From NCBI RefSeq assembly GCF_039645965.1, contig NZ_CP147917.1, positions 620,001 through 684,000 of the forward strand: a stretch of DNA of 64,000 nucleotides, read 5' to 3'. A program made the translations under genes and the position numbers. Position 1 is the stretch's first letter. Every line of letters begins with the position of its first letter. This stretch comes from Sulfurimonas sp. HSL3-2 (lineage in GTDB: Bacteria; Campylobacterota; Campylobacteria; Campylobacterales; Sulfurimonadaceae). Shown piece after piece: positions 1 to 64,000 of the stretch. The notes beneath the pieces were generated by a model. It had not been told where the DNA came from. It ran no database searches and was given only the letters and a program-made list of their open reading frames with translations.

Positions 1-1
1 A

Positions 2-499
2 TATGAGAGAAGAGTCTATGAACATAGTAAAACGTACATGCAGACAAACCCACAAAAAAGAGCTCTAAACGAGTTTGAAACAACATATCAAAAGGAGTGC
101 GGTTCTTGCCATATGGCATATCAGCCGGAGTTTCTGCCAAAACGCTCATGGAGCAAGATGATGGATACCCTCGATAACCATTTTGAAGTGGATGCGACGC
201 TGAGTCCAAACGATCACAAGACCATACTTGCATATCTGACAAGCAATGCAGGGGATTCAAAATACACGACGAAGCATTTTTCAAGGATGTCAAACAGTGT
301 GCCAAGAGATGAAGCACCGCTAAGGATCAGCGAAACGCCGTACTTTATGAAAGAGCATAAAGGTATACCAAAACGTTTCATAGAACAAAAAGAGGTCAAA
401 AGCCTTGCAAACTGTAGTGCGTGTCATACTACGGCAGAAAAGGGGATCTACTCTGAGAGAGCTATAAACATCCCTAACTACGGAAGATGGGACGACTAA
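2..499 (+). CDS. Dihaem cytochrome c (5'-partial)
   Basis: Periplasmic electron-transfer protein of the dihaem cytochrome c (DHC) type. Two haem-c motifs are visible, CGSCH near the start and CSACH near the end, about 100 residues apart, with a conserved RSWSKMMDTLDNHF stretch after the first. The reading frame is open to the left edge of the window, so the first ATG (position 38) is probably not the true start and the signal peptide lies outside. It resembles the C-terminal half of the next gene, which suggests a duplication. Eleven bases separate the two genes, so they are very likely co-transcribed. Its partner is probably the b-type haem protein downstream. Family assignment is firm; the physiological donor and acceptor are unknown. 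Confidence 0.8.
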   Translation, partial: YERRVYEHSKTYMQTNPQKRALNEFETTYQKECGSCHMAYQPEFLPKRSWSKMMDTLDNHFEVDATLSPNDHKTILAYLTSNAGDSKYTTKHFSRMSNSVPRDEAPLRISETPYFMKEHKGIPKRFIEQKEVKSLANCSACHTTAEKGIYSERAINIPNYGRWDD

Positions 500-509
500 G
501 GAGTCTGAT

Positions 510-1619
510 ATGAAAGCATATATCTGGAGTCTTCCTACACGCGTGTTTCATATGATGTTCGCCGCTTTTATCTTGGCGGCAATCATAAGCGGAGATGAGG
601 ACAACCTTTTAAACATCCATGCAAGTCTGGGTTACGCGATAGGCATACTTGTCATATACAGGATCATCTGGGGATTTATAGGACCGCAGTACTCAAGGTT
701 TTCCGATTTTCCTCTAAGTATGAAAGAGCTAAAAGAGTTTGCATCAAACATCTTCAATCATAAAAAATATGCAGGGCATAACCCTGCCGCATCTTTTGTG
801 ATGCTCTCTATGCTGATAGTCGTTGTTTTAACGGTCGCAACAGGTGTGCTTACATATGGCATTCAAGAGGGACGGGGATTACTCGGTTTTTTAAACACAC
901 CTTACTTTAAAGAGATGGATCTGTTTGAAGAGGTGCATGAGTTTTTCTCGACACTGTTGCTAGTACTTATCGCCGCGCATCTTGGAGGTGTCGCATTTGA
1001 CAGACTCATAGATAAAAAGACCGATACGTTGGGTTCGATCGTAAACGGACATAAAAACATAGAAGCATCAAGTGTGACGCTGAACTGGTTCCAAAAACTG
1101 TTTTCACTTTTTGCACTTGTCTTGGCGGCAGGAGTCCTTTTTTATTCGCTGTTTTTTAACTCTGTTTTGACAAAAAGCAGCTATAACGAAATATCTTATG
1201 AAAAAGAGCATCCCGCTTTCGTAGCGGAATGCGCTTCTTGCCATACTTTGTATCCGCCGCACTTGTTATCTCGTGAATCATGGAGCAAAGTGATGGATAC
1301 CCTCGATGACCACTTTGGCGATGATGCTTCACTAGATGACACGACAAGGCTGTCCATTAAAGAGTATCTGCTGAAAAATTCGGCTGAGAGCTCGAGTAAA
1401 GAGAGTGCGTTTTATATATTAAAATCATTGAAAGAGAATGAGGATATAATAGCCGTAACACAGACATCCTATTGGAAAGCACGGCATCAGGGCATAGATA
1501 AAAATATATTTAGCTCAAATGAGATAAAATCTAAAGCAAACTGTAAAGCCTGCCACTCTGATATAGAGAAAGGTCTTATAGAGGACAGCAATATAAAAAT
1601 ACCTAAGACAGGGGCATAA
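510..1619 (+). CDS. Cytochrome b561 - dihaem cytochrome c fusion
   Basis: Membrane electron-transfer protein. Residues 1-200 look like a bacterial cytochrome b561: about four membrane segments with likely haem-b histidines (RVFHMMF, IHASLGY, EVHEFF, AAHLGG). A fifth membrane segment (about 190-215) leads into a periplasmic dihaem cytochrome c domain with CASCH and CKACH. That domain repeats the architecture of the upstream gene, including the motif SWSKVMDTLDDHF. It may move electrons from quinol to periplasmic c-type cytochromes. The start follows AGGAGTCTGAT. The next gene begins one base after the stop. Family call is firm; direction of electron flow and terminal partner are inferred. Confidence 0.82.
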   Translation: MKAYIWSLPTRVFHMMFAAFILAAIISGDEDNLLNIHASLGYAIGILVIYRIIWGFIGPQYSRFSDFPLSMKELKEFASNIFNHKKYAGHNPAASFVMLSMLIVVVLTVATGVLTYGIQEGRGLLGFLNTPYFKEMDLFEEVHEFFSTLLLVLIAAHLGGVAFDRLIDKKTDTLGSIVNGHKNIEASSVTLNWFQKLFSLFALVLAAGVLFYSLFFNSVLTKSSYNEISYEKEHPAFVAECASCHTLYPPHLLSRESWSKVMDTLDDHFGDDASLDDTTRLSIKEYLLKNSAESSSKESAFYILKSLKENEDIIAVTQTSYWKARHQGIDKNIFSSNEIKSKANCKACHSDIEKGLIEDSNIKIPKTGA

Positions 1620-1620
1620 G

Positions 1621-2010
1621 ATGAAAATTGTTTTGATCTTTTTACTGTTTTTCTCTTTTGGGACTGCCAAAGAGGAACACGAACATAAGCACCATGAGTT
1701 TCATATGCCAAGAGATCTCGGATATCTGGACCTGGATAGTGAACAAAAGGCGAAGATATCCAAGATCGTGTCTGAAAATGAGAGAAAACTGGAACTTCTG
1801 CATGATAAAAAAGAGCTTGTCGAGATGAAGATGAAACGGTTTTTCTTAGAGGATGATTTTGATAAAGAGAAGTTTGCAAAACTCATTTTAGAGTTAAAAA
1901 CGGAGTCGATAACCATCGAGGCAGATATGTTTAAACAGATGCACGATGCATTGAACCCAAAGCAGAGAGAACTTTTTTTATACTATATGAAGGAGTGGGA
2001 AGTTGAGTAA
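1621..2010 (+). CDS. Spy/CpxP/ZraP-like small periplasmic protein
   Basis: A 129-residue protein with a short hydrophobic signal peptide (about 1-16), then a His-rich segment (EEHEHKHHEFH), then a helical charged body ending in LNPKQRELF, which resembles the LTxxQ motif of the Spy/CpxP family. Such proteins are periplasmic chaperones or metal-linked sensors controlling an envelope two-component system. It lies between a cytochrome pair and a response regulator/kinase pair, and its 3' end overlaps the regulator start by 8 bases. This suggests it is an accessory sensor or output of that system. The His cluster could bind Zn, Cu or Ni. Family placement rests on size, topology and context, so moderate confidence. 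Confidence 0.6.
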   Translation: MKIVLIFLLFFSFGTAKEEHEHKHHEFHMPRDLGYLDLDSEQKAKISKIVSENERKLELLHDKKELVEMKMKRFFLEDDFDKEKFAKLILELKTESITIEADMFKQMHDALNPKQRELFLYYMKEWEVE

Positions 2011-2674
2011 ACGGATCCTTCTTATAGAAGATGAGATCGAGATGCAGGAATTGATCTCAAACTATCTTGTTAACTACGGGTACGATGTTACCTCCTACAC
2101 AAATCCAAAAGAGGCGATCGAGGATTTTAAAAAGAACTCGGACAGATACGACATCGTCATCTTGGACCTTATGCTTCCGGATATGGACGGGTTTGATGTC
2201 TGCAAAACTCTAAAAAGCTACGCCGATACTCCGGTTATCATCTCTTCGGCAAGAGGTGATATCGGCAACAAGATACACGGTTTTGAGATAGGTGCGGATG
2301 ATTACCTTGCAAAGCCATATGAACCGCGAGAACTCGTCCTTCGCATAGAAGCGGTACTTAAACGTGTACAAAAAAACGACAGATTGAAAATATCCGATTT
2401 TACGATCGATGAGTCCAGCCGGGAAGTGATGCTTGAGGATTATCCGATAGAGTTTACGAAAGTGGAGTTCGAGATATTTGTCTACCTTCTTAAAAACCGA
2501 AATAAGGTCGTCTCCCGTGACCAGCTTATCAACTCCACTTCACTGCACCACGACACAAAGAACAGGACTATCGATATGCATATAAGCAATATCCGTCAAA
2601 AGATAGGCGATGACTCAAAAGACGCGAAATACATCAAGTCCGTGTGGGGCATTGGATATAAATTTATAGGATAG
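2003..2674 (+). CDS. OmpR-family response regulator
   Basis: A 223-residue regulator with an N-terminal receiver (acidic cluster EDE at 9-11, phospho-acceptor D55 in VILDLMLPDMDG, K104 in AKPYEPRE) and a C-terminal winged-helix DNA-binding domain ending in the typical SVWGIGYKF. The start is TTG at 2003, with AGGAG 7-8 bases upstream, overlapping the previous gene. The cognate kinase starts immediately after its stop. All catalytic receiver residues are present, so normal phosphorylation is expected. It probably controls its own cluster, the Spy-like protein and cytochromes upstream. Related to the CpxR/ArsR-type regulators of Campylobacterota; the signal is unknown. Confidence 0.9.
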   Translation: MSKRILLIEDEIEMQELISNYLVNYGYDVTSYTNPKEAIEDFKKNSDRYDIVILDLMLPDMDGFDVCKTLKSYADTPVIISSARGDIGNKIHGFEIGADDYLAKPYEPRELVLRIEAVLKRVQKNDRLKISDFTIDESSREVMLEDYPIEFTKVEFEIFVYLLKNRNKVVSRDQLINSTSLHHDTKNRTIDMHISNIRQKIGDDSKDAKYIKSVWGIGYKFIG

Positions 2675-3880
2675 ATGATGTCTATACAAAAAAAGATAAC
2701 CATCCTCTTTGTCAGCAGTCTCGTGACAATGACGCTAATAGCATTATGGGTAGAGAGGACAAATCTGCAAAAAGCTCAGACCATCGAGCAAAACAGCTAT
2801 CTTATAAGTGCAAAAGAACTTTTTACCCCTCTTGTCAATAAACAAAAGACAGAACTGAATAAAAGAATAGAGGAACTTGGACTTCAAGTCGTCACAGATG
2901 ATAATATCATTAAAAACGCAGAGGTCGTATATCTTCAGCCTCATACCTTCGGTGCTCTTAAAATACTTCAATACTCCGAGAGATACTACCTGTATATAAA
3001 GTATCTGGATCAAGAACTTCTTTTATATGATGTTTCCCAGGATGAGAGCATGAGCGAACGTTACATCACCAATTCGCTTGTCATCTTGGATGTGATCTTA
3101 ATGCTTGTGATCTATCTTGTCATACTAAAGATCCTTTCACCGTTAAATCATATCAGCCAAAAGATGAGACAGTTCTCAAAAGGCAATCTTTTTGCGCGTG
3201 CCGCCGTAAAAACAAAAGATGAGATAGGCGAAGTCTCTCAGAGTTTTAATGAGATGGCGTCACGTCTTCAAGAGATGGTAAATGCGAGAGAAGAGCTTTT
3301 AAGAGATGTCGGTCATGAACTTAGAACCCCTATAGCCAAAGGGAAGTTTGCATTAGAAGGTGTGTCGGACTCCAAAGAGAAAGAGATCATAAAAAGAGCT
3401 TTTAACGACCTCGATACTTTGACAAGCGAGATACTTCAGATGCAGCTTTTAGACAAAGAAGAGTTGTTTGAATACAGCAGTTTTAAGGCTCAGACACTCA
3501 TCGCCGAGGCTCTTTCTAAACTTTACATCGAGGATGAAGATGAGATAAAAGTCGAGATAGAGGATTTTGAGATAAACGGCGACCTGCATTATCTGACTAC
3601 TGCATTAAAAAACCTGATCGACAACGCTTTGAAATACTCGACCTCAAAACCGATCCTTATCAAAGTACACGAGAGGAAAATATCGGTACTCAGCAGCGGT
3701 GACGAGTTGGACAAAGAGCTGGGTCATTATCTTCAGGCATTTACACAGCAGGGGAGGCAGCAAAAAGGGTTCGGCATCGGCTTGAACATAGTGAGCAAGA
3801 TCGTACAAAAACATGGATTTAAGCTGGATTATGAATATTTGGACGGAAAAAATATATTTACGATCATTTTTGTTGCCTAG
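2675..3880 (+). CDS. Sensor histidine kinase, ArsS/CpxA-like
   Basis: Inner-membrane kinase of 401 residues: membrane segment at about 7-26, a periplasmic sensor region to about 132, a second membrane segment (133-153), HAMP (about 154-205), phospho-acceptor H214 in DVGHELRTPIAK, N-box with N313/N317, and a G2 box GFGIGLNI. The D/G1 box is degenerate: VLSSGDELDKEL stands where DxGxG is usual. That is also common in ArsS-type kinases of this phylum (family knowledge). It starts directly after the regulator stop, so the pair is one unit. The periplasmic domain has no cysteines or haem motif, so any redox sensing would need a partner such as the upstream cytochromes or the His-rich Spy-like protein. 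Confidence 0.88.
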   Translation: MMSIQKKITILFVSSLVTMTLIALWVERTNLQKAQTIEQNSYLISAKELFTPLVNKQKTELNKRIEELGLQVVTDDNIIKNAEVVYLQPHTFGALKILQYSERYYLYIKYLDQELLLYDVSQDESMSERYITNSLVILDVILMLVIYLVILKILSPLNHISQKMRQFSKGNLFARAAVKTKDEIGEVSQSFNEMASRLQEMVNAREELLRDVGHELRTPIAKGKFALEGVSDSKEKEIIKRAFNDLDTLTSEILQMQLLDKEELFEYSSFKAQTLIAEALSKLYIEDEDEIKVEIEDFEINGDLHYLTTALKNLIDNALKYSTSKPILIKVHERKISVLSSGDELDKELGHYLQAFTQQGRQQKGFGIGLNIVSKIVQKHGFKLDYEYLDGKNIFTIIFVA

Positions 3881-3908
3881 AGTTATATTAATTTAATCAC
3901 TTTTTTAC

Positions 3909-3914
3909 TATAAT
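3909..3914 (+). promoter_or_regulatory. Putative -10 element before rppH
   Basis: TATAAT 26 bases before the rppH start, preceded by a T-rich stretch, the usual sigma70 promoter form in Campylobacterota, where a clear -35 is often missing. It would drive rppH-lysC-hobA-holB-folP. Confidence 0.5.
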
Positions 3915-3939
3915 CGCGTTATTAACTTTAGGATTTTTT

Positions 3940-4410
3940 ATGACAAACACAAAACCGTACCGTCCAAACGTTTCAGCTATAATACTATCAAGTAAATATC
4001 CGGAAAAAAAAGAGATATTTATAGCTGAACGTTCAGACCTATTGGGTGTTTGGCAGTTTCCTCAAGGCGGGATCGATAACGGAGAATCTGCAAAAGAAGC
4101 TCTTTATCGCGAGCTTAAAGAGGAGATAGGTACTGATGATATAAAGATAATTGCCGAGTATCCGGAATGGATAGCATATGATTTTCCGCAACATGTTATG
4201 GAAAAGATGAAACCGTTTCACGGTCAGACACAGAGATACTATCTGGTAAGACTCAAGAAAAAAGCAACTATAAATCTAGATACAAAACATCCGGAGTTCG
4301 TAAAATACAAATATGTTTCGCTTGATGAGGTGATGAACATCACGGCGGATTTTAAAAAACCTGTTTACAATAAGGTGATTGAATATTTTAAATCAGAGGG
4401 TTATTTATAA
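3940..4410 (+). CDS. rppH: RNA pyrophosphohydrolase (Nudix)
   Basis: A 156-residue Nudix hydrolase that removes pyrophosphate from 5'-triphosphate RNA to start mRNA decay, and may also hydrolyse dinucleoside polyphosphates. The complete Nudix box is visible at about 44-66 (GGIDNGESAKEAL followed by YRELKEEIG), and the N-terminal YRPNVSAII and C-terminal FKKPVY segments fit RppH/NudH. The start follows TTAGGATTTTTT. The last base is shared with the lysC start, giving tight coupling, an order also seen in other Campylobacterota. Confidence 0.92.
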   Translation: MTNTKPYRPNVSAIILSSKYPEKKEIFIAERSDLLGVWQFPQGGIDNGESAKEALYRELKEEIGTDDIKIIAEYPEWIAYDFPQHVMEKMKPFHGQTQRYYLVRLKKKATINLDTKHPEFVKYKYVSLDEVMNITADFKKPVYNKVIEYFKSEGYL

Positions 4411-5621
4411 TGTTAATTGTACAAAAGTTTGGCGGTACAAGTGTTGGAGATCTCGATAGGATCCAAAATGTTGCGAACCGTGTAAGCAAGACAGTAAAAG
4501 AGGGTCACAAAGTAGTAGTCGTAGTCTCGGCTATGAGCGGTGAGACAAACAAGCTTGTAGGTTATGCAGAACATTTTAGTAGTAATCCGTCAAGAAACGA
4601 AGTGGACATGCTGCTTAGTTCGGGTGAAAGAGTTACGGCTGCACTTCTTTCGATCGCGTTAAATGAAATGGGACATCCTGCTGTCTCTATGACAGGGCGT
4701 GCTGCCGGTATCGTGACAGATGCGGTGCACACAAAAGCAAGAATCGAAAAGATCGATCCGACTAGAATGCATAATGAACTCAATTCCGGAAAGATCGTAG
4801 TTGTAGCAGGTTTCCAAGGCGTTGATGAGAACGGAAACGTGACAACACTCGGGCGCGGGGGAAGCGACCTTTCTGCTGTTGCTATCGCAGGAGCGTTAGA
4901 AGCTGATCTGTGTGAGATATATACAGATGTCAGCGGTATCTACACGACTGATCCTCGTATCGAACCAAAAGCGAAAAAACTTGACCGTATCTCTTATGAT
5001 GAGATGCTTGAACTTGCAAGTCTAGGTGCTAAAGTCTTACAAAACCGTTCTGTAGAGTTAGCTAAAAAGTTAAATGTGAATCTTGTCACTCGTACAAGTT
5101 TTACAGATGAAGAGGGAACATTAATTACTAAGGAAGAAAATATTATGGAAAAACCACTAGTCAGCGGTATTGCATTAGATAAAAACCAATCACGTATCTC
5201 TTTGATGGGAGTAAAAGACCGTCCGGGAATAGCTTCTGATATATTTAACAAGTTAGCTAAGAACAACGTAAATATAGATATGATCATCCAGACTGTGGGT
5301 CATGACGGAATGACAAATCTTGATTTTACGGTTCCTAAAAACGAGGTCTTAGATGCTAAGGCAGTTATGGATACTTTTTTAGAAGCTGATGAGGTAAAAG
5401 AGGTCTCTTATGATGACAGCATCTGTAAAGTTTCTATCGTCGGTGTCGGTATGAAATCACATACGGGCGTTGCGGCAAAAGCCTTCTCATCAATGGCAGA
5501 AGAGAACATCAATATCCTTATGATATCTACTTCTGAGATAAAAGTCTCTATGGTCATCAGTGAAAAATATGCAGAACTTGCTGTTCGTTCACTTCATAAC
5601 GCATACTCGTTAGACAAGTAA
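4410..5621 (+). CDS. lysC: Aspartate kinase
   Basis: Phosphorylates L-aspartate, the first step to lysine/diaminopimelate, threonine and methionine. The kinase domain begins with VQKFGGTSVG (residues 4-13); TLGRGGSDLSA and YTDVSGIYTTDPR are the substrate and nucleotide motifs. Two C-terminal ACT domains (about 265-400) suggest allosteric feedback control. The 403-residue length is normal for a monofunctional bacterial enzyme. It overlaps rppH by one base and is followed 8 bases later by hobA. Confidence 0.96.
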   Translation: MLIVQKFGGTSVGDLDRIQNVANRVSKTVKEGHKVVVVVSAMSGETNKLVGYAEHFSSNPSRNEVDMLLSSGERVTAALLSIALNEMGHPAVSMTGRAAGIVTDAVHTKARIEKIDPTRMHNELNSGKIVVVAGFQGVDENGNVTTLGRGGSDLSAVAIAGALEADLCEIYTDVSGIYTTDPRIEPKAKKLDRISYDEMLELASLGAKVLQNRSVELAKKLNVNLVTRTSFTDEEGTLITKEENIMEKPLVSGIALDKNQSRISLMGVKDRPGIASDIFNKLAKNNVNIDMIIQTVGHDGMTNLDFTVPKNEVLDAKAVMDTFLEADEVKEVSYDDSICKVSIVGVGMKSHTGVAAKAFSSMAEENINILMISTSEIKVSMVISEKYAELAVRSLHNAYSLDK

Positions 5622-5629
5622 GTAGAGAT

Positions 5630-6175
5630 ATGCAAGATTTTGAGAAATGGACTCTAGATGCCATCCGCAGCGATGGTGCGAGTCTAAGTTGGCTTGAAGA
5701 GTATAGATTTGAATGGACAACTGTCGTCGAACTAGCCATTTCTCAGATCATGGAGGGCAAGACTATCGTTCTTATCACGGACAAAGAGAGAAAGTGGTTT
5801 GAAAAATATATAAGTCTCTCCTTGAACAAAGTTTCTACCGACCGTCCCATCATCCCAGTAGTAAGCATAGACAACCTTTACTGTCATTATGATGACGTAT
5901 CGGGCGCGAAGATGATAGATATGATAGACGATATGCTTAGTATGTCATATAAAGATGATTACTTTTTCTGGTATATCGGAAAAGGCGAGGACAAAAGAGT
6001 CGATATAGCAAAACGTAAAGACACCAGTTTCTTATGGCTTTTCGATGAAGATTTTCACAACGCTTTTAATATGAAATCATATGATGCCTTGCTTGATATC
6101 AAACTGCTGCAGCTCTTTAATCTTTTCAACCTTTCATTAAGTGCCGTACTCTTTGGAGAAGTAGAAGTTGAATGA
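5630..6175 (+). CDS. hobA: DnaA-binding initiation factor HobA
   Basis: A 181-residue protein matching HobA, the Campylobacterota-specific factor that binds DnaA domain I and promotes its assembly at oriC, the functional counterpart of DiaA. It is recognised from the N-terminus MQDFEKWTLDAIR, from the central SFLWLFDEDFHNAFN, and from its place between lysC and the clamp-loader gene holB. It has no catalytic motif, consistent with a SIS-like scaffold. The 3' end overlaps holB by 8 bases. Confidence 0.9.
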   Translation: MQDFEKWTLDAIRSDGASLSWLEEYRFEWTTVVELAISQIMEGKTIVLITDKERKWFEKYISLSLNKVSTDRPIIPVVSIDNLYCHYDDVSGAKMIDMIDDMLSMSYKDDYFFWYIGKGEDKRVDIAKRKDTSFLWLFDEDFHNAFNMKSYDALLDIKLLQLFNLFNLSLSAVLFGEVEVE

Positions 6176-6785
6176 TCTTGGTTCGCATATCATCATCAAT
6201 CAGGAGTTGGAAGAGACACTTTCATCTGTAACTGAACAGCTTAAAAACTCAAGGGTAGTGACTTTTGCGGAAGAAGACTTTAAAGTCGAACATGCAAAAG
6301 CAGTCGTTGCAGAAGCTTATATAAGCGAAGAAAATCAAAAATATCTTGTTATCGCTACAAAAAACTTTAACACCATCTCTCAAAATGCACTTTTAAAGAT
6401 CTTTGAAGAGCCGCCTAGAAATATCGTTTTCATCATTATAGTCCCTTCAAAATCTATACTGCTTCCGACCATCCGTTCTCGTCTGCCAATACTCAAAGGA
6501 ACACATCATCAAAAGATAAAAGAGATAGATGTCGATTTTTCCAAAATAGACAATGCAATGATATTTGCATTTTTAAAAGAGCATGAAAGAATCAAAAGAC
6601 ATGAAGCAAAAGAGATGCTTGAAGCACTCTTTTACAGAGCGACGGTGATCGACAGGTTGATACTCTCAAAGTATCAGTTAGAGTGCTTTGATAAGGCGTA
6701 TAGACTCATAGAGTTAAATTCAAGAGCACAAAGTGTATTTGCTTTGGTACTTATGAGTTTTTTAGGAGGCAGTGATGTGGATTAA
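6168..6785 (+). CDS. holB: DNA polymerase III delta-prime subunit
   Basis: Clamp-loader delta-prime subunit, 205 residues, much shorter than in E. coli but normal for this phylum. The diagnostic part is ISQNALLKIFEEPPRNIVFI with TIRSRLP (arginine-finger SRC-like region) at about 70-105. No Walker A is present, as expected for delta-prime. The start is TTG at 6168 inside the end of hobA, with AGAAG upstream. The 3' end overlaps folP by 11 bases. Its link with hobA couples initiation and elongation genes. Confidence 0.87.
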   Translation: MNDLGSHIIINQELEETLSSVTEQLKNSRVVTFAEEDFKVEHAKAVVAEAYISEENQKYLVIATKNFNTISQNALLKIFEEPPRNIVFIIIVPSKSILLPTIRSRLPILKGTHHQKIKEIDVDFSKIDNAMIFAFLKEHERIKRHEAKEMLEALFYRATVIDRLILSKYQLECFDKAYRLIELNSRAQSVFALVLMSFLGGSDVD

Positions 6786-7911
6786 AAAACTGAGTAACGA
6801 TATAGATGCTAAAGAGTATCTTCAAGACTTGGGTGTAGACAGCGGAGGGATCAATATTCTCGCTTCAAAGATGAAGCATCACATCTTTTATATTAAAGAC
6901 CTGCATGTGGGTGCCGCTAACATCCTTAAACAAGATGCTCTCTCCATAGGTGCGGATCTCGCAGTGCCAAGAGGCACAGTGACAGCAAAAGAGAAAAAAG
7001 TCGATGCCATACTTATGGCTACGCAAAAACAGCTTGTCGAGCTCAGTAAAAAAGAGCTTGCTCAGCCTTTTGGACTCAAAGAACTTGCACATGAGTTAAA
7101 GGTCTTTTCTAAGTCGCTTATGCCAAAGAAAGTCGAAGTTATGGGTGTTATCAACGCAAACGACGACAGCTTCTTTGAAAAAAGCAGGTTTCAAAGCCGT
7201 GATGCTTTAGGTAAGATCGAGGAGATGATAGGCCACGGTGCGACTATCATAGATATCGGCGGGGTCTCTTCACGTCCGGGAAGTGTAGCTGTTGCTCCCG
7301 AGGAGGAGCTTTCCCGCGTCAAACCGATAGTAGATGCGATCTATGAGGAGAAGCTTTATGAAAAAGCACTTTTTAGCATAGACAGTTATGAACCGCAAGT
7401 GATCTCATATGTGCTCGAGCGCGGATTTAAGATCGTGAACGACATTACAGGTTTAGCTGACGACGAGGTTTGCAAGCTTTGTGCGTCATACGATGCTACC
7501 GCAGTTATCATGCATATGAAAGGCACTCCGCAGGATATGCAAAAAGATCCCGTTTATGATGATGTCGTCTTACATGTAGAAGAATTTTTCAAAGAGAGAA
7601 TAGAAAAAGCTGTAAAATTTGGGATCAAAGAGATAGTCTTAGATGTAGGCATCGGCTTTGGAAAGTCACTCTCTCACAATCTTGAACTTATAAAAAATCT
7701 GGAGCATTTTTTACATCTTGGGTATCCGCTTTTAGTCGGTGCGAGCAGAAAATCTATGATAGATAAAATAAGCAGTTCTGAGGTAAAAGACAGACTTGCG
7801 GGGACGTTAGCTCTGCATCTTAAAGCGGCAGATAACGGTGCTGCGATCATAAGAGCTCATGATGTGTATGAACACATCCAGGCTTTACGTGTAAGGGATG
7901 CTTTAAAGTAA
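6775..7911 (+). CDS. folP: Dihydropteroate synthase
   Basis: Condenses p-aminobenzoate with hydroxymethyl-dihydropterin diphosphate in folate synthesis. The catalytic core begins near residue 123 with MGVINANDDSFF, followed by DIGGVSSRPGS, and ends with GASRKSMI. About 120 extra N-terminal residues precede it, an extension typical of Campylobacterota FolP. I prefer ATG 6775, six bases after AGGAGG; GTG 6772 in the same frame is possible. The start overlaps holB. It is the last gene of the operon; the next gene is convergent. Confidence 0.92.
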   Translation: MWIKKLSNDIDAKEYLQDLGVDSGGINILASKMKHHIFYIKDLHVGAANILKQDALSIGADLAVPRGTVTAKEKKVDAILMATQKQLVELSKKELAQPFGLKELAHELKVFSKSLMPKKVEVMGVINANDDSFFEKSRFQSRDALGKIEEMIGHGATIIDIGGVSSRPGSVAVAPEEELSRVKPIVDAIYEEKLYEKALFSIDSYEPQVISYVLERGFKIVNDITGLADDEVCKLCASYDATAVIMHMKGTPQDMQKDPVYDDVVLHVEEFFKERIEKAVKFGIKEIVLDVGIGFGKSLSHNLELIKNLEHFLHLGYPLLVGASRKSMIDKISSSEVKDRLAGTLALHLKAADNGAAIIRAHDVYEHIQALRVRDALK

Positions 7912-7935
7912 GCATCATAGTGATTTTTAAGTGGT

Positions 7936-8391
7936 TTAGTCCCTGTCAAACGCAGTTTGAGGTAATGCACTAATGCGTCTTTCCAGTTTTTCAATACGTT
8001 TTAAAAGCTCATCTGAGATATCTTTTAGATTATCGTAGTATCTTCTTGCAATATCCTGCTCTGTTTCAGAGACTTTCTTTCTTAGATTGAACAGTTTTGA
8101 AAAGAATGATTTATCCGCATCACCAAAATATATTTTGAATATCTTAATATATTCATCATGCAGTTCTTGGTGTTTTTTCCCGATCTCAGCGACACAGTCC
8201 ATACCCGGCATAAGAGCGATCTCCTGCCCGTCACTATAAAACCACTGACCAAACATACACTCGGTATAATCAACCGGTATAGCATCTTTCTCAACGGGAA
8301 TATTCGATATTAAAGCCCTTGCTCTTTGTAGCCACTTTAAATGGGCTTTTTTTGCATTTCTAAGATGTTCTAAAACTTCATTTTTATCCAT
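7936..8391 (-). CDS. CZB (zinc-binding) domain protein
   Basis: A 151-residue cytoplasmic protein built on a chemoreceptor zinc-binding (CZB) domain: a His in KKAHLKWLQRA, the motif ECMFGQWFYSDG (Cys ligand) and the pair in KKHQELHDEY fit the 3-His/1-Cys site. A C-terminal coiled coil (about 100-145) follows. CZB domains sense Zn or oxidants such as hypochlorite and usually sit on chemoreceptors or cyclases; here the domain is stand-alone, so it may work in trans. It has its own upstream region, with an AT-rich inverted repeat. Confidence 0.75.
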   Translation of the reverse strand: MDKNEVLEHLRNAKKAHLKWLQRARALISNIPVEKDAIPVDYTECMFGQWFYSDGQEIALMPGMDCVAEIGKKHQELHDEYIKIFKIYFGDADKSFFSKLFNLRKKVSETEQDIARRYYDNLKDISDELLKRIEKLERRISALPQTAFDRD

Positions 8392-8422
8392 ATCTAATTC
8401 CTGTGATAACTGTGTTTTAATA

Positions 8423-8450
8423 TGTTATTATATCTTATATTATAATAACA
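8423..8450. repeat. AT-rich inverted repeat
   Basis: Perfect 10-bp arms (TGTTATTATA / TATAATAACA) separated by 8 bases, followed on the + strand by TTTTTT. It lies in the holA-CZB gap, about 32 bases before the CZB start, so it could be an operator for the CZB gene. The T-run lies on the + strand side, so it does not fit a holA terminator well. Confidence 0.45.
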
Positions 8451-8489
8451 TTTTTTAAAGTATTAAACTAGTTTATTTCTTAAAATTAT

Positions 8490-9455
8490 TTATATTATCT
8501 TTTGTAACCTTATAAGTGTGGAGAATAGTATAGCCTCTTTATCGATATTGCTTGACTTAAGTTTGAGTTCTGATGAAAGCAGCAGATCTAACATATTTTT
8601 ATATGTCGAAGGTTTAAACTTTAAGGAAAATGTAGCTTTTTCTTTTAAGATAAACTGCGGCAGATTGTATCCCAGGATCTCGATCGAGTTTGGTGTCCCG
8701 TTTACACGTATATAGATGTTAAAAAGATAGAGCTGCGTTATAAATGCGGTAAGCGCGGTTATTATCCTTATCTCATCTTCACCGCTTTCAAGTATTTTTT
8801 CCAGACTTTCTTTAAAATCATGTTTCATAAGGATCTTGTTTATCAGTTGTTCGATTGTTATTTGAGCCAAGCCGTATACAAGTTCGTCGATATCTTTGGT
8901 GCTGATCTCTTTATTATAGAGTCTTAGCTTTTCCAGTTCAGCCGTTGCAAGAGAGATGTCGTTGTTTTGAGCCTGCAGAAGATGGTTGATGGTGTACTTG
9001 TCCATCTTGATCTCCGCTTTATGAGCTTCATCGGAGATATAAGCGATAGCTTCACCGTGAGTAGGTTCGAAAAAGCGTACGCTCATCCCGCCGGCTTTTG
9101 CGGCAAATGCTTTATCGCAAGTCTTGTAGTCACTTCCATAGTAAGCATAGATAAAACGGTTTGTAGGGTTTTTTTGACATACTTCCACAAGCTTGTCAAG
9201 ATCGGCTTTTGGGACTTTTTTCTCTGTTTTTATGAGCAGGATATTTGCATCTCCAAAGAGGGAACCTTGTGACATATGGGCATATGCAGTCGCAAAGTTA
9301 TACTCATCATGGTACATATTTAGTTTGGAAGCATCTTCCATCTCTGAGAGCAGCTTTGCATATCTGTCTATAAAAAAGTGGCTCTCTCCAAAAAGGATGA
9401 TCGCATTGGAGAGGGTGTTGTTGGTTATATGTTGGTCAAACTCTTTTTTATACAT
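8490..9455 (-). CDS. holA: DNA polymerase III delta subunit
   Basis: Clamp-loader delta subunit (321 residues), which opens the beta clamp. The start MYKKEFDQHI, the N-terminal LFGESHFFIDRYAK, the central LIKTEKKVPKADLDKL and the overall layout fit HolA of this phylum. No nucleotide-binding P-loop is present, as expected. It lies 7 bases after the RNase R gene on the same strand, and the rnr-holA order is common in Campylobacter relatives. Assignment rests on recognition of the family without strict motifs. Confidence 0.85.
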   Translation of the reverse strand: MYKKEFDQHITNNTLSNAIILFGESHFFIDRYAKLLSEMEDASKLNMYHDEYNFATAYAHMSQGSLFGDANILLIKTEKKVPKADLDKLVEVCQKNPTNRFIYAYYGSDYKTCDKAFAAKAGGMSVRFFEPTHGEAIAYISDEAHKAEIKMDKYTINHLLQAQNNDISLATAELEKLRLYNKEISTKDIDELVYGLAQITIEQLINKILMKHDFKESLEKILESGEDEIRIITALTAFITQLYLFNIYIRVNGTPNSIEILGYNLPQFILKEKATFSLKFKPSTYKNMLDLLLSSELKLKSSNIDKEAILFSTLIRLQKII

Positions 9456-9462
9456 CTAGTTA

Positions 9463-11403
9463 TTACTTTGCTATTTTTTGTACTACTGTCGTACTGATCT
9501 TCGTTGTAGCTATATCTACCTCTTCGATGATCACTTCCACGTCATCAAAAAGCATCACAGGGATCTGTGATCTTACATGTAAGGTCGCCCCGACTATCTC
9601 GTCGTTAAGTTTTGCTATGAGATGCGGGTCTGTGGCTTCGATGCGCGCTTTAAACTTCTTACCTACATGTTTGGCTGCCCAGCGTGCATATTTTCTATCC
9701 ATAAAACGGAATTCGACATCCGCACTTTCACGCTCTTTCTCACTTACTGCGATCGTAAGCGACTCTATGTTTCTAAGAACATACGAGCCTTCTTCCGTAT
9801 CGTTTGCTTTGATCGCTTTTATGAGTCTGTGAACGATAAGGTCGGAATAACGGCGGATCGGCGACGTAAAGTGTGTGTATTTCTCAAAACCGAGTCCGAA
9901 GTGTCCGTGGTTGTCCGGTGAGTAACGTGCACGGCGTTGGGCTTGGATGATAAGTGTGTCGACATCAGACTCTATGTTCATCTCTCTTGCTTTTTTCTGG
10001 ATAAAACTGATCGTCTCTTTCATGTTCTCCTGTGGTTCGACAAATATGCCTATACCTGCGAGTTCATTGTAAAGTGATTGGATCTTTGTCTGAGAAGGCG
10101 GTTCATGGATCCTGAAAACGCCTCTTTCATACATCGATGCCGCTGCTTTGTTCGCTAAAAGCATACAATCCTCTATGAGTGAGTGAGAAGGTGTCTCTTC
10201 TGACACAGTCGTAGAGATGATCTCTCCGGCTTGATCAAGTTTCATCTCTATCTCGTCAGACCTGAAGTCAAATCCGACTTTTAAGCGTTTTTCTCTTAGT
10301 CTGTCCGTTACTTTACGAAGAGGATTTATGTAGGCTAAGACCTCTTTTTCTGCATCGTTTTTCGGCTGTAGTCTGCCCTCGAAATACTCATCGATCTCTT
10401 CGTAGTTAAATCTTCTTTTTGAGTGGATGATCGCTTCATAGACATCGCTATGGCTGACTTCTAACGTGTCTCTGTCCAGATGAAGTTCAAAGACATAGCT
10501 GAGTCTGTCCACATGTGGCTGCAAAGAACAGAGAGTCTCACTCAGCTGACGTGGGAGCATCGGGATAGAGCGGTGGGGCAGGTAGATAGAAAAACCTCTG
10601 TACATCGCTTCGGCGTCTATGGGACCGAAAGGTTTTACATATTCGCTTACATCGGCGATGGCGACATAAAGGATATGATTTTTCTCATCCCAGCAGATAG
10701 CATCATCGAAATCTTTTGCAGTGACGGGGTCAATGGTACAAAACGGTAGAGCGCGAAGATCTTTTCTTTCAGGGTAAAAAGAGGCATCTACCTCTTCGAA
10801 CGATTTTGCCAGTGCGATGACTTCATCTGTGAACTGATCATGCTTGTTGTACTGCGCTAAGACTATCTTCTCATCGACTTTCGGGTCATCAAGGTTTCCA
10901 AGGACTTCCATAATCGTAGATGTCAGATTATCGACTTTAAAAACAGTACCAACATCATAACTGCCCAGCTCTTTCTCATCCATGATCACACCTGCGGGAT
11001 GCAGTGTCCTGATATCTAGAAGTGATCTGCGGTTTTCTTTGTATGAGACAAAAGCAACGCTGTAAGTCTGTGCACGTCCTACGACTTCGACGACTTTTGC
11101 ACTAGGAGTCCCGCGTTTTGCAAGCAGTCTTTTTGCTATGACAAGGTCACCGTTCTTGGCATCGCCTAGATCGCCGTCATCTATAAAAAGATCTTTGACA
11201 TTGAGTCCGATACTGTTGAGATAAGCGGTACCGTTTTGAGCTAAAGTTATCTCACCGGCACGGTATTTTGAGTGAAATCTGTATTGAAGACCATCTTTGA
11301 TTACGTAGCTTTTTGCTAGCCAGTCATCTACTTTCGGGCGTTCTTCCGATGTTATATCTTGGTCGTAAAGACCAAGGGTAAGGCGTATTAGAAGAGATTT
11401 CAA
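9463..11403 (-). CDS. rnr: Ribonuclease R (RNB family)
   Basis: A 3'-5' exoribonuclease that degrades structured RNA. The catalytic RNB domain (about 205-530) carries the metal-binding signature DPVTAKDFDDAICW with its clustered aspartates, and HFTSPIRRYSDLIVHR near its end. A cold-shock-like region precedes it and an S1-like region closes the protein. At 646 residues it is the short RNase R form normal in Campylobacterota. The gene begins 3 bases after the HDOD gene stop. Confidence 0.93.
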   Translation of the reverse strand: MKSLLIRLTLGLYDQDITSEERPKVDDWLAKSYVIKDGLQYRFHSKYRAGEITLAQNGTAYLNSIGLNVKDLFIDDGDLGDAKNGDLVIAKRLLAKRGTPSAKVVEVVGRAQTYSVAFVSYKENRRSLLDIRTLHPAGVIMDEKELGSYDVGTVFKVDNLTSTIMEVLGNLDDPKVDEKIVLAQYNKHDQFTDEVIALAKSFEEVDASFYPERKDLRALPFCTIDPVTAKDFDDAICWDEKNHILYVAIADVSEYVKPFGPIDAEAMYRGFSIYLPHRSIPMLPRQLSETLCSLQPHVDRLSYVFELHLDRDTLEVSHSDVYEAIIHSKRRFNYEEIDEYFEGRLQPKNDAEKEVLAYINPLRKVTDRLREKRLKVGFDFRSDEIEMKLDQAGEIISTTVSEETPSHSLIEDCMLLANKAAASMYERGVFRIHEPPSQTKIQSLYNELAGIGIFVEPQENMKETISFIQKKAREMNIESDVDTLIIQAQRRARYSPDNHGHFGLGFEKYTHFTSPIRRYSDLIVHRLIKAIKANDTEEGSYVLRNIESLTIAVSEKERESADVEFRFMDRKYARWAAKHVGKKFKARIEATDPHLIAKLNDEIVGATLHVRSQIPVMLFDDVEVIIEEVDIATTKISTTVVQKIAK

Positions 11404-11406
11404 TTG

Positions 11407-12210
11407 TTAAGCAAGTATATTTTCGATAGCTTTTTCAAAGCTTTCCATATCTAGACCGTATTTGGTAACAAGGGCTTTAGCTTCTTCTATACTAGCTTCT
11501 GTAACAACTCCGTTTATAGGAACTGCAACGCGGACTACATGTAGACTCTGTGCAGCTTTTTTGATCTCATCGCTGGCATTTTCAGGATCCATACAATTTT
11601 TTATCGTCTCAACCAGTTTCTCTTCAAATTTCCAGTGAGTAAAAATAGTCGCACTTACTTCAGGTGTATTTACTCCCGCTACTTCCATTTCGGCAGCTTC
11701 AACATTTTGAAGTTCTTTAAGAGAATCTCTAAACTTCTCTTGCAGTTTTTCTTCGATAAGGTATTGTGAGATCAATACCTTGCCGATCTCGACTAAGAAT
11801 GCCGCTGCTGAAAGTGTACCGAGTAGTTTCGGATCTTTTTTGATGTACCAAGATGTTACTAGTGCATGCTGCTTTTTAGAGAGCTCGGCAAACTCTGCAT
11901 TGGTGATGCCATATGATGAAAGATCTAACGGAAAACTTTTCTTAACGATACTCGCAAGTGCAAAACCGCGTACAGTACCCATACCGAAAAGTCCTACGGC
12001 TTGACTGATCGCATTGATCTCGCGTGAGAACCCGTAAAGCGGAGAATTTGCCGCTTTTAAGATGTCTGCAGTTAAAAGAGGGTCTTTTTCTAGGATCTTC
12101 ACCATATCGTTAAATGTCGAGTTAGGATTTTGATATACAGCTTCTATCTGCATTGCAGATTCCGGAAGAGGGGGAAGTTGTCTTATCTGTTGAAGTAGTC
12201 TATCGTTCAT
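11407..12210 (-). CDS. HDOD domain signalling protein
   Basis: A 267-residue soluble protein with an HDOD domain (about 10-200), recognised by LPPLPESAMQIEAVYQNP, ILEKDPLLTADILKAANSPLYG and ISQAVGLFGMGTVRGFAL. HDOD proteins are catalytically dead HD-domain relatives found in signalling and stress pathways; the metal-binding HD pair is absent. It is encoded upstream of rnr and holA on one strand. Its target is not evident. A possible -10 (TATAAT on the minus strand, 12249-12244) precedes it. Confidence 0.85.
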   Translation of the reverse strand: MNDRLLQQIRQLPPLPESAMQIEAVYQNPNSTFNDMVKILEKDPLLTADILKAANSPLYGFSREINAISQAVGLFGMGTVRGFALASIVKKSFPLDLSSYGITNAEFAELSKKQHALVTSWYIKKDPKLLGTLSAAAFLVEIGKVLISQYLIEEKLQEKFRDSLKELQNVEAAEMEVAGVNTPEVSATIFTHWKFEEKLVETIKNCMDPENASDEIKKAAQSLHVVRVAVPINGVVTEASIEEAKALVTKYGLDMESFEKAIENILA

Positions 12211-12343
12211 ATATATTATCCTGTAACCGTTTATTTTAATAGTATTATATTACAGCAAACGTAAAGTAAAATTAAAATTAAAATTAAATATGATAAAATC
12301 TCTAAAAACTAACCTGTTTTATGAATTTTATATCATAAATTTA

Positions 12344-12349
12344 TATAAT
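12344..12349 (+). promoter_or_regulatory. Putative -10 element
   Basis: TATAAT 32 bases before the start of the small gene at 12381, in an AT-rich divergent intergenic region that also carries about three copies of the hexamer AAATTA (12268-12288). Confidence 0.45.
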
Positions 12350-12380
12350 ACGTTTTTAGTTAAAGAAAAGGAAAATATAG

Positions 12381-12713
12381 ATGCAGACAAGTGCAATGTT
12401 AAATCAACTGGGATATACGCCGAACGAGACTTTAGTAGAACAGTACAGACGTATAAAACAAAATACCGCAGGATATGAAAAAATAGAAAAACATATTATG
12501 GATCTGAACGATTCACTAAAACATATCGGCGGCTATATCGCAATGTCAAACTCAAACGATTTTTTAAAGATAAAAGTGGAATCGGCAAACGAAGCTTTGA
12601 GAGAAGAAGCGATGGAAAAGATAAAACATTTTGAAGAAAAATTTAAAGTAGAACTTAAAAAAGTTGATGGAAAAGATACATTTTACATTATAGGTTTCGG
12701 CAAGGAACTGTAA
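12381..12713 (+). CDS. Conserved-looking small protein, unknown
   Basis: A 110-residue soluble, charged protein I do not recognise. It looks mostly helical (about 20-95, with heptad-like spacing) and ends in a short beta-like YIIGFGKEL. No signal peptide, cysteines or catalytic motif. The start follows AAAAGGAAAATATAG, a good ribosome-binding site, and the coding bias matches neighbours, so it is a real gene. It stands directly before a Gre-type elongation factor, one base apart, so co-transcription is likely. Confidence 0.65.
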   Translation: MQTSAMLNQLGYTPNETLVEQYRRIKQNTAGYEKIEKHIMDLNDSLKHIGGYIAMSNSNDFLKIKVESANEALREEAMEKIKHFEEKFKVELKKVDGKDTFYIIGFGKEL

Positions 12714-12714
12714 T

Positions 12715-13239
12715 TTGAAAGAACCGATGACACTCGAAGGGTACGATCTTCTTTTAGAAGAGTTTAAATACCTTCTTGAGGTCGAAAAACCTCGCGTCAC
12801 CCATGAAAAACAGGTCGCCGCTGCTCAAGGCGACAGAAGTGAAAATGCCGAGTATCATGCGGCAAAAGAGCAGCTTCGCCACATCGATAAAAGACTTTTT
12901 TATCTTAACTCCATGATAGAAAAAGCCGTAGTCATCGATCCCTCGACGCTAGACCATTCCCGCGTTCATTTTGGTGCTACTGTCGAAGTGGAAAACCTTG
13001 CAGATGACAAAGTGGAAAAATACACGATATGCGGAGTCTTGGAAGCTGAACCGGAAAACGGACTTATCTCTGTGCACTCTCCATTGGCAAAGGCATTGAT
13101 CGGAAAGTCTGAAGAGGATCAGTTCATCATAAATCTTCCCGGCGGTAAAAAAGAGTATGAGGTCGTGAGTATCTCATATACTCCGATATTTAGCCTTAAA
13201 AAGTCTATCCGAACCGTGAAAGATTTCGGATTTCATTAA
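12715..13239 (+). CDS. Transcript cleavage factor GreA/GreB family
   Basis: Rescues backtracked RNA polymerase by stimulating cleavage of the nascent transcript. The N-terminal coiled coil has the acidic tip region GDRSENAEYHAAKEQLRHID; the C-terminal FKBP-like domain has VHFGATVEVEN and ISVHSPLAKALIGK, which is closer to GreB than to GreA. About 15 residues extend past the usual C-terminus. TTG 12715 is the likely start because it restores the usual KEPMT N-terminus; ATG 12727 is the alternative. Whether a second Gre gene exists elsewhere cannot be judged here. Confidence 0.85.
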   Translation: MKEPMTLEGYDLLLEEFKYLLEVEKPRVTHEKQVAAAQGDRSENAEYHAAKEQLRHIDKRLFYLNSMIEKAVVIDPSTLDHSRVHFGATVEVENLADDKVEKYTICGVLEAEPENGLISVHSPLAKALIGKSEEDQFIINLPGGKKEYEVVSISYTPIFSLKKSIRTVKDFGFH

Positions 13240-13305
13240 AATTTACTTTATTTTTGGTAAAATGGTTTTTTGCTTAGAAACATTTTTCAACCAAAATGAG
13301 TAAAC

Positions 13306-15222
13306 ATGAATGAGTACAAACTATTTAAAAATACGATTTTTCATATCTTCGCACTGTTCATTCTCATAACTGTAGGCCGGCTGATCTACGACTATAAGTC
13401 TACAGTTCACGGTGAATATCAATTTGTTAATGAGCATAGACTTTCTTTGGATCATGAAAAATCCTCCTTAGAAAAATTTTACAACTCCGCATCCGTAGAT
13501 ATACTGTCACTCTTTGTGATCTTTGTCGTTATGTCATTGCTCGTTGCAAGATACAACAGATCAAATAGATTCTTAAATCACTCTCTTTTGGAACGTACAC
13601 AGGAAGTGGACTCTCAAAACAAATTTTTAAGCAGTTATCTTCAAGCTCTGGATAGCAGTTCTGTACTTACAAAGACGGATAAAAACGGTGTTATCACCTA
13701 TGCAAATGATAAGTTTTTGGAAGAAACAGGCTTTGATTATCATGAAGTGATAGGGAAGACGCATAACATTATAAGACATCCGGAGACCTCTGATGAGATG
13801 TATGAAGATATGTGGAAGACCATAAAAGCAAAAAAAGTGTGGTCCGCAGTTATAAAAGGGCTGAAAAAAGACAAAAATACGACTTTTATCAGTAAGGTGT
13901 CTATCATCCCGATCGTAGATAAAGACGACAAGATCGTGGAGTTTCTTTCACCTAGAGTAGATATCACTGAGCTTGTAGAGAAGAAGGAAGAGCTGGAACG
14001 TTCCTTAGTCACGGACAATCTGACAAATCTTCCAAATAGAAACCAGCTGATAAAAGATGTTATCAAGTATGATGAACTCGAATGTATAAATCTGGCACTG
14101 ATAAATATAGACAGGTTTAAAGAGATAAATGATTTTTACGGTTACGATATAGCCGATAAAGTCCTGCTCCAAGTCGCATATAAGTTACAAGACTTAGCTT
14201 CAAAGATAGGGTTTAAAGTATATAAACTTCCGAGTGACGAGTATGCAGTTTTTTCTTCTACATGCGGTGATCCGCATGATTTTCACAAGTATATAAAAGG
14301 GATCATCGATGATCTCATGCAGACAAAGTTCGAGATCAAAGATCAGGAGATCATCATACACGTAAGTTGCGGTATTGCCACAAACGCAAGACCGATCATG
14401 GTAAAAGCGGATATGGCTCTGCAGCGTGCTAAGTCAAGCAAGAAAAATCTGGTCGAGTACGATGACTCTCTGGATATGGAGAAAAATATATCTGAAAATA
14501 TCAAGGGTATTTCCATGATCAAGTCGGCGATAAAGAACAATCAGATAGTCCCGTATTTCCAGCCGATCTATAACCTAGAGACAAACAAGATAGAGAAGTA
14601 CGAGTCATTAGCAAGGATCGTAGAAGATGATTCCAATGTGATCCTTCCGTTGTCATTCATTGATATCGCCATCAAGTCAAAGCTGTATCCGAACATAACA
14701 AGAGCGATCCTCTTTAAGACGTTTGAGTTTTTTAAAGATAAAGACTATGAGTTCTCCATCAACTGTTCGATGGAAGATATCTCAAACAGAGCAGTCGTTC
14801 AGTATATCTTGGATAATCTCAAAGAGTTTAAGCATCCGGAAAAAGTCGTTTTCGAACTGCTTGAGACCGAAGAGGTAAAAGACTATAAGATCTTAAAAGA
14901 TTTTATCGATCAGGTCAAAAAGTTCGGATCTAAGATCGCCGTGGATGATTTTGGAAGCGGATACTCCAATTTTGCACATATCTTAGAGCTTAATATCGAT
15001 TACCTCAAGATAGACTCCTCCCTTGTCAGAAATATATTGACAGACAGAAACTCTAAGATCATCACCCAGTCCATCATAAACTTCGCAAAAGATATGGGAG
15101 TCAAGACCATTGCAGAGTTTGTAGAAGACAAAGAGAGTATGGAGCTTTTACGAGAGATGGGAGCTGACTACATACAAGGCTATTACATCGGAGAACCGAC
15201 AGACGGTTTGAACTATTCATAG
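13306..15222 (+). CDS. Membrane PAS-GGDEF-EAL protein, likely c-di-GMP phosphodiesterase
   Basis: A 638-residue inner-membrane signalling protein: membrane segments at about 11-28 and 65-82, a PAS domain at about 110-225, GGDEF-like 232-395 and EAL 400-635. The PAS carries NIIRHPETSDEMYEDMW as in Aer-type redox (FAD) PAS domains. The GGDEF signature is replaced by PSDEY (309-313), so cyclase activity is unlikely. The EAL signature reads ESL (433-435), but the catalytic glutamate, NCSMED, FELLETE, DDFGSGYSN and QGYYIGEP are kept, so phosphodiesterase activity is plausible. The GGDEF-like part could bind GTP to regulate it. It has its own promoter region, so it is probably a single-gene unit. 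Confidence 0.88.
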   Translation: MNEYKLFKNTIFHIFALFILITVGRLIYDYKSTVHGEYQFVNEHRLSLDHEKSSLEKFYNSASVDILSLFVIFVVMSLLVARYNRSNRFLNHSLLERTQEVDSQNKFLSSYLQALDSSSVLTKTDKNGVITYANDKFLEETGFDYHEVIGKTHNIIRHPETSDEMYEDMWKTIKAKKVWSAVIKGLKKDKNTTFISKVSIIPIVDKDDKIVEFLSPRVDITELVEKKEELERSLVTDNLTNLPNRNQLIKDVIKYDELECINLALINIDRFKEINDFYGYDIADKVLLQVAYKLQDLASKIGFKVYKLPSDEYAVFSSTCGDPHDFHKYIKGIIDDLMQTKFEIKDQEIIIHVSCGIATNARPIMVKADMALQRAKSSKKNLVEYDDSLDMEKNISENIKGISMIKSAIKNNQIVPYFQPIYNLETNKIEKYESLARIVEDDSNVILPLSFIDIAIKSKLYPNITRAILFKTFEFFKDKDYEFSINCSMEDISNRAVVQYILDNLKEFKHPEKVVFELLETEEVKDYKILKDFIDQVKKFGSKIAVDDFGSGYSNFAHILELNIDYLKIDSSLVRNILTDRNSKIITQSIINFAKDMGVKTIAEFVEDKESMELLREMGADYIQGYYIGEPTDGLNYS

Positions 15223-15267
15223 ATCAAAAAGATTTTTTGTTTCATAAAATTTTTACCACTATTTAGA

Positions 15268-15273
15268 TATAAT
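15268..15273 (+). promoter_or_regulatory. Putative -10 element before purL
   Basis: TATAAT 34 bases before the GTG start of purL, after a T-rich tract. No PurR-like operator is recognisable. Confidence 0.5.
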
Positions 15274-15307
15274 CTGCGTTTAAAAACCAAAACTTTAGGA
15301 ACAGTAC

Positions 15308-17521
15308 GTGAGCCAACAACTTGAAAATATAGATACATTATTATCTCAGCATAAGCTTTCTCAGCTAGATTACGCAAACATCAAAAAGATCTTAGGTCGT
15401 GAACCAAACTTGGTAGAACTTGGGATATTCTCAGCGATGTGGAGCGAACACTGTAGTTATAAATCTTCTAAAAAATATCTAAGAGGCTTTCCTACTGAAG
15501 CTCCGTGGGTCATTCAAGGTCCGGGAGAAAATGCAGGTGTCATCGATATCGGCGGCGGATATGCAGCCGTATTTAAAATGGAGTCACACAACCACCCGAG
15601 TTTTATCGAGCCGTACCAAGGTGCAGCAACAGGTGTGGGCGGGATCATGCGTGACGTCTTTACTATGGGCGCTCGTCCTATAGCAAACCTAAACGCACTT
15701 CGTTTTGGAAATGTCCTTCGCGGCGACAAAGTCAGCGCACACCAACGTTTTTTGGTTCGTGGTGTAGTTGAAGGGATCGGTGGATACGGTAACTGTATGG
15801 GTGTACCGACTATCGGTGGTGAGACAAGTTTTGACGATTGTTACAACGGGAACATCCTTGTCAACGCGTTTACTTTGGGTCTTGCAAAAAGCGATGAGAT
15901 ATTTTACGGAAAGGCTGAGGGTATCGGCAATCCTGTTATCTATGTAGGAAGTAAGACTGGACGCGACGGTCTTGGCGGAGCTGTTATGAGTTCTGACAGT
16001 TTTACAGAGGAGTCTAAATCTCTTCGTCCGACTGTTCAAGTGGGTGACCCGTTCACTGAGAAACTTCTTCTAGAAGCTTGTCTGGAACTTTTCAAGACTG
16101 ACTACGTCGTAGGTATCCAGGATATGGGTGCGGCAGGTCTAACTTCTAGCTCGTTTGAGATGGCTGGACGTTCAGGTTCAGGTATGATCATGCACCTTGA
16201 CAAAGTACCGGCTCGCGAAGAGGGGATGACTCCTTATGAGTTCATGCTTTCAGAAAGCCAAGAGCGTATGCTTCTTTGTGCGAAAAAAGGAAGTGAACAA
16301 GCGATCATAGACATCTTTGAAAAATGGGACCTTGACGCTGCTGTTGTAGGTGAAGTAACAAACACTGGAAGAATGGAGCTTTTCTGGCACGGAGAAAAAT
16401 GTGCAGACGTTCCTGTTGACCCTGTAAGTGAAGAAGCACCGGTACTTGACCGTCCGACTACTCGTCCTCTTTACCTAGACGAGATCCGTGACGTGACACT
16501 GAACGATTTTGACAAAGTAAGCAACCAAGACGCGTTTGCTAAACTTATAAAATCTATGGAAGTGGTAGACAAGTCTTGGATATATGAGCAGTACGACTCT
16601 ATGGTACAGACGAACACGATCAAAAAAGGCGGAAGTCTAGACGCTTCTGTTATCCGTGTAAAAGAAAACGGTGCTGCACTTGCTATGAGTGCTGACTGTA
16701 ACGTTCGTTACTGTTATGTTGACCCGAGAAACGGTGCTGCAGCTGCGGTTATCGAGAGCGGAAGAAACGTAGCGATGTCAGGTGCAAGACCACTTGCGAT
16801 CACTGACTGTCTAAACTACGGAAACCCTGAGAACCCTGAAGTAATGTGGCAGTTCGCACAAGGGTGTGAAGGTATCAAAGAAGCGTGTGCAGAGCTTACG
16901 ACTCCGGTCATCGGCGGAAACGTTTCTCTTTACAACGAGACTGACAAGATCTCTGTTTTCCCTACACCGTCAATCGCGACTGTAGGTGTGAACGAAGACC
17001 AGAACAAAGTGTTGATGTCAAGTTTTCAAAAAGAGGGCAACATCCTTTACCTTGTAGGGGATACAAAAAGCGAGTTCGGCGGATCTCTTTACATGAAAGA
17101 GCTTTACAACGTTGTTGCAGGAAAAATGCCTGAGATCAACTACGTAAAAGAACTTGCACTTTGGGACCTAGTCATCGAAGCAAACAAAAAAGGTCTGCTT
17201 GAGTGTGCTAAAGACTGTAGCTCAGGCGGTGCGGCGATGGCACTGGCTAAGATGAGTGCGGTAAGCGGTCTTGGATGTAACGCAGGTATGGACGTAACAG
17301 ATGAGAGAGATATCTTCTCAGAGAGTTTCTCACGCGCTATCATAGAAGTAAAACCTGAGAACGCTAAAGCGTTTGAAGAGATGGCTTCAAAACTTACTTG
17401 TCAGAAGATAGGTACAGTAGGCGGAGAACACTTTACATGTAACAATGTTTTCATGTCTATGGCAGAACTTCAAGATAACTTCTTCAATACATTCAAAACA
17501 GTTATAGAGAGCGATCTGTAA
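15308..17521 (+). CDS. purL: FGAM synthase subunit PurL
   Basis: Phosphoribosylformylglycinamidine synthase, large subunit, which converts FGAR to FGAM in purine synthesis. The 737-residue length is the small PurL type that works with PurQ and PurS. Motifs include [12 protein letters not shown] near 45, the nucleotide-binding [19 protein letters not shown] near 95, and [15 protein letters not shown]. The start is GTG at 15308, preceded by TTAGGAACA. Codon use is distinctly optimised compared with neighbours, suggesting high expression. purQ and purS are not in this window. Confidence 0.97.
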
Positions 17522-17573
17522 TCCCTCTCTAAACAACTCTTTTTCTATTTAAATAAATACTTTATTAGAGTTT

Positions 17574-17600
17574 ACAGTTGCCGTAGATACGGCAGGCTGT
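17574..17600. terminator. Hairpin between purL and the 45-aa gene
   Basis: TGCCGT-AGAT-ACGGCA forms a perfect 6-bp stem, flanked by ACAG/CTGT that can extend it. It lies between convergent purL and the small secreted-protein gene and may end either transcript, though the U-run after it is weak on both strands. Confidence 0.45.
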
Positions 17601-17602
17601 GA

Positions 17603-17740
17603 CTAGAAAAACTCCATCAAAAGATGCGGTGACCAGTCTGGGATGTAGATACCTGCATCTTCATACTCCGCCATATGGTGAGCTGAAGCAGAAGCTGCCA
17701 AAGCAGCCGTTACCAATAACGTCAATATAATTTTTTTCAT
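17603..17740 (-). CDS. 45-residue secreted small protein, unknown
   Basis: A short gene supported by three signals. It has a strong ribosome-binding site (AAAGGAGACATT before ATG). Residues 1-20 are a textbook signal peptide, MKKIILTLLVTA continuing to SASA, with cleavage probably before HHMAEYED. A 25-residue mature part ends in PDWSPHLLMEFF. The mature peptide has two leading histidines, several acids and an aromatic-rich end, so it could bind metal or sit at the membrane. It is divergent from a ZIP-type metal transporter 123 bases away, which hints at, but does not prove, a link to metals. I know no named family. Confidence 0.7.
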   Translation of the reverse strand: MKKIILTLLVTAALAASASAHHMAEYEDAGIYIPDWSPHLLMEFF

Positions 17741-17782
17741 AATGTCTCCTTTGTTTTGACTGCAGAAGTATAACTGTGTAAC

Positions 17783-17799
17783 GTTAGCGGAGTGTTAGC
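17783..17799. promoter_or_regulatory. Direct repeat GTTAGC, 11-bp period
   Basis: Two GTTAGC copies (17783-17788 and 17794-17799), exactly one helical turn apart, lie in the region between the small secreted-protein gene and the ZIP transporter. That spacing is typical of OmpR/PhoB-family regulator sites. It is upstream of both divergent genes. No regulator can be named from sequence. Confidence 0.35.
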
Positions 17800-17863
17800 A
17801 TATTTTATGACATGCCATAAGTGTGATATACTTTGTATCATGGACACACAAAGGTGTTGACGT

Positions 17864-18709
17864 ATGGAAAATTTGACCCTCAGTGGTTTTTTTACCGCAT
17901 TTCTTCTAACAGTTTTGGCAGGGCTTTCAACAAGCATAGGCGCTTTACTGGCATTTTTTTCAAAATCTAAAAACTACTTTGTACTTTCTTTGGGTCTTGG
18001 GTTTTCAGCAGGCGTGATGATATATGTCTCGTTCATGGATATCATGCCCGCTTCTAAAGAGGCTTTTGGCAAAATATACTCAAATCCTACCTTGGCAGAG
18101 GCTTTGTCGGTCGCCTGCTTTTTTTTAGGGATAGTCATCAGCGCGGTAATAGACAGGTTGATACCTGAAGACGTCAATCCGCATGAGCCCAAGCGTGACT
18201 CTGAATATCAAGAACTAAAAGATGAACATCATCATGAGCAGCACTCAAATCTGGCACTGAAACGTACGGGGCTTTTTACAGCAGTCGCCATAGGCATACA
18301 TAATTTTCCCGAGGGCTTTGCGACGTTTATGGCGGCACTAAACAGCCTAAGCATCGGTATACCCATAGCCTTGGCAATAGCCATACACAATATCCCTGAA
18401 GGGATGTCTGTTTCCCTGCCGATCTACCATGCAACGGGAGACAGAAAAAAAGCTTTTTGGTACGCGACACTTTCAGGGTTTGCCGAGCCTGTAGGTGCAC
18501 TACTCGGCTTTTTTATCTTCTTTCCCTTACTAGGAGAGAGCGCACTTGCCGTCATCTTCGCAGTAGTCGCGGGCATCATGATATACATCTCGTTTGATGA
18601 GCTTTTACCCGCGGCAAGAGTTTACGGGAATGGACATACTGCTATTGTAGGAATAACGCTTGGGATGTTGTTGATGGCACTGAGTCTTCTTAGTTTCAAG
18701 TTGATTTAG
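17864..18709 (+). CDS. zupT: ZIP family metal transporter (ZupT-like)
   Basis: Inner-membrane importer for Zn and other divalent cations, 281 residues, about eight membrane segments. The metal-path signatures HNFPEGFATF and HNIPEGMSVSLP lie in two adjacent segments (about 145-195), and the cytoplasmic loop before them has a His-rich patch (DEHHHEQHSN). This layout matches ZupT. The start at 17864 is preceded by AAAGGTGTTGACGT. It is divergent from a small secreted protein. Cation specificity cannot be read from sequence; Zn, Fe and Mn are all possible. Confidence 0.9.
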   Translation: MENLTLSGFFTAFLLTVLAGLSTSIGALLAFFSKSKNYFVLSLGLGFSAGVMIYVSFMDIMPASKEAFGKIYSNPTLAEALSVACFFLGIVISAVIDRLIPEDVNPHEPKRDSEYQELKDEHHHEQHSNLALKRTGLFTAVAIGIHNFPEGFATFMAALNSLSIGIPIALAIAIHNIPEGMSVSLPIYHATGDRKKAFWYATLSGFAEPVGALLGFFIFFPLLGESALAVIFAVVAGIMIYISFDELLPAARVYGNGHTAIVGITLGMLLMALSLLSFKLI

Positions 18710-18711
18710 AT

Positions 18712-18950
18712 GTGATTCATACTTTTTTCTCCGCAAAAAAGTACCAAAAAGCTCTTGCAACGGCTTCGAGCTTGACTTCGTCAAGTCCCCGAGCAATAAG
18801 AAATCCATTCCTAAAAATTCAAAATACCCCAAGGGCACTTCCTTCGGGCGCTCACTACGTTCAGATAGTTGAATTTTCTTCACGTCATTCCTTTCCTATT
18901 TTTCGGCTCTGCAGATGTCGCAACTGACAAAAAAATTTGATTGATTTGCG
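18712..18950. other. Non-coding stretch with hairpins, possible dispersed repeat
   Basis: About 240 bases between zupT and the NACHT gene. I see no credible gene: the open frames lack ribosome-binding sites and read through palindromic sequence. The stretch holds a perfect hairpin CTTGAC-TTC-GTCAAG (18771-18785) and the string CTTCGGGCGCTCACTACGTTC (18843-18863, 21 bases read as CTTCGGGCGCT then CACTACGTTC), of a kind often met in bacterial intergenic repeats. It is more GC-rich than the adjacent NACHT gene and may mark an old insertion boundary. Confidence 0.35.
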
Positions 18951-18951
18951 T

Positions 18952-20952
18952 TTATGTAACTTTGTTATTAATTAAATTTTCTTTTATCATTATATGTTTT
19001 GGAAGACGTGATATAAGTAAATCTGAATATTTAGATAAAACTTTATGATTATATTTATCACTTTTCTTAAGTCTTAAAATATTCTCACCATCTAAGGTTT
19101 TGTCCACTAATTCAATATCATAGATCGATAAAATGTCTGTTTCAGATACTCTATCTTTAATTAAGTTTGTCAAATATTCAAACTCTTTTGTCATAGTGTC
19201 AATAATAAAAAGAGACCTTTGACCTCTTTCATATTCAGTTAGCCCGAAATACATAGAATTTAATAGTAGCAAAGCCCATCCTACTTCTAAAGATTTATGA
19301 AAGTCAGGTTTTTCTACTAAAAGTCTATTTATAAAAGTTTGAATGAAGGTCGATGGAAACTGTTTATAAACTTTCAACCTATTAAAAACTAACTCATAAA
19401 AATAAGCACTTGGATTTGATGAAATTGATGTAGCGATAGCTAATTCATTGGCAAGCGAATATATTATTTCTTTTTTTTCTGGTAATGCTGGTAATTTTAC
19501 AATATATTCTGCTGTAAGATATTCTTGCAGTGATTTATGAGAAAACTCATACATATCATATCCTGCTTCTATAAATAGTCCTGTATGTGATTCTATTTCA
19601 TTTGCTACTTTTTTTGCTTCCCCTTTTGGCAAATCAAAGTTTTCAAAAATTCTTTCATAACTGTTTTTTAAGTCATTTGTATCAAAGATAGTTTTTTTTA
19701 CGTGAATTGTTAGGTCATATGCCAAATTAGAAAGAAATTCAAATTTTCTATCAGATTCAAATTGTGAATATGCAGAATCTCTATTAATAGATCGTTGTTC
19801 GTCCCATTCGTTAATTAATAATGTAACAACTTTTCTATATACAGTTTTAGGTTTATCAGGTATTTTTTCATTACGTTCATATATTGCGCAAAGATGAGCT
19901 ATAGTAAGTGGTCTAATTGAAGTATCTTTGAATGGAGAATCATAAAGTTGTTTTAAAAAATCATCTGCCTTAATTTCAGAAACTAGCCAGTTCTTTGCAA
20001 ATGTTTTTATTTGCATATCATCTAGTGGCTTGAGCTCAAAATTATGAAATTTATCTAAATTGTATTTAAAATCGCTTGAACGAGAAGTTAATATCATACA
20101 AGACTTTTCCAATAATGTACCTAATTCTTTTAACTCATTCAGAACAGTTTGTTTACTTGATATAAAAGAAATTTCATCAAAACCATCTAAAATAATTAAT
20201 GGTGAAAGTGATTCAAGAGCTTCTACTAATAATTTTTTTCTATATGCTGAACGTTGTTTAATAGAATTTTTATCATTAAATTCAGTTGGATATATAATTT
20301 TTAAACCAAGTATTTCATGAAAATTTGACCATAAAATTTCATTGTACAATTCTTGATCAGGTTGATCTATTTTTTGTCTTTTATTAACTTCTCTTAACCT
20401 AATTAGCATTGGAAAATTATTATGTTTTAACAGATTTTCATTTCCAATTAATAGTTCTCTACATAGATATTTCATAGTAGTAGTTTTACCAGCACCAGGT
20501 TGACCTAAAATGACAAAATGGTTAGGACTATTAGTTTGGTCAATATCACTTGATTTATTTGAGCTTACCGTCTTTTGTTTATTCTTTTTTTCTTCCTTTT
20601 CTTCAAGCGTTTCTCTATATGTTAATGCTGTGTTTAAAGGTATTGCTTCTATTGTTTCATTAGGTTCAATTCTTATTCGTGTTGGATAAACATACAAGTT
20701 TAAAGGGACATAGACCGCATCAGTACTTTTTGCCTTTTTTAAGTCAAAAAATGAAATTTCTTCTGACCAGTTTTTTACAGAATTTAAATGGTGACTAATA
20801 TAAGATTCTAATTCTTTATTGTCAATGGATAGTTGTCCACCTGAACTATTTATAAAATTTGAAATACTTTTAAACGCATAATCAAACAATTCTTTAGCAA
20901 GCTTTTTTTCAATTATTTCTCCAAATAAATTAATGTCACCTATTTCATGCAT
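18952..20952 (-). CDS. NACHT-domain NTPase, candidate antiphage protein
   Basis: A 666-residue STAND-type NTPase. About 110 N-terminal residues (including AVYVPLNLYVYPTRI) precede a NACHT module with Walker A GQPGAGKT (150-157), Walker B LIILDGFDEIS (about 253-263) and sensor MILTSRSSDF (about 287). Helical winged-helix and helical-bundle regions follow, including GLFIEAGYDMYEFSHKSLQEYLTAEYI, the canonical NACHT C-terminal FxHxSxQEyxaA motif. No recognisable effector (nuclease, TIR, protease) is attached. The layout is compatible with bacterial bNACHT single-gene defence proteins with a short C-terminal sensor. The gene is markedly more AT-rich than its neighbours and sits alone between housekeeping genes, which suggests transfer. 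Start supported by GAAAGGATATAC. Confidence 0.85.
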   Translation of the reverse strand: MHEIGDINLFGEIIEKKLAKELFDYAFKSISNFINSSGGQLSIDNKELESYISHHLNSVKNWSEEISFFDLKKAKSTDAVYVPLNLYVYPTRIRIEPNETIEAIPLNTALTYRETLEEKEEKKNKQKTVSSNKSSDIDQTNSPNHFVILGQPGAGKTTTMKYLCRELLIGNENLLKHNNFPMLIRLREVNKRQKIDQPDQELYNEILWSNFHEILGLKIIYPTEFNDKNSIKQRSAYRKKLLVEALESLSPLIILDGFDEISFISSKQTVLNELKELGTLLEKSCMILTSRSSDFKYNLDKFHNFELKPLDDMQIKTFAKNWLVSEIKADDFLKQLYDSPFKDTSIRPLTIAHLCAIYERNEKIPDKPKTVYRKVVTLLINEWDEQRSINRDSAYSQFESDRKFEFLSNLAYDLTIHVKKTIFDTNDLKNSYERIFENFDLPKGEAKKVANEIESHTGLFIEAGYDMYEFSHKSLQEYLTAEYIVKLPALPEKKEIIYSLANELAIATSISSNPSAYFYELVFNRLKVYKQFPSTFIQTFINRLLVEKPDFHKSLEVGWALLLLNSMYFGLTEYERGQRSLFIIDTMTKEFEYLTNLIKDRVSETDILSIYDIELVDKTLDGENILRLKKSDKYNHKVLSKYSDLLISRLPKHIMIKENLINNKVT

Positions 20953-20979
20953 GTATATCCTTTCAATCTTTTAATCATA

Positions 20980-21291
20980 TTAAATCTCCTCCATCCTAAA
21001 AACCTCATAAGCCACCTCTTCATAGGGGTGAACCTTTTTTAAGACCACCAAAGCCTTTTTAATGAGCTCATCTTTACATATCATCTCGACTTTATACTCT
21101 TCCACTACTTCGAGTCTGTCTAACTCTCCTATATACGGATCTGCACCGTTTACGGGTTTGAACTGTCCGTGTCCCAGAGTCTCGAAACTGCAGCACTCAT
21201 AGTTTTCGTATCTTCCTACGCCGATACTGAAAAGCGCTTCCTTTACTCTCTCTTTGTCTTCTGCGGGAACGAAAAAGTTGAGTTTGTACAT
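20980..21291 (-). CDS. Nif3/YqfO-like stand-alone domain protein
   Basis: A 103-residue protein matching the small CutA-like ferredoxin-fold domain that is inserted in some NIF3 (YqfO) proteins: YKLNFFVPAEDKERVKEALF, GRYENYECCSFETLGHGQFKP and HPYEEVAYEVF are characteristic. The start ATG at 21291 follows AAAGGAGGACATCTT, a strong ribosome-binding site; an upstream in-frame ATG at 21330 lacks one. Function is unknown; a trimeric nucleotide- or metal-binding role has been proposed for the fold. It is separated by only 27 bases from the NACHT start on the same strand, so read-through between them is possible. Confidence 0.8.
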   Translation of the reverse strand: MYKLNFFVPAEDKERVKEALFSIGVGRYENYECCSFETLGHGQFKPVNGADPYIGELDRLEVVEEYKVEMICKDELIKKALVVLKKVHPYEEVAYEVFRMEEI

Positions 21292-21377
21292 AAGATGTCC
21301 TCCTTTGTGATTAGAGGAATATGTTAGCATGAATAAGCTTATCTGTATAAAAAAGTTGGTAAAATTCCATTTAAATT

Positions 21378-21395
21378 TTAAGTATCAGTACTTAA
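21378..21395. promoter_or_regulatory. Inverted repeat upstream of purH
   Basis: Perfect 7-bp arms TTAAGTA-TCAG-TACTTAA centred 24 bases before the purH start, between a TAAAAT-like -10 and the ribosome-binding site AAGGAAAAG. It may be an operator or a leader hairpin. No counterpart is seen before purL. Confidence 0.4.
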
Positions 21396-21410
21396 CCCTC
21401 AAGGAAAAGA

Positions 21411-22946
21411 ATGAAACGTGCATTACTAAGTGTAAGTGACAAAAGCAATATCGTCGAATTTGCAAAGTCGCTAGTAAACAACGGTTTTGAGATAATCTCT
21501 ACAGGCGGAACATATAAGATTCTAGTTGAAAACGGCATCAAAGCTATCGAGATCGATGAGGTGACAAAGTTTCCTGAGTGTTTTGAGGGGCGTGTTAAGA
21601 CTTTAAACCCGTACGTTCACGGCGGTATCTTACATCGTCGTGACAAGCAGTCTCACTTAGATCAGGCAAAAGAGCTTGGCGTAGAGGCTATCGACCTTGT
21701 GTGTGTAAACCTTTACCCTTTTAAAGCAACTATCGAGAGAACTGATGATTTTGAAGAGATCATCGAAAACATCGATATCGGCGGACCTGCGATGGTAAGA
21801 AGTGCTGCGAAGAACTTTGACAGCGTCATCATCGTTACTGATCCGTCTGATTACTCTTTAGTATTAAACGCTATACAAAACGACAGTAACACGGTAGAGT
21901 TCCGTCGTTCACTGATGATAAAAGCGTATGAGCATACTGCGGCGTACGACTCTATGATAGCGAACTATATGAATTCACGTTTCAACAACGGTATGGGCGA
22001 AAAACAGTTCATCGTAGGAAACAAAGTGATGGATACTCGTTACGGGGAAAACCCACACCAAAAAGGTGCGCTTTACGAGTTTGACAAATACTTCTCTAAA
22101 AACTTCACGACTCTTAAAGGCGAAGCAAGTTTCAACAACCTTACAGATATCAACGGCGCTGTGAAGATCGCTGCAGCATTTGGCGATGACAATGCCGTAT
22201 GTATCGTAAAACACGGAAACCCTTGTGGTTTTGCTATCAAAGACGACCTTGTTGAAGCGTACACTGAAGCACTTAAGTGTGACCCTGTATCAGCATTCGG
22301 CGGTGTCGTTGCTGTAAACGGGACTGTTGATAAAGCGCTTGCAGAGAAGATGAACGAGATCTTCCTCGAAGTGATCATTGCAGGACGCATAACTGCAGAA
22401 GCTCAGGCAGTGTTTGAATCAAAGAAACGTATCAAGCTTTTTGAGTACGGTAGTGATAAGCTTGTTCTTGCAAACGATACTCATGACTTCAAACACATCG
22501 ACGGCGGATTTGTTTTCCAAGACGCTGATTATGTGAAAGAGGATGAGGTCAAGAACTCTAAACTTGTAAGTGCAAAAGCAGCTTCGGCACAAGAGATGAA
22601 AGATATGGAGATCGCTTACAAAGTGGCTTCTCTTACAAAATCAAACTGTGTCGTTTACGTTAAGAACTCTGCGATGGTAGCTGTTGGTATGGGTATGACA
22701 TCTCGTGTTGATGCAAGCCAGTGTGCACTGAAAAAAGCAAAAGACATGGGTCTGGACGTGACTGGTGCCGCACTTGCATCTGAAGCGTTCTTCCCGTTCC
22801 GTGACAGCATCGACGCTGCTGCGGCTGCAGGAGTAAAAAGCGTGATCGAGCCTGGCGGTTCTATCCGTGACGATGAGGTCATCGCTGCTGCGAACGAGCA
22901 CGGTATGGCTCTTTACTTCTCAGAGACTAGACACTTCTTACATTAA
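21411..22946 (+). CDS. purH: Bifunctional AICAR transformylase/IMP cyclohydrolase
   Basis: Catalyses the last two steps of IMP synthesis. The N-terminal MGS-like cyclohydrolase domain (1-195) begins [16 protein letters not shown] with STGGTYKIL; the transformylase domain (about 200-511) includes [22 protein letters not shown] and SDAFFPFRD-like [11 protein letters not shown]. The 511-residue length is typical. A good ribosome-binding site (AAGGAAAAG) precedes the ATG. Codon use is as strongly biased as in purL. A hairpin follows the stop. Confidence 0.97.
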
Positions 22947-22955
22947 AAACAACTC

Positions 22956-22985
22956 TTACATGTAGGCAATATGTCCTGCATGTAA
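22956..22985 (+). terminator. Hairpin after purH built on the TTACATGTA palindrome
   Basis: TTACATGTAGG and CCTGCATGTAA pair over 11 bp with one G-U, loop of 8 bases, starting 10 bases after the purH stop. A U-run is not obvious. It uses the same palindrome that recurs through the window. Confidence 0.45.
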
Positions 22986-23007
22986 CTACTAAAACTTCTT
23001 CGAAAAA

Positions 23008-23042
23008 CTTGATTGACATCGACTCAACCATTGTGATATAAT
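23008..23042 (+). promoter_or_regulatory. cbpA-hspR promoter with HAIR-type HspR operator
   Basis: A near-consensus sigma70 promoter, TTGACA (23013-23018), 18-base spacer, TATAAT (23037-23042). CTTGATT-N7-ACTCAAC (23008-23028) overlaps the -35 and matches the HspR operator HAIR (CTTGAGT-N7-ACTCAAG) with one mismatch per arm. As hspR is the second gene of the operon, autorepression is the natural reading. Confidence 0.75.
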
Positions 23043-23081
23043 CTGACATAAACAATTAATATATATTTTCAGGAAAAAAGT

Positions 23082-23984
23082 ATGAGTAAATCATTATATG
23101 AGACATTAGGTATTTCACAAAACGCTACAGAAGCGGATATTAAAAAAGCATATAGAAAACTGGCACGCCAGTATCACCCGGATATCAATAAAGACGCGGA
23201 TGCGGAAGAGAAATTTAAAGAGGTCAATGCCGCTTACGAGATACTAAGCGACAAGAAAAAACGTGCACAGTATGACCAGTACGGCGATACGATGTTCGGC
23301 GGACAGAACTTCCATGACTTCGCAAGTTCACAAGGCGGCAATGTCGACCTAGACGAGATACTTCGTAATATGTTCGGAGGCGGTGGTTTTGGCGGCGGCT
23401 CTTCAGGATTTGGCGGTTTCGGCGGAGGATTTGGCGGCGGTTCACGCGGTGGATTTGGCGGCGGTGGATTCCATCAAGAGCCGAATCTTGACATAGAATC
23501 AAACGTGACCATCCCGTTTAGCGTTTCTATCATGGGCGGTTCTCACTCTGTATCTGTAAACGGAGAGAGATTTGATATCAAGATCCCTGCAGGCGTAAAA
23601 AGCGGCGAGAAGCTTCGTGTAAGAGGCAAGGGACACGCTCAAGGCGGACGTGCGGGCGACCTGTTCTTAAAGATCAACGTCGCAGCTTCACCTGAGTATG
23701 AAAGAGAGGGCGACAACCTTGTCAAGACGATAGATGTACCTCTTTATGCAGCGCTTTTCGGTGAAAAGATAAGCGTCAATACTTTAGAGAAAGAGATCAA
23801 ACTGAAAATCCCTCAAAACACGAAGAACGGTCAGCGTTTCCGTGTCAAAGAGATGGGGGTACTCAACCGTAAGACAAACACCAGAGGCGATCTGTACTTA
23901 AAAGCAAACATAGTACTGCCTCCGGTTGAGAGTTTAAGCGATGAGTTAGTCGATCTGATGAAAGAAAAATTACCTAAGGAGTAG
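23082..23984 (+). CDS. cbpA: DnaJ-family co-chaperone CbpA
   Basis: A 300-residue J-domain protein that stimulates DnaK and may bind curved DNA. The J domain (1-70) has the HPD motif in [10 protein letters not shown]; a long Gly/Phe-rich linker (about 95-140) follows; then two beta-sandwich substrate-binding domains. The cysteine-rich zinc-finger domain of classical DnaJ is absent, so it is the CbpA type. hspR follows 3 bases later. Expression is probably repressed by HspR through the overlapping operator and rises on heat shock. Confidence 0.93.
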
Positions 23985-23987
23985 ATC

Positions 23988-24365
23988 ATGCCTCACCATT
24001 ATGATGAACCGGTTTATCTTATAAGTGTTGTTTCTAAAATATTGGAAATCCACCCGCAGACGTTACGCCAGTATGAAAGAGAGAACCTTATAACACCGTC
24101 TCGTTCAGATGGTAGGATTCGTATGTACTCTCAGCGTGATATAGACAGGATAAAGATGATCCTGCGTTTGACACGTGAGCTCGGAGTAAACCTTGCCGGT
24201 GTCGATGTGGCGATAAGGCTAAAAGATCAGATAGACTCTATGGAGCAGGAGATCGCCGAACTTCGTCATGAGATCTCACGCCTTAGAAACACTAGTTCGG
24301 TGGCTCCGGATAAGTCTTTAGTTACTAAAAAAAGTATCTATGAGATGATAATCTTTCAAGAGTAG
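23988..24365 (+). CDS. hspR: Heat-shock repressor HspR (MerR family)
   Basis: A 125-residue MerR-type regulator. The N-terminal helix-turn-helix reads YLISVVSKILEIHPQTLRQY with ENLITPSRSDGRIRMYS; a short coiled coil (about 80-105, DQIDSMEQEIAELRHEISRL) gives the dimer interface. No metal-binding cysteines occur at the C-terminus. In Campylobacterota HspR represses chaperone operons by binding HAIR sites, and often uses a chaperone as co-repressor. A HAIR-like site lies before cbpA. The start follows AAGGAGTAGATC. Confidence 0.92.
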   Translation: MPHHYDEPVYLISVVSKILEIHPQTLRQYERENLITPSRSDGRIRMYSQRDIDRIKMILRLTRELGVNLAGVDVAIRLKDQIDSMEQEIAELRHEISRLRNTSSVAPDKSLVTKKSIYEMIIFQE

Positions 24366-24381
24366 AAGTTTCTTTCTACTC
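24360..24381. terminator. Bidirectional terminator hspR/murA
   Basis: Perfect 8-bp stem GAGTAGAA / TTCTACTC with a 6-base loop. It overlaps the stop codons of both convergent genes and is followed by T-rich sequence on the + strand. One compact hairpin probably serves both transcripts. Confidence 0.65.
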
Positions 24382-25638
24382 CTTTAATCTTTCTATTTTT
24401 GCCCCTACGGCTTCGAGTTTCTTCTCTAACTTCTCATATCCGCGGTCAAGATGATAGATACGGTGGATATTTGTCTCTCCGTCAGCCACCATAGCAGCCA
24501 GTACCAAAGCGCTAGAAGCTCTAAGGTCCGTAGCCATGACATCTGTACCGGAAAGTGCTGTTGGACCTTTTATGCTCGCTACGTGACCGTTTAGTTTGAT
24601 GTCTGCACCAAGACGCTGCAATTCGCTCACATGCATAAATCTGTTTTCAAAAAGACGCTCTTCTATGGTAGAAGTACCTTCAGCCTGAGTCGCAAGAGCT
24701 AAGAACTGTGCCTGCATATCTGTCGGGAACCCAGGATACTCCTGAGTAATGATATCGACCGATTTTATTTTCTGTGCCGGATGAATGATAAGCTGGTTCT
24801 CGTTTTTTGTAAATTTAAAGCCCATCTCTTCAAGTTTTGAGAGAATAGACCCGAGATGGTCTATTCTTACTTTGTTGAGTGTCAGTTCAGAGTTTGTGAT
24901 AGCCGCTGCACAAAGATATGTCCCGGCTTCTATTCTGTCAGGGATAACGCTAAAAGACTTCATGTCGATAAGCTCTCTGTCTGTTCCCTCTACCGTGATG
25001 ACACCCGTACCGATACCTTCGATCTCCACACCGCTGTCTTTTAAGACTTCACAAAGCTGAACGACTTCAGGCTCACGTGCTGCATTTGTGATGGTCGTTT
25101 TTCCGCGTGCTAAAGCTGCAGCCATGATGATGTTTGCAGTACCTGTCACAGTTATCTTGTCAAATATGATGTCTGCACCGATAAGACCCTCAGGAGCTTC
25201 GGCTTTTACGTAACCTGCTTCTATGGTTATCTGCGCACCCATCAGTTCCAGTGCTTTTAGATGCAGGTCGATCGGACGCTGACCTATGGCACAACCGCCC
25301 GGAAGCGAGACTTCGCAGTGCCCAAAACGCGCAAGCAAAGGGCCGAGTACGAGTATGGATGCTCTCATGGTCTTTACGATGTCGTAAGTCGCTTTTGTAT
25401 GATGTACTTCGGAGGTATTGATATCTAGTCTGTTATTTTCAAAAGTATATGAAGCACCAAGGTTCTGCAGGAGCTTTAAAAGAGTTTTAATATCGACCAC
25501 ATCGGGCAGATTTGTGATGGTAAGATCACCTTTTGCTAAAATAGTCATTGCTATTAAAGGTAAAGCAGCATTTTTTGCACCTGAGATATCTATTGAGCCG
25601 TTTAGTCTTGTATTGCCTTGAATCTTTAAGTAATCCAT
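24376..25638 (-). CDS. murA: UDP-GlcNAc enolpyruvyl transferase
   Basis: First committed step of peptidoglycan synthesis, transferring enolpyruvate from PEP to UDP-GlcNAc. The catalytic loop [15 protein letters not shown] is present with the active-site cysteine, so the enzyme should be fosfomycin-sensitive in principle. The N-terminus [24 protein letters not shown] (shown as MDYLKIQG and then SGAKNA) fixes the start at 25638, giving 420 residues; an in-frame ATG 54 bases upstream would add an unusual basic extension. Confidence 0.95.
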
Positions 25639-25711
25639 ATTTATCTTTATCTTTTTTAAGATATTATATCTTTTTAAAGTTTGTTTTTGCATAAAGGGAA
25701 GTTATAAAGTT

Positions 25712-26137
25712 ATGAGCAGCGCATTAGATAGATTAAAAAACTTGACGTCAAAAATATCCGGTTACGAAGTAGCGAGAAAAGAGAACCTAAAACTACTGCA
25801 GGAGCTCTATACAGAGCTGCATATAGATGAAAAAGTAGAAAATTTTTCCGATATTTTTGAGTTTAAAGCCATCAATCTATCGGGCATCTCTCTTAAAAGC
25901 GAAGAGCTTGGAGCCATTAAAGAGGGTAAATACCTTCAGATCCTTGCTATCTCTTATGATAAAGAAGCCGCAATAAAAAGCAAAAACAGCTCTTTAGCCT
26001 ACTTTGGACGTGTAGAGAGTGTGGAAAAAGAGTTAAAAGACAAAGTAGTCGAATTCGTCCTTAGGTGGAGATATGAGAAAAGCTTTATGACACTGGAACA
26101 TTATCATAACATGCTGGAGCACTACACAGGTGAGTAG
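25712..26137 (+). CDS. Unknown soluble protein
   Basis: A 141-residue protein I do not recognise, mixed helix and strand, no signal peptide or membrane segment. The N-terminal 40 residues are helical and charged; the centre has beta-rich LQILAISYD. The start follows AAAGGGAAGTTATAAAGTT. It overlaps the next gene by 8 bases, so the two are translationally coupled. The coding bias is like neighbours. Confidence 0.6.
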   Translation: MSSALDRLKNLTSKISGYEVARKENLKLLQELYTELHIDEKVENFSDIFEFKAINLSGISLKSEELGAIKEGKYLQILAISYDKEAAIKSKNSSLAYFGRVESVEKELKDKVVEFVLRWRYEKSFMTLEHYHNMLEHYTGE

Positions 26138-26660
26138 ATTCTGGTTTAAACTGTGGCTTGGCTGGGTAGTTAGATTTACGACAGAGAGTGTTCTGCTGGC
26201 ATCGATACTCTCTTTCATAATTACCGCTTTTATATATGTCGCTAAAGGGATGATCCCGATCGACAAGGATGTCATAAAAGCACTCTTTGATGTCTTTAGA
26301 TTCTGGTTTGTCATCCTTTGGAGTCTGACTCTTTTAATATCGCTGTTTCGCGCTATAAAACACCTTTTCAATCACTGTTACAACGGATATGTTTTGAAAC
26401 TTCTTACATGTAACGGAGCTGAAGAGATAGAGACCATAGGCTACGGCGATATATCCAAAGTGTTTAGAAAATGGATGATGGCCATGATCTGGTCGGTGAG
26501 CGCTTTGATGATACTCTCTTTTGCAGTAAGCTATCTTTTTATAGACTCCTATCATTGGTATAACATCTATGTCTTATATATATTTATAGTTATCTCAGGC
26601 GGCGTGACACTTCCTTTTATGGGGAGCAGATGCAAGCGGGTAAAACTCTCAAAATGCTGA
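26130..26660 (+). CDS. Membrane protein, unknown
   Basis: A 176-residue inner-membrane protein with about four membrane segments (roughly 10-38, 55-75, 110-135, 142-162), a basic C-terminus and a central cytoplasmic or periplasmic loop with CNGAEEIETIGYGD. I recognise no family. The start is GTG at 26130 within the end of the previous gene, and its 3' end overlaps the exonuclease gene by 31 bases, so the three form a tight unit. Confidence 0.6.
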   Translation: MSRFWFKLWLGWVVRFTTESVLLASILSFIITAFIYVAKGMIPIDKDVIKALFDVFRFWFVILWSLTLLISLFRAIKHLFNHCYNGYVLKLLTCNGAEEIETIGYGDISKVFRKWMMAMIWSVSALMILSFAVSYLFIDSYHWYNIYVLYIFIVISGGVTLPFMGSRCKRVKLSKC

Positions 26661-27367
26661 TATATCTGGATGTCGAGACAACGGGACTGGAGCAAAACGA
26701 CAGGATCTGCTCCATCGGGATGATACTATATGAGGGTGAAAAAATATCGACGTATAAAGAGCTTATAAAGTCTCCGAAAAAGGTACGCCCCGAAGCATCT
26801 GCTGTTAATCATATAACCAACGAGATGCTTCAAGATGCAAAAGAGTTTGAGAACTCTGAAGCGAAACGTATCTTGGAAAAATATAACGACTGTGACACTC
26901 TTCTTGTGGGGCATAACGTCGTCTTTGACATTGAGATGCTTAAACGAGAGGGGTTCGTTTATAGGGGAGGGATCATAGATACTCTTAAATGCAGCAGAGC
27001 TCTTATACCGGAGTGTGAACAGTTTTCTCTGCAGTATTTAAGATATGAGCTCAAACTCTATAAAGATGAAAAACAATTCGCAGATGAACTGGGCATTGAA
27101 CTAAGAGCGCATGATGTACTGAGCGACGCCTTACATGTAAGACTTTTGCACAGATATTTAAACGAGATAGCGGATGATGCAAGACTGCAGGAACTCAGTG
27201 TAAATCCCGTGCTTTTAGAAAAACTGAACTTCGGTAAATACAAGGGTATGTTTATCGAAGAGATAGCCGTAAATGATGCGAATTATCTCAATTGGGTTTT
27301 AAGCAGCATGGAGAGTTTAGATGAAGATATGCGTTACTCAATAGAGTATTATATGAAGATGATATAA
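26630..27367 (+). CDS. DnaQ-like 3'-5' exonuclease
   Basis: DEDDh-family exonuclease of 245 residues. ExoI is YLDVETTGLE (catalytic Asp and Glu), ExoII is GHNVVFDIEML, ExoIII is the HDVLSDALHV region with the catalytic His and Asp. After the exonuclease domain comes about 60 residues with LNFGKYKGMFIEEIAVND and YLNWVL, the small domain found in many bacterial exonucleases of this type. It could be a proofreading epsilon subunit or a stand-alone repair or RNA-trimming exonuclease; the separate C-terminal domain favours the latter. Two starts are possible, ATG 26630 or ATG 26654; the second begins at MLIYLDVETTG. Confidence 0.82.
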   Translation: MQAGKTLKMLIYLDVETTGLEQNDRICSIGMILYEGEKISTYKELIKSPKKVRPEASAVNHITNEMLQDAKEFENSEAKRILEKYNDCDTLLVGHNVVFDIEMLKREGFVYRGGIIDTLKCSRALIPECEQFSLQYLRYELKLYKDEKQFADELGIELRAHDVLSDALHVRLLHRYLNEIADDARLQELSVNPVLLEKLNFGKYKGMFIEEIAVNDANYLNWVLSSMESLDEDMRYSIEYYMKMI

Positions 27368-27407
27368 TACGGCGATAAAATAATCAAAGATTTTAGTAGG
27401 ATAAAAG

Positions 27408-29537
27408 ATGACGATCTCACAAGATAGTAAAAAGATTTTATTTTTAATAGCAGTCGCATACCTTTTTAGTGTTGCGGTACGTTTTATTTGGGTTTATCAG
27501 TTTAACGGGTACGAGCCGTTTATGTTTAACGGACAATTTATGATAAATACAAATGACGGTTACTATTGGGCTGAGGGTGCAAGAGATCTGCTTTCCGGTG
27601 TCCATCAGGATGGTGATCTTTCACCTGTTACCAGTGCTGCTTCACAACTAACATATATTTTTGCAAAGATACTGCCTTTTTCTTTTGAGAGTATCATCTT
27701 TTATATGCCGGCGTTTCTTAGTTCCCTTATCGTGATCCCTGTTATCCTTATTTCATACAGTTTTAAACGTCTTGATGTCGGATTTGTCGCAGCTCTTCTT
27801 TCATCTATAGCATGGAGTTACTATAACCGTACGATGGTAGGTTATTATGATACTGATATGCTGACTATCGTCATCCCGATATTTTTACTTTGGTCACTTG
27901 TATGGGCCATAAACTCTAATCAGGATAAGTTCTTACTTATCACCGCACTTGATATCCTGATATATAGATGGTGGTACCCGCAGAGTTACTCTTTAGAGTT
28001 TGCTTTTTTCGGACTTATCCTTTTTTACACTTTATTCTTTGACAGAAAAAATCTCTACAACTTCAAGCTTCTGGCGATCATGCTTTTTGCGATGATGATG
28101 GCAGATGGATTGGTGCGTCTACCGATAGTCGTAGGTCTGTATCTCTTCTTTAAAAATGAGAAGTTTGACAAGTATGTTTATTATGTCTTAGGGCTGGGTG
28201 TCATAGCATTCTTTATAACAGGCGGATTTGATCCTATCTGGGTGCAGTTAAAAGGATATGTTTTTAGAGAGAGCATTAATATCTCCGATAAAGGACTTGG
28301 ACTGCACTTTTTTACAGTAACACAGACGATTCGAGAAGCCGGTGATATCTCAATAAATACATTTGCAAATAGGATCAGTGGAAATATCGTCACTCTGGCC
28401 TTGTCGATCGCAGGCTATCTATGGTTGAGTTATAGATACCGTATCATGCTTTTGGCTTTACCGTTGATAGGGCTAGGGTTTTTAGCACTTAACAGCGGCC
28501 TTAGATTTACTATCTATGCAGTCGTTCCTATGGCATTCGGTATTGCATTTATTATTGCAGAAATTGCAAACAGAATGCCGAGTTACTTCTTACAGTATGC
28601 AACGATCCTTATCGGATCAATTTTAGTTTTATTGCCGAATATTGTGCATGTAAAAGAGTATAAAGTACCTACGGTATTTGATAAAAATGAGGTGATGTTA
28701 CTTGATAATTTAAAGAAAAAAGCCAGTCGAGAGGACTATGTCGTCGGATGGTGGGATTATGGATATCCGGTTCGTTACTATAGTGATGTATTTACACTCA
28801 GTGACGGTGGAAAGCACAGTGGAAGCGTAAACTTTCCTGTAAGTTATATACTTACAAAGCCGCAAGAAGCTGCAGCTAAAATGGCAAGACTGGATGTAGA
28901 ATTTGATGTAAGAGCTTACCAAGTATCTGAGCAAAATAAAACCAAATCTGAACAAAACCAAACAAAGCTTTTTTCAACTATAGAGGAGATGACAAAAGCT
29001 GCCGGATTTAATGATACAAACGACTTTTTAACAGCACTGGAAAACGATGCAGTTAAACTGCCTAAAAAGACAAGAGATGTCTATTTTTATCTTCCATATA
29101 GGATGACAAGCATCTATCCGACGATAACGATATTTTCTAATCTCGATCTTATGAGCGGAGATAAGTTTAACCAGCCGATATACTATATGCTTTCGGCACA
29201 AAAAGAGGACTCTAGGTTTATATACCTTCAAGGCGGTGTCTCGATCAGTAAAACGGATGCAAGCGTGAGACTAGGAGATAAGACTGTTGGAATAAACCGT
29301 TTTGTAAAAACTTGGTATGATCAAGACGATAAACTGCACACGGATGTAAAAAGATTTAACACGATGTCAAATCTTAGTGTCATATATATGTCTAGTTACG
29401 GGAAGTTTTTAATCGTAGATGAAGCGACCTATAACTCGTTATATATCCAGCTTTTTGTCTTGGAGAACTATAATAAAAATCTTTTTGAGCCAGTCGAGAC
29501 GACTCCGTATGCAAAAATCTACAAGTTAAAGATATAA
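27408..29537 (+). CDS. pglB: Oligosaccharyltransferase PglB (STT3 family)
   Basis: A 709-residue membrane enzyme that moves a lipid-linked oligosaccharide to asparagines of periplasmic proteins. About 13 N-terminal membrane segments (1-425) include the metal-binding YYWAEGARDLL and YYDTD elements; the periplasmic domain has the sequon-binding WWDYG at about 448. The Campylobacter-type glycan assembly genes (pglACDEHIJK) are not beside it, so this is an unlinked copy. It stands with small unknown genes and rsmD. The start follows TAGGATAAAAG. Confidence 0.92.
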   Translation: MTISQDSKKILFLIAVAYLFSVAVRFIWVYQFNGYEPFMFNGQFMINTNDGYYWAEGARDLLSGVHQDGDLSPVTSAASQLTYIFAKILPFSFESIIFYMPAFLSSLIVIPVILISYSFKRLDVGFVAALLSSIAWSYYNRTMVGYYDTDMLTIVIPIFLLWSLVWAINSNQDKFLLITALDILIYRWWYPQSYSLEFAFFGLILFYTLFFDRKNLYNFKLLAIMLFAMMMADGLVRLPIVVGLYLFFKNEKFDKYVYYVLGLGVIAFFITGGFDPIWVQLKGYVFRESINISDKGLGLHFFTVTQTIREAGDISINTFANRISGNIVTLALSIAGYLWLSYRYRIMLLALPLIGLGFLALNSGLRFTIYAVVPMAFGIAFIIAEIANRMPSYFLQYATILIGSILVLLPNIVHVKEYKVPTVFDKNEVMLLDNLKKKASREDYVVGWWDYGYPVRYYSDVFTLSDGGKHSGSVNFPVSYILTKPQEAAAKMARLDVEFDVRAYQVSEQNKTKSEQNQTKLFSTIEEMTKAAGFNDTNDFLTALENDAVKLPKKTRDVYFYLPYRMTSIYPTITIFSNLDLMSGDKFNQPIYYMLSAQKEDSRFIYLQGGVSISKTDASVRLGDKTVGINRFVKTWYDQDDKLHTDVKRFNTMSNLSVIYMSSYGKFLIVDEATYNSLYIQLFVLENYNKNLFEPVETTPYAKIYKLKI

Positions 29538-29539
29538 AT

Positions 29540-29938
29540 ATGAAAGTAGCCGTAAAATGTGAATCACCGCTGCTTCAAAAAAGTCTGGAACTTTTTTTAA
29601 GCAGATATCTAAGTCCATTAAAGAGTTGCGATATCGTGATCAGTGATCAAAGACTTGATATCGATAAAAAACTTATCTATATATCCAATGACGAAGATGC
29701 TGACCTACAAAAGCCTTTTTCAAAATCACAGCTTATTCTGGCACTTGAAAAGCTGGTCAAAAATGATAAAGAGAGAAAAAATATCCTCTCTCTTGTTGAT
29801 GATATAGAGCAAAAAGATGAGGAACAGGACAGTTTAGACAGACTTGATTTTAAATTTCTGGAAGACAGGATCGAGAAACTGACAAAAGAGTACCAAGAAA
29901 ATCTATTAAAGACAATAAGAGCGTTTTATGAAAAATAG
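29540..29938 (+). CDS. Unknown soluble protein
   Basis: A 132-residue protein I do not recognise. The N-terminal 45 residues look like the start of a receiver-like or Rossmann-like fold (VAVKCESPLLQKSLELFL, CDIVISDQ), and the rest is helical and highly charged, ending in a probable coiled coil. It starts 2 bases after pglB and overlaps rsmD by 11 bases, so it is co-expressed with both. No catalytic residue can be named. Confidence 0.6.
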   Translation: MKVAVKCESPLLQKSLELFLSRYLSPLKSCDIVISDQRLDIDKKLIYISNDEDADLQKPFSKSQLILALEKLVKNDKERKNILSLVDDIEQKDEEQDSLDRLDFKFLEDRIEKLTKEYQENLLKTIRAFYEK

Positions 29939-30515
29939 CGGTAGTTTAACAAAAAAGATAGTAGCTGGAAAATATAAGGGAAAGACACTGAAACTTCCCT
30001 CGAAGACGACAACAAGAAGTTCAAAAAGCATAGTACTGGAATCATTTTTTAACACCATACAGTTTGACATCGTCGATGCTGTTTTTGTCGAGGTCTTTTC
30101 AGGCAGCGGTTCCATTGGTCTGGAAGCTTTGAGCCGCGGAGCAGGGAAGATAATCTTTATGGAAAAAGACAGAGATGCACTTCGCACTTTGCATGAGAAC
30201 ATAGCGCAGACAGACCCTTCTGCATGTGAAGTGATAGGCGGAGACAGTTTTAGTAATATTAAAACGGTCATCTCAAGACTAAAAGCTATGAATAAAAGTG
30301 CCTATATCTACATCGACCCGCCGTTTTCTATAAGAGAGGGGATGGAAGATATCTATGACAAAATGATAGCGCTTATCGCAGATTTTCCCAAAGAGCATTG
30401 CGAGATGATAATCATTGAGCATATGAGTTCGTTAAAACTGCCTGAAAATATCAACGAGTATACTAAAATCAAAACTAAAAAATTCGGTAATACCTCTCTG
30501 ACCTACTACAACTAA
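29928..30515 (+). CDS. rsmD: 16S rRNA m2G966 methyltransferase
   Basis: SAM-dependent methyltransferase that modifies G966 (E. coli numbering) of 16S rRNA. Motifs: KIVAGKYKGKTL at the start, SAM-binding EVFSGSGSIGLEALSRGA near 60, and the catalytic DPPF in YIDPPFSI near 128. The 195-residue length is typical. Overlap with the previous gene suggests coupled translation. A sigma54-type promoter for flgI begins just past its stop. Confidence 0.92.
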   Translation: MKNSGSLTKKIVAGKYKGKTLKLPSKTTTRSSKSIVLESFFNTIQFDIVDAVFVEVFSGSGSIGLEALSRGAGKIIFMEKDRDALRTLHENIAQTDPSACEVIGGDSFSNIKTVISRLKAMNKSAYIYIDPPFSIREGMEDIYDKMIALIADFPKEHCEMIIIEHMSSLKLPENINEYTKIKTKKFGNTSLTYYN

Positions 30516-30518
30516 TTA

Positions 30519-30535
30519 TTGGAATAGATTTTGCT
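30519..30535 (+). promoter_or_regulatory. Sigma54 (RpoN) promoter of flgI
   Basis: TTGGAATAGATTTTGCT carries GG (30521-30522) and GC (30533-30534) exactly 10 bases apart, the invariant -24/-12 spacing for RpoN. It lies 31 bases before the flgI start. In Campylobacterota rod, hook and ring genes are controlled by RpoN with FlgR, so the match fits the gene. Confidence 0.75.
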
Positions 30536-30564
30536 AACATTTTTGCAATACGCAAGGATGGTAT

Positions 30565-31611
30565 ATGAAATCTTTTTTAATACTCTTATTTTTATCATTA
30601 ACACTTCAAGCAACAAAGATAGGGGAAGTTTCATCTATTGTCGGAGTCAGAGAAAACCAGGTCATCGGCTACTCTTTAGTCGTCGGTCTTAAAAAGACGG
30701 GTGACGGTACGACATCTAAATTCACTCTTCAATCTATCGCAAATATGTTAAAAGCGATGAACATCGATATGAACCCCGTAGATATTAAATCTAAAAACGT
30801 CGCAGCTGTCGTAGTAACGGCAAAAATAGGTGCTTTTGCAAGACAGGGTGATAAGCTTGATGTCACCGTCTCATCTATCGGTGATGCAAAATCTTTAGAG
30901 GGCGGTACGCTTTTAATGACACCTTTAAAAGGGGTCGACGGGAAGATATACGCACTTGCTCAGGGACCTATAAGTATAGGCGGAAAAAATGAGCGTGGAG
31001 CCGGAGCAGAATCACATCCTACAGCGGGTATGGTATATTCCGGCGGTATGATAGAACGTGAGATAAACATCGACCTCTATCACCAAAAATATGCGACACT
31101 CTCTTTAAAAGAATCAAACTTTGAAAATGCGGTAGCTGTACAAAAAGCGATAAATGCGACGTATCATACGCAGATAGCAGTAGCACTCGATCCTAGAACG
31201 ATCAAGCTGGAGCGTCCGACAAACCTTTCTATGATCGAATTTCTTTCAGAAATAGAAAATATCGATATGGACTACAGACCTGAGAGTAAGATCGTCATCA
31301 ATGAGAGAACGGGGACGATCATCGCAGGTGTCGATATCGAGATAAAGCCGGTCATAATCACACAAGGCGATATAACAATAAAGATAAAACAGTCAGACCA
31401 AGCTGAGACTCCTGCAGGCAGTATGAAAGTCGATAATGATCTTGTTATCGGGCTTAATGAGAACGAGGTATATACTAAAAAAGGCACGACTACCGTAGCA
31501 AATATTGTAAGATCACTACAGAAACTCGGTGCTTCGCCAAAAGCGATCATCTCGATACTTGAAGCTATGAAAAGTGCAGGTTCAATCTCAGCCGACTTGG
31601 AGGTGATTTAA
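30565..31611 (+). CDS. flgI: Flagellar P-ring protein
   Basis: A 348-residue periplasmic protein forming the P-ring around the flagellar rod. It has a signal peptide (1-16, LILLFLSLTLQATKIG) and the FlgI signatures NQVIGYSLVVGLKKTGDGT, NMLKAMN and TVANIVRSLQKLGASP, with LEAMKSAGSISADLEVI at the end. The stop overlaps the flgJ start by one base. It has a sigma54 promoter. Confidence 0.96.
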   Translation: MKSFLILLFLSLTLQATKIGEVSSIVGVRENQVIGYSLVVGLKKTGDGTTSKFTLQSIANMLKAMNIDMNPVDIKSKNVAAVVVTAKIGAFARQGDKLDVTVSSIGDAKSLEGGTLLMTPLKGVDGKIYALAQGPISIGGKNERGAGAESHPTAGMVYSGGMIEREINIDLYHQKYATLSLKESNFENAVAVQKAINATYHTQIAVALDPRTIKLERPTNLSMIEFLSEIENIDMDYRPESKIVINERTGTIIAGVDIEIKPVIITQGDITIKIKQSDQAETPAGSMKVDNDLVIGLNENEVYTKKGTTTVANIVRSLQKLGASPKAIISILEAMKSAGSISADLEVI

Positions 31612-31931
31612 TGAGTTCTTCTATAAATTCTGCATATTTGCAGCAGGCAATGTTATCTAAGGATGTGAGTTCTACACCAAAAATAGATGCCACGACCGAC
31701 GATAAAAAGTTACGTGAACAGACAGACGCATTCGAGTCCGTTATCATAAAGATGATGATGGATAATGCGATGAAAGATGAGAAAAATCTTTTCGGAACTC
31801 AGAACGATCCGGGGGATAAGATATATAAATCGATGTATCGTGATGAGTTAAGTAAAGCGAGTGCGGGGAGTTTCGGTTTTTCACAAATGCTTTACGACTA
31901 TTTAAGTCAGAAGTCGGGCAAGATAAACTAA
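31611..31931 (+). CDS. flgJ: Rod-binding protein FlgJ, short form
   Basis: A 106-residue protein corresponding to the N-terminal rod-binding (rod cap) part of FlgJ: LREQTDAFESVIIKMMMDNAM, YKSMYRDELSK and SFGFSQMLYDYL. The muramidase half of gammaproteobacterial FlgJ is absent, as is usual in this phylum, so peptidoglycan opening must be done by another enzyme. It overlaps flgI by one base. The -35 of the flgM promoter overlaps its stop codon. Confidence 0.88.
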   Translation: MSSSINSAYLQQAMLSKDVSSTPKIDATTDDKKLREQTDAFESVIIKMMMDNAMKDEKNLFGTQNDPGDKIYKSMYRDELSKASAGSFGFSQMLYDYLSQKSGKIN

Positions 31932-31955
31932 AAAAAATAGTTAATTTGCCGATTT
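31929..31955 (+). promoter_or_regulatory. Sigma28 (FliA) promoter of flgM
   Basis: TAAA (31929-31932), exactly 15 bases, then GCCGATTT (31948-31955), close to the FliA consensus TAAA-N15-GCCGATAA and to the CGATWT form of Campylobacter. It drives flgM, so the anti-sigma factor would be made by the sigma factor it inhibits. Confidence 0.75.
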
Positions 31956-32011
31956 AGAGGTATAGATCATAAACTAAAAAAGATTCTCGTTAAGAGAAAA
32001 AAGGAATATCG

Positions 32012-32218
32012 ATGATATCTCAACTAAATAGTGCAGGCATAAAGACGGCTTACCAAAATGGAAACACCGAGCCAAAAGCAAATGCGAAAAAAACACAAGA
32101 GATGAATAAAGAGGCGGATATGAGTAAAGTAGATACTTTAAAAGAATCTATTCAATCCGGTCAATACAAGATCAATCTAGAGGCTTTATCTAAACGTATA
32201 GCCGATGAGTTGATGTAA
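32012..32218 (+). CDS. flgM: Anti-sigma28 factor FlgM
   Basis: A 68-residue protein that binds FliA and is inactive once exported through the finished hook. The C-terminal part, SKVDTLKESIQSGQYKIN followed by LSKRIADELM, matches the FliA-binding helices of FlgM. The N-terminal half is low-complexity and probably disordered. A sigma28 promoter lies 57 bases upstream, and AAAAAGGAATATCG provides the ribosome-binding site. The start of an operon with a FlgN-like chaperone and flgK. Confidence 0.88.
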   Translation: MISQLNSAGIKTAYQNGNTEPKANAKKTQEMNKEADMSKVDTLKESIQSGQYKINLEALSKRIADELM

Positions 32219-32235
32219 ATTAAAAATAGGAGTTT

Positions 32236-32667
32236 ATGATGCTATTACACCATTTGAAAGGTGCTATCAAAGATCTAGAAGATCTTATAAGCATAACGCA
32301 GACTGATATTGAAGATATTAAAGAAGCAAAGCAGAGTCCTCAGTTTGACCGCTTACCTTTAAAAGATGAAAAGATTAAAAGCTTTGAGTCTAAAAAAGCG
32401 ATGATAGATCATGAAATATCAAAACTTATGAGTGCAAATCCCGAGAGAGATTTGACTGATCTGTTAAATGATGAACAGCACGCAGCTCTTGATGAGTTGA
32501 AAAAGGGGCTGTCTGATCTAAGAGATATAAATCAGAGATATGCGAAAATGGTTCTTACTGTAAGTTCATTCTATAACACACTATTGGAACGCATCGTTCC
32601 TACAGAGATGAACGGATACAATAAGGTAGCATCAAAAACCCCATCATTTTTGGAAGTAAGAGCGTAA
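32236..32667 (+). CDS. FlgN-like export chaperone
   Basis: A 143-residue, almost entirely helical protein placed between flgM and flgK, where FlgN, the chaperone for FlgK/FlgL export, normally stands. Sequence support is limited to helical content, length and a hydrophobic, Met/Asn-containing C-terminal region. ATG 32236 or 32239 both follow TAGGAGTTT. It is one base from the flgK start. Call rests mostly on position. Confidence 0.65.
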   Translation: MMLLHHLKGAIKDLEDLISITQTDIEDIKEAKQSPQFDRLPLKDEKIKSFESKKAMIDHEISKLMSANPERDLTDLLNDEQHAALDELKKGLSDLRDINQRYAKMVLTVSSFYNTLLERIVPTEMNGYNKVASKTPSFLEVRA

Positions 32668-32668
32668 C

Positions 32669-34555
32669 ATGGGATCAATATTTAATACCCTAAGCATAGG
32701 TTACTCCGGATTAAGCGCGGCTCAGGTCGCGATCGATACGACCGGACATAATATATCAAACGCAGAGGCAGACGGCTACACACGTCAACGTGTCGTAACA
32801 GAAGCAGCTCCTCCTATCAGTAATGTGACTCCGGGTGCAGTAGGCAACGGTACTCAGGTACAACAGATCGCTCGTATATTCGATCAGTTTGTATTTACTA
32901 ATTTCAGTAATGCATCGGCTGATAAAGAGTCTTCAGACTTTACAAAAAGTACTCTCCAACAGCTTTCTACTTACTTTCCGGAGATAGACAATGTAGGTAT
33001 AAAGTCAGACCTGCATGAGTACTATAACTTGTGGCAGTCACTTTCGGATAACCCGGATAATAACGCTGTTAAAGTAGCTCTTGCTCAGCAGACTCAAACA
33101 CTTACACAGCATCTTCAAAGTACAAAAGCACAAGTGGTTGATCTTCAAAACCAGATGAACGATAAATTAAAAGTAAATATCGATGAAGTAAATAAGATCG
33201 CAAAAGAGATAGCAAGTATCAATATAGCGATAAGCAATACTGAAGCGGGCGGCATAAATAACGCAAACGACCTAAGAGATAAAAGAAATCTATTGGAAAT
33301 ATCTTTATCAAAACTTGTAGGTGCAAAAGTCACTACAGGAAAGATAGAATCAAATACGGCAATCGATTCAAATGTCGCTATAAAATCAGGAAGCTATAAC
33401 ATAAGTATTGCAGGATTTAATATAGTCGACGGTGCATCATACCATCCTATCGGCATCGACAATACCGATAATGCAAGCGGTATGTATGATCTTTATTATG
33501 AACGTCAAGACGGTGTCAGAATCCCCTTTGCACATGAGATAACAGGCGGTAAAGTCGGTGCTATCCTTGACTTAAGAGGTTCGACGTTAAATGGAACAGA
33601 CGGAGTTCCTACAAACGGTGTGCTTCAAAATGTTCGTGATCAGCTTGATATGCTTGCTACAGGTCTGATTGAAAATACTAATAATATATATGCAAAAAGT
33701 TCAGATACTTTAATGCAGTCAAATCAGGTGTTTGTAAATCCGGCAAGTGCAGTTGTCAGTTCAGGACTCAACATTAAAAAAGGCAGTTTTGATATCGTTT
33801 TGTATGACATAAACGGGCAGGTTGCAGCAAAACGTACTATTAACATTGATGATCTTACGACTTTTACAAATGGAACGAATTCCATTAAAAGCCAGATCGA
33901 GGCAAATCAAGATGATAATGCGGATAATAACGGAAATAATGATATCGATGACTTTATAGCGGTTAATTACGATACATATCCTCCGGGCGGTGCACTGTCA
34001 TTCAGTCTGAAAAACTCCGGTTTGGAAGCACAAGGATATACGTTTGCAATAGAAGATAATCTAGACAGCAATAACAGTTTTGGCTCAGGTACGAACTTTG
34101 CAGGCGGTTTAGGTATGCATAGGTTCTTTGAAGGAACGAATGCAAGTGATATAAATCTTGCATATGACCTAAGAACAGACCCTACACAGATATCCGCACA
34201 TGCAGCTCCGATATCCGGAAATAATCAAGTATCACTCGATATGGTACAGTCACAATTTGAAAAGATAGACTTTACGCATGAGAACAGTAACAGTACATTT
34301 CATGATACGGTTTACGGTATGTTTGATACCATCGCTACAGGAGTAGGAACGAAGACAAATGCTGCTATCCTTTCAAGCGATACGATCACTGCAAGATATA
34401 ATGCAGTTCAGCAGGAGTACAACTCAGTCTCTCAAGTCAATATAGATGAGGAGATGAGTAACCTTATCAGATACCAGACATCATACGGCGCGGCTGCAAA
34501 AGTCATAACTACCGTAGATCAGATGATGAACACTCTTCTTGGTATCAAGCAGTAA
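32669..34555 (+). CDS. flgK: Flagellar hook-associated protein 1
   Basis: A 628-residue hook-filament junction protein, exported by the flagellar apparatus without a signal peptide. N-terminal NTLSIGYSGLSAAQVAIDTT with HNISNAEADGYTRQRVV and C-terminal NIDEEMSNLIRYQTSYGAAA plus VDQMMNTLLGIK are the conserved coiled-coil termini of flagellar axial proteins. The variable middle (about 250-520) carries Asn/Asp-rich segments. It belongs to the flgM transcript. The 3' end overlaps the next frame. Confidence 0.94.
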   Translation: MGSIFNTLSIGYSGLSAAQVAIDTTGHNISNAEADGYTRQRVVTEAAPPISNVTPGAVGNGTQVQQIARIFDQFVFTNFSNASADKESSDFTKSTLQQLSTYFPEIDNVGIKSDLHEYYNLWQSLSDNPDNNAVKVALAQQTQTLTQHLQSTKAQVVDLQNQMNDKLKVNIDEVNKIAKEIASINIAISNTEAGGINNANDLRDKRNLLEISLSKLVGAKVTTGKIESNTAIDSNVAIKSGSYNISIAGFNIVDGASYHPIGIDNTDNASGMYDLYYERQDGVRIPFAHEITGGKVGAILDLRGSTLNGTDGVPTNGVLQNVRDQLDMLATGLIENTNNIYAKSSDTLMQSNQVFVNPASAVVSSGLNIKKGSFDIVLYDINGQVAAKRTINIDDLTTFTNGTNSIKSQIEANQDDNADNNGNNDIDDFIAVNYDTYPPGGALSFSLKNSGLEAQGYTFAIEDNLDSNNSFGSGTNFAGGLGMHRFFEGTNASDINLAYDLRTDPTQISAHAAPISGNNQVSLDMVQSQFEKIDFTHENSNSTFHDTVYGMFDTIATGVGTKTNAAILSSDTITARYNAVQQEYNSVSQVNIDEEMSNLIRYQTSYGAAAKVITTVDQMMNTLLGIKQ

Positions 34556-35369
34556 GAAGAGCAGGCAGTTGATCCCATATTTTAGCATCGCTATTTTAGT
34601 AGTAGTGATGCTTTTTAGTTTTCTAGGTTCATTTTTCTACACGATCTCTCCCACCGATCTGCACGTAAACGCCATCCTATCTGCACCCTCATCACAGTTT
34701 TTACTCGGCACCGACAGATTAGGTCGTGATATCTTGGCGCGTTTGATAGAAGGAGGAAAAGTTTCTTTGATCATTGGGATCGCAAGTGCATTCATTGCGA
34801 CTTTTATAGGCCTTATCATCGGTGCGACAGCAGGATATTTACGAGGTAAAGTCGACAAGGCATTTGTCGTGATCGTAGATATCTTTTTGACATTTCCAAC
34901 TTTCTTTCTACTTTTAGCACTGGTGAGTTACGTCAATGCTTCTGTTTGGGTTCTCATCGTCATTATCTCGATCACAGGATGGATGACAACGGCACGTTTG
35001 ATCAGAAGTGAGAGTTTTGCTATCACTTCACAGCCTTATATCAAGATACTAAATATTGCAAATGTCTCCAAAATAAAGATACTTCTTAAATACTATGCGC
35101 CTCTTTTAGCACCTATATATTTTGTAAGCTTTACCTTCGGAGTCGGTGGGGCTATCCTTGCAGAATCAGGACTTAGTTTCTTAGGGCTTGGGATCGTCGC
35201 ACCGCAGATGAGCTGGGGGACGATAATAAGTGACGGTAAAGAGGTGATAGAGATAGCATGGTGGGTAAGCTTTTTCCCCGGTCTTATGATATTTCTTATT
35301 ACCTTCTCACTGATAAACATCTCTAACTATCTACAGCATCTTACAAACAAGAAAGAGATAAGAGGATAA
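34539..35369 (+). CDS. DppC/OppC-type ABC transporter permease, orphan
   Basis: Inner-membrane permease of the peptide/nickel ABC family, 276 residues, about six membrane segments. QFLLGTDRLGRDILARLIEGG and the EAA loop region AESGLSFLGLGIVAPQMSWG are typical of DppC/OppC. No partner permease (DppB), ATPase or binding protein lies nearby, so it must pair with an unlinked system. Start uncertain: TTG 34539 overlaps flgK by 17 bases; TTG 34569 gives a clean LIPYFSIA start. Placement after flgK is odd; shared transcription is likely. Confidence 0.85.
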   Translation: MVSSSKKSRQLIPYFSIAILVVVMLFSFLGSFFYTISPTDLHVNAILSAPSSQFLLGTDRLGRDILARLIEGGKVSLIIGIASAFIATFIGLIIGATAGYLRGKVDKAFVVIVDIFLTFPTFFLLLALVSYVNASVWVLIVIISITGWMTTARLIRSESFAITSQPYIKILNIANVSKIKILLKYYAPLLAPIYFVSFTFGVGGAILAESGLSFLGLGIVAPQMSWGTIISDGKEVIEIAWWVSFFPGLMIFLITFSLINISNYLQHLTNKKEIRG

Positions 35370-36095
35370 TCAGATACCTGTATCATCCTCCGTTTTTTCT
35401 AAGTTTGTATAACCAAAGAGTCTACGATACAAAACACCGTTTACCATCAATGAGAGCGGTAGTACCCATATAAAACCTATACCGAATGTTAATATACACA
35501 GTAAAGCAAAAAATGCAAGAGTCAGATAGAGTCCGAAAAATTTAAACCATCTTTTGCTGACTACCTTAAAAGATGTTTTCATTGCATCGATGATGCCAAG
35601 CTGTTTATCAATAATAAGCGGTATGACAAAAGCAAAAGTAACACTGAGATATATCCCCGGGATGATCAGCAGTAAAAAGCCTAAAACTACGACTACATTA
35701 ACAAGCAGGGATGCAAAGACCAAAGGCCAGACATAAACATAATAGTTAAATATGGAAAGGACCTCCATCTTTTTATGAGACGCTCTTTTTATAGCAAGCA
35801 TCACGATACCTGACATGATAGGCATTAGTATAGGCAGTGAAAGCAGTGACTGTGCCTGTTCACTCAAAAATCCTTTAAAAAACTGCTGAGACTCATAGTA
35901 GATCCTAGGATCGAATATATAAGAGAGCAGGGTAGAGAGTATTACCGCCACAAGTATATATAAGAAAAAAGATACGTTTAGAGTCAATTTCGCACCATCC
36001 GTCAACTTCCAAGCTTCAGATATGATCTCTTTAATAGTAAAATCATACTCTTCATTTAAGGCACTGTTTAAAGATCCATTCTCATGCATAGTCAT
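35370..36095 (-). CDS. Membrane protein, unknown (six-helix type)
   Basis: A 241-residue inner-membrane protein with about five or six membrane segments (roughly 38-60, 88-105, 122-150, 152-165, 188-225). The features LIIPGIYLSVTFAFVIPLIIDKQLG and DAMKTSFKVVSKRWFKFFG resemble membrane proteins with glycerophosphodiester-phosphodiesterase-like or DUF975-type transmembrane domains, where a Lys/Arg/Trp-rich loop sits at the interface. No function can be stated. It is convergent with the ABC permease with no gap, and divergent from gdhA. Confidence 0.6.
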   Translation of the reverse strand: MTMHENGSLNSALNEEYDFTIKEIISEAWKLTDGAKLTLNVSFFLYILVAVILSTLLSYIFDPRIYYESQQFFKGFLSEQAQSLLSLPILMPIMSGIVMLAIKRASHKKMEVLSIFNYYVYVWPLVFASLLVNVVVVLGFLLLIIPGIYLSVTFAFVIPLIIDKQLGIIDAMKTSFKVVSKRWFKFFGLYLTLAFFALLCILTFGIGFIWVLPLSLMVNGVLYRRLFGYTNLEKTEDDTGI

Positions 36096-36115
36096 TAATC
36101 CTGAACTTAATTTGA

Positions 36116-36121
36116 TATAAT
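36116..36121 (+). promoter_or_regulatory. Putative -10 element before gdhA
   Basis: TATAAT 34 bases before the gdhA start in the 59-base divergent region. No convincing -35. Confidence 0.45.
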
Positions 36122-36154
36122 CATAACATAAATAGAAGCTATGATGGAGAAAGT

Positions 36155-37513
36155 ATGGTCGAGACTATAAAAGATGAACTGATGAAATTTGAAAACTCTA
36201 ATTGTGCGGAGGACAGTATATTTTTTCAAGCGATGGAAGAGGTGATATACTCCATATCTCCTCTGCTTGAATCAGATCCGAGGTATAAAAGTCATGCGAT
36301 CTTAGAGCGACTGGTCGTTCCCGATAGAATAATAGAATTTAAAGTGACATGGCTTGATGATAATAATAAGATCCAGGTAAATACCGGATATCGTGTGCAG
36401 TTTAACAATGCTCTTGGACCCTACAAAGGCGGACTTCGCTTTCATCCTACGGTCAACAAAGGTGTCCTGAAATTTTTGGGTTTTGAACAGATACTCAAAA
36501 ACTCTCTTACGGGTCTGCCGATCGGCGGAGCAAAAGGGGGAAGCGATTTCAATCCGAAGGGAAAAAGCGATTTTGAGATCATGAAGTTCTGTTCTGCTTT
36601 TATGACAGAGCTTCATAAGTATATCGGACCGCGTGTCGATGTACCCGCGGGTGATATCGGCGTAGGTGCCCGTGAGATAGGCTATCTTTTTGGCGAATAC
36701 AAGAAGATAACATCTTCATATGAAGGTGTGCTTACCGGGAAACCTTTTATGTTCGGCGGGTCGCTTATGAGACCCGAAGCCACAGGTTACGGAGTGGTTT
36801 ACTTTACCGAAACGATGCTCGAGCAAGAACTTAAAGAACCGCTTTCGGGAAAAATATGCACTGTAAGCGGTGCAGGAAATGTCGCTATCTATACGATAGA
36901 AAAACTTCAAGCGATCGGAGCTATCGTCGTTACATGTTCAGATTCTCAAGGGACTATATATGACAGCAGAGGGATCGACCTTAAACTTGTCAAAGAGATA
37001 AAATTAGAAAGAAGAGCTTCTATTAAAGAGTATCTCGATGTATATAAAGAAGCGACTTACATACCTGTAAGTGAATATCCCGAAGGCGGGCATGCCGTTT
37101 GGAACATACCGTGTTATGCCGCTTTTCCGTGTGCTACACAAAACGAGTTGACCGAGGTGGATGCAAAAAACCTTATCGCAAACGGATGTATATCAGTAAG
37201 CGAAGGTGCAAATATGCCTTCTACTCCCGAAGCTACAGAACTTTTTCTTTCAAATAAGATATGTTTTGCACCTGCAAAAGCAGCTAACGCCGGCGGTGTA
37301 GCTGTGAGCGAATTTGAGATGAGTCAAAATGCCTCTATGCAGAAATGGTCGTTTGAGAAGGTCGATGAAAAACTGAAAGAGACGATGCAGCAGATATGTA
37401 AGCGTGTCTTTCTTACGGCAAAAGATTACGGGGTAGAGGGTAACTACGTCGACGGTGCGAATATCGCAGGATTTAAAAGAGTAGCGGATGCTATGATCGC
37501 CGAGGGGATATAA
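36155..37513 (+). CDS. gdhA: Glutamate dehydrogenase, hexameric NADP type
   Basis: Interconverts 2-oxoglutarate plus ammonium and L-glutamate. The 452-residue length and motifs NNALGPYKGGLRFHP, catalytic-lysine PIGGAKGGSDFNPKGKSD, DVPAGDIGVGAREIGYLFG and the dinucleotide-binding VSGAGNVAIYTIEKL are those of the biosynthetic, NADPH-dependent family. ATGGAGAAAGT precedes the start. Convergent with pgpA, 17 bases apart. With glnD in the same window it belongs to ammonium assimilation, although direct control is not shown here. Confidence 0.95.
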   Translation: MVETIKDELMKFENSNCAEDSIFFQAMEEVIYSISPLLESDPRYKSHAILERLVVPDRIIEFKVTWLDDNNKIQVNTGYRVQFNNALGPYKGGLRFHPTVNKGVLKFLGFEQILKNSLTGLPIGGAKGGSDFNPKGKSDFEIMKFCSAFMTELHKYIGPRVDVPAGDIGVGAREIGYLFGEYKKITSSYEGVLTGKPFMFGGSLMRPEATGYGVVYFTETMLEQELKEPLSGKICTVSGAGNVAIYTIEKLQAIGAIVVTCSDSQGTIYDSRGIDLKLVKEIKLERRASIKEYLDVYKEATYIPVSEYPEGGHAVWNIPCYAAFPCATQNELTEVDAKNLIANGCISVSEGANMPSTPEATELFLSNKICFAPAKAANAGGVAVSEFEMSQNASMQKWSFEKVDEKLKETMQQICKRVFLTAKDYGVEGNYVDGANIAGFKRVADAMIAEGI

Positions 37514-37530
37514 CCCCTTACTTTACAAGG

Positions 37531-38040
37531 CTATGAGAAGTACAGTTGTAGTTTTAGGATTATCTGCCATACTAGTGCAGATGAGATACCCGCTGCAAAA
37601 CCGGCGACGATATCATCTGCCATCACTCCAAGTCCGCCGCTTACCTTTCTATCTATTTTTCCGATAATAGACGGCTTTTTAATATCAAAAAATCTAAAAA
37701 AGACAAATGCCATGACCGACTGGATCAAAAATCCGTTCTCGTAGCTGAATATATCGTTCATATCCAGCATAATACCGGGCGCGATGCTTAGGGCAAGCCA
37801 CATCCCTGCAAGTTCATCAATGACGATACGTTTATCATCATGAGTATCGTTTAGCTTTTCATACTTGTTTATCTCTTTGACAGCAATAGCAGTGATTAAA
37901 AGTGTCAAAGTAAACATAAGCTGCGAACCAAGATAGGCAAGTGCCGGTATCCCGATGATAAGTGCGACTAAAGAACCGACGGTTCCCGGTGCTTTTGGAA
38001 AAAGTCCGCTGTATCCTAAAGTTATAAAAAACCAGTTCAT
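37531..38040 (-). CDS. pgpA: Phosphatidylglycerophosphatase A
   Basis: A 169-residue membrane phosphatase making phosphatidylglycerol. Typical PgpA elements: GYSGLFPKAPGTVGSL at the start, DPKRIVIDELAG-like DKRIVIDELAGMW in the centre, RFFDIKKPSIIGKIDR, and GGLGVMADDIVAGFAAG near the end. Three or four membrane segments. Its place after the Sat-like gene is the same as Cj1610 beside Cj1609 in Campylobacter jejuni (known gene order). 8 bases separate the genes. Confidence 0.93.
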   Translation of the reverse strand: MNWFFITLGYSGLFPKAPGTVGSLVALIIGIPALAYLGSQLMFTLTLLITAIAVKEINKYEKLNDTHDDKRIVIDELAGMWLALSIAPGIMLDMNDIFSYENGFLIQSVMAFVFFRFFDIKKPSIIGKIDRKVSGGLGVMADDIVAGFAAGISSALVWQIILKLQLYFS

Positions 38041-38048
38041 TATATGCC

Positions 38049-39239
38049 TTATGTTAAAGATGTAGTCTGATAAAGCTTCATAAGTTCTTTATAAAACTCC
38101 TCTTCCGTATGGTTTTCAAGCAGACCGCCGATAGGAAGAAGGTTATAGTATAGCTTTTCAAGATTTTTAAATCTGTTTTCAAACATCTTAGAAAGAAGCA
38201 GTGCTGATATTTCTTTTCTCACAAGTACCGCTGGCGGGACTATACCGAGTTTTAAAAGTTCTAAGATCGACTCGGAATGATATGAGATGTGGTGATGCTG
38301 ACCGTGAGGACATGTACTTGTACTTACAAGTGTTTTACAGACATTGCAGTAGACATATTCACTTGCAATACCGATATTGATATCCAGATCCGTTACACGG
38401 TCTAAGATCGACTTATTCGTATTGCTGTCATAGTACATACCAAGACCTGCATGGTTCTGACCGATAGTGAGTTTTGTACAACCGTAGTTTTTCGCCACGA
38501 TTGCATCGATAATGATCTCATTGATACCCGCAAAGATATAGTTTGATTCAAGAGGGACGATGATAACTCTGTTTTTTGGCAGATAGTTGTCTATAAAGTA
38601 TTTTAGTGCCTCATATCTGATGCTGTATTTCAGATCAGCCGTCTCATACGGTTTTAACAGGAAGATCACTGTTAGGTCACTGTTTTCTAAAGACTGTCTT
38701 ATCAGACGTTCATGTGCACGATGCAGAGGATTCGCGGCCATCATTATTGCCGTGACGTTTTTTGCACCGACAAGCTCTATGGAGTCTTTTATATAATCTT
38801 TGTGAAGATTCGGCAGTTCATTTGCAAGCGTATAATCGCCAGAGACTGCATATTTTCCAAGTCTTTTACTTGTAGATCTGACACCCGGATGCGATTCGTC
38901 ATCGGTTCCGTAGATATGGCGGAGTCTCTCTTTTGGATCGATCTCAAATACTTCATCGATGACTAAAGTCGCAAAAAGCTCACCGTTGCAGATAAGTTCA
39001 AGCTCATCACCAACATGTGCCTCTTTTAAGACTTTTGCATTACGTTTACCAGAGGGTGCGAGTATAAATGGAAAGGGAAATATTTTTTTGTTGATCGTCG
39101 AGGTGGAAAGGACTTCCAGCACCTCTTTTTTATTCATCAATGAAGTGACCGGATAGAGTAATCCGGCTTTTAAAAATTCTAATGCAGACGCCGCTTCCGG
39201 GTCTATAAACAGTGAACTACTTTTTCTTTGTGATGCCAT
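38049..39239 (-). CDS. Sulfate adenylyltransferase-like protein, altered active site
   Basis: A 396-residue member of the ATP sulfurylase fold with a PUA-like N-terminal domain and a nucleotidyltransferase domain. The ATP-binding HxxH is intact (NPLHRAHE), and a zinc-type cysteine cluster (CNVCKTLVSTSTCPHGQHH) is present. The residues that hold sulfate in known ATP sulfurylases (QTRNP and GRDHAG) read MAANP and GQNHAG. It is therefore uncertain that the substrate is sulfate. The start at 39239 (MASQRKSSS) follows AAGAGAAAAAAT and overlaps the next gene by 23 bases. Equivalent in place to Cj1609 of Campylobacter. Usually annotated sat; I keep the symbol empty for that reason. Confidence 0.8.
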   Translation of the reverse strand: MASQRKSSSLFIDPEAASALEFLKAGLLYPVTSLMNKKEVLEVLSTSTINKKIFPFPFILAPSGKRNAKVLKEAHVGDELELICNGELFATLVIDEVFEIDPKERLRHIYGTDDESHPGVRSTSKRLGKYAVSGDYTLANELPNLHKDYIKDSIELVGAKNVTAIMMAANPLHRAHERLIRQSLENSDLTVIFLLKPYETADLKYSIRYEALKYFIDNYLPKNRVIIVPLESNYIFAGINEIIIDAIVAKNYGCTKLTIGQNHAGLGMYYDSNTNKSILDRVTDLDINIGIASEYVYCNVCKTLVSTSTCPHGQHHHISYHSESILELLKLGIVPPAVLVRKEISALLLSKMFENRFKNLEKLYYNLLPIGGLLENHTEEEFYKELMKLYQTTSLT

Positions 39240-40104
39240 ATTTTTTTCTCTTTTCCCATAAGCTTTTTCTAGAGATTCCAAGTTTTTTCGACAGTTCCGT
39301 ATCCGGAAATTTGTGCTGATAGTTTAAAACGATGTATTTTACATAATCTTCGATAGGAAGTATGTCACTTTGATCGAAGATATTATTATCACTTTTGATC
39401 TCGATGATCTCAGAATCTACATCATCTATTTTATCTGTACTAGATACTATCACGTTTCTGTCTTTTATGAGATCTAAAAACTCTTTTTTCTCAGATTTTT
39501 TGATAACTTGAAAATCCGTAACATAGATGATAGTGCTGATAGGCAAAGATGCGATCTCTTGCATCGCTTTTGGATTTGTAAGAGAGACGAAATAAAGAGG
39601 TTTATTTTGTTTATTTGCGTATTTAAAAGCAAATGAATCGGAATATTTTTGGAAATTACATGAGATGAACAGAGGCAGTTCTATATTATCAAAATTCTGT
39701 TCGCTTGATATCGATGAAAAGCTGTGGTTGAGATATCTTTCATACGATTCAGATTGGCGTTTTAGTCTTTCATAATCTTGAAAGTGGTTGATCTTACGGA
39801 TAAGCTCTTCTATCATAAAAGGTTTTAAGATGTAATCTTTTGCACCGGCAGAGAGAGGTTTTGAAACCGTGTCATTACTTATATATGAGACCATTAAGAT
39901 AACGATCGAGTTTTTAAACGCTTCGATGATCGGATTAAAATCCTGACCGTTGATATTTGTAGAAAGAAGTACAACATCGTAGAGATTGCTTTTAAGAGCA
40001 TCTTTTGTAGATGTACACATATCACAGATATGTCCCAGTTCGCCTAATTTCGTTGCAATACTTTGCGCTAGATAGATTTCGTTTTCAATAATTAATATTT
40101 TCAC
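39217..40104 (-). CDS. Atypical response regulator, HP1021/Cj1608 type
   Basis: A 295-residue regulator with an N-terminal receiver fold lacking the phosphorylation aspartate: VVLLSTNING has Ser48 where Asp is expected, and the acidic pair is ENE. K (KPF) is kept. A central region to about 250 is variable, and the C-terminal FPDTELSKKLGISRKSLWEKRKKYGI (in two parts) is a helix-turn-helix of Fis/NtrC type. In Helicobacter and Campylobacter the orthologue HP1021/Cj1608 works without phosphorylation and binds oriC and many promoters, and has been linked to redox response. Cys27 and Cys30 are possible redox sites. Gene order ispDF-this-Sat-like-pgpA is the same as in Campylobacter. Confidence 0.82.
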   Translation of the reverse strand: MKILIIENEIYLAQSIATKLGELGHICDMCTSTKDALKSNLYDVVLLSTNINGQDFNPIIEAFKNSIVILMVSYISNDTVSKPLSAGAKDYILKPFMIEELIRKINHFQDYERLKRQSESYERYLNHSFSSISSEQNFDNIELPLFISCNFQKYSDSFAFKYANKQNKPLYFVSLTNPKAMQEIASLPISTIIYVTDFQVIKKSEKKEFLDLIKDRNVIVSSTDKIDDVDSEIIEIKSDNNIFDQSDILPIEDYVKYIVLNYQHKFPDTELSKKLGISRKSLWEKRKKYGITKKK

Positions 40105-41222
40105 TTATTTGTCCAATTAAAATAGTTTAATGAGGCAGTCGATTGTACAGCGACTCCCTCTTTTCTTCCAATAAATCCAAGTTTTTCAGTCGTCGTCGCT
40201 TTTACATTCACACAAAAAGCCGGGATTTGAAGTATACCAGATAATGTTTTTCTCATAATCTCTTTATAGGCTCCGATCCTTGGTGTCTGCGCGATTATGG
40301 TTATATCAACGTTTACGATCTTATATCCAAAATTATAGAGACGAGTCACTACCTCTTGAAGTAGCAATTTAGAGTCTATACCTTTATATTTGTCGTCGTT
40401 ATCAGGAAAAAGTGTACCGATATCACCCATTCCAGCTGCTCCAAGCAGAGCATCAATAAGTGAATGGATGGCTACGTCTCCGTCACTATGGGCAAGAAAT
40501 CCAAAATCACTCTCTATCTTTACTCCGCACAAAAACATCTCGCCTTTGTCGTCAAAAGCGTGGACATCAAATCCGTTGCCGACAAGTGTGACATTTTCCG
40601 GTCCTTTAAGACATCCTAGTTCTTTTATATCATCTGCAAATGTAAGTTTGAAGGCATCATCTTCTCCATCTACAAATATCCTTGTGCCGCCGTTTGCGAC
40701 TATGGCACTGCTCTCATCCGTATATTCTGTATCAGTTTCTAACGCTCTCATTAAAACATCTGTACGAGACAGCTGAGGCGTTTGAACACGGAGTATTTTA
40801 TTTCTGTCTACCGTATCATCACCGTATACGATGGTATCGCTTACATGTAAGGCTGGAACGACGCAGTCCGCCATCCCTTTTTTATCTAACACTCTATGAA
40901 GCATAGTATCACTTACACACGACCTTGCAACGTCAGTAACAAGGACATAAGAAGTATCTACATGCTTCAATGCATTTCTAAGTGATTCTTGACGGGTCGC
41001 TCCGCCCTCTATTATCTTTTTATCGGTATAGCTGTGCATAAAGGTAACGTCACTTTTTGATGCTGTTATGATGATATTTGAAAATTTTTCTGTTTTTTCA
41101 AATCTATTTGCTACAAAAAGCCATAACGGTTCATGACCAATTCTTAACCACTGCTTCTTAATAGGGCTGTTAAAGCGGGTAGAACCGCCTGCAGCAAGAA
41201 TAATTAGTGTTAAATCAGACAA
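40101..41222 (-). CDS. ispDF: Bifunctional IspD/IspF
   Basis: Fusion of 4-diphosphocytidyl-2-C-methyl-D-erythritol synthase (IspD, 1-210) and 2-C-methyl-D-erythritol 2,4-cyclodiphosphate synthase (IspF, 215-373) of the non-mevalonate isoprenoid route. IspD: LILAAGGSTRFNSPIKKQW. IspF: GFDVHAFDDKGEMFLCGVKI with FGFLAHSDGDVAIHSLIDALLG. The fusion is typical of Campylobacterota and alphaproteobacteria. It overlaps the HP1021-like gene by 4 bases, so the regulator is translated from the same message. Confidence 0.95.
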   Translation of the reverse strand: MSDLTLIILAAGGSTRFNSPIKKQWLRIGHEPLWLFVANRFEKTEKFSNIIITASKSDVTFMHSYTDKKIIEGGATRQESLRNALKHVDTSYVLVTDVARSCVSDTMLHRVLDKKGMADCVVPALHVSDTIVYGDDTVDRNKILRVQTPQLSRTDVLMRALETDTEYTDESSAIVANGGTRIFVDGEDDAFKLTFADDIKELGCLKGPENVTLVGNGFDVHAFDDKGEMFLCGVKIESDFGFLAHSDGDVAIHSLIDALLGAAGMGDIGTLFPDNDDKYKGIDSKLLLQEVVTRLYNFGYKIVNVDITIIAQTPRIGAYKEIMRKTLSGILQIPAFCVNVKATTTEKLGFIGRKEGVAVQSTASLNYFNWTNK

Positions 41223-41395
41223 AAATTCTCCTGTTTTTCCTAAAACTGTTACGAAATTATACAGTGAAAAAGCTTTTTTTTATCTTGTTTGTGTAAAATT
41301 CTGAAAGATTAAAATAAGTTGAAATTTTTTTTATGATTGATTATACAGATGTAAATTTTTTGTGCAGTCTTGTATAAGTACAAAAGAGTTTGTAA

Positions 41396-42784
<1,389 letters not shown>

Positions 42785-42922
42785 AGAGAAATCTCAAAGA
42801 ACAGAGGTTTACAAAGAGCTGCAAGGCAGCGAGAGCTTCGCGCTGAGCGAAACCAAGTGTTAACGTAGACAAAGGGACTTAGTTCCTTTGTTGTATAAAT
42901 TAAATGAAAAGGAAAATTTTTA
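42785..42922 (+). other. Structured gap between thiC and mrp
   Basis: 138 bases with several hairpins: GCTGC-AAG-GCAGC (42818-42830), TTCGC-GCTGA-GCGAA (42837-42851), and a 9-bp stem ACAAAGGGA/TTCCTTTGT with a 5-base loop (42869-42891). It has no open frame of note. It could end the thiC transcript partly or structure the mrp leader; the last stem is 31 bases before the mrp start and not followed by a clear U-run. Confidence 0.4.
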
Positions 42923-44098
42923 ATGACTGAAGAAATTGTAAAATCAGCTCTTTCTAAAGTTATGTATCCTGGTTTTACCAAAGATATCGTGACTTTTGGA
43001 TTTGTAAATAATATAAATATAAACGGAACTGCGGTTAGTTTTTCTGTAGATATTACATCAAGTGCACCTGAAGTGGCACAACAGATAACAGACGACGCAA
43101 CGGCTGAACTAAAAGCTGCAGGAGCGACAGATATCAATGTTGTCATCAATGCTCCTAAAATGCCGAGAGAGAGTTCATCTCACGGTAAGAATATAGCACC
43201 GCAAGTGAAAAACTTCTTGATGGTAAGTTCTGGAAAAGGTGGGGTAGGGAAGTCTACTACTTCAGTAAATATCGCTATCGCTCTTGCGATGCAGGGTAAA
43301 AAAGTAGGTCTTTTAGATGCAGACATCTATGGACCAAACGTTCCTCGTATGTTAGGTGTTGAAGGTATCAAACCTGAAGTTAACGGAAACAAAGTTCTTC
43401 CTATTAAAGCATACGGGATCGAGATGATGTCTATGGGTTCATTGATGGAACAGGGACAGTCACTTATCTGGCGTGGTGCGATGATCATGAAAGCGATCGA
43501 GCAGTTCTTGCGTGATATCTTGTGGAGCGAGTTGGATGTCTTAGTTATCGATATGCCTCCGGGAACAGGTGACGCTCAGCTGACTTTGGCTCAAAGCGTT
43601 CCTGTAACTGCAGGTCTTACTGTTACGACTCCGCAGATGGTATCACTTGATGATTCACGCCGCTCTTTAGATATGTTCAAAAAACTGAACATTCCAATAG
43701 CCGGGATCGTAGAAAATATGAGCGGATTTATCGCTCCGGATACGGGAGTCGAGTATGATATCTTCGGTAAGGGCACAACACAGCCTATGGCTGATGAGTT
43801 CAATACGACTATCGTAGCTGAGATCCCGATAGAGCCGGCTGTAAGAACAGGTGGAGATGAGGGTAAACCTATCACTTACGCTGTTCCTACAAGCGAGACT
43901 GCAAAACGTTATATGGCTGCTGCTGAAAAAGTATGGGCTATGATCGAAAAGATCAATGAAGAGGGCGGAGTAGATAATCAAGCTATCCAGCCTAATACAC
44001 CTCCGGGAGTAAGTGCGTGTTCAACTGCAGCTGCTCCAAAAAAAGAACCTGAACAAGCTGCTTCAGGAAGCTGCGGCACAGGATGCGGCTGCCACTAA
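42923..44098 (+). CDS. mrp: Iron-sulfur carrier ATPase Mrp/ApbC
   Basis: P-loop ATPase that carries Fe-S clusters, 391 residues. An N-terminal FeS-assembly (DUF59-type) domain (1-75) precedes the ATPase with deviant Walker A SGKGGVGKSTTSVNIA (about 101-116), IDMPPGTGD and the CSxC-like region. The tail ends CSTAAAPKK, then SCGTGCGCH; this cysteine-rich C-terminus may bind a cluster or metal. The start has AAAAGGAAAATTTTTA. A long hairpin made of two TTACATGTAA copies follows. Confidence 0.92.
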   Translation: MTEEIVKSALSKVMYPGFTKDIVTFGFVNNININGTAVSFSVDITSSAPEVAQQITDDATAELKAAGATDINVVINAPKMPRESSSHGKNIAPQVKNFLMVSSGKGGVGKSTTSVNIAIALAMQGKKVGLLDADIYGPNVPRMLGVEGIKPEVNGNKVLPIKAYGIEMMSMGSLMEQGQSLIWRGAMIMKAIEQFLRDILWSELDVLVIDMPPGTGDAQLTLAQSVPVTAGLTVTTPQMVSLDDSRRSLDMFKKLNIPIAGIVENMSGFIAPDTGVEYDIFGKGTTQPMADEFNTTIVAEIPIEPAVRTGGDEGKPITYAVPTSETAKRYMAAAEKVWAMIEKINEEGGVDNQAIQPNTPPGVSACSTAAAPKKEPEQAASGSCGTGCGCH

Positions 44099-44110
44099 TA
44101 TAGTCGCATT

Positions 44111-44145
44111 AGTTTCTTACATGTAAGTTTTACATGTAAGAAACT
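44111..44145 (+). terminator. 16-bp perfect hairpin after mrp with two TTACATGTAA copies
   Basis: AGTTTCTTACATGTAA and its exact reverse complement are separated by only 3 bases, 13 bases after the mrp stop. It is a strong stem-loop, with each arm carrying the palindrome found elsewhere in the window. A modest U-run follows (ACACCTTGTATT), so it may be a terminator or a processed 3' end. Confidence 0.55.
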
Positions 44146-44422
44146 ACACCTTGTATTCTTCTTTAAATATCTTCTTTTTTTCTACTAATATAAAGTTTTC
44201 ATTACAAATGACAATTAACACAAAATTAACAGTTATATGTTAAAAATATACATACTAAATATAAAATTGGGTGTGAAAGGGGGAATTGTTAAGGCGCTTG
44301 TCTATGAAAAAGTTTGGCGACTCACATAGACAAGCAAAGGTTGCTAAGCAACGCTTTTATTATACAAAAAATATATTTAAGCGTTGCTTCTTACTATAAA
44401 TATCATTTATAAAAGGAAGTGA
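44146..44422 (+). promoter_or_regulatory. Leader and promoter region of the b/c haem locus
   Basis: 277 bases without a gene. Three inverted repeats occur: GCTTGTCTATG/CATAGACAAGC (44296-44306 and 44325-44335, 11 bp, loop 18); GTTGCT-A-AGCAAC (44340-44352); and AAGCAACGCTT/AAGCGTTGCTT (44346-44356 and 44379-44389, 11 bp, loop 22). The last two share bases and cannot form together, which is the layout of a switch or attenuator. The TATA-like TTATTATAC (44357-44365) lies in the last loop, so protein operators are an alternative reading. AAAAGGAAGTGA is the ribosome-binding site of the next gene. Confidence 0.5.
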
Positions 44423-45817
44423 ATGTTTGATTATCCGATATTTGAGATGCCTGTAATAGGGCAACGAATGTTGATGGCTATTAATGCCATTATTCATGTG
44501 TTTGTTTCTCATGGTGGAGCTGTCGGAGGCTCCGTAGTATTAGCTCTGCTGGCAGTATGGGCTCATAAGAGAAACGATATGGCCGCTTACAATATGACCT
44601 TTAAGTTGTTAATGGTGTTTTTCATCATCTCAACATCCGTAGGTGCATTAACAGGTATAGGTATGTGGATACATGCCAATATCCTAAGTCCGAATGCTAT
44701 CGGCGGGTTAATAAGGGTCTTCTTTTGGAAGTGGTTTACAGAGTGGATCGTATTTAATTTCGAAGTCGTTTTACTGTTATTTTGGTTTATGACATGGAAG
44801 AAGAATGCGACCACTGCTGAGGGACGTGCCAAGTCAAATCGCATAGGTATATTTTACGCTATCTCCTCATGGCTTACTATGGTCATAATTACCGCAATAT
44901 TAGCTTTTATGTTGACTCCAAACTTTGCAGGTCAGCCTTGGGTCGATCCTGAAGTATTTCCAGGAAAAGTCAACTATATGAACGCTTTATTTAATCCTAC
45001 TTGGGGACCTTCCCTTGCGTTTAGAACATTTTCATCCATCGCGTTTGCAGCTTCATTAGCGATCATGTGGACATGGATCATAAGTACTTTTTCATCAAAT
45101 GAAGAAGATAAAGATGCAAAACCAAGGATGATAAAGTTCTTAGCAAAGATCATGATCATCACTGTACCGCTCTCTATTGCATTTGGATACTGGTACTTGA
45201 GTATTATCCCTGAATCCGCAAAAGCGATGATCCCTACTGCGATCATGACAAGAGCGTTTGCTGATAAGTTTGACATGATGTACACGTTAATTATAGGTAT
45301 CGGTGTAGTCGTTTTGCTTACGACGATCATCGCATACTTCGCTCCTAAAAGGATGCCGTATGTCGCTGCAAGTGCGATGGTCATCGCATTCTTACTCTTT
45401 TGGGGATATGAAGAGAGAGTAAGGGAGTTTATCAGAAAACCTTTTATTATCTACAACTATATGTATTCAAACGGTATACGTCCTACAGATGTCCCGTATC
45501 TCAATAAAGCAGGAATACTAAAGCATGCAATATTTATCGAAGACAAAAATAAGATATTAAAGCCTGACGGAAGCAATATTGAAGATGTCGGTCACTCCGT
45601 ATTTCAAATCGAGTGTAGGATCTGTCATACTAGAAACGGTATCAACGGTTTGAAAAAACTTACAAGCGGGTGGTCAAAAGATGCGATCCGCGCAAGGCTT
45701 AACAATCTGCCTGGAGGCGGGACTCCATACATGCCGCCGTTTGTCGGAACGGAACAAGATAAAGATGCGCTTGCAGCATATCTGTTTTCTTTAAATAAAA
45801 AAGGAGAATTAAAATGA
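44423..45817 (+). CDS. Membrane haem protein, bd-oxidase-like core with C-terminal cytochrome c
   Basis: A 464-residue protein with about nine membrane segments, then a periplasmic cytochrome c domain with one haem motif CRICH (about 398-402) and a likely Met ligand in PYMPPF. The membrane part has histidines in HVFVSHGG, GMWIHANI and others, and NFAGQPWVDP resembles the GRQPW stretch of cytochrome bd subunit I, but the rest of the CydA signature is not evident. A quinol-oxidising, membrane b-haem/c-haem subunit is the best guess. The next gene overlaps by 4 bases and has the same plan. I do not recognise a characterised family. Confidence 0.65.
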   Translation: MFDYPIFEMPVIGQRMLMAINAIIHVFVSHGGAVGGSVVLALLAVWAHKRNDMAAYNMTFKLLMVFFIISTSVGALTGIGMWIHANILSPNAIGGLIRVFFWKWFTEWIVFNFEVVLLLFWFMTWKKNATTAEGRAKSNRIGIFYAISSWLTMVIITAILAFMLTPNFAGQPWVDPEVFPGKVNYMNALFNPTWGPSLAFRTFSSIAFAASLAIMWTWIISTFSSNEEDKDAKPRMIKFLAKIMIITVPLSIAFGYWYLSIIPESAKAMIPTAIMTRAFADKFDMMYTLIIGIGVVVLLTTIIAYFAPKRMPYVAASAMVIAFLLFWGYEERVREFIRKPFIIYNYMYSNGIRPTDVPYLNKAGILKHAIFIEDKNKILKPDGSNIEDVGHSVFQIECRICHTRNGINGLKKLTSGWSKDAIRARLNNLPGGGTPYMPPFVGTEQDKDALAAYLFSLNKKGELK

Positions 45818-47136
45818 ATTGGAAATTACCTTTTGATATACCTTTAGTTACTCCTACTATGGGGATACCGATAGAGTTTTATGATGCTCTAGGAATCATT
45901 GTTTTTGTCATTCATATCTCATTTATATATGTTCTCATAGGTGCGTCGACGGCATCGGTCATATACAATGTAATGGGTGTATTTAAAAAAGATAAAAACT
46001 ATGACAAGCTTGCATATAACATGACAAATCCGACTACCATATCGGAAAATATGGGTGCACTTTGGGGAGTGGCTCCGCTGCTTGTGATCTCGGTACTGTA
46101 TACAGGATTTTTTTATACGGCGATACTTAAAGTCTCGCCGCATATCCTGCATATAATCTATGGAAACATCTTTGCCTTTTTGCTTTCATATGCATATAAA
46201 TTCAGCTGGCATAAGCTAAGTGATTCAAAAGGGTTCCATATTGCCATCGGTCTTGTCGCCGTGTTGGTATTTTATTCGCTGCCGCCTGTTTTTATGTCTA
46301 TGGCGAATCTTTATCTGCAGCCAGAGACATTTGCAACAGTTCAAAATATATGGGACATTATGCTGACACCGTTAACGGGCTTTAGACTTCTAAACTTCTT
46401 CTTAACGGCATTTGGGTTTACCGGGATATTTATGATCTGGTACGGTATGAGAATGCAGAAAAACGGCGAGGAAGAAGTCGGTAAGATAGCGGTCAATCAA
46501 GGTAAGAAATGGTTTATGTTTTCTACGCCTGTAAATGTCGCGATATTGCCTTTGCTCCTCTTTGCATTTTCACCGAGAATAGCTGAAGGACTGATGGGTA
46601 CGGTTTTTATATATCTGCCTTTTTTTGCTTCTATTGTCTTAACGATCATCTTTTTTTATCTAATGAGAAGATGGAAGAAAGATACATTCAGCTCTAAAGA
46701 GGTTTTTACTGTCGCATTGATGATGGTGTTTTCTGTTGTGTTGATGGCAACTGCAAGACACGGAATAAGAGTCGTTTCATTCAAAGAACCTCTGGCAATC
46801 CAAGCTGCAGCGACAAAAGCCTATATGACGGCATCACTCTCCGAATATAAAAAATATAAAGAGAGTATGAAAAATGTCGTGAAGAAAGATCTTAGCAATC
46901 CGGCAACTTTAGCCGAGTCAAAAGGGTGTCTGGCATGTCACAGTATCGACACGACACTTGTAGGACCGGCATACAAAGAGGTTGCTGCGAAATATAGTTC
47001 GGCACAGCAGATCGTGAATTCTATTAAAAATGGAAGTGAAGGCAAATGGGGAACCATTGCAATGCCTGCGCAGGATGTCGATGACAAGGAAGCAAATATA
47101 CTTGCTGACTGGGTGTTGTCGCAAAAACAAAACTAA
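45814..47136 (+). CDS. Second membrane haem protein with C-terminal cytochrome c
   Basis: A 440-residue protein with about nine membrane segments and a C-terminal monohaem cytochrome c domain (CLACH, about 373-377; Met ligand in IAMPAQ). Membrane histidines occur in FVIHISFIYVL, LHIIYGN, FSWHKLS and GFHIAIG. It repeats the plan of the preceding gene, and the 4-base overlap argues for a two-subunit complex. The soluble haem domain could hand electrons to a periplasmic acceptor. No oxidase or reductase active-site signature is visible. A 10-bp hairpin overlaps the stop. Confidence 0.65.
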   Translation: MNWKLPFDIPLVTPTMGIPIEFYDALGIIVFVIHISFIYVLIGASTASVIYNVMGVFKKDKNYDKLAYNMTNPTTISENMGALWGVAPLLVISVLYTGFFYTAILKVSPHILHIIYGNIFAFLLSYAYKFSWHKLSDSKGFHIAIGLVAVLVFYSLPPVFMSMANLYLQPETFATVQNIWDIMLTPLTGFRLLNFFLTAFGFTGIFMIWYGMRMQKNGEEEVGKIAVNQGKKWFMFSTPVNVAILPLLLFAFSPRIAEGLMGTVFIYLPFFASIVLTIIFFYLMRRWKKDTFSSKEVFTVALMMVFSVVLMATARHGIRVVSFKEPLAIQAAATKAYMTASLSEYKKYKESMKNVVKKDLSNPATLAESKGCLACHSIDTTLVGPAYKEVAAKYSSAQQIVNSIKNGSEGKWGTIAMPAQDVDDKEANILADWVLSQKQN

Positions 47137-47155
47137 TCGGAGTTTCTCCGATTAG
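47133..47155 (+). terminator. Perfect 10-bp hairpin at the end of the haem gene pair
   Basis: CTAATCGGAG-TTT-CTCCGATTAG begins at the stop codon. A U-run is weak (CCTTTATG), so it may be a partial terminator separating the pair from the thioredoxin-like gene, or an RNA stabiliser. Confidence 0.6.
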
Positions 47156-47262
47156 CCTTTATGTAAGAGAGTCAAACTATTTATCAAATATGTAAAAAAC
47201 TCCTAGATTCAAAGCGTGGAACACCGGCTCTCTTTCATAAATGCTATATAAGGATATTCTAG

Positions 47263-47748
47263 ATGTTCAAAATAATAGTGGCCTGTATATTTTTTATAAA
47301 TATATATGCCAATGATATTTTACAAGAGCAGATAGACACAGAGAATAAAACAATCACTATATTGTGTTTTTATACGACCTGGTGTCCGGCATGTAAAAAA
47401 AGCATCGAGTTACTAAATGAAATAGATAAAAACCTACATACTAAAGTGAAAGTCATAGGAATCGATTTGGATGACGGGATAAAAAGAAAAAACTATATAG
47501 AAAGTCTTGATATCAGGTTTAAAGTGATCAACCAGAACCTTTTGCAAGCTAGAAGATATGGTGTTAAAGACTCTGTGCCCGTTATTTTAATAGTGGGTGA
47601 GCATCGCACTATTGTCAAAAGATTTTACGAACTTCCAAACAGAAAGTATTTTTTTGCATTGATACAGAGACTGAGCAGCGGATATCTAGAAAACGGGACA
47701 TTACCCGTCCAAGAGAGAATCGATTTATGGAAAAAGAGCAGGGACTGA
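47263..47748 (+). CDS. Periplasmic thioredoxin-like protein (TlpA type)
   Basis: A 161-residue protein with a signal peptide (1-16, cleaving near IYANDIL) and a thioredoxin fold: CFYTTWCPACKKS with CPAC as active site, and VPVILIV with the cis-proline at about 106. TlpA/ResA-type proteins reduce apo-cytochrome c cysteines or assemble metal centres. Next to two haem-c proteins and an Fe-S membrane protein, a maturation role is likely. It starts 127 bases after the haem pair, and the next gene starts 3 bases after its stop. Confidence 0.78.
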   Translation: MFKIIVACIFFINIYANDILQEQIDTENKTITILCFYTTWCPACKKSIELLNEIDKNLHTKVKVIGIDLDDGIKRKNYIESLDIRFKVINQNLLQARRYGVKDSVPVILIVGEHRTIVKRFYELPNRKYFFALIQRLSSGYLENGTLPVQERIDLWKKSRD

Positions 47749-47751
47749 CTT

Positions 47752-48741
47752 GTGACACAATATTTAAGACAGCATCAAAATAAGAAAGCTCTCATTGCCA
47801 TTTTTATAACGTTATCGGCAGTGGCAGTCCCAATGTTTCAATATAACTCCATCCATCTTCTTTTATTCAATTTCTATAATCAAAGATTTGAACTTTTTTT
47901 TCATGCATGGGAGGTAAATACGGCCGGATTAATAAATATCTTTATACTGTTCGCAGCAGCTGTCATCCTTTTATTCAACTTTACATACTCCAGATATTTT
48001 TGCGGAAATATCTGTCCTAAGACACTACTGAACAATCTTTTTACCGATATTATTGAAACAAGAATCTTTCATTTATTCAAAATCAAGAACAGAGATGATG
48101 AGCAGAGTTTTGAAAAAAATAGACTAAAACTCTTTTTTGCATACGCTTTTTTGGCTGTTGTGATCATATTCGGTTCTATGCCTATATTCTTTTATTTTAT
48201 ACCGTACGATATCTTTTTTTCTATGCTTAAAAACTACTTTCTCGGGTATCGGTTCTTACTTTACATCTGGATATTAAGTGCAATCTATCTTTTTGCCGAG
48301 ATTCTCTTTTTAAAAGAGTTTTTTTGTGCTTATATTTGTCCATATCAGCTTGTTAACTCCATCACGGTAAACGAACAAAGAGGCTTTTATACTTTTGATA
48401 CTAAAGAAAAATGTATCGACTGTGAAGCTTGCGTTAATGTATGCCCTGTCCCGGAGTTAGATGTAAGAAAAGGGTATGATACTCGATGTATAGCCTGCGG
48501 TGATTGCAGTGCAGTATGTCATGATGTAATGCAAAAACGGGGAGGAGAGAGGAGCCTGATAGAGTATAAGGACTTTATCAAAAGAAAGAGCCTGCCATAT
48601 CTTTCTTTTGCAGGCAGGCGGACATCTTTACTTTTGATCGCTTTGACTTTAGCAGGTAGCTCTTTAATAGTCTACTACCTTATATCACCGGAACATCTAA
48701 GTTCCTGTAATATCGCTAATGCTTTTTTATACAGAGATTAG
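47752..48741 (+). CDS. NapH/CcoG-like polyferredoxin membrane protein
   Basis: A 329-residue inner-membrane protein with about five membrane segments, two CxxxCP motifs facing one side (CGNICPKTLL, CAYICPYQLV) and two 4Fe-4S sites, CIDCEACVNVCP and CIACGDCSAVC. This is the NapH/NosR/CcoG/RdxA plan. CcoG relatives handle copper for oxidase assembly; NapH relatives pass quinol electrons. The gene starts with GTG. Its 3' end overlaps the convergent diguanylate cyclase gene by 4 bases. In this locus it could deliver electrons to or mature the haem complex. Confidence 0.8.
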   Translation: MTQYLRQHQNKKALIAIFITLSAVAVPMFQYNSIHLLLFNFYNQRFELFFHAWEVNTAGLINIFILFAAAVILLFNFTYSRYFCGNICPKTLLNNLFTDIIETRIFHLFKIKNRDDEQSFEKNRLKLFFAYAFLAVVIIFGSMPIFFYFIPYDIFFSMLKNYFLGYRFLLYIWILSAIYLFAEILFLKEFFCAYICPYQLVNSITVNEQRGFYTFDTKEKCIDCEACVNVCPVPELDVRKGYDTRCIACGDCSAVCHDVMQKRGGERSLIEYKDFIKRKSLPYLSFAGRRTSLLLIALTLAGSSLIVYYLISPEHLSSCNIANAFLYRD

Positions 48742-50573
48742 AAATCTTCACCTTCGAACATTTCAGGTTTAAACTCTATAACTTGATTTCTACCATGCTC
48801 TTTTGCATAGTAAAGTGCAGTGTCCGCAAACTTGATACATTTCCAGATAGAATTCGCATCATCTGGGAATTGTGCTACACCGATACTGATAGTTTTTTGC
48901 AGTAGCTCTCCACCTACATTAAACTTCATCTTATTGAACTCGTCATGGATCTTTTTAGCAACAGTTATAGAGCCTTCTCTTGATGCATTGTTTAACAAGA
49001 TAACAAACTCTTCACCGCCGTAGCGGATAGCAAGATCAGCATCTCTAATAGATTTTTTGATAACTTCAGCAAGCCCTTTGATGACTATATCGCCTATATC
49101 ATGACCGTAAGTATCGTTTACCATTTTAAAGTAGTCGATATCCAGCATTAAAACACTGTAGTTCGTTTCATTTCTAAGTGCTTGTTTTGCCATTTTATCG
49201 ATGAACTGTTCTAGGAATCTTCTGTTATAGATACCTGTCATACCATCTCTTAAAGTCGTGTCTCTGAGTTTGTCAGTTAAGATTTTTGACTCGATCACAG
49301 GCTTAGCTGCTTCTATATAGTTTTTGATACTTGTTACATTCATACTGATCTGCTCGAACTTAGCCGGATCATCAACTACAATATTTAGTGTCAGTGAAAC
49401 TTCGTCATTTATATCAAAAGGGATACAGATATATTCATTCTCATTATGGTGACAGCTGCTGCATAGATTTGGAAAGTCTGTAGAAACGATATCCGTATCG
49501 GTTCTGTACGCTCTACACAGGTCTACGTTTTTATCGACATTGGCATCACAATAACTTTTGTGAGATATATAGATGGGCTCTCTTATTTTTTGTGTTCTGT
49601 CGATCTCAAAAAACGAAAAGTTATGAATGTCATATTTTGTCTGCATGACAGTGATAATTCTATCAAAGACCAGTTCTTTTGTATCATCGAGTTCTATCGT
49701 CTTTTTAAATTTATAGATATCTGCCAGTTCTTTGATGATTATTTTCGCTTCATAAAGAGGATCTGAACATCCTAGATTTGATTTTGTCACAAATGTCGTC
49801 AGACTGTGCTTGATCTCGCCGAATGTCTCCTGCATTTTGTGAAAGAGAGTATTGATCTGATCTGCGACCTCTTTTCCTTCACCCGATACTCTTGTATCGA
49901 ATCTATGTGAGAAGTCACCGCTGTGAGCTTTTTGGATCCCGTCTCTAAGGTTTGCAAAAAGTTCCATATATGGTTTGATATAATAGTTCAGGACAAGAAG
50001 AGCTATAAATATAAATATGACGTTGATACCGAATATCTTTAAAATTGTGATTGTACTGGCATTTCTGACACTGTTGATATCAAACTCCATGCTAACGGCA
50101 CCGAGAATATCTCCGTCATTTACGCTATGACACTCGAGACAACTTACTTTAGCGGTGCTGTCGGCTATATATGGAATCGTTATCCGTAGTTTTACTTCTT
50201 CAGGATTTTCTATGACCTTCTTTATCATCTTTCCGGATGAGAGCACATCTTTGTCTATATCATCACGGGCATTTTCATAACTGTAGCCTTTCCCGTATTG
50301 ATCGATTACATTTTGACCTCGTGCGATCCATAACTTCTTAATTTCATTGTTCTGAGTGATCGTATCAAGGAAATATTTGCGTTTGTCCATTATCCCGTTG
50401 ACCATATGCGCAGTCAGACCGTCTTTAACTATGTTGGCAGTTAGTTTGGCTTTATCGACCGCAGCATTGATGGCAAACTCTCTAAAGTTTAAACCGACAT
50501 TGACAATAGTTGCCGTGGCTAGAGCCGCGAGCATCAGTGTAACCATTAAAAGAAGTTTATTTTTAGTATTCAT
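48738..50573 (-). CDS. Diguanylate cyclase with periplasmic haem-c sensor
   Basis: A 611-residue membrane sensor: membrane segment (7-28), periplasmic domain (29-170) with the haem-c motif CLECH (145-149), a second membrane segment (about 178-198), HAMP (199-255), a middle cytoplasmic region, and a GGDEF domain with GGEEF (519-523) and an inhibitory site RDAD (510-513). The periplasmic domain is of the Tll0287/DUF3365 type that binds haem c and senses redox state or gas. The middle region has another cysteine set, C353 and CSSCH (371-375), which would face the cytoplasm and cannot be a c-haem site; a Zn or Fe centre is possible. Expected to make c-di-GMP. Confidence 0.85.
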   Translation of the reverse strand: MNTKNKLLLMVTLMLAALATATIVNVGLNFREFAINAAVDKAKLTANIVKDGLTAHMVNGIMDKRKYFLDTITQNNEIKKLWIARGQNVIDQYGKGYSYENARDDIDKDVLSSGKMIKKVIENPEEVKLRITIPYIADSTAKVSCLECHSVNDGDILGAVSMEFDINSVRNASTITILKIFGINVIFIFIALLVLNYYIKPYMELFANLRDGIQKAHSGDFSHRFDTRVSGEGKEVADQINTLFHKMQETFGEIKHSLTTFVTKSNLGCSDPLYEAKIIIKELADIYKFKKTIELDDTKELVFDRIITVMQTKYDIHNFSFFEIDRTQKIREPIYISHKSYCDANVDKNVDLCRAYRTDTDIVSTDFPNLCSSCHHNENEYICIPFDINDEVSLTLNIVVDDPAKFEQISMNVTSIKNYIEAAKPVIESKILTDKLRDTTLRDGMTGIYNRRFLEQFIDKMAKQALRNETNYSVLMLDIDYFKMVNDTYGHDIGDIVIKGLAEVIKKSIRDADLAIRYGGEEFVILLNNASREGSITVAKKIHDEFNKMKFNVGGELLQKTISIGVAQFPDDANSIWKCIKFADTALYYAKEHGRNQVIEFKPEMFEGEDF

Positions 50574-50636
50574 ATTTGTCCCAAATATTATAATTAGTTA
50601 TATATTATAAAATCTATTGTTAAATTCTGATAAATT

Positions 50637-52451
50637 CTACTCTACTGTAACACTTTTTGCTAGATTTCTAGGCATATCTACATCATTACCCAATCTTATA
50701 GCGATCTCCATCGAAAGAAGTTGGACGATTACCATCATTTCAAAGAACTCAAGCATATAATCTCTTACGTCTGATGTCTTTATATAATCATCCGCCTTAT
50801 CAAACTCTACAGGGCTGATCGCACAGATAGTGGAATCTCTTGCACTGAGCTCCTCCACGTTACTTTTACTTTTTTCATACAGCATGTGCTGCGGAAGAAG
50901 AGCGATAGTAAAGAGTTCAGGATCGGCCAAAGCAATAGGTCCGTGTTTCATTTCACCCGATGGGTAACCTTCTGCATGCAAATAGGTGATCTCTTTTAGC
51001 TTTAAAGCTCCCTCTAGTGCAAGAGGATAAAATATATCACGGCCGATAAAGAAGAATCCATGACCGTGAAGATATCTTTTAGAGAGCCTTGTTATCTTCT
51101 CATGTAGACCCTCTTTTATCTTAAGGACACTAGGGACTTCGCGAAGCAGAGATATCTGTTTCTCGATCTGTTCAGTAGTCAGAGAGTTCTTTAATTTTGC
51201 GATATAAAGAGAGAGCATCCAAAACACTACGACCTGAGTTGCAAAAGCTTTTGTCGATGCCACGCCTTTTTCAATCCCTGCACGTGTAAGTATGGAAGCA
51301 TCTGCAAGGCGAACCATTGAGGAGTTGTCGACATTACAGATGACAAGTGTCTTTAGACCCGCCTCTTTTGCCATCTTTAGTGTTTCTAGTGTATCAGCCG
51401 TTTCGCCACTTTGTGATATCGCGACAAAAAGAGTGTCTTGGCATAAAAGAGGCTCTTTATATCTGAACTCACTGGCGATCTCTACCGATACCCTGATCTT
51501 CGCATATCTTTCAAACAGATAGCTCGATACAAGAGCTGAATGGTAAGATGTACCGCAGGCACAGAGTTTTATCTCGTTGATCCCGTCAAAAAGCTTAGAA
51601 TCCAACTCTTCAAAATGGATCTCTTTATCAAATATACGTCCAAGAAGAGTATCTATAATGACTTCTGATTGTTCATATATCTCTTTTTCCATAAAAAATC
51701 TAAAACCGCCTTTTTGAGCCGAAAGCTTGTTAGTAGAAAGTTTTGAAAAATGGGGTTCTTTTTTGTTTGATTTTTTATCGAAGATCGCTATTGTCTCAGG
51801 CGTGACATATCCATAGTCACCGTCATCAAGATAGATTACATCACTGCATTTGCCGATAAGAGGCGTATCTGAAGATGCAAAGTATTTTTCGCCATCAGCA
51901 TCACGTCCCACTATCATAGGGGAACCCTGTTTCGCAAAGAAGATAGTTCTGTCTTCAGATTTTGTCACCAGTAAGATGGCAAAAGCACCTTGAAGTTGAG
52001 AGATCGTCTTGGTAAATGCATCAAAAGCCGAATCAGCTGTTCTTAACTCTTTTTCAAACAGATGGACTATGACTTCCGTATCTGTCTGGCTTAAAAAGTG
52101 TGCACCGCTCTCTTGCAGTTCACGTTTTAATGCAGCATAGTTTTCGATGATGCCGTTGTGTACGACATAAGAACTTTCACCCAAATGTGGATGGGCATTA
52201 AGTTCGGTAGGTTTTCCGTGTGTCGCCCATCTTGTGTGTCCGATCCCGATAGCAAAGCCGCTCGGGTCAAATGCAGCAGCTTTTTCCTGCAGATTTACAA
52301 GCTTTCCGACTGCTTTATAAACGGAAAAATCATCGTTTTGTAAAACTGCTATCCCTGCGGAATCATATCCGCGATACTCTAACTCCTGTAATCCATCGAG
52401 TAAAATATCTTTTGTCTTTTTAGATCCTAAGTATCCGACTATTCCGCACAT
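50637..52451 (-). CDS. glmS: Glucosamine-6-phosphate synthase
   Basis: Makes GlcN6P from fructose-6-phosphate and glutamine for peptidoglycan and glycan precursors. N-terminal glutaminase (MCGIVGYLG, Cys2 catalytic, with GHTRWATHGKPTELNAHPH) and two SIS isomerase domains with CGTSYHSALV and AISQSGETADTLETL; C-terminal MPRNLAKSVTVE is the conserved end. 604 residues, as usual. No glmS ribozyme is visible in the 6 bases to glnD. Confidence 0.97.
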   Translation of the reverse strand: MCGIVGYLGSKKTKDILLDGLQELEYRGYDSAGIAVLQNDDFSVYKAVGKLVNLQEKAAAFDPSGFAIGIGHTRWATHGKPTELNAHPHLGESSYVVHNGIIENYAALKRELQESGAHFLSQTDTEVIVHLFEKELRTADSAFDAFTKTISQLQGAFAILLVTKSEDRTIFFAKQGSPMIVGRDADGEKYFASSDTPLIGKCSDVIYLDDGDYGYVTPETIAIFDKKSNKKEPHFSKLSTNKLSAQKGGFRFFMEKEIYEQSEVIIDTLLGRIFDKEIHFEELDSKLFDGINEIKLCACGTSYHSALVSSYLFERYAKIRVSVEIASEFRYKEPLLCQDTLFVAISQSGETADTLETLKMAKEAGLKTLVICNVDNSSMVRLADASILTRAGIEKGVASTKAFATQVVVFWMLSLYIAKLKNSLTTEQIEKQISLLREVPSVLKIKEGLHEKITRLSKRYLHGHGFFFIGRDIFYPLALEGALKLKEITYLHAEGYPSGEMKHGPIALADPELFTIALLPQHMLYEKSKSNVEELSARDSTICAISPVEFDKADDYIKTSDVRDYMLEFFEMMVIVQLLSMEIAIRLGNDVDMPRNLAKSVTVE

Positions 52452-52457
52452 ATATAA

Positions 52458-54965
52458 TTATCCCTCACTTAGCAACTTAAAAAGATTTTCAATATTATTG
52501 CACATATTATTTTGTTTTTCGATTAAAAAGTGGTCTCTGGCTTTAGTTTTTGTCGAATGCACCTTTGCAGTTGCGATATTGATACTGTTTTGCTCAAATA
52601 TATCCATAATATACGCTAAAAGACCGCGTTGGTTCCTGGTATGAATACTCAGTTCTGCATAGGCTTGAGAATGCTCGCAGTCTATACTGATCTCATCCTT
52701 TTTAATATTCGGTTTTTTAATATTTATTGTTTTGCTCATATCAAAAGAATCTTCTACTATCTGCTTGATCTGTTCTATCGTATCATCTTCGATATTTTCC
52801 GAAAACTCTATTTTAAAATACTTGATTCCGTCAAAAAGAGTAAAGATATCCATTGAACCGACATCCAAATAACTCAGATTTGCCAAAAGATAGGAGATAT
52901 TTAGAGGAACTCGTCTAAAGATCTCAATACTTAGTCTTGTTCTATTTGTCACTTTAAAACTGAATTTATCAGTTTCTTTTGCCTGTTTTGCGATCTCTAT
53001 GATCTCTTCAGGAGAGTGCTTGAAATAGAAAAGGTTGGATTCTATCGCTAAAACCTTTTTCTGTTCTATCTTTGAAAGTGCGGCAAAACCTTCGCTGTTA
53101 CGTATACGTCTCTCTTTTTGCAGACGTTTGGTCGCATCACTGATCCTGTCACTTTGTTTAGCGACCTCCAGAGCGTTTATATAGAGCTCTTTTAAAAGTT
53201 TTGAACTAAACGATGTGTATACTCCTTCACCGACGCCGTTTATATCAGCGTATGTAAGAATATATAGAAGTTTCAGGTTCTTTTCATCCTTAATATTTGA
53301 GAGAAATTTATAGAGAACCTCTTCATGGTGTATATTTTCTCTAAATGCGACATTGCTCATCAGTACATGATGTTTGATTATCGTAACCGCTCTTTCTATA
53401 GCATCATCTTTAAACTTCAACTGCTTTGCAAACTGCGTGATCAGTTTTGCACCGACCTCACTGTGATCCTGTTTCCTTCCTTTGCCTGTATCGTGGAGTA
53501 AGACAGATATCTTGAGAAGAAGTTTTTCATCTGCGCTTAGACTATCATACTGATCCTGTATATACTGTTCTTGTATCGTTTCAAGTGCCTGGACGCATTT
53601 GATCGAGTGGATATCTACCGGATAGTGATGATAGCCGTCAAACTGAGGCAGAAACATCACTTTTCTAAAGCTGCTTATCAGTTGATGCAGGATGCCTGCA
53701 TCATAGAAAAGTTTCAAAAAGCAGTAGCTGTTCTCTCTTTTAAATATCTCTTTTAACTGAGAGTATGTTTTTGCTTTTAGCGGATGTTTGATGATCGAGT
53801 ATGTAAAAAGGTGCAAAAAGCCGGAATCGTATCTGTAATGTCTGTCCGGCAGTGAGATAAGGACATCTAAAAGTTTTTCGATAGGCTGCGCTTTTAGATT
53901 GTATGAAGCATACAGTCTTTCATCCATAAGATAGATGCCCTTTGTCAGTCTGGAGTTTTTCAGCTCTTTAAAATTATCCAGTTTAGCTATATATGCCCTG
54001 ACCATCTTTTTGACAAAGATCTGTGTGAAGTTGTTAATGCGCCATTGTGCCTGAAACACTTTTGTCGCCATCTTTCTTTCATCGCTGAATCCCAGCATAT
54101 GGCTTACTTGCGGCATTTGTTCAAGTGAGAGTCTATCCTCTTGTTTATTGTTTATAAGATGCAGCGCACTTCTAACACGAAAGAGCAGTTCCAGTGAAAC
54201 ACGGTACTCGTTATACTCGTCATCGGTAAAAAGGCTTCCGCTGAGGTCTTTGAGTGACTGGACATCGTAGATGATTTTTGCGACCCAGAAGATAAGCTGT
54301 GAATCACGGAGCCCGCCGATGCTCTCTTTGATATTCGGCTGCATAGACGTAGGGAATTTTTTTCTTCTTATTGCCGCTTCGTCTATCTTCGCTAAGATAA
54401 ACTCTTTTTGGTTATCGAGTCTGACTTTGTTTAACTCTTTTTGCGCACTGTGCCAGGTAAAGTTCGAGCCTGTTATAAAGCGCGATTCCATTAAAGCCGT
54501 TTTAATGGTGATATCTTCTCTTGATGCATTTATAAGGTCGTTTACTTCATGTACGCGGTGACCGAGTTTGAGTCCTGCATCCCATGCAAGATACAAAAAC
54601 TTCTCTATGATAAGGTCAGTATTGTAACCGTCACATTTTGAATAGATCATCATAAGATCGATGTCGCTGTGGACACACAACTGCTCCCGCCCGTAACTTC
54701 CGAGTGCTACTATGGTGATGGGAATAGCCGTACTCATCGGGACATAGATACCAAATGTTCGTCTGAGTACGGTCTTGTACATCAAAGAGATTATCTTATC
54801 AAGCTCTTTTGTATGTTTGACGAGAAAGTCTTTTCCCTGGTTCTTTTCAAAAAGGGCAGGCAGAGAGTCTTTATACTCTTTTATATATTGTTTAAAAACC
54901 TTTGAAAGCTCAAAGTCCGAGCCGTTTTGCTCAATCGTATTTTCTATTTGAAGTATGATATCCAT
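52458..54965 (-). CDS. glnD: PII uridylyltransferase / uridylyl-removing enzyme-like
   Basis: An 835-residue sensor of nitrogen state, with nucleotidyltransferase domain (GSYGREQLCVHSDIDLM near 90), a GlnD-linker domain, HD domain (LLHDTGKGRKQDHSEVGAKL near 490) and two C-terminal ACT domains that bind glutamine (about 690-830, RNQRGLLAYIMDIFEQNSINI near 785). All catalytic motifs remain. The glnB/PII substrate is not in this window. A -10-like ATTATA (minus-strand TATAAT at 54998-54993) lies 28 bases upstream. Confidence 0.9.
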   Translation of the reverse strand: MDIILQIENTIEQNGSDFELSKVFKQYIKEYKDSLPALFEKNQGKDFLVKHTKELDKIISLMYKTVLRRTFGIYVPMSTAIPITIVALGSYGREQLCVHSDIDLMMIYSKCDGYNTDLIIEKFLYLAWDAGLKLGHRVHEVNDLINASREDITIKTALMESRFITGSNFTWHSAQKELNKVRLDNQKEFILAKIDEAAIRRKKFPTSMQPNIKESIGGLRDSQLIFWVAKIIYDVQSLKDLSGSLFTDDEYNEYRVSLELLFRVRSALHLINNKQEDRLSLEQMPQVSHMLGFSDERKMATKVFQAQWRINNFTQIFVKKMVRAYIAKLDNFKELKNSRLTKGIYLMDERLYASYNLKAQPIEKLLDVLISLPDRHYRYDSGFLHLFTYSIIKHPLKAKTYSQLKEIFKRENSYCFLKLFYDAGILHQLISSFRKVMFLPQFDGYHHYPVDIHSIKCVQALETIQEQYIQDQYDSLSADEKLLLKISVLLHDTGKGRKQDHSEVGAKLITQFAKQLKFKDDAIERAVTIIKHHVLMSNVAFRENIHHEEVLYKFLSNIKDEKNLKLLYILTYADINGVGEGVYTSFSSKLLKELYINALEVAKQSDRISDATKRLQKERRIRNSEGFAALSKIEQKKVLAIESNLFYFKHSPEEIIEIAKQAKETDKFSFKVTNRTRLSIEIFRRVPLNISYLLANLSYLDVGSMDIFTLFDGIKYFKIEFSENIEDDTIEQIKQIVEDSFDMSKTINIKKPNIKKDEISIDCEHSQAYAELSIHTRNQRGLLAYIMDIFEQNSINIATAKVHSTKTKARDHFLIEKQNNMCNNIENLFKLLSEG

Positions 54966-55008
54966 CTTAAAATCTTTTATTATATTTTTAACATTATAGT
55001 ATATTCGA

Positions 55009-55014
55009 TATAAT
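55009..55014 (+). promoter_or_regulatory. Putative -10 element before mqnE
   Basis: TATAAT in the divergent glnD/mqnE region, 55 bases before the mqnE start. Confidence 0.45.
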
Positions 55015-55068
55015 TCGAATCACTATGATAAATTAAATTTTAATCAATAATTTTTTTAAAGGCAATGT

Positions 55069-56103
55069 ATGAGTAGAATCTCTTTTGACGAAGCACTGAA
55101 GATGTATGATATGGACTTTTTTGATCTGGCACAGATGGCTGATGAAAAGAGACAGGAACTGCACGGCAAAAAAACATATTTCAATATTAACCGCCATATA
55201 AATCCTACCAATGTGTGTAAGGATGTGTGTAAGTTCTGTGCATACAGCGCAAGCCGCAAAAACCCAAACCAGTACACTATGACGCATGACGAGATCATGG
55301 ATATCGTAAAAGATATCGACTCAAGAGGCATCAAAGAGGTGCATATCGTCTCTGCTCACAACCCGAATACGGGACTTGAGTGGTACCTAGAGGTGTTTAA
55401 AAAGATAAAGACAGCTTATCCTCACTTACATGTAAAGGCTCTTACCGCTGCCGAGGTTCATTTTTTAGCTGAAGAGTACAACAAGAGTTATGATGAGATC
55501 TTGGACCTTATGGTAGAAAACGGCGTTGACTCTATGCCGGGCGGTGGGGCAGAGATATTTGACGAGAAGGTGAGAGACTATATCTGTAAGGGTAAAGTCA
55601 CATCGGATCAGTGGCTGGAGATCCACAAAAAATGGCATCAAAGAGGCAAAAAAAGCAATGTCACTATGCTTTTTGGACATGTGGAAAACCGCGAGCACCG
55701 CATTGACCATATGATGCGTATCCGTGATCTGCAGGATGAAACGGGTGGATTCAACTGTTTTATTCCGCTCGTGTATCAGACGGAAAACAACTTCTTAAAC
55801 GTCAAAAAAGATATCACGGCAAATGAGATACTCCGTACTATGGCGATCAGCCGTTTAGTGTTGGATAACGTACCAAATCTAAAAGCTTACTGGGTGACAT
55901 CTACGGTAAATCTGGCTCTTATCGCACAGGAATTCGGTGCAAACGATCTTGACGGTACGATAGAAAAAGAGTCCATAAACTCGGCTGCAGGTGCAAAGAG
56001 TGCTAACGGTATGGAGCTCAATGAGTTTGTACAGCTTATTAAAAACAGCGGATTTACGCCTGTAGAGCGCGACAGTATCTACAATGAGATCAAAGTCTGG
56101 TGA
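55069..56103 (+). CDS. mqnE: Aminodeoxyfutalosine synthase MqnE
   Basis: Radical SAM enzyme of the futalosine menaquinone pathway, used in Campylobacterota in place of the Men route. The Fe-S motif CKDVCKFC (CX3CX2C) lies at 45-52 in NPTNVCKDVCKFCAYSAS; SMPGGGAEIF, PLVYQTENNFL and GTIEKESINSAAGA are MqnE signatures. 344 residues is typical. The next gene starts on its last bases (GTG overlapping TGA). Confidence 0.95.
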   Translation: MSRISFDEALKMYDMDFFDLAQMADEKRQELHGKKTYFNINRHINPTNVCKDVCKFCAYSASRKNPNQYTMTHDEIMDIVKDIDSRGIKEVHIVSAHNPNTGLEWYLEVFKKIKTAYPHLHVKALTAAEVHFLAEEYNKSYDEILDLMVENGVDSMPGGGAEIFDEKVRDYICKGKVTSDQWLEIHKKWHQRGKKSNVTMLFGHVENREHRIDHMMRIRDLQDETGGFNCFIPLVYQTENNFLNVKKDITANEILRTMAISRLVLDNVPNLKAYWVTSTVNLALIAQEFGANDLDGTIEKESINSAAGAKSANGMELNEFVQLIKNSGFTPVERDSIYNEIKVW

Positions 56104-56930
56104 ACATCTCCGTTGTCATCCCTACGTATAACCGCTACGAAGTCTTAAAAAGAGCGTTAAACTCAGTTTACGCTCAAACACATCAACCGACAGAAGTCAT
56201 CGTCATAGACGACGGTTCGACTGACTCAACCTCACAAATACTACAAGATTTTCCATCCATAATTTACCGCTATCAAGAAAACAGAGGTGTATCGTCTGCC
56301 AGAAATCTCGGCATCTCTCTTTGTACAAACGAATGGATAGCGTTTTTGGACTCAGACGATGAGTGGCATGAAGAGAAACTTGCATTACAGATAAGCTTAC
56401 ATGTAAGCGATGACAGTTTGAAGTTTTCCTATACCGATGAACGCTGGATACGCGGTAATAAAGAGGTAAATATCCCAAAAAAGTTTCATAAACATAGCGG
56501 AGATATCTTTGTACAATGCCTCTCTCACTGCATCATCGCTCCATCTTCGGTAGTTATCCATAAAAGTATATTTGACGATATCGGAGTGTTTGACGAGAGT
56601 TTAGAAGTCTGTGAGGATTATGACCTCTGGCTTAGGCTTACATGTAGGTATAAAGTGGGACTTGTAGATAAAGCATTGACCATAAAACATGGAGGCGATG
56701 ATGACCAGCTCTCGACAAAACACTGGGGTATGGACCGGTTTCGGGTACAAGCGTTAGAGAAACTTCTTGCTTTACACCCACAGGGCACTTCGCATGTAAG
56801 AGAGGCTGAGGTCAAAGAGATGCTTATTAAGAAGTACACTCTATTGCTTCAAGGTGCAAAAAAACATCAAAAACAGGAAAATATAAGAGCTTATGAAGCG
56901 TCTCTTAGAAAGTTAGGCGTAGCGGATTAA
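56100..56930 (+). CDS. Family 2 glycosyltransferase
   Basis: A 276-residue GT-A fold enzyme: VVIPTYNRYEVLKRALNSV, VIDDGSTDSTS and AFLDSDDEW (DxD-like) in the first 90 residues, then SSVVIHKSIFDDIGVFDESLEVCEDYDLWLRL. The last 60 residues are helical and charged, without a membrane anchor, so it is peripheral. GTG start at 56100 overlaps mqnE by 4 bases. Acceptor and donor sugars unknown; the cluster suggests a surface or flagellar glycan. Confidence 0.88.
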   Translation: MNISVVIPTYNRYEVLKRALNSVYAQTHQPTEVIVIDDGSTDSTSQILQDFPSIIYRYQENRGVSSARNLGISLCTNEWIAFLDSDDEWHEEKLALQISLHVSDDSLKFSYTDERWIRGNKEVNIPKKFHKHSGDIFVQCLSHCIIAPSSVVIHKSIFDDIGVFDESLEVCEDYDLWLRLTCRYKVGLVDKALTIKHGGDDDQLSTKHWGMDRFRVQALEKLLALHPQGTSHVREAEVKEMLIKKYTLLLQGAKKHQKQENIRAYEASLRKLGVAD

Positions 56931-56985
56931 GAGTAAATTTGCTAGAATAGCCCCAAGAATCAGAAATTATTATAAAGTTAAAGAT

Positions 56986-58005
56986 ATGAATATATTAATA
57001 ACCGGCGGAGCCGGATATATAGGTTCTCATGTAGTAAAAGAACTTTTAGAAGTATCAAAACATAATATTACGATAGTAGACAATCTAAGTACTGGGAGTG
57101 CAGAAACCCTTGAGACTTTAAGGTCTATGGGTGAGTTTCAGTTCAGAGGTCTGGATCTAAAAGAGTTCGATAAAGTAGCTCAGCTTTTTAGTGAAAACAG
57201 TTTTGACATCATTATGCATTTTGCGGCAAGTATCGTCGTTCCTGAGTCGGTAGAGAATCCTTTGAAATACTATATGGACAACACGGTAAACACAATAAAC
57301 CTTATAAAATGTGCAATAGACAATGATGTCAAAAGATTTATTTTTTCCAGCTCGGCAGCGGTTTACGGTGAACCAAAAAGCTTACCTGCAAACGGCGTAG
57401 ACGAGAACTATGTGACAGACCCTATCAATCCATACGGCATGAGTAAACTGATGAGTGAAAGGATCCTGCAAGATACTGCAAAAGCTTATCCTCAATTTAA
57501 ATATATCATCTTCAGGTATTTCAATGTCGCAGGTGCAGATATCCATTATGAAAACGAAAGACTTCGTCCAAGGATCGGACAAAAATTCCCTGATGCGACG
57601 CATCTCATAAAAATAGCTTCTGAGTGTGCTGCCGGTAAACGCGATAAGATGGAAATATTTGGAAATGACTTCAATACGGTCGACGGCACAGGAGTCAGAG
57701 ACTATATACATGTCGATGATTTGGCAGATGCCCATGTCAAAGCGATAGACTACTTACAACAGCATGACAGCGATATCTTCAATATCGGATACAGTAAAGG
57801 ATACTCGGTCAAAGAGGTGATCGATACTATGAAAAAAGTTACATCCACGGACTTTAAGGTAGAGTATACGACTCACAGGGAGGGTGACCCTGCAACACTG
57901 ATATCTGACAATACAAAAATAAAGACAAAGATGAAATGGACTCCTAAATATGACAGCCTCGGACTTATATGCCAAAGTGCTTATGAATGGGAAAAACGAT
58001 TTTAG
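56986..58005 (+). CDS. galE: UDP-glucose 4-epimerase
   Basis: Short-chain dehydrogenase that interconverts UDP-Glc and UDP-Gal, or the GlcNAc/GalNAc forms. NAD-binding GGAGYIGSHVV, SSSAAVYGEP and the catalytic Tyr-Lys pair in NPYGMSKLMSE are present; REGDPATLISDN at the end matches GalE. 339 residues. In this phylum it often works as Gne as well, supplying GalNAc-containing glycans. The start follows AAGTTAAAGAT. Confidence 0.93.
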   Translation: MNILITGGAGYIGSHVVKELLEVSKHNITIVDNLSTGSAETLETLRSMGEFQFRGLDLKEFDKVAQLFSENSFDIIMHFAASIVVPESVENPLKYYMDNTVNTINLIKCAIDNDVKRFIFSSSAAVYGEPKSLPANGVDENYVTDPINPYGMSKLMSERILQDTAKAYPQFKYIIFRYFNVAGADIHYENERLRPRIGQKFPDATHLIKIASECAAGKRDKMEIFGNDFNTVDGTGVRDYIHVDDLADAHVKAIDYLQQHDSDIFNIGYSKGYSVKEVIDTMKKVTSTDFKVEYTTHREGDPATLISDNTKIKTKMKWTPKYDSLGLICQSAYEWEKRF

Positions 58006-58097
58006 TTGAGTTTTTGGTTAGAAAAAAGAGTGCAAGAAGATAGCTTAGAAAAGAATACTATTGAGGGTTTTTATGCTAGAATTAAAAAATCAAATAA

Positions 58098-59131
<1,034 letters not shown>

Positions 59132-59132
<1 letters not shown>

Positions 59133-60259
59133 TGAATTTTATACCTTACGGTAAACAGTTTATACAGCAAGATGATATCGATGCTGTTGTAGAGACTCTG
59201 CAGTCAGATTTCTTGACGACGGGACCGAAAGTAAAAGAGTTCGAAGATACATTGAGCTCTTACTGCGGTGCAAAATATGTCGTAGCGGTCTCAAACGGGA
59301 CAGCTGCTTTACACTTGGCCTCTTTGGTCTTATTAAACAAAGGTGACAAAGTCCTCACCACCGTCAACTCCTTTTTAGCTACTTCAAACTCTATCCTTTA
59401 TGTCGATGCAAAACCTCTTTTTATAGATATAGCGCAAGACGGAAATATAGATTTAGATCTCTGCGAAGAGGAACTGAAAAAAGACAGGTCCATAAAAGCT
59501 ATCTATGCAGTCGCTTTCTCGGGAAATATGATCGATCAGGAAAGATTGAAATATTTAAAAGAGACGTACGGTGTGGTAATACTTGAAGATTGTGCACATG
59601 CAATCGGTGCAGAGTATAACGGCATTAAAGCCGGAAGCTGTACAAACTCAGACTGCTCGATCTTCTCTTTTCATCCGGTAAAACATCTTACGACTGCCGA
59701 AGGCGGTGCTATTACGACAAACTCTAAAGAGATATATGAAAGGCTCTTGATGTTAAGAGCCCACGGTATGCTTAAGACACCGGAAATGAAGCCGTGGGAA
59801 TACGAGATGAGAGAGTTGGGATTTAACTACAGGATTACCGATGTTCAATGCGCACTAGGTATATCTCAGTTAAAGAAACTGCCAAAGTTTATCGACAGAA
59901 GAGTTCAGATCGCCAAAAACTACGATGAGGCGTTTAAAGACACTGTCGTAAGACCGCTTTATACCTATGATGGAAGGTCATCGTATCATCTTTATGTAGT
60001 CAAAGTCGATTTTTCTAAATTAAACATCTCTAAAGCAGACCTCTTTAATAAGATGCGAGAAAACAGCATCGGCCTACAACTGCATTATATCCCTATCAAT
60101 AAACAGCCATATTATAGATCGCTGGGATATGGAGAAGAACATACACCGGTTATGGACAACTATTACGAAGAGTGCTTTTCACTTCCTATCTATTCTCTTT
60201 TAAGCGATGCTGAACAGACATACGTCATAAAAAAACTTTTTGAGATACTCAATGGGTAA
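59132..60259 (+). CDS. pseC: Aminotransferase PseC
   Basis: PLP-dependent aminotransferase making UDP-4-amino-4,6-dideoxy-N-acetyl-altrosamine, step two of pseudaminic acid synthesis. DegT/DnrJ/EryC1 family with the catalytic lysine in FSFHPVKHLTTAEGG (about 185) and NFIPYGKQFIQQDDIDAVV at the start; 375 residues. Its start overlaps the pseB stop by one base. Confidence 0.93.
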
Positions 60260-60953
60260 AGATGCGATCGCTATCATCCCGGCTCGAGGCGGAAGCAAAA
60301 GGATACCAAAGAAGAACATCAAGGATTTTTTTGGAAAACCTTTGATAGCTTACTCCATAGAAGCAGCACTAGAGTCAGATCTTTTTGAGAAAGTGATAGT
60401 AACGACGGATGATGAGGAGATCGCAGAAATCGCAAGAGAACATGGTGCACAAGTTCCATTCATCAGACCAAAAGAGCTCTCAGACGACTTTACAGGTACA
60501 AAAGACGTGATAGATCACGCAGTTCAATACCTTGAAGAACGAGGCGAACATTATAAGTACATCTGTACCATCTATGCGACAGCTCCATTGCTTCAAAAAG
60601 AGTACCTGATCCAAGGGTATGAAAAACTGAAAAACAGTGATGCCCTCAACGCTTTTAGTGCAGCGACTATGCCTTTTCCTATTCAAAGGACATTTAAACT
60701 GGATCAAAACGGAAGATGTGAGATGTTTACACCTGAACATTATATGACAAGAAGCCAGGATCTTGAAGAAGCGTATCAAGATGCTGGACAGTTCTATTGG
60801 ACAAAGAGAGATCAAAAATCCGATAAGATAATGTTTGGAAGTGACAGTATCCCGATAATAATCCCTCGATATTTGGTTCAGGATATAGATACATTAGAAG
60901 ATTGGAAACGAGCCGAATTCATGTATGAAGCGATACAAAACTCCAAAAAATAG
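60252..60953 (+). CDS. pseF: Pseudaminic acid cytidylyltransferase PseF
   Basis: Activates pseudaminic acid with CTP. The N-terminus AIIPARGGSKRIPKKNIKDF and VTTDDEEIAEIA are CMP-sialic-acid-synthetase family motifs; ATAPLLQKEYLIQGYE and DAGQFYWTKRDQ fit PseF. 234 residues from ATG 60252, which overlaps the pseC stop by 8 bases. The other pathway genes (pseG, pseH, pseI) are not in the window, and may follow further on. Confidence 0.9.
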   Translation: MGKDAIAIIPARGGSKRIPKKNIKDFFGKPLIAYSIEAALESDLFEKVIVTTDDEEIAEIAREHGAQVPFIRPKELSDDFTGTKDVIDHAVQYLEERGEHYKYICTIYATAPLLQKEYLIQGYEKLKNSDALNAFSAATMPFPIQRTFKLDQNGRCEMFTPEHYMTRSQDLEEAYQDAGQFYWTKRDQKSDKIMFGSDSIPIIIPRYLVQDIDTLEDWKRAEFMYEAIQNSKK

Positions 60954-61027
60954 GCTTTATCCAAAATATTTAAAGGATGTTTTAGATAAAATTACTACTC
61001 TAAATCAGTAGATTATATGTTGGAGAA

Positions 61028-62224
61028 ATGGGTTTGAATAAAATACTAAAACTAATCGGAAGAGATAAAGAGCTTTTTATTGATGATATCAGCAATTATG
61101 AAAAAGAGCTTTCACAAAAAGTGTCTACTTCCTCTTTTTTAGTCATAGGCGGCGCAGGCAGCATTGGGCAGGCTGTGACAAAAGAGATATTTAAACGCAA
61201 TCCTAAAAAACTTCATGTCGTAGATATATCTGAAAACAATATGGTCGAACTTGTACGTGATATAAGAAGCTCTTTTGGCTATATAGACGGCGACTTTCAG
61301 ACTTTTGCACTCGATATCGGGAGCATAGAGTATGATGCTTTTATAAAGGCTGACGGTAAATATGATTATGTCTTAAACCTATCGGCACTCAAACATGTAA
61401 GAAGCGAAAAAGATCCTTTCACATTGATGCGTATGATCGATGTCAATGTCTTTAATACAGACAAGACACTAAGACAGTCGATTGAGAACGGGACTAAAAA
61501 ATACTTTTGTGTCAGTACGGATAAAGCTGCAAACCCAGTAAATATGATGGGTGCAAGCAAAAGGATCATGGAGATGTTCGTGATGAGGAAGTCACAACAG
61601 ATAGATGTATCCATGGCACGATTTGCTAACGTCGCTTTTAGCGACGGTTCACTTCTTCACGGATTTAACCAAAGGATCCAAAAACAGCAGCCGATTGTCG
61701 CACCAAATGATATCAAAAGATATTTTGTAACGCCGAAGGAAAGCGGTGAACTTTGTCTGATGAGCTGCATATTCGGTGAGAACAGAGATATATTCTTTCC
61801 AAAACTCAGTGAGAACCTGCATCTGATCACTTTTGCCGAGATCGCTGTAAAATATTTGCAGGACTTAGGGTATGAACCCTACTTATGCAAAAATGAAGAG
61901 GAAGCAAGAGAGTTGGCCAAGACACTGCCTTCACTTGGTAAATGGCCTTGTCTGTTCACTTCAAGTGACACGACAGGCGAGAAAGACTTTGAGGAGTTTT
62001 TTACAGACAGAGAGACCCTGGACATGGAGCGCTTTGAAAATCTCGGTGTTATCAAAAATGAAGCTCTTTTTGATGAAAGACTTTTGAATGAATTTGAAAC
62101 AACGATAAAAATGTATAAGACAAATCTATCGTGGACAAAAGAGCAGATCGTCACTTTATTTTTTAAGATGATTCCGGGTTTTGGACATAAAGAAACAGGT
62201 AAATATTTAGATGGAAAGATGTGA
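61028..62224 (+). CDS. PglF/WbpM-class sugar 4,6-dehydratase-like protein
   Basis: A 398-residue soluble polysaccharide-biosynthesis SDR (PF02719 type). The nucleotide-binding GGAGSIGQAV and NLSALKHVRSEKDP are present, and the catalytic set reads [17 protein letters not shown]: Met replaces the SDR tyrosine, as in the configuration-retaining PglF/WbpM class and unlike PseB next door. The N-terminal membrane region of PglF is absent, and a 60-residue C-terminal extension (about 325-398) is present. Likely makes a 4-keto-6-deoxy UDP-sugar for a bacillosamine- or legionaminic-like residue. Start follows TTGGAGAA. Confidence 0.75.
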   Translation: MGLNKILKLIGRDKELFIDDISNYEKELSQKVSTSSFLVIGGAGSIGQAVTKEIFKRNPKKLHVVDISENNMVELVRDIRSSFGYIDGDFQTFALDIGSIEYDAFIKADGKYDYVLNLSALKHVRSEKDPFTLMRMIDVNVFNTDKTLRQSIENGTKKYFCVSTDKAANPVNMMGASKRIMEMFVMRKSQQIDVSMARFANVAFSDGSLLHGFNQRIQKQQPIVAPNDIKRYFVTPKESGELCLMSCIFGENRDIFFPKLSENLHLITFAEIAVKYLQDLGYEPYLCKNEEEARELAKTLPSLGKWPCLFTSSDTTGEKDFEEFFTDRETLDMERFENLGVIKNEALFDERLLNEFETTIKMYKTNLSWTKEQIVTLFFKMIPGFGHKETGKYLDGKM

Positions 62225-62227
62225 TAG

Positions 62228-63688
62228 ATGCTGTTTAACTCATACGAATTTATATTTTTCTTCTTACCATTTACTTTTTTTGTATATTTTTATCTACTCC
62301 AGAAACGTTTAACAGTAGGTGCGAGAGGATTCATAGTATTCGCATCACTATTTTTTTATTCTTGGTGGAACGTAGTCTATCTTCCACTTATACTCTCATC
62401 TATGCTTTTTAACTATGTCATAGGGAACAGTTTAAACGAGAATTTTTCAAAAGCAAAAGTCGGTAAAAAAACGCTTCTTATCTTTGGAATAATCTCGAAT
62501 CTCGCATTGCTCGGATACTTTAAATACAGCGACTTTTTTATACAAAACGTAAACTTGGCATTTGAGAGTTCCATATCACTTTTACATCTAGCTCTTCCAC
62601 TTGCCATCAGCTTTTTTACTTTTCAACAGATCGCATATCTTGTTGACAGCTATAGAGGTGAGACCAAAGAGTATGACTTTTTAAACTATGCACTATTTGT
62701 GACTTTCTTTCCTCAACTAATCGCCGGACCTATCGTACATCATTCGGAGATGATGCCTCAGTTTGCGAGTAGATGGAACTTAGCAAAAAACTACAAAAAT
62801 ATAGCAACCGGACTTTTTATATTTTCCATAGGATTATTTAAAAAAGTGGTCATCGCAGATACTTTTTCCGTATGGGCGACAAACGGATTTGATCATGCTG
62901 TTACACTAAACATGCTTGAAGCCTGGGTAACCTCACTTTCTTATACATTCCAACTTTACTTTGACTTTAGCGGATATACGGATATGGCCATAGGTGCAGC
63001 ACTTTTATTTAACATAAAACTGCCGATCAACTTTAACTCCCCTTATAAAGCTACCAGTATTCAGGACTTTTGGAGGAGATGGCATATCACGCTTTCAAGA
63101 TTTTTAAAAGACTACATCTATATCCCTCTTGGCGGAAATAGAAAAGGAAACTTTAGAACATATACAAATCTGATGGCTACGTTCATACTAGGCGGTATCT
63201 GGCATGGTGCGGGATGGACATTTGTTTTTTGGGGATTTTTACACGGTATTGCATTAGTTATCAACCATATCTGGAGGTCTATAGGACTTAAACTACCGAC
63301 TATATTTGCATGGTTTATCACTTTTAACTTTATCAACATCGCTTGGGTCTTCTTTCGTGCCAAAGAATGGAATGATGCTATTAAAGTCTTGAGTGGGATG
63401 ATGGGATTTAATAATATAGTCTTGCCAACATTTTTAGTAAATCAACTATACTTTTTAAAAAATTATCATGTTGAATTTGGAGGATTTTTAGTCAACATAA
63501 AAGGGGATCTTTCTATGTTCATTTGGTTGATTGCTGGTTTTGTTTTAATTTTATTTTTTAAAAATTCAAACGAATCTATAAATCTTTTTAAACCAAGCAT
63601 AAAAATATCTTTAATAACAGCTTTTTTATTAGTGTTTAGTGTACTATCTCTCACAAAAGCAAGTGAGTTTTTGTATTTTAATTTTTAG
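62228..63688 (+). CDS. MBOAT O-acyltransferase (AlgI family)
   Basis: A 486-residue membrane enzyme that transfers acetyl or other acyl groups across the membrane for O-acetylation of a glycan. About twelve membrane segments; FYFDFSGYTDMAIG-like QLYFDFSGYTDMAIG, FWRRWHITLSRFLKDYIYIPLGGNRKG (in two parts) and WHGAGWTFVFWGFLHG, with the catalytic histidine, are the AlgI/DltB signatures. The next gene encodes an SGNH-like protein, the usual partner in this type of O-acetylation. Starts 3 bases after the preceding stop. Confidence 0.92.
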   Translation: MLFNSYEFIFFFLPFTFFVYFYLLQKRLTVGARGFIVFASLFFYSWWNVVYLPLILSSMLFNYVIGNSLNENFSKAKVGKKTLLIFGIISNLALLGYFKYSDFFIQNVNLAFESSISLLHLALPLAISFFTFQQIAYLVDSYRGETKEYDFLNYALFVTFFPQLIAGPIVHHSEMMPQFASRWNLAKNYKNIATGLFIFSIGLFKKVVIADTFSVWATNGFDHAVTLNMLEAWVTSLSYTFQLYFDFSGYTDMAIGAALLFNIKLPINFNSPYKATSIQDFWRRWHITLSRFLKDYIYIPLGGNRKGNFRTYTNLMATFILGGIWHGAGWTFVFWGFLHGIALVINHIWRSIGLKLPTIFAWFITFNFINIAWVFFRAKEWNDAIKVLSGMMGFNNIVLPTFLVNQLYFLKNYHVEFGGFLVNIKGDLSMFIWLIAGFVLILFFKNSNESINLFKPSIKISLITAFLLVFSVLSLTKASEFLYFNF

Positions 63689-63696
63689 GTTGACAT

Positions 63697-64000
63697 ATGC
63701 ATAATAAAAAATTTATTTTTATTGTTTTTATTACTTCGCTTTTGATGATGATTTTTGTTGGAGTTGTAAATTTTGTTGTTGATCCTGGATATGTATATTT
63801 AAAAAAATATTATAATACAAAGACAGATGAATATGTGAAAAAAATATTTATGTCTAAACAAGGGCTGGTATCTGAAGGCTGGAATGAACGTGTTGTTAAA
63901 ACAGCTATGGCGAAGTATGCCGGTGATTTTGACTGTATTCTACTTGGTTCCAGTCATATTATGCAAGTATCAAGTGTAAGAAAAACAGGGGATATCCAAA
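63697..64000 (+). CDS. SGNH/AlgX-like protein, 3'-partial
   Basis: The first 101 residues of a gene cut by the window edge. A signal anchor (about 4-24, IFIVFITSLLMMIFVGVVNF) is followed by VDPGYVYLKKY, which is common in partners of MBOAT acyltransferases, and by CILLGSSHIM at about 83-92, compatible with the first block of an SGNH hydrolase. It likely completes periplasmic O-acetylation started by the MBOAT protein 8 bases upstream. Downstream sequence is needed to place it. Confidence 0.65.
   Translation, partial: MHNKKFIFIVFITSLLMMIFVGVVNFVVDPGYVYLKKYYNTKTDEYVKKIFMSKQGLVSEGWNERVVKTAMAKYAGDFDCILLGSSHIMQVSSVRKTGDIQ

Follow-up and report, generated by a model that had tools for sequence, protein, structure and literature searches.

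The window (the whole 64,000-nucleotide stretch of the Sulfurimonas sp. HSL3-2 genome that was analysed) contains a four-gene operon that probably encodes an oxygen reductase of the cytochrome bd superfamily fed by periplasmic cytochrome c and not by quinol. Both membrane subunits, P1 and P2, belong to this superfamily and have the CydA fold, on evidence from sequence, ligands and structure. An earlier sequence-only reading had called the complex unrecognised, which no longer applies. Its general description agrees with the present results: a membrane complex of two subunits with haems b and c, accompanied by redox helper genes of its own, distantly bd-like and probably a terminal reductase. 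The genes of the operon and its borders are as follows.

42923..44098, forward strand: mrp/apbC, the upstream border of a variable site, found in 8/8 genomes of the genus
44423..45817, forward strand: P1, 464 aa, predicted catalytic CydA-like subunit with a C-terminal haem c domain
P1 residues ~389-454: C-terminal haem c domain, CXXCH at 398-402 (PF13442, E 3.7e-9)
45814..47136, forward strand: P2, 440 aa, a degenerate paralogue of P1 in the place of CydB
P2 residues 362-438: C-terminal c551-like domain, CXXCH at 372-376 (E 2.7e-23)
47263..47748, forward strand: P3, a thioredoxin-fold protein (PF00578, E 6.8e-10)
47752..48741, forward strand: P4, a short CcoG/NapH-like membrane ferredoxin with a GTG start
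48738..50573, reverse strand: GGDEF gene, the downstream border of the variable site, kept in 8/8 genomes of the genus

An ORF check reproduced the gene boundaries given in the sequence-only reading, including the 4-base overlap of P1 and P2; P3 and then P4 lie downstream, with all four genes on the forward strand. The GGDEF gene is convergent on P4 and overlaps it by 4 bases. Each membrane protein ends in a single CXXCH domain, as had been noted, and about 8 long helices are predicted ahead of each c domain where about nine had been counted. The gene order P1-P2-P3-P4 is kept in 12 other Campylobacterota loci, where identities are 75-80% for P1, 65-70% for P2 and near 30-37% for P3 and P4. 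Since the identity of P1 and P2 and the order of both helper genes are preserved in these 12 other loci, the four genes are a genuine conserved operon, far beyond chance. This four-gene arrangement is form A. A second arrangement, form B, has a P1 that is about 28-31% identical to that of A, carries haem c on P1 only and has no P3 or P4.

P1 matches Geobacillus CydA (5doq_A) with an E of 7.5e-6 by phmmer and 1.2e-10 by profile, and P2 matches the same chain with an E of 1.6e-4 and 5.8e-9, respectively. Profile comparison of the membrane parts with CydA, which had been suggested as a check, is therefore significant for both subunits. Models of the two proteins were made with AlphaFold2 without templates and without haems, and have a moderate mean pLDDT of 65.5 (P1) and 69.4 (P2). 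The P1 model aligns with CydA with a Z of 23.6 over 324 residues at 4.4 A, and the P2 model with a Z of 24.7 over 300 residues at 3.4 A. For P1 and P2 alike the ten best structure matches are bd oxidases, with CydA chains at Z 21-25. Among the curated libraries, Pfam and NCBIfam recognise just the cytochrome c domains, and Pfam, NCBIfam and PHROGs give no assignment for the membrane parts. PF01654 has no match above its cut-off in P1, P2 or elsewhere in the same genome, and neither subunit matches the COX1 catalytic subunit (PF00115).

To compare the haem ligands, 51 P1 sequences (Campylobacterota, Aquificota and Bacillota) were aligned with 12 canonical CydA sequences. In cytochrome bd, H19, E99, E107 and E445 coordinate the two high-spin haems or belong to their proton path. 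These residues of E. coli CydA correspond to H25, E107, E114 and E335 of P1, and are invariant in 51/51 sequences. The sequence-only reading had seen no standard oxidase centre, whereas all four residues of the CydA high-spin haem sites are in place in P1. The GRQPW motif has its equivalent in RKPF at residues 338-341, in which R448 and P450 of the motif are conserved. Other residues, H30, W82, W102, W104, W108, R334 and K339, are invariant within the P1 family itself. The segment NFAGQPWVDP (residues 168-177) had earlier been taken as a weak reminder of cytochrome bd. The likeness to bd is borne out at the level of the complex, but by alignment this segment corresponds to a variable loop that follows helix 4 and was rejected as a bd signature.

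P1 differs from canonical CydA in its predicted electron entry. The Q-loop (K252/E257, between helices 6 and 7) is a missing segment in P1 and all 51 relatives, and neither of the haem b558 ligands, H186 and M393, occurs in the P1 family by alignment. The haem c after the last helix of P1 is invariant across Campylobacterota, Aquificota and Bacillota. The canonical CydAB quinol oxidases (E. coli bd-I and Geobacillus bd) thus share with P1 and P2 the CydA fold, and with P1 the four high-spin site residues and R448/P450, but they have the quinol and b558 features and a CydB subunit, which are replaced here by added haem c domains and a paralogue of P1 as partner.

P2 is a degenerate paralogue of P1 and is not CydB. 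The two align by hhalign with an E of 5.3e-10 over 291 columns, and P2 has no match to E. coli CydB (E 0.41). P2 retains the invariant helix-1 histidine (H34) and has lost the catalytic Glu positions. Its c domain is close to Pseudomonas c551 and is exclusive to A-type operons; the P2 proteins of Bacillota and of B-type pairs have no c domain. That a c551-type domain was fused to P2 suggests that the ancestral donor was a soluble cytochrome c.

In the proposed enzyme, P1 would be the catalytic subunit and its helices would hold two high-spin haems at the b595 and d sites, for which the type of haem is not predictable. The haem c tethered at the P1 C-terminus would replace quinol and haem b558 as the point of electron entry. 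P2 would be a catalytically degenerate copy of P1 in the place of CydB, which in form A brings its own tethered c551-type cytochrome. Electrons may pass from a periplasmic cytochrome c to the tethered haem c of P1, and in form A also to the c551 domain of P2, and from there straight to the two high-spin haems of P1, the site of O2 reduction in this scheme. The total number of haems is likewise a prediction.

It is unlikely that the complex transfers electrons between quinone and cytochrome c, in the forward direction or in reverse from cytochrome c to quinone, without reducing O2. Such a role has been hypothesised for bd-like proteins of Nitrospina that have no Q-loop (PMC3578206), and the structures next closest to the P1 and P2 models after CydA are ActC and ActF of alternative complex III (Z 15-18). 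However, these matches are clearly below those to CydA, and there are no act genes in or beside the operon. The sequence-only reading had offered a quinol:cytochrome c oxidoreductase as one option, and this is disfavoured since P1 has invariant O2-site ligands (4/4) but neither the Q-loop nor either b558 ligand.

A bd-type reductase of NO or of another small molecule, acting in detoxification or respiration, is similarly improbable. In its favour, the genome has no second COX1 match of the NorB type, one Bacillota relative lies near nosLYFD genes, and the c551-like domain resembles denitrifier cytochromes. However, the genome has no cytochrome cd1 nitrite reductase and none was convincing among the 13 genomes searched, the nos link is missing at two other Bacillota loci, and no consistent denitrification neighbour occurs at any locus inspected. 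Two narrower ideas were also discarded. A link to N2O respiration, based on nosLYFD near the Siminovitchia pair (L006), was dropped as two relatives have no nos genes, and the idea that the enzyme makes up for the lack of an NO reductase alongside NirS does not suit a genome that has no cytochrome cd1 nitrite reductase. Finally, it is very unlikely that the enzyme oxidises quinol at a new site, with the haem c domains serving as electron storage or side entry; the related archaeal CydAA' reportedly oxidises quinol, but P1 has no trace of a Q-loop or of b558 ligands and haem c is its conserved addition.

An oxygen reductase driven by cytochrome c has precedents in the bd literature. In papers citing Murali, Gennis & Hemp 2021 (including PMC10839748 and PMC9266656), the superfamily is divided into qOR, OR-C and OR-N, some members of which probably use cytochrome c, and experimental confirmation is described as lacking for OR-N. 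Enzymes of the bd type that use cytochrome c have been proposed from phylogenomics (PMC9266656; PMC10839748), and in the sources available such oxidases are proposals from sequence with a function described as unconfirmed. As described there, OR-C and OR-N (Nitrospirota/Nitrospinota) resemble the present complex in a bd core without a quinol site, in a probable cytochrome c donor and in the pairing of two CydA-type paralogues. OR-C has a bd core that lacks a quinol site and cytochrome c as its donor; in P1 the quinol site is absent and a haem c is attached, and the donor may be cytochrome c. P1 and P2 are expected to fall in OR-C, with OR-C and OR-N compared through the descriptions in the citing papers. 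Four parts are less expected: the helper module formed by P3 and P4, the haem c on P2, the exchange at the site and the leader. In the papers available, no description was found of an operon that combines P3 and P4 with a c domain on each subunit and a leader common to two forms. Study of the operon would show whether a bd dihaem centre is able to function in the absence of haem b558 and quinol, and by what means cytochrome c-driven bd enzymes conserve energy.

The P3 and P4 genes accompany the four-gene form only. P3 has a hydrophobic N-terminus, a CXXC motif (C41, C44) and a C-terminal tail, ENGTLP..R.D.W, and is probably exported judging from its N-terminus. It is found in all 13 A operons, and both the CXXC and the tail are invariant in 13/13. 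P4 scores 139 bits against TIGR02745 (CcoG), with residues 9-307 matched, where the cut-off is 316.7. It has two [4Fe-4S] motifs, the CX3C pairs C84/C88 and C192/C196 and a lone C319, and its twelve motif cysteines and C319 are invariant in 13/13. P4 resembles CcoG (RdxA/FixG, of cbb3-oxidase assembly) in the CX3C pairs and the two [4Fe-4S] motifs, but it lacks the C-terminal part, its score is far under the threshold of the family, and its occurrence follows that of form A. The short form of P4 is at the operon in 11/11 genomes with A and in 0/8 genomes without it, and a full-length CcoG is encoded elsewhere in the same genome. P3 and P4 may form a relay that passes cytoplasmic electrons to a periplasmic thioredoxin, which could for example reduce the CXXCH cysteines ahead of haem attachment; this is the weakest step of the proposal. 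CcoG-like genes usually serve copper enzymes, but a copper site is not evident here, which counts against the proposed reading.

Form A occurs in 9 of the 397 sampled Campylobacterota genomes (this one included), form B in 44 and both in 0. Aquificota have both kinds. In a quick tree the A sequences of Campylobacterota and Aquificota group together with an SH-aLRT of 88, and the B sequences do likewise with 100; the placement of E. coli CydA (branch length 4.46) is unreliable in this tree and was not used. The B pair of Campylobacterota and Aquificota has the same two-subunit plan and the same P1 ligands as A.

The two forms also share a chromosomal site. In the genus, the order thiC-mrp-[site]-ggdef is found in 8/8 genomes, and glmS and glnD come next in every case where the contig extends far enough. 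The site between mrp and ggdef holds A in the present genome, B in one congener (G367) and neither in six others, where it is 47-178 bp long. Response-regulator, acetyltransferase, znuA, fur and nhaA genes adjoin A in Arcobacteraceae-type genomes, as they also do B in several cases, and this neighbourhood is conserved on one side only. Through the exchange of A and B in place, the enzyme can be compared in its natural versions, with the second haem c and the helper pair or without them. The operon is compact, the genome is finished and close relatives have an orthologous empty site, so that clean deletion and addition tests can be made.

The proposed oxidase is accessory and not a stand-in for any particular oxidase. 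The genome has one COX1-family oxidase gene, which is away from the operon and is read as the CcoN of a cbb3 oxidase, and has no canonical CydA or CydAB. The accessory role follows from the coexistence of the operon with the cbb3-type oxidase and from its absence in most close relatives. Many carriers of A or B (32/53) also have CydAB, so no particular oxidase is being substituted. Replacement of CydAB by A or B was rejected as an explanation, since canonical CydA is found in 32/53 A/B genomes and in 160/397 overall, which amounts to no exclusion.

The region upstream of P1 contains two further elements.

44215..44231, forward strand: TTAACACAAAATTAACA, a direct repeat with an 11-bp period and the sole exact match in the window
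44290..44396, forward strand: putative structured 5' leader RNA, two stacked hairpins ahead of P1

The 17-mer TTAACACAAAATTAACA is identical upstream of two other A operons (L033, L034) and of three B pairs (L038, L123, L130). It is a candidate binding site for a regulator, perhaps of the OmpR/PhoB type. Within the family to which this genome belongs, A and B loci have homologous promoters followed by about 230 nt of homologous leader; A locus L033 and B locus L038 are 77% identical over 256 nt of this region. It is likely that the coding genes were exchanged downstream of this common regulatory region, and the exchange suggests that A and B do the same job.

The fold of the leader copy in this operon has a z-score of -4.81. 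In the consensus, two-sided changes occur in 5/33 pairs but the covariation term is about zero, so that an RNA structure is probable but falls short of proof. A covariance model built from seven relatives finds the divergent leader copy of this operon at 44290-44396 on the right strand, with an E of 6.4e-6 in an unfiltered search of 231 bases. In 298 genomes the leader model returned two sites only, both at A/B operons and none away from such operons, under a stricter scan that missed the present copy owing to its weak score. No Rfam family reached its gathering score, and a known riboswitch was rejected. It is possible, and is put forward tentatively, that the operon encodes a chemically distinct bd-type terminal oxidase in which electrons pass from cytochrome c through tethered haems without a low-spin haem b and with an electron relay of its own for maturation, and that the conserved, structured leader beneath which the ~30% identical forms A and B are swapped is a new cis-regulatory RNA of a terminal oxidase. 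The start of the A-type P1, ATGTTCGAT, is retained in the B loci L038, L040 and L130, about 80 nt upstream of the point where their own P1 begins. It seems to be left over from a former A gene, or alternatively it may be a conserved upstream start codon.

The four-gene operon (form A, comprising the P1/P2 pair with helper genes P3 and P4) and the helperless P1/P2 pair (form B) have a common leader RNA in the window's family.

44290-44396, + strand: probably structured leader RNA, with homologues in L032, L033, L034, L038, L040, L123 and L130

This leader belongs to no Rfam family, and no copies of it were found apart from form A and form B operons. The A-type P1 translation start, GAAATGTATGTTCGAT, is still present in three B loci (L038, L040 and L130), where it precedes the B-type P1 by ~80 nt. 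It is apparently a gene remnant or else a variable upstream ORF.

In Arcobacteraceae-type genomes a response regulator adjoins both form A (L002-L004, L027-L031) and form B (L035, L046, L049), with no obvious kinase alongside in these loci. Such a lone regulator is in keeping with the direct repeat of 11-bp period that precedes several operons. The HSL3-2 genome has only distant relatives of this regulator (27-29%).

The genes nosD, nosL, nosY and nosF occur near the P1/P2 pair in one Bacillota genome (L006/L099), and this arrangement is not conserved in two related loci, L097 and L098. Four genomes (G216, G302, G345 and G369) carry ORFs 524-594 aa long that score very weakly, at 24-30 bits, against the COX1 family; the HSL3-2 genome has no such ORFs.

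Next to the operon is a gene found in every congener, with or without P1-P4.

48738-50573, - strand: GGDEF protein gene, with two CXXCH motifs

One motif, CLECH, is in the predicted periplasmic part and the second, CSSCH, is ahead of the GGDEF domain; the protein is possibly a haem-sensing diguanylate cyclase.

P1 itself has a further conserved residue.

44510-44512, helix 1 of P1: residue H30, the second invariant histidine

It lies five residues past the haem-site histidine on the same helix, and canonical CydA, the catalytic subunit of quinol-oxidising cytochrome bd, has no equivalent. H30 may be a ligand or proton-path residue peculiar to the P1 family.
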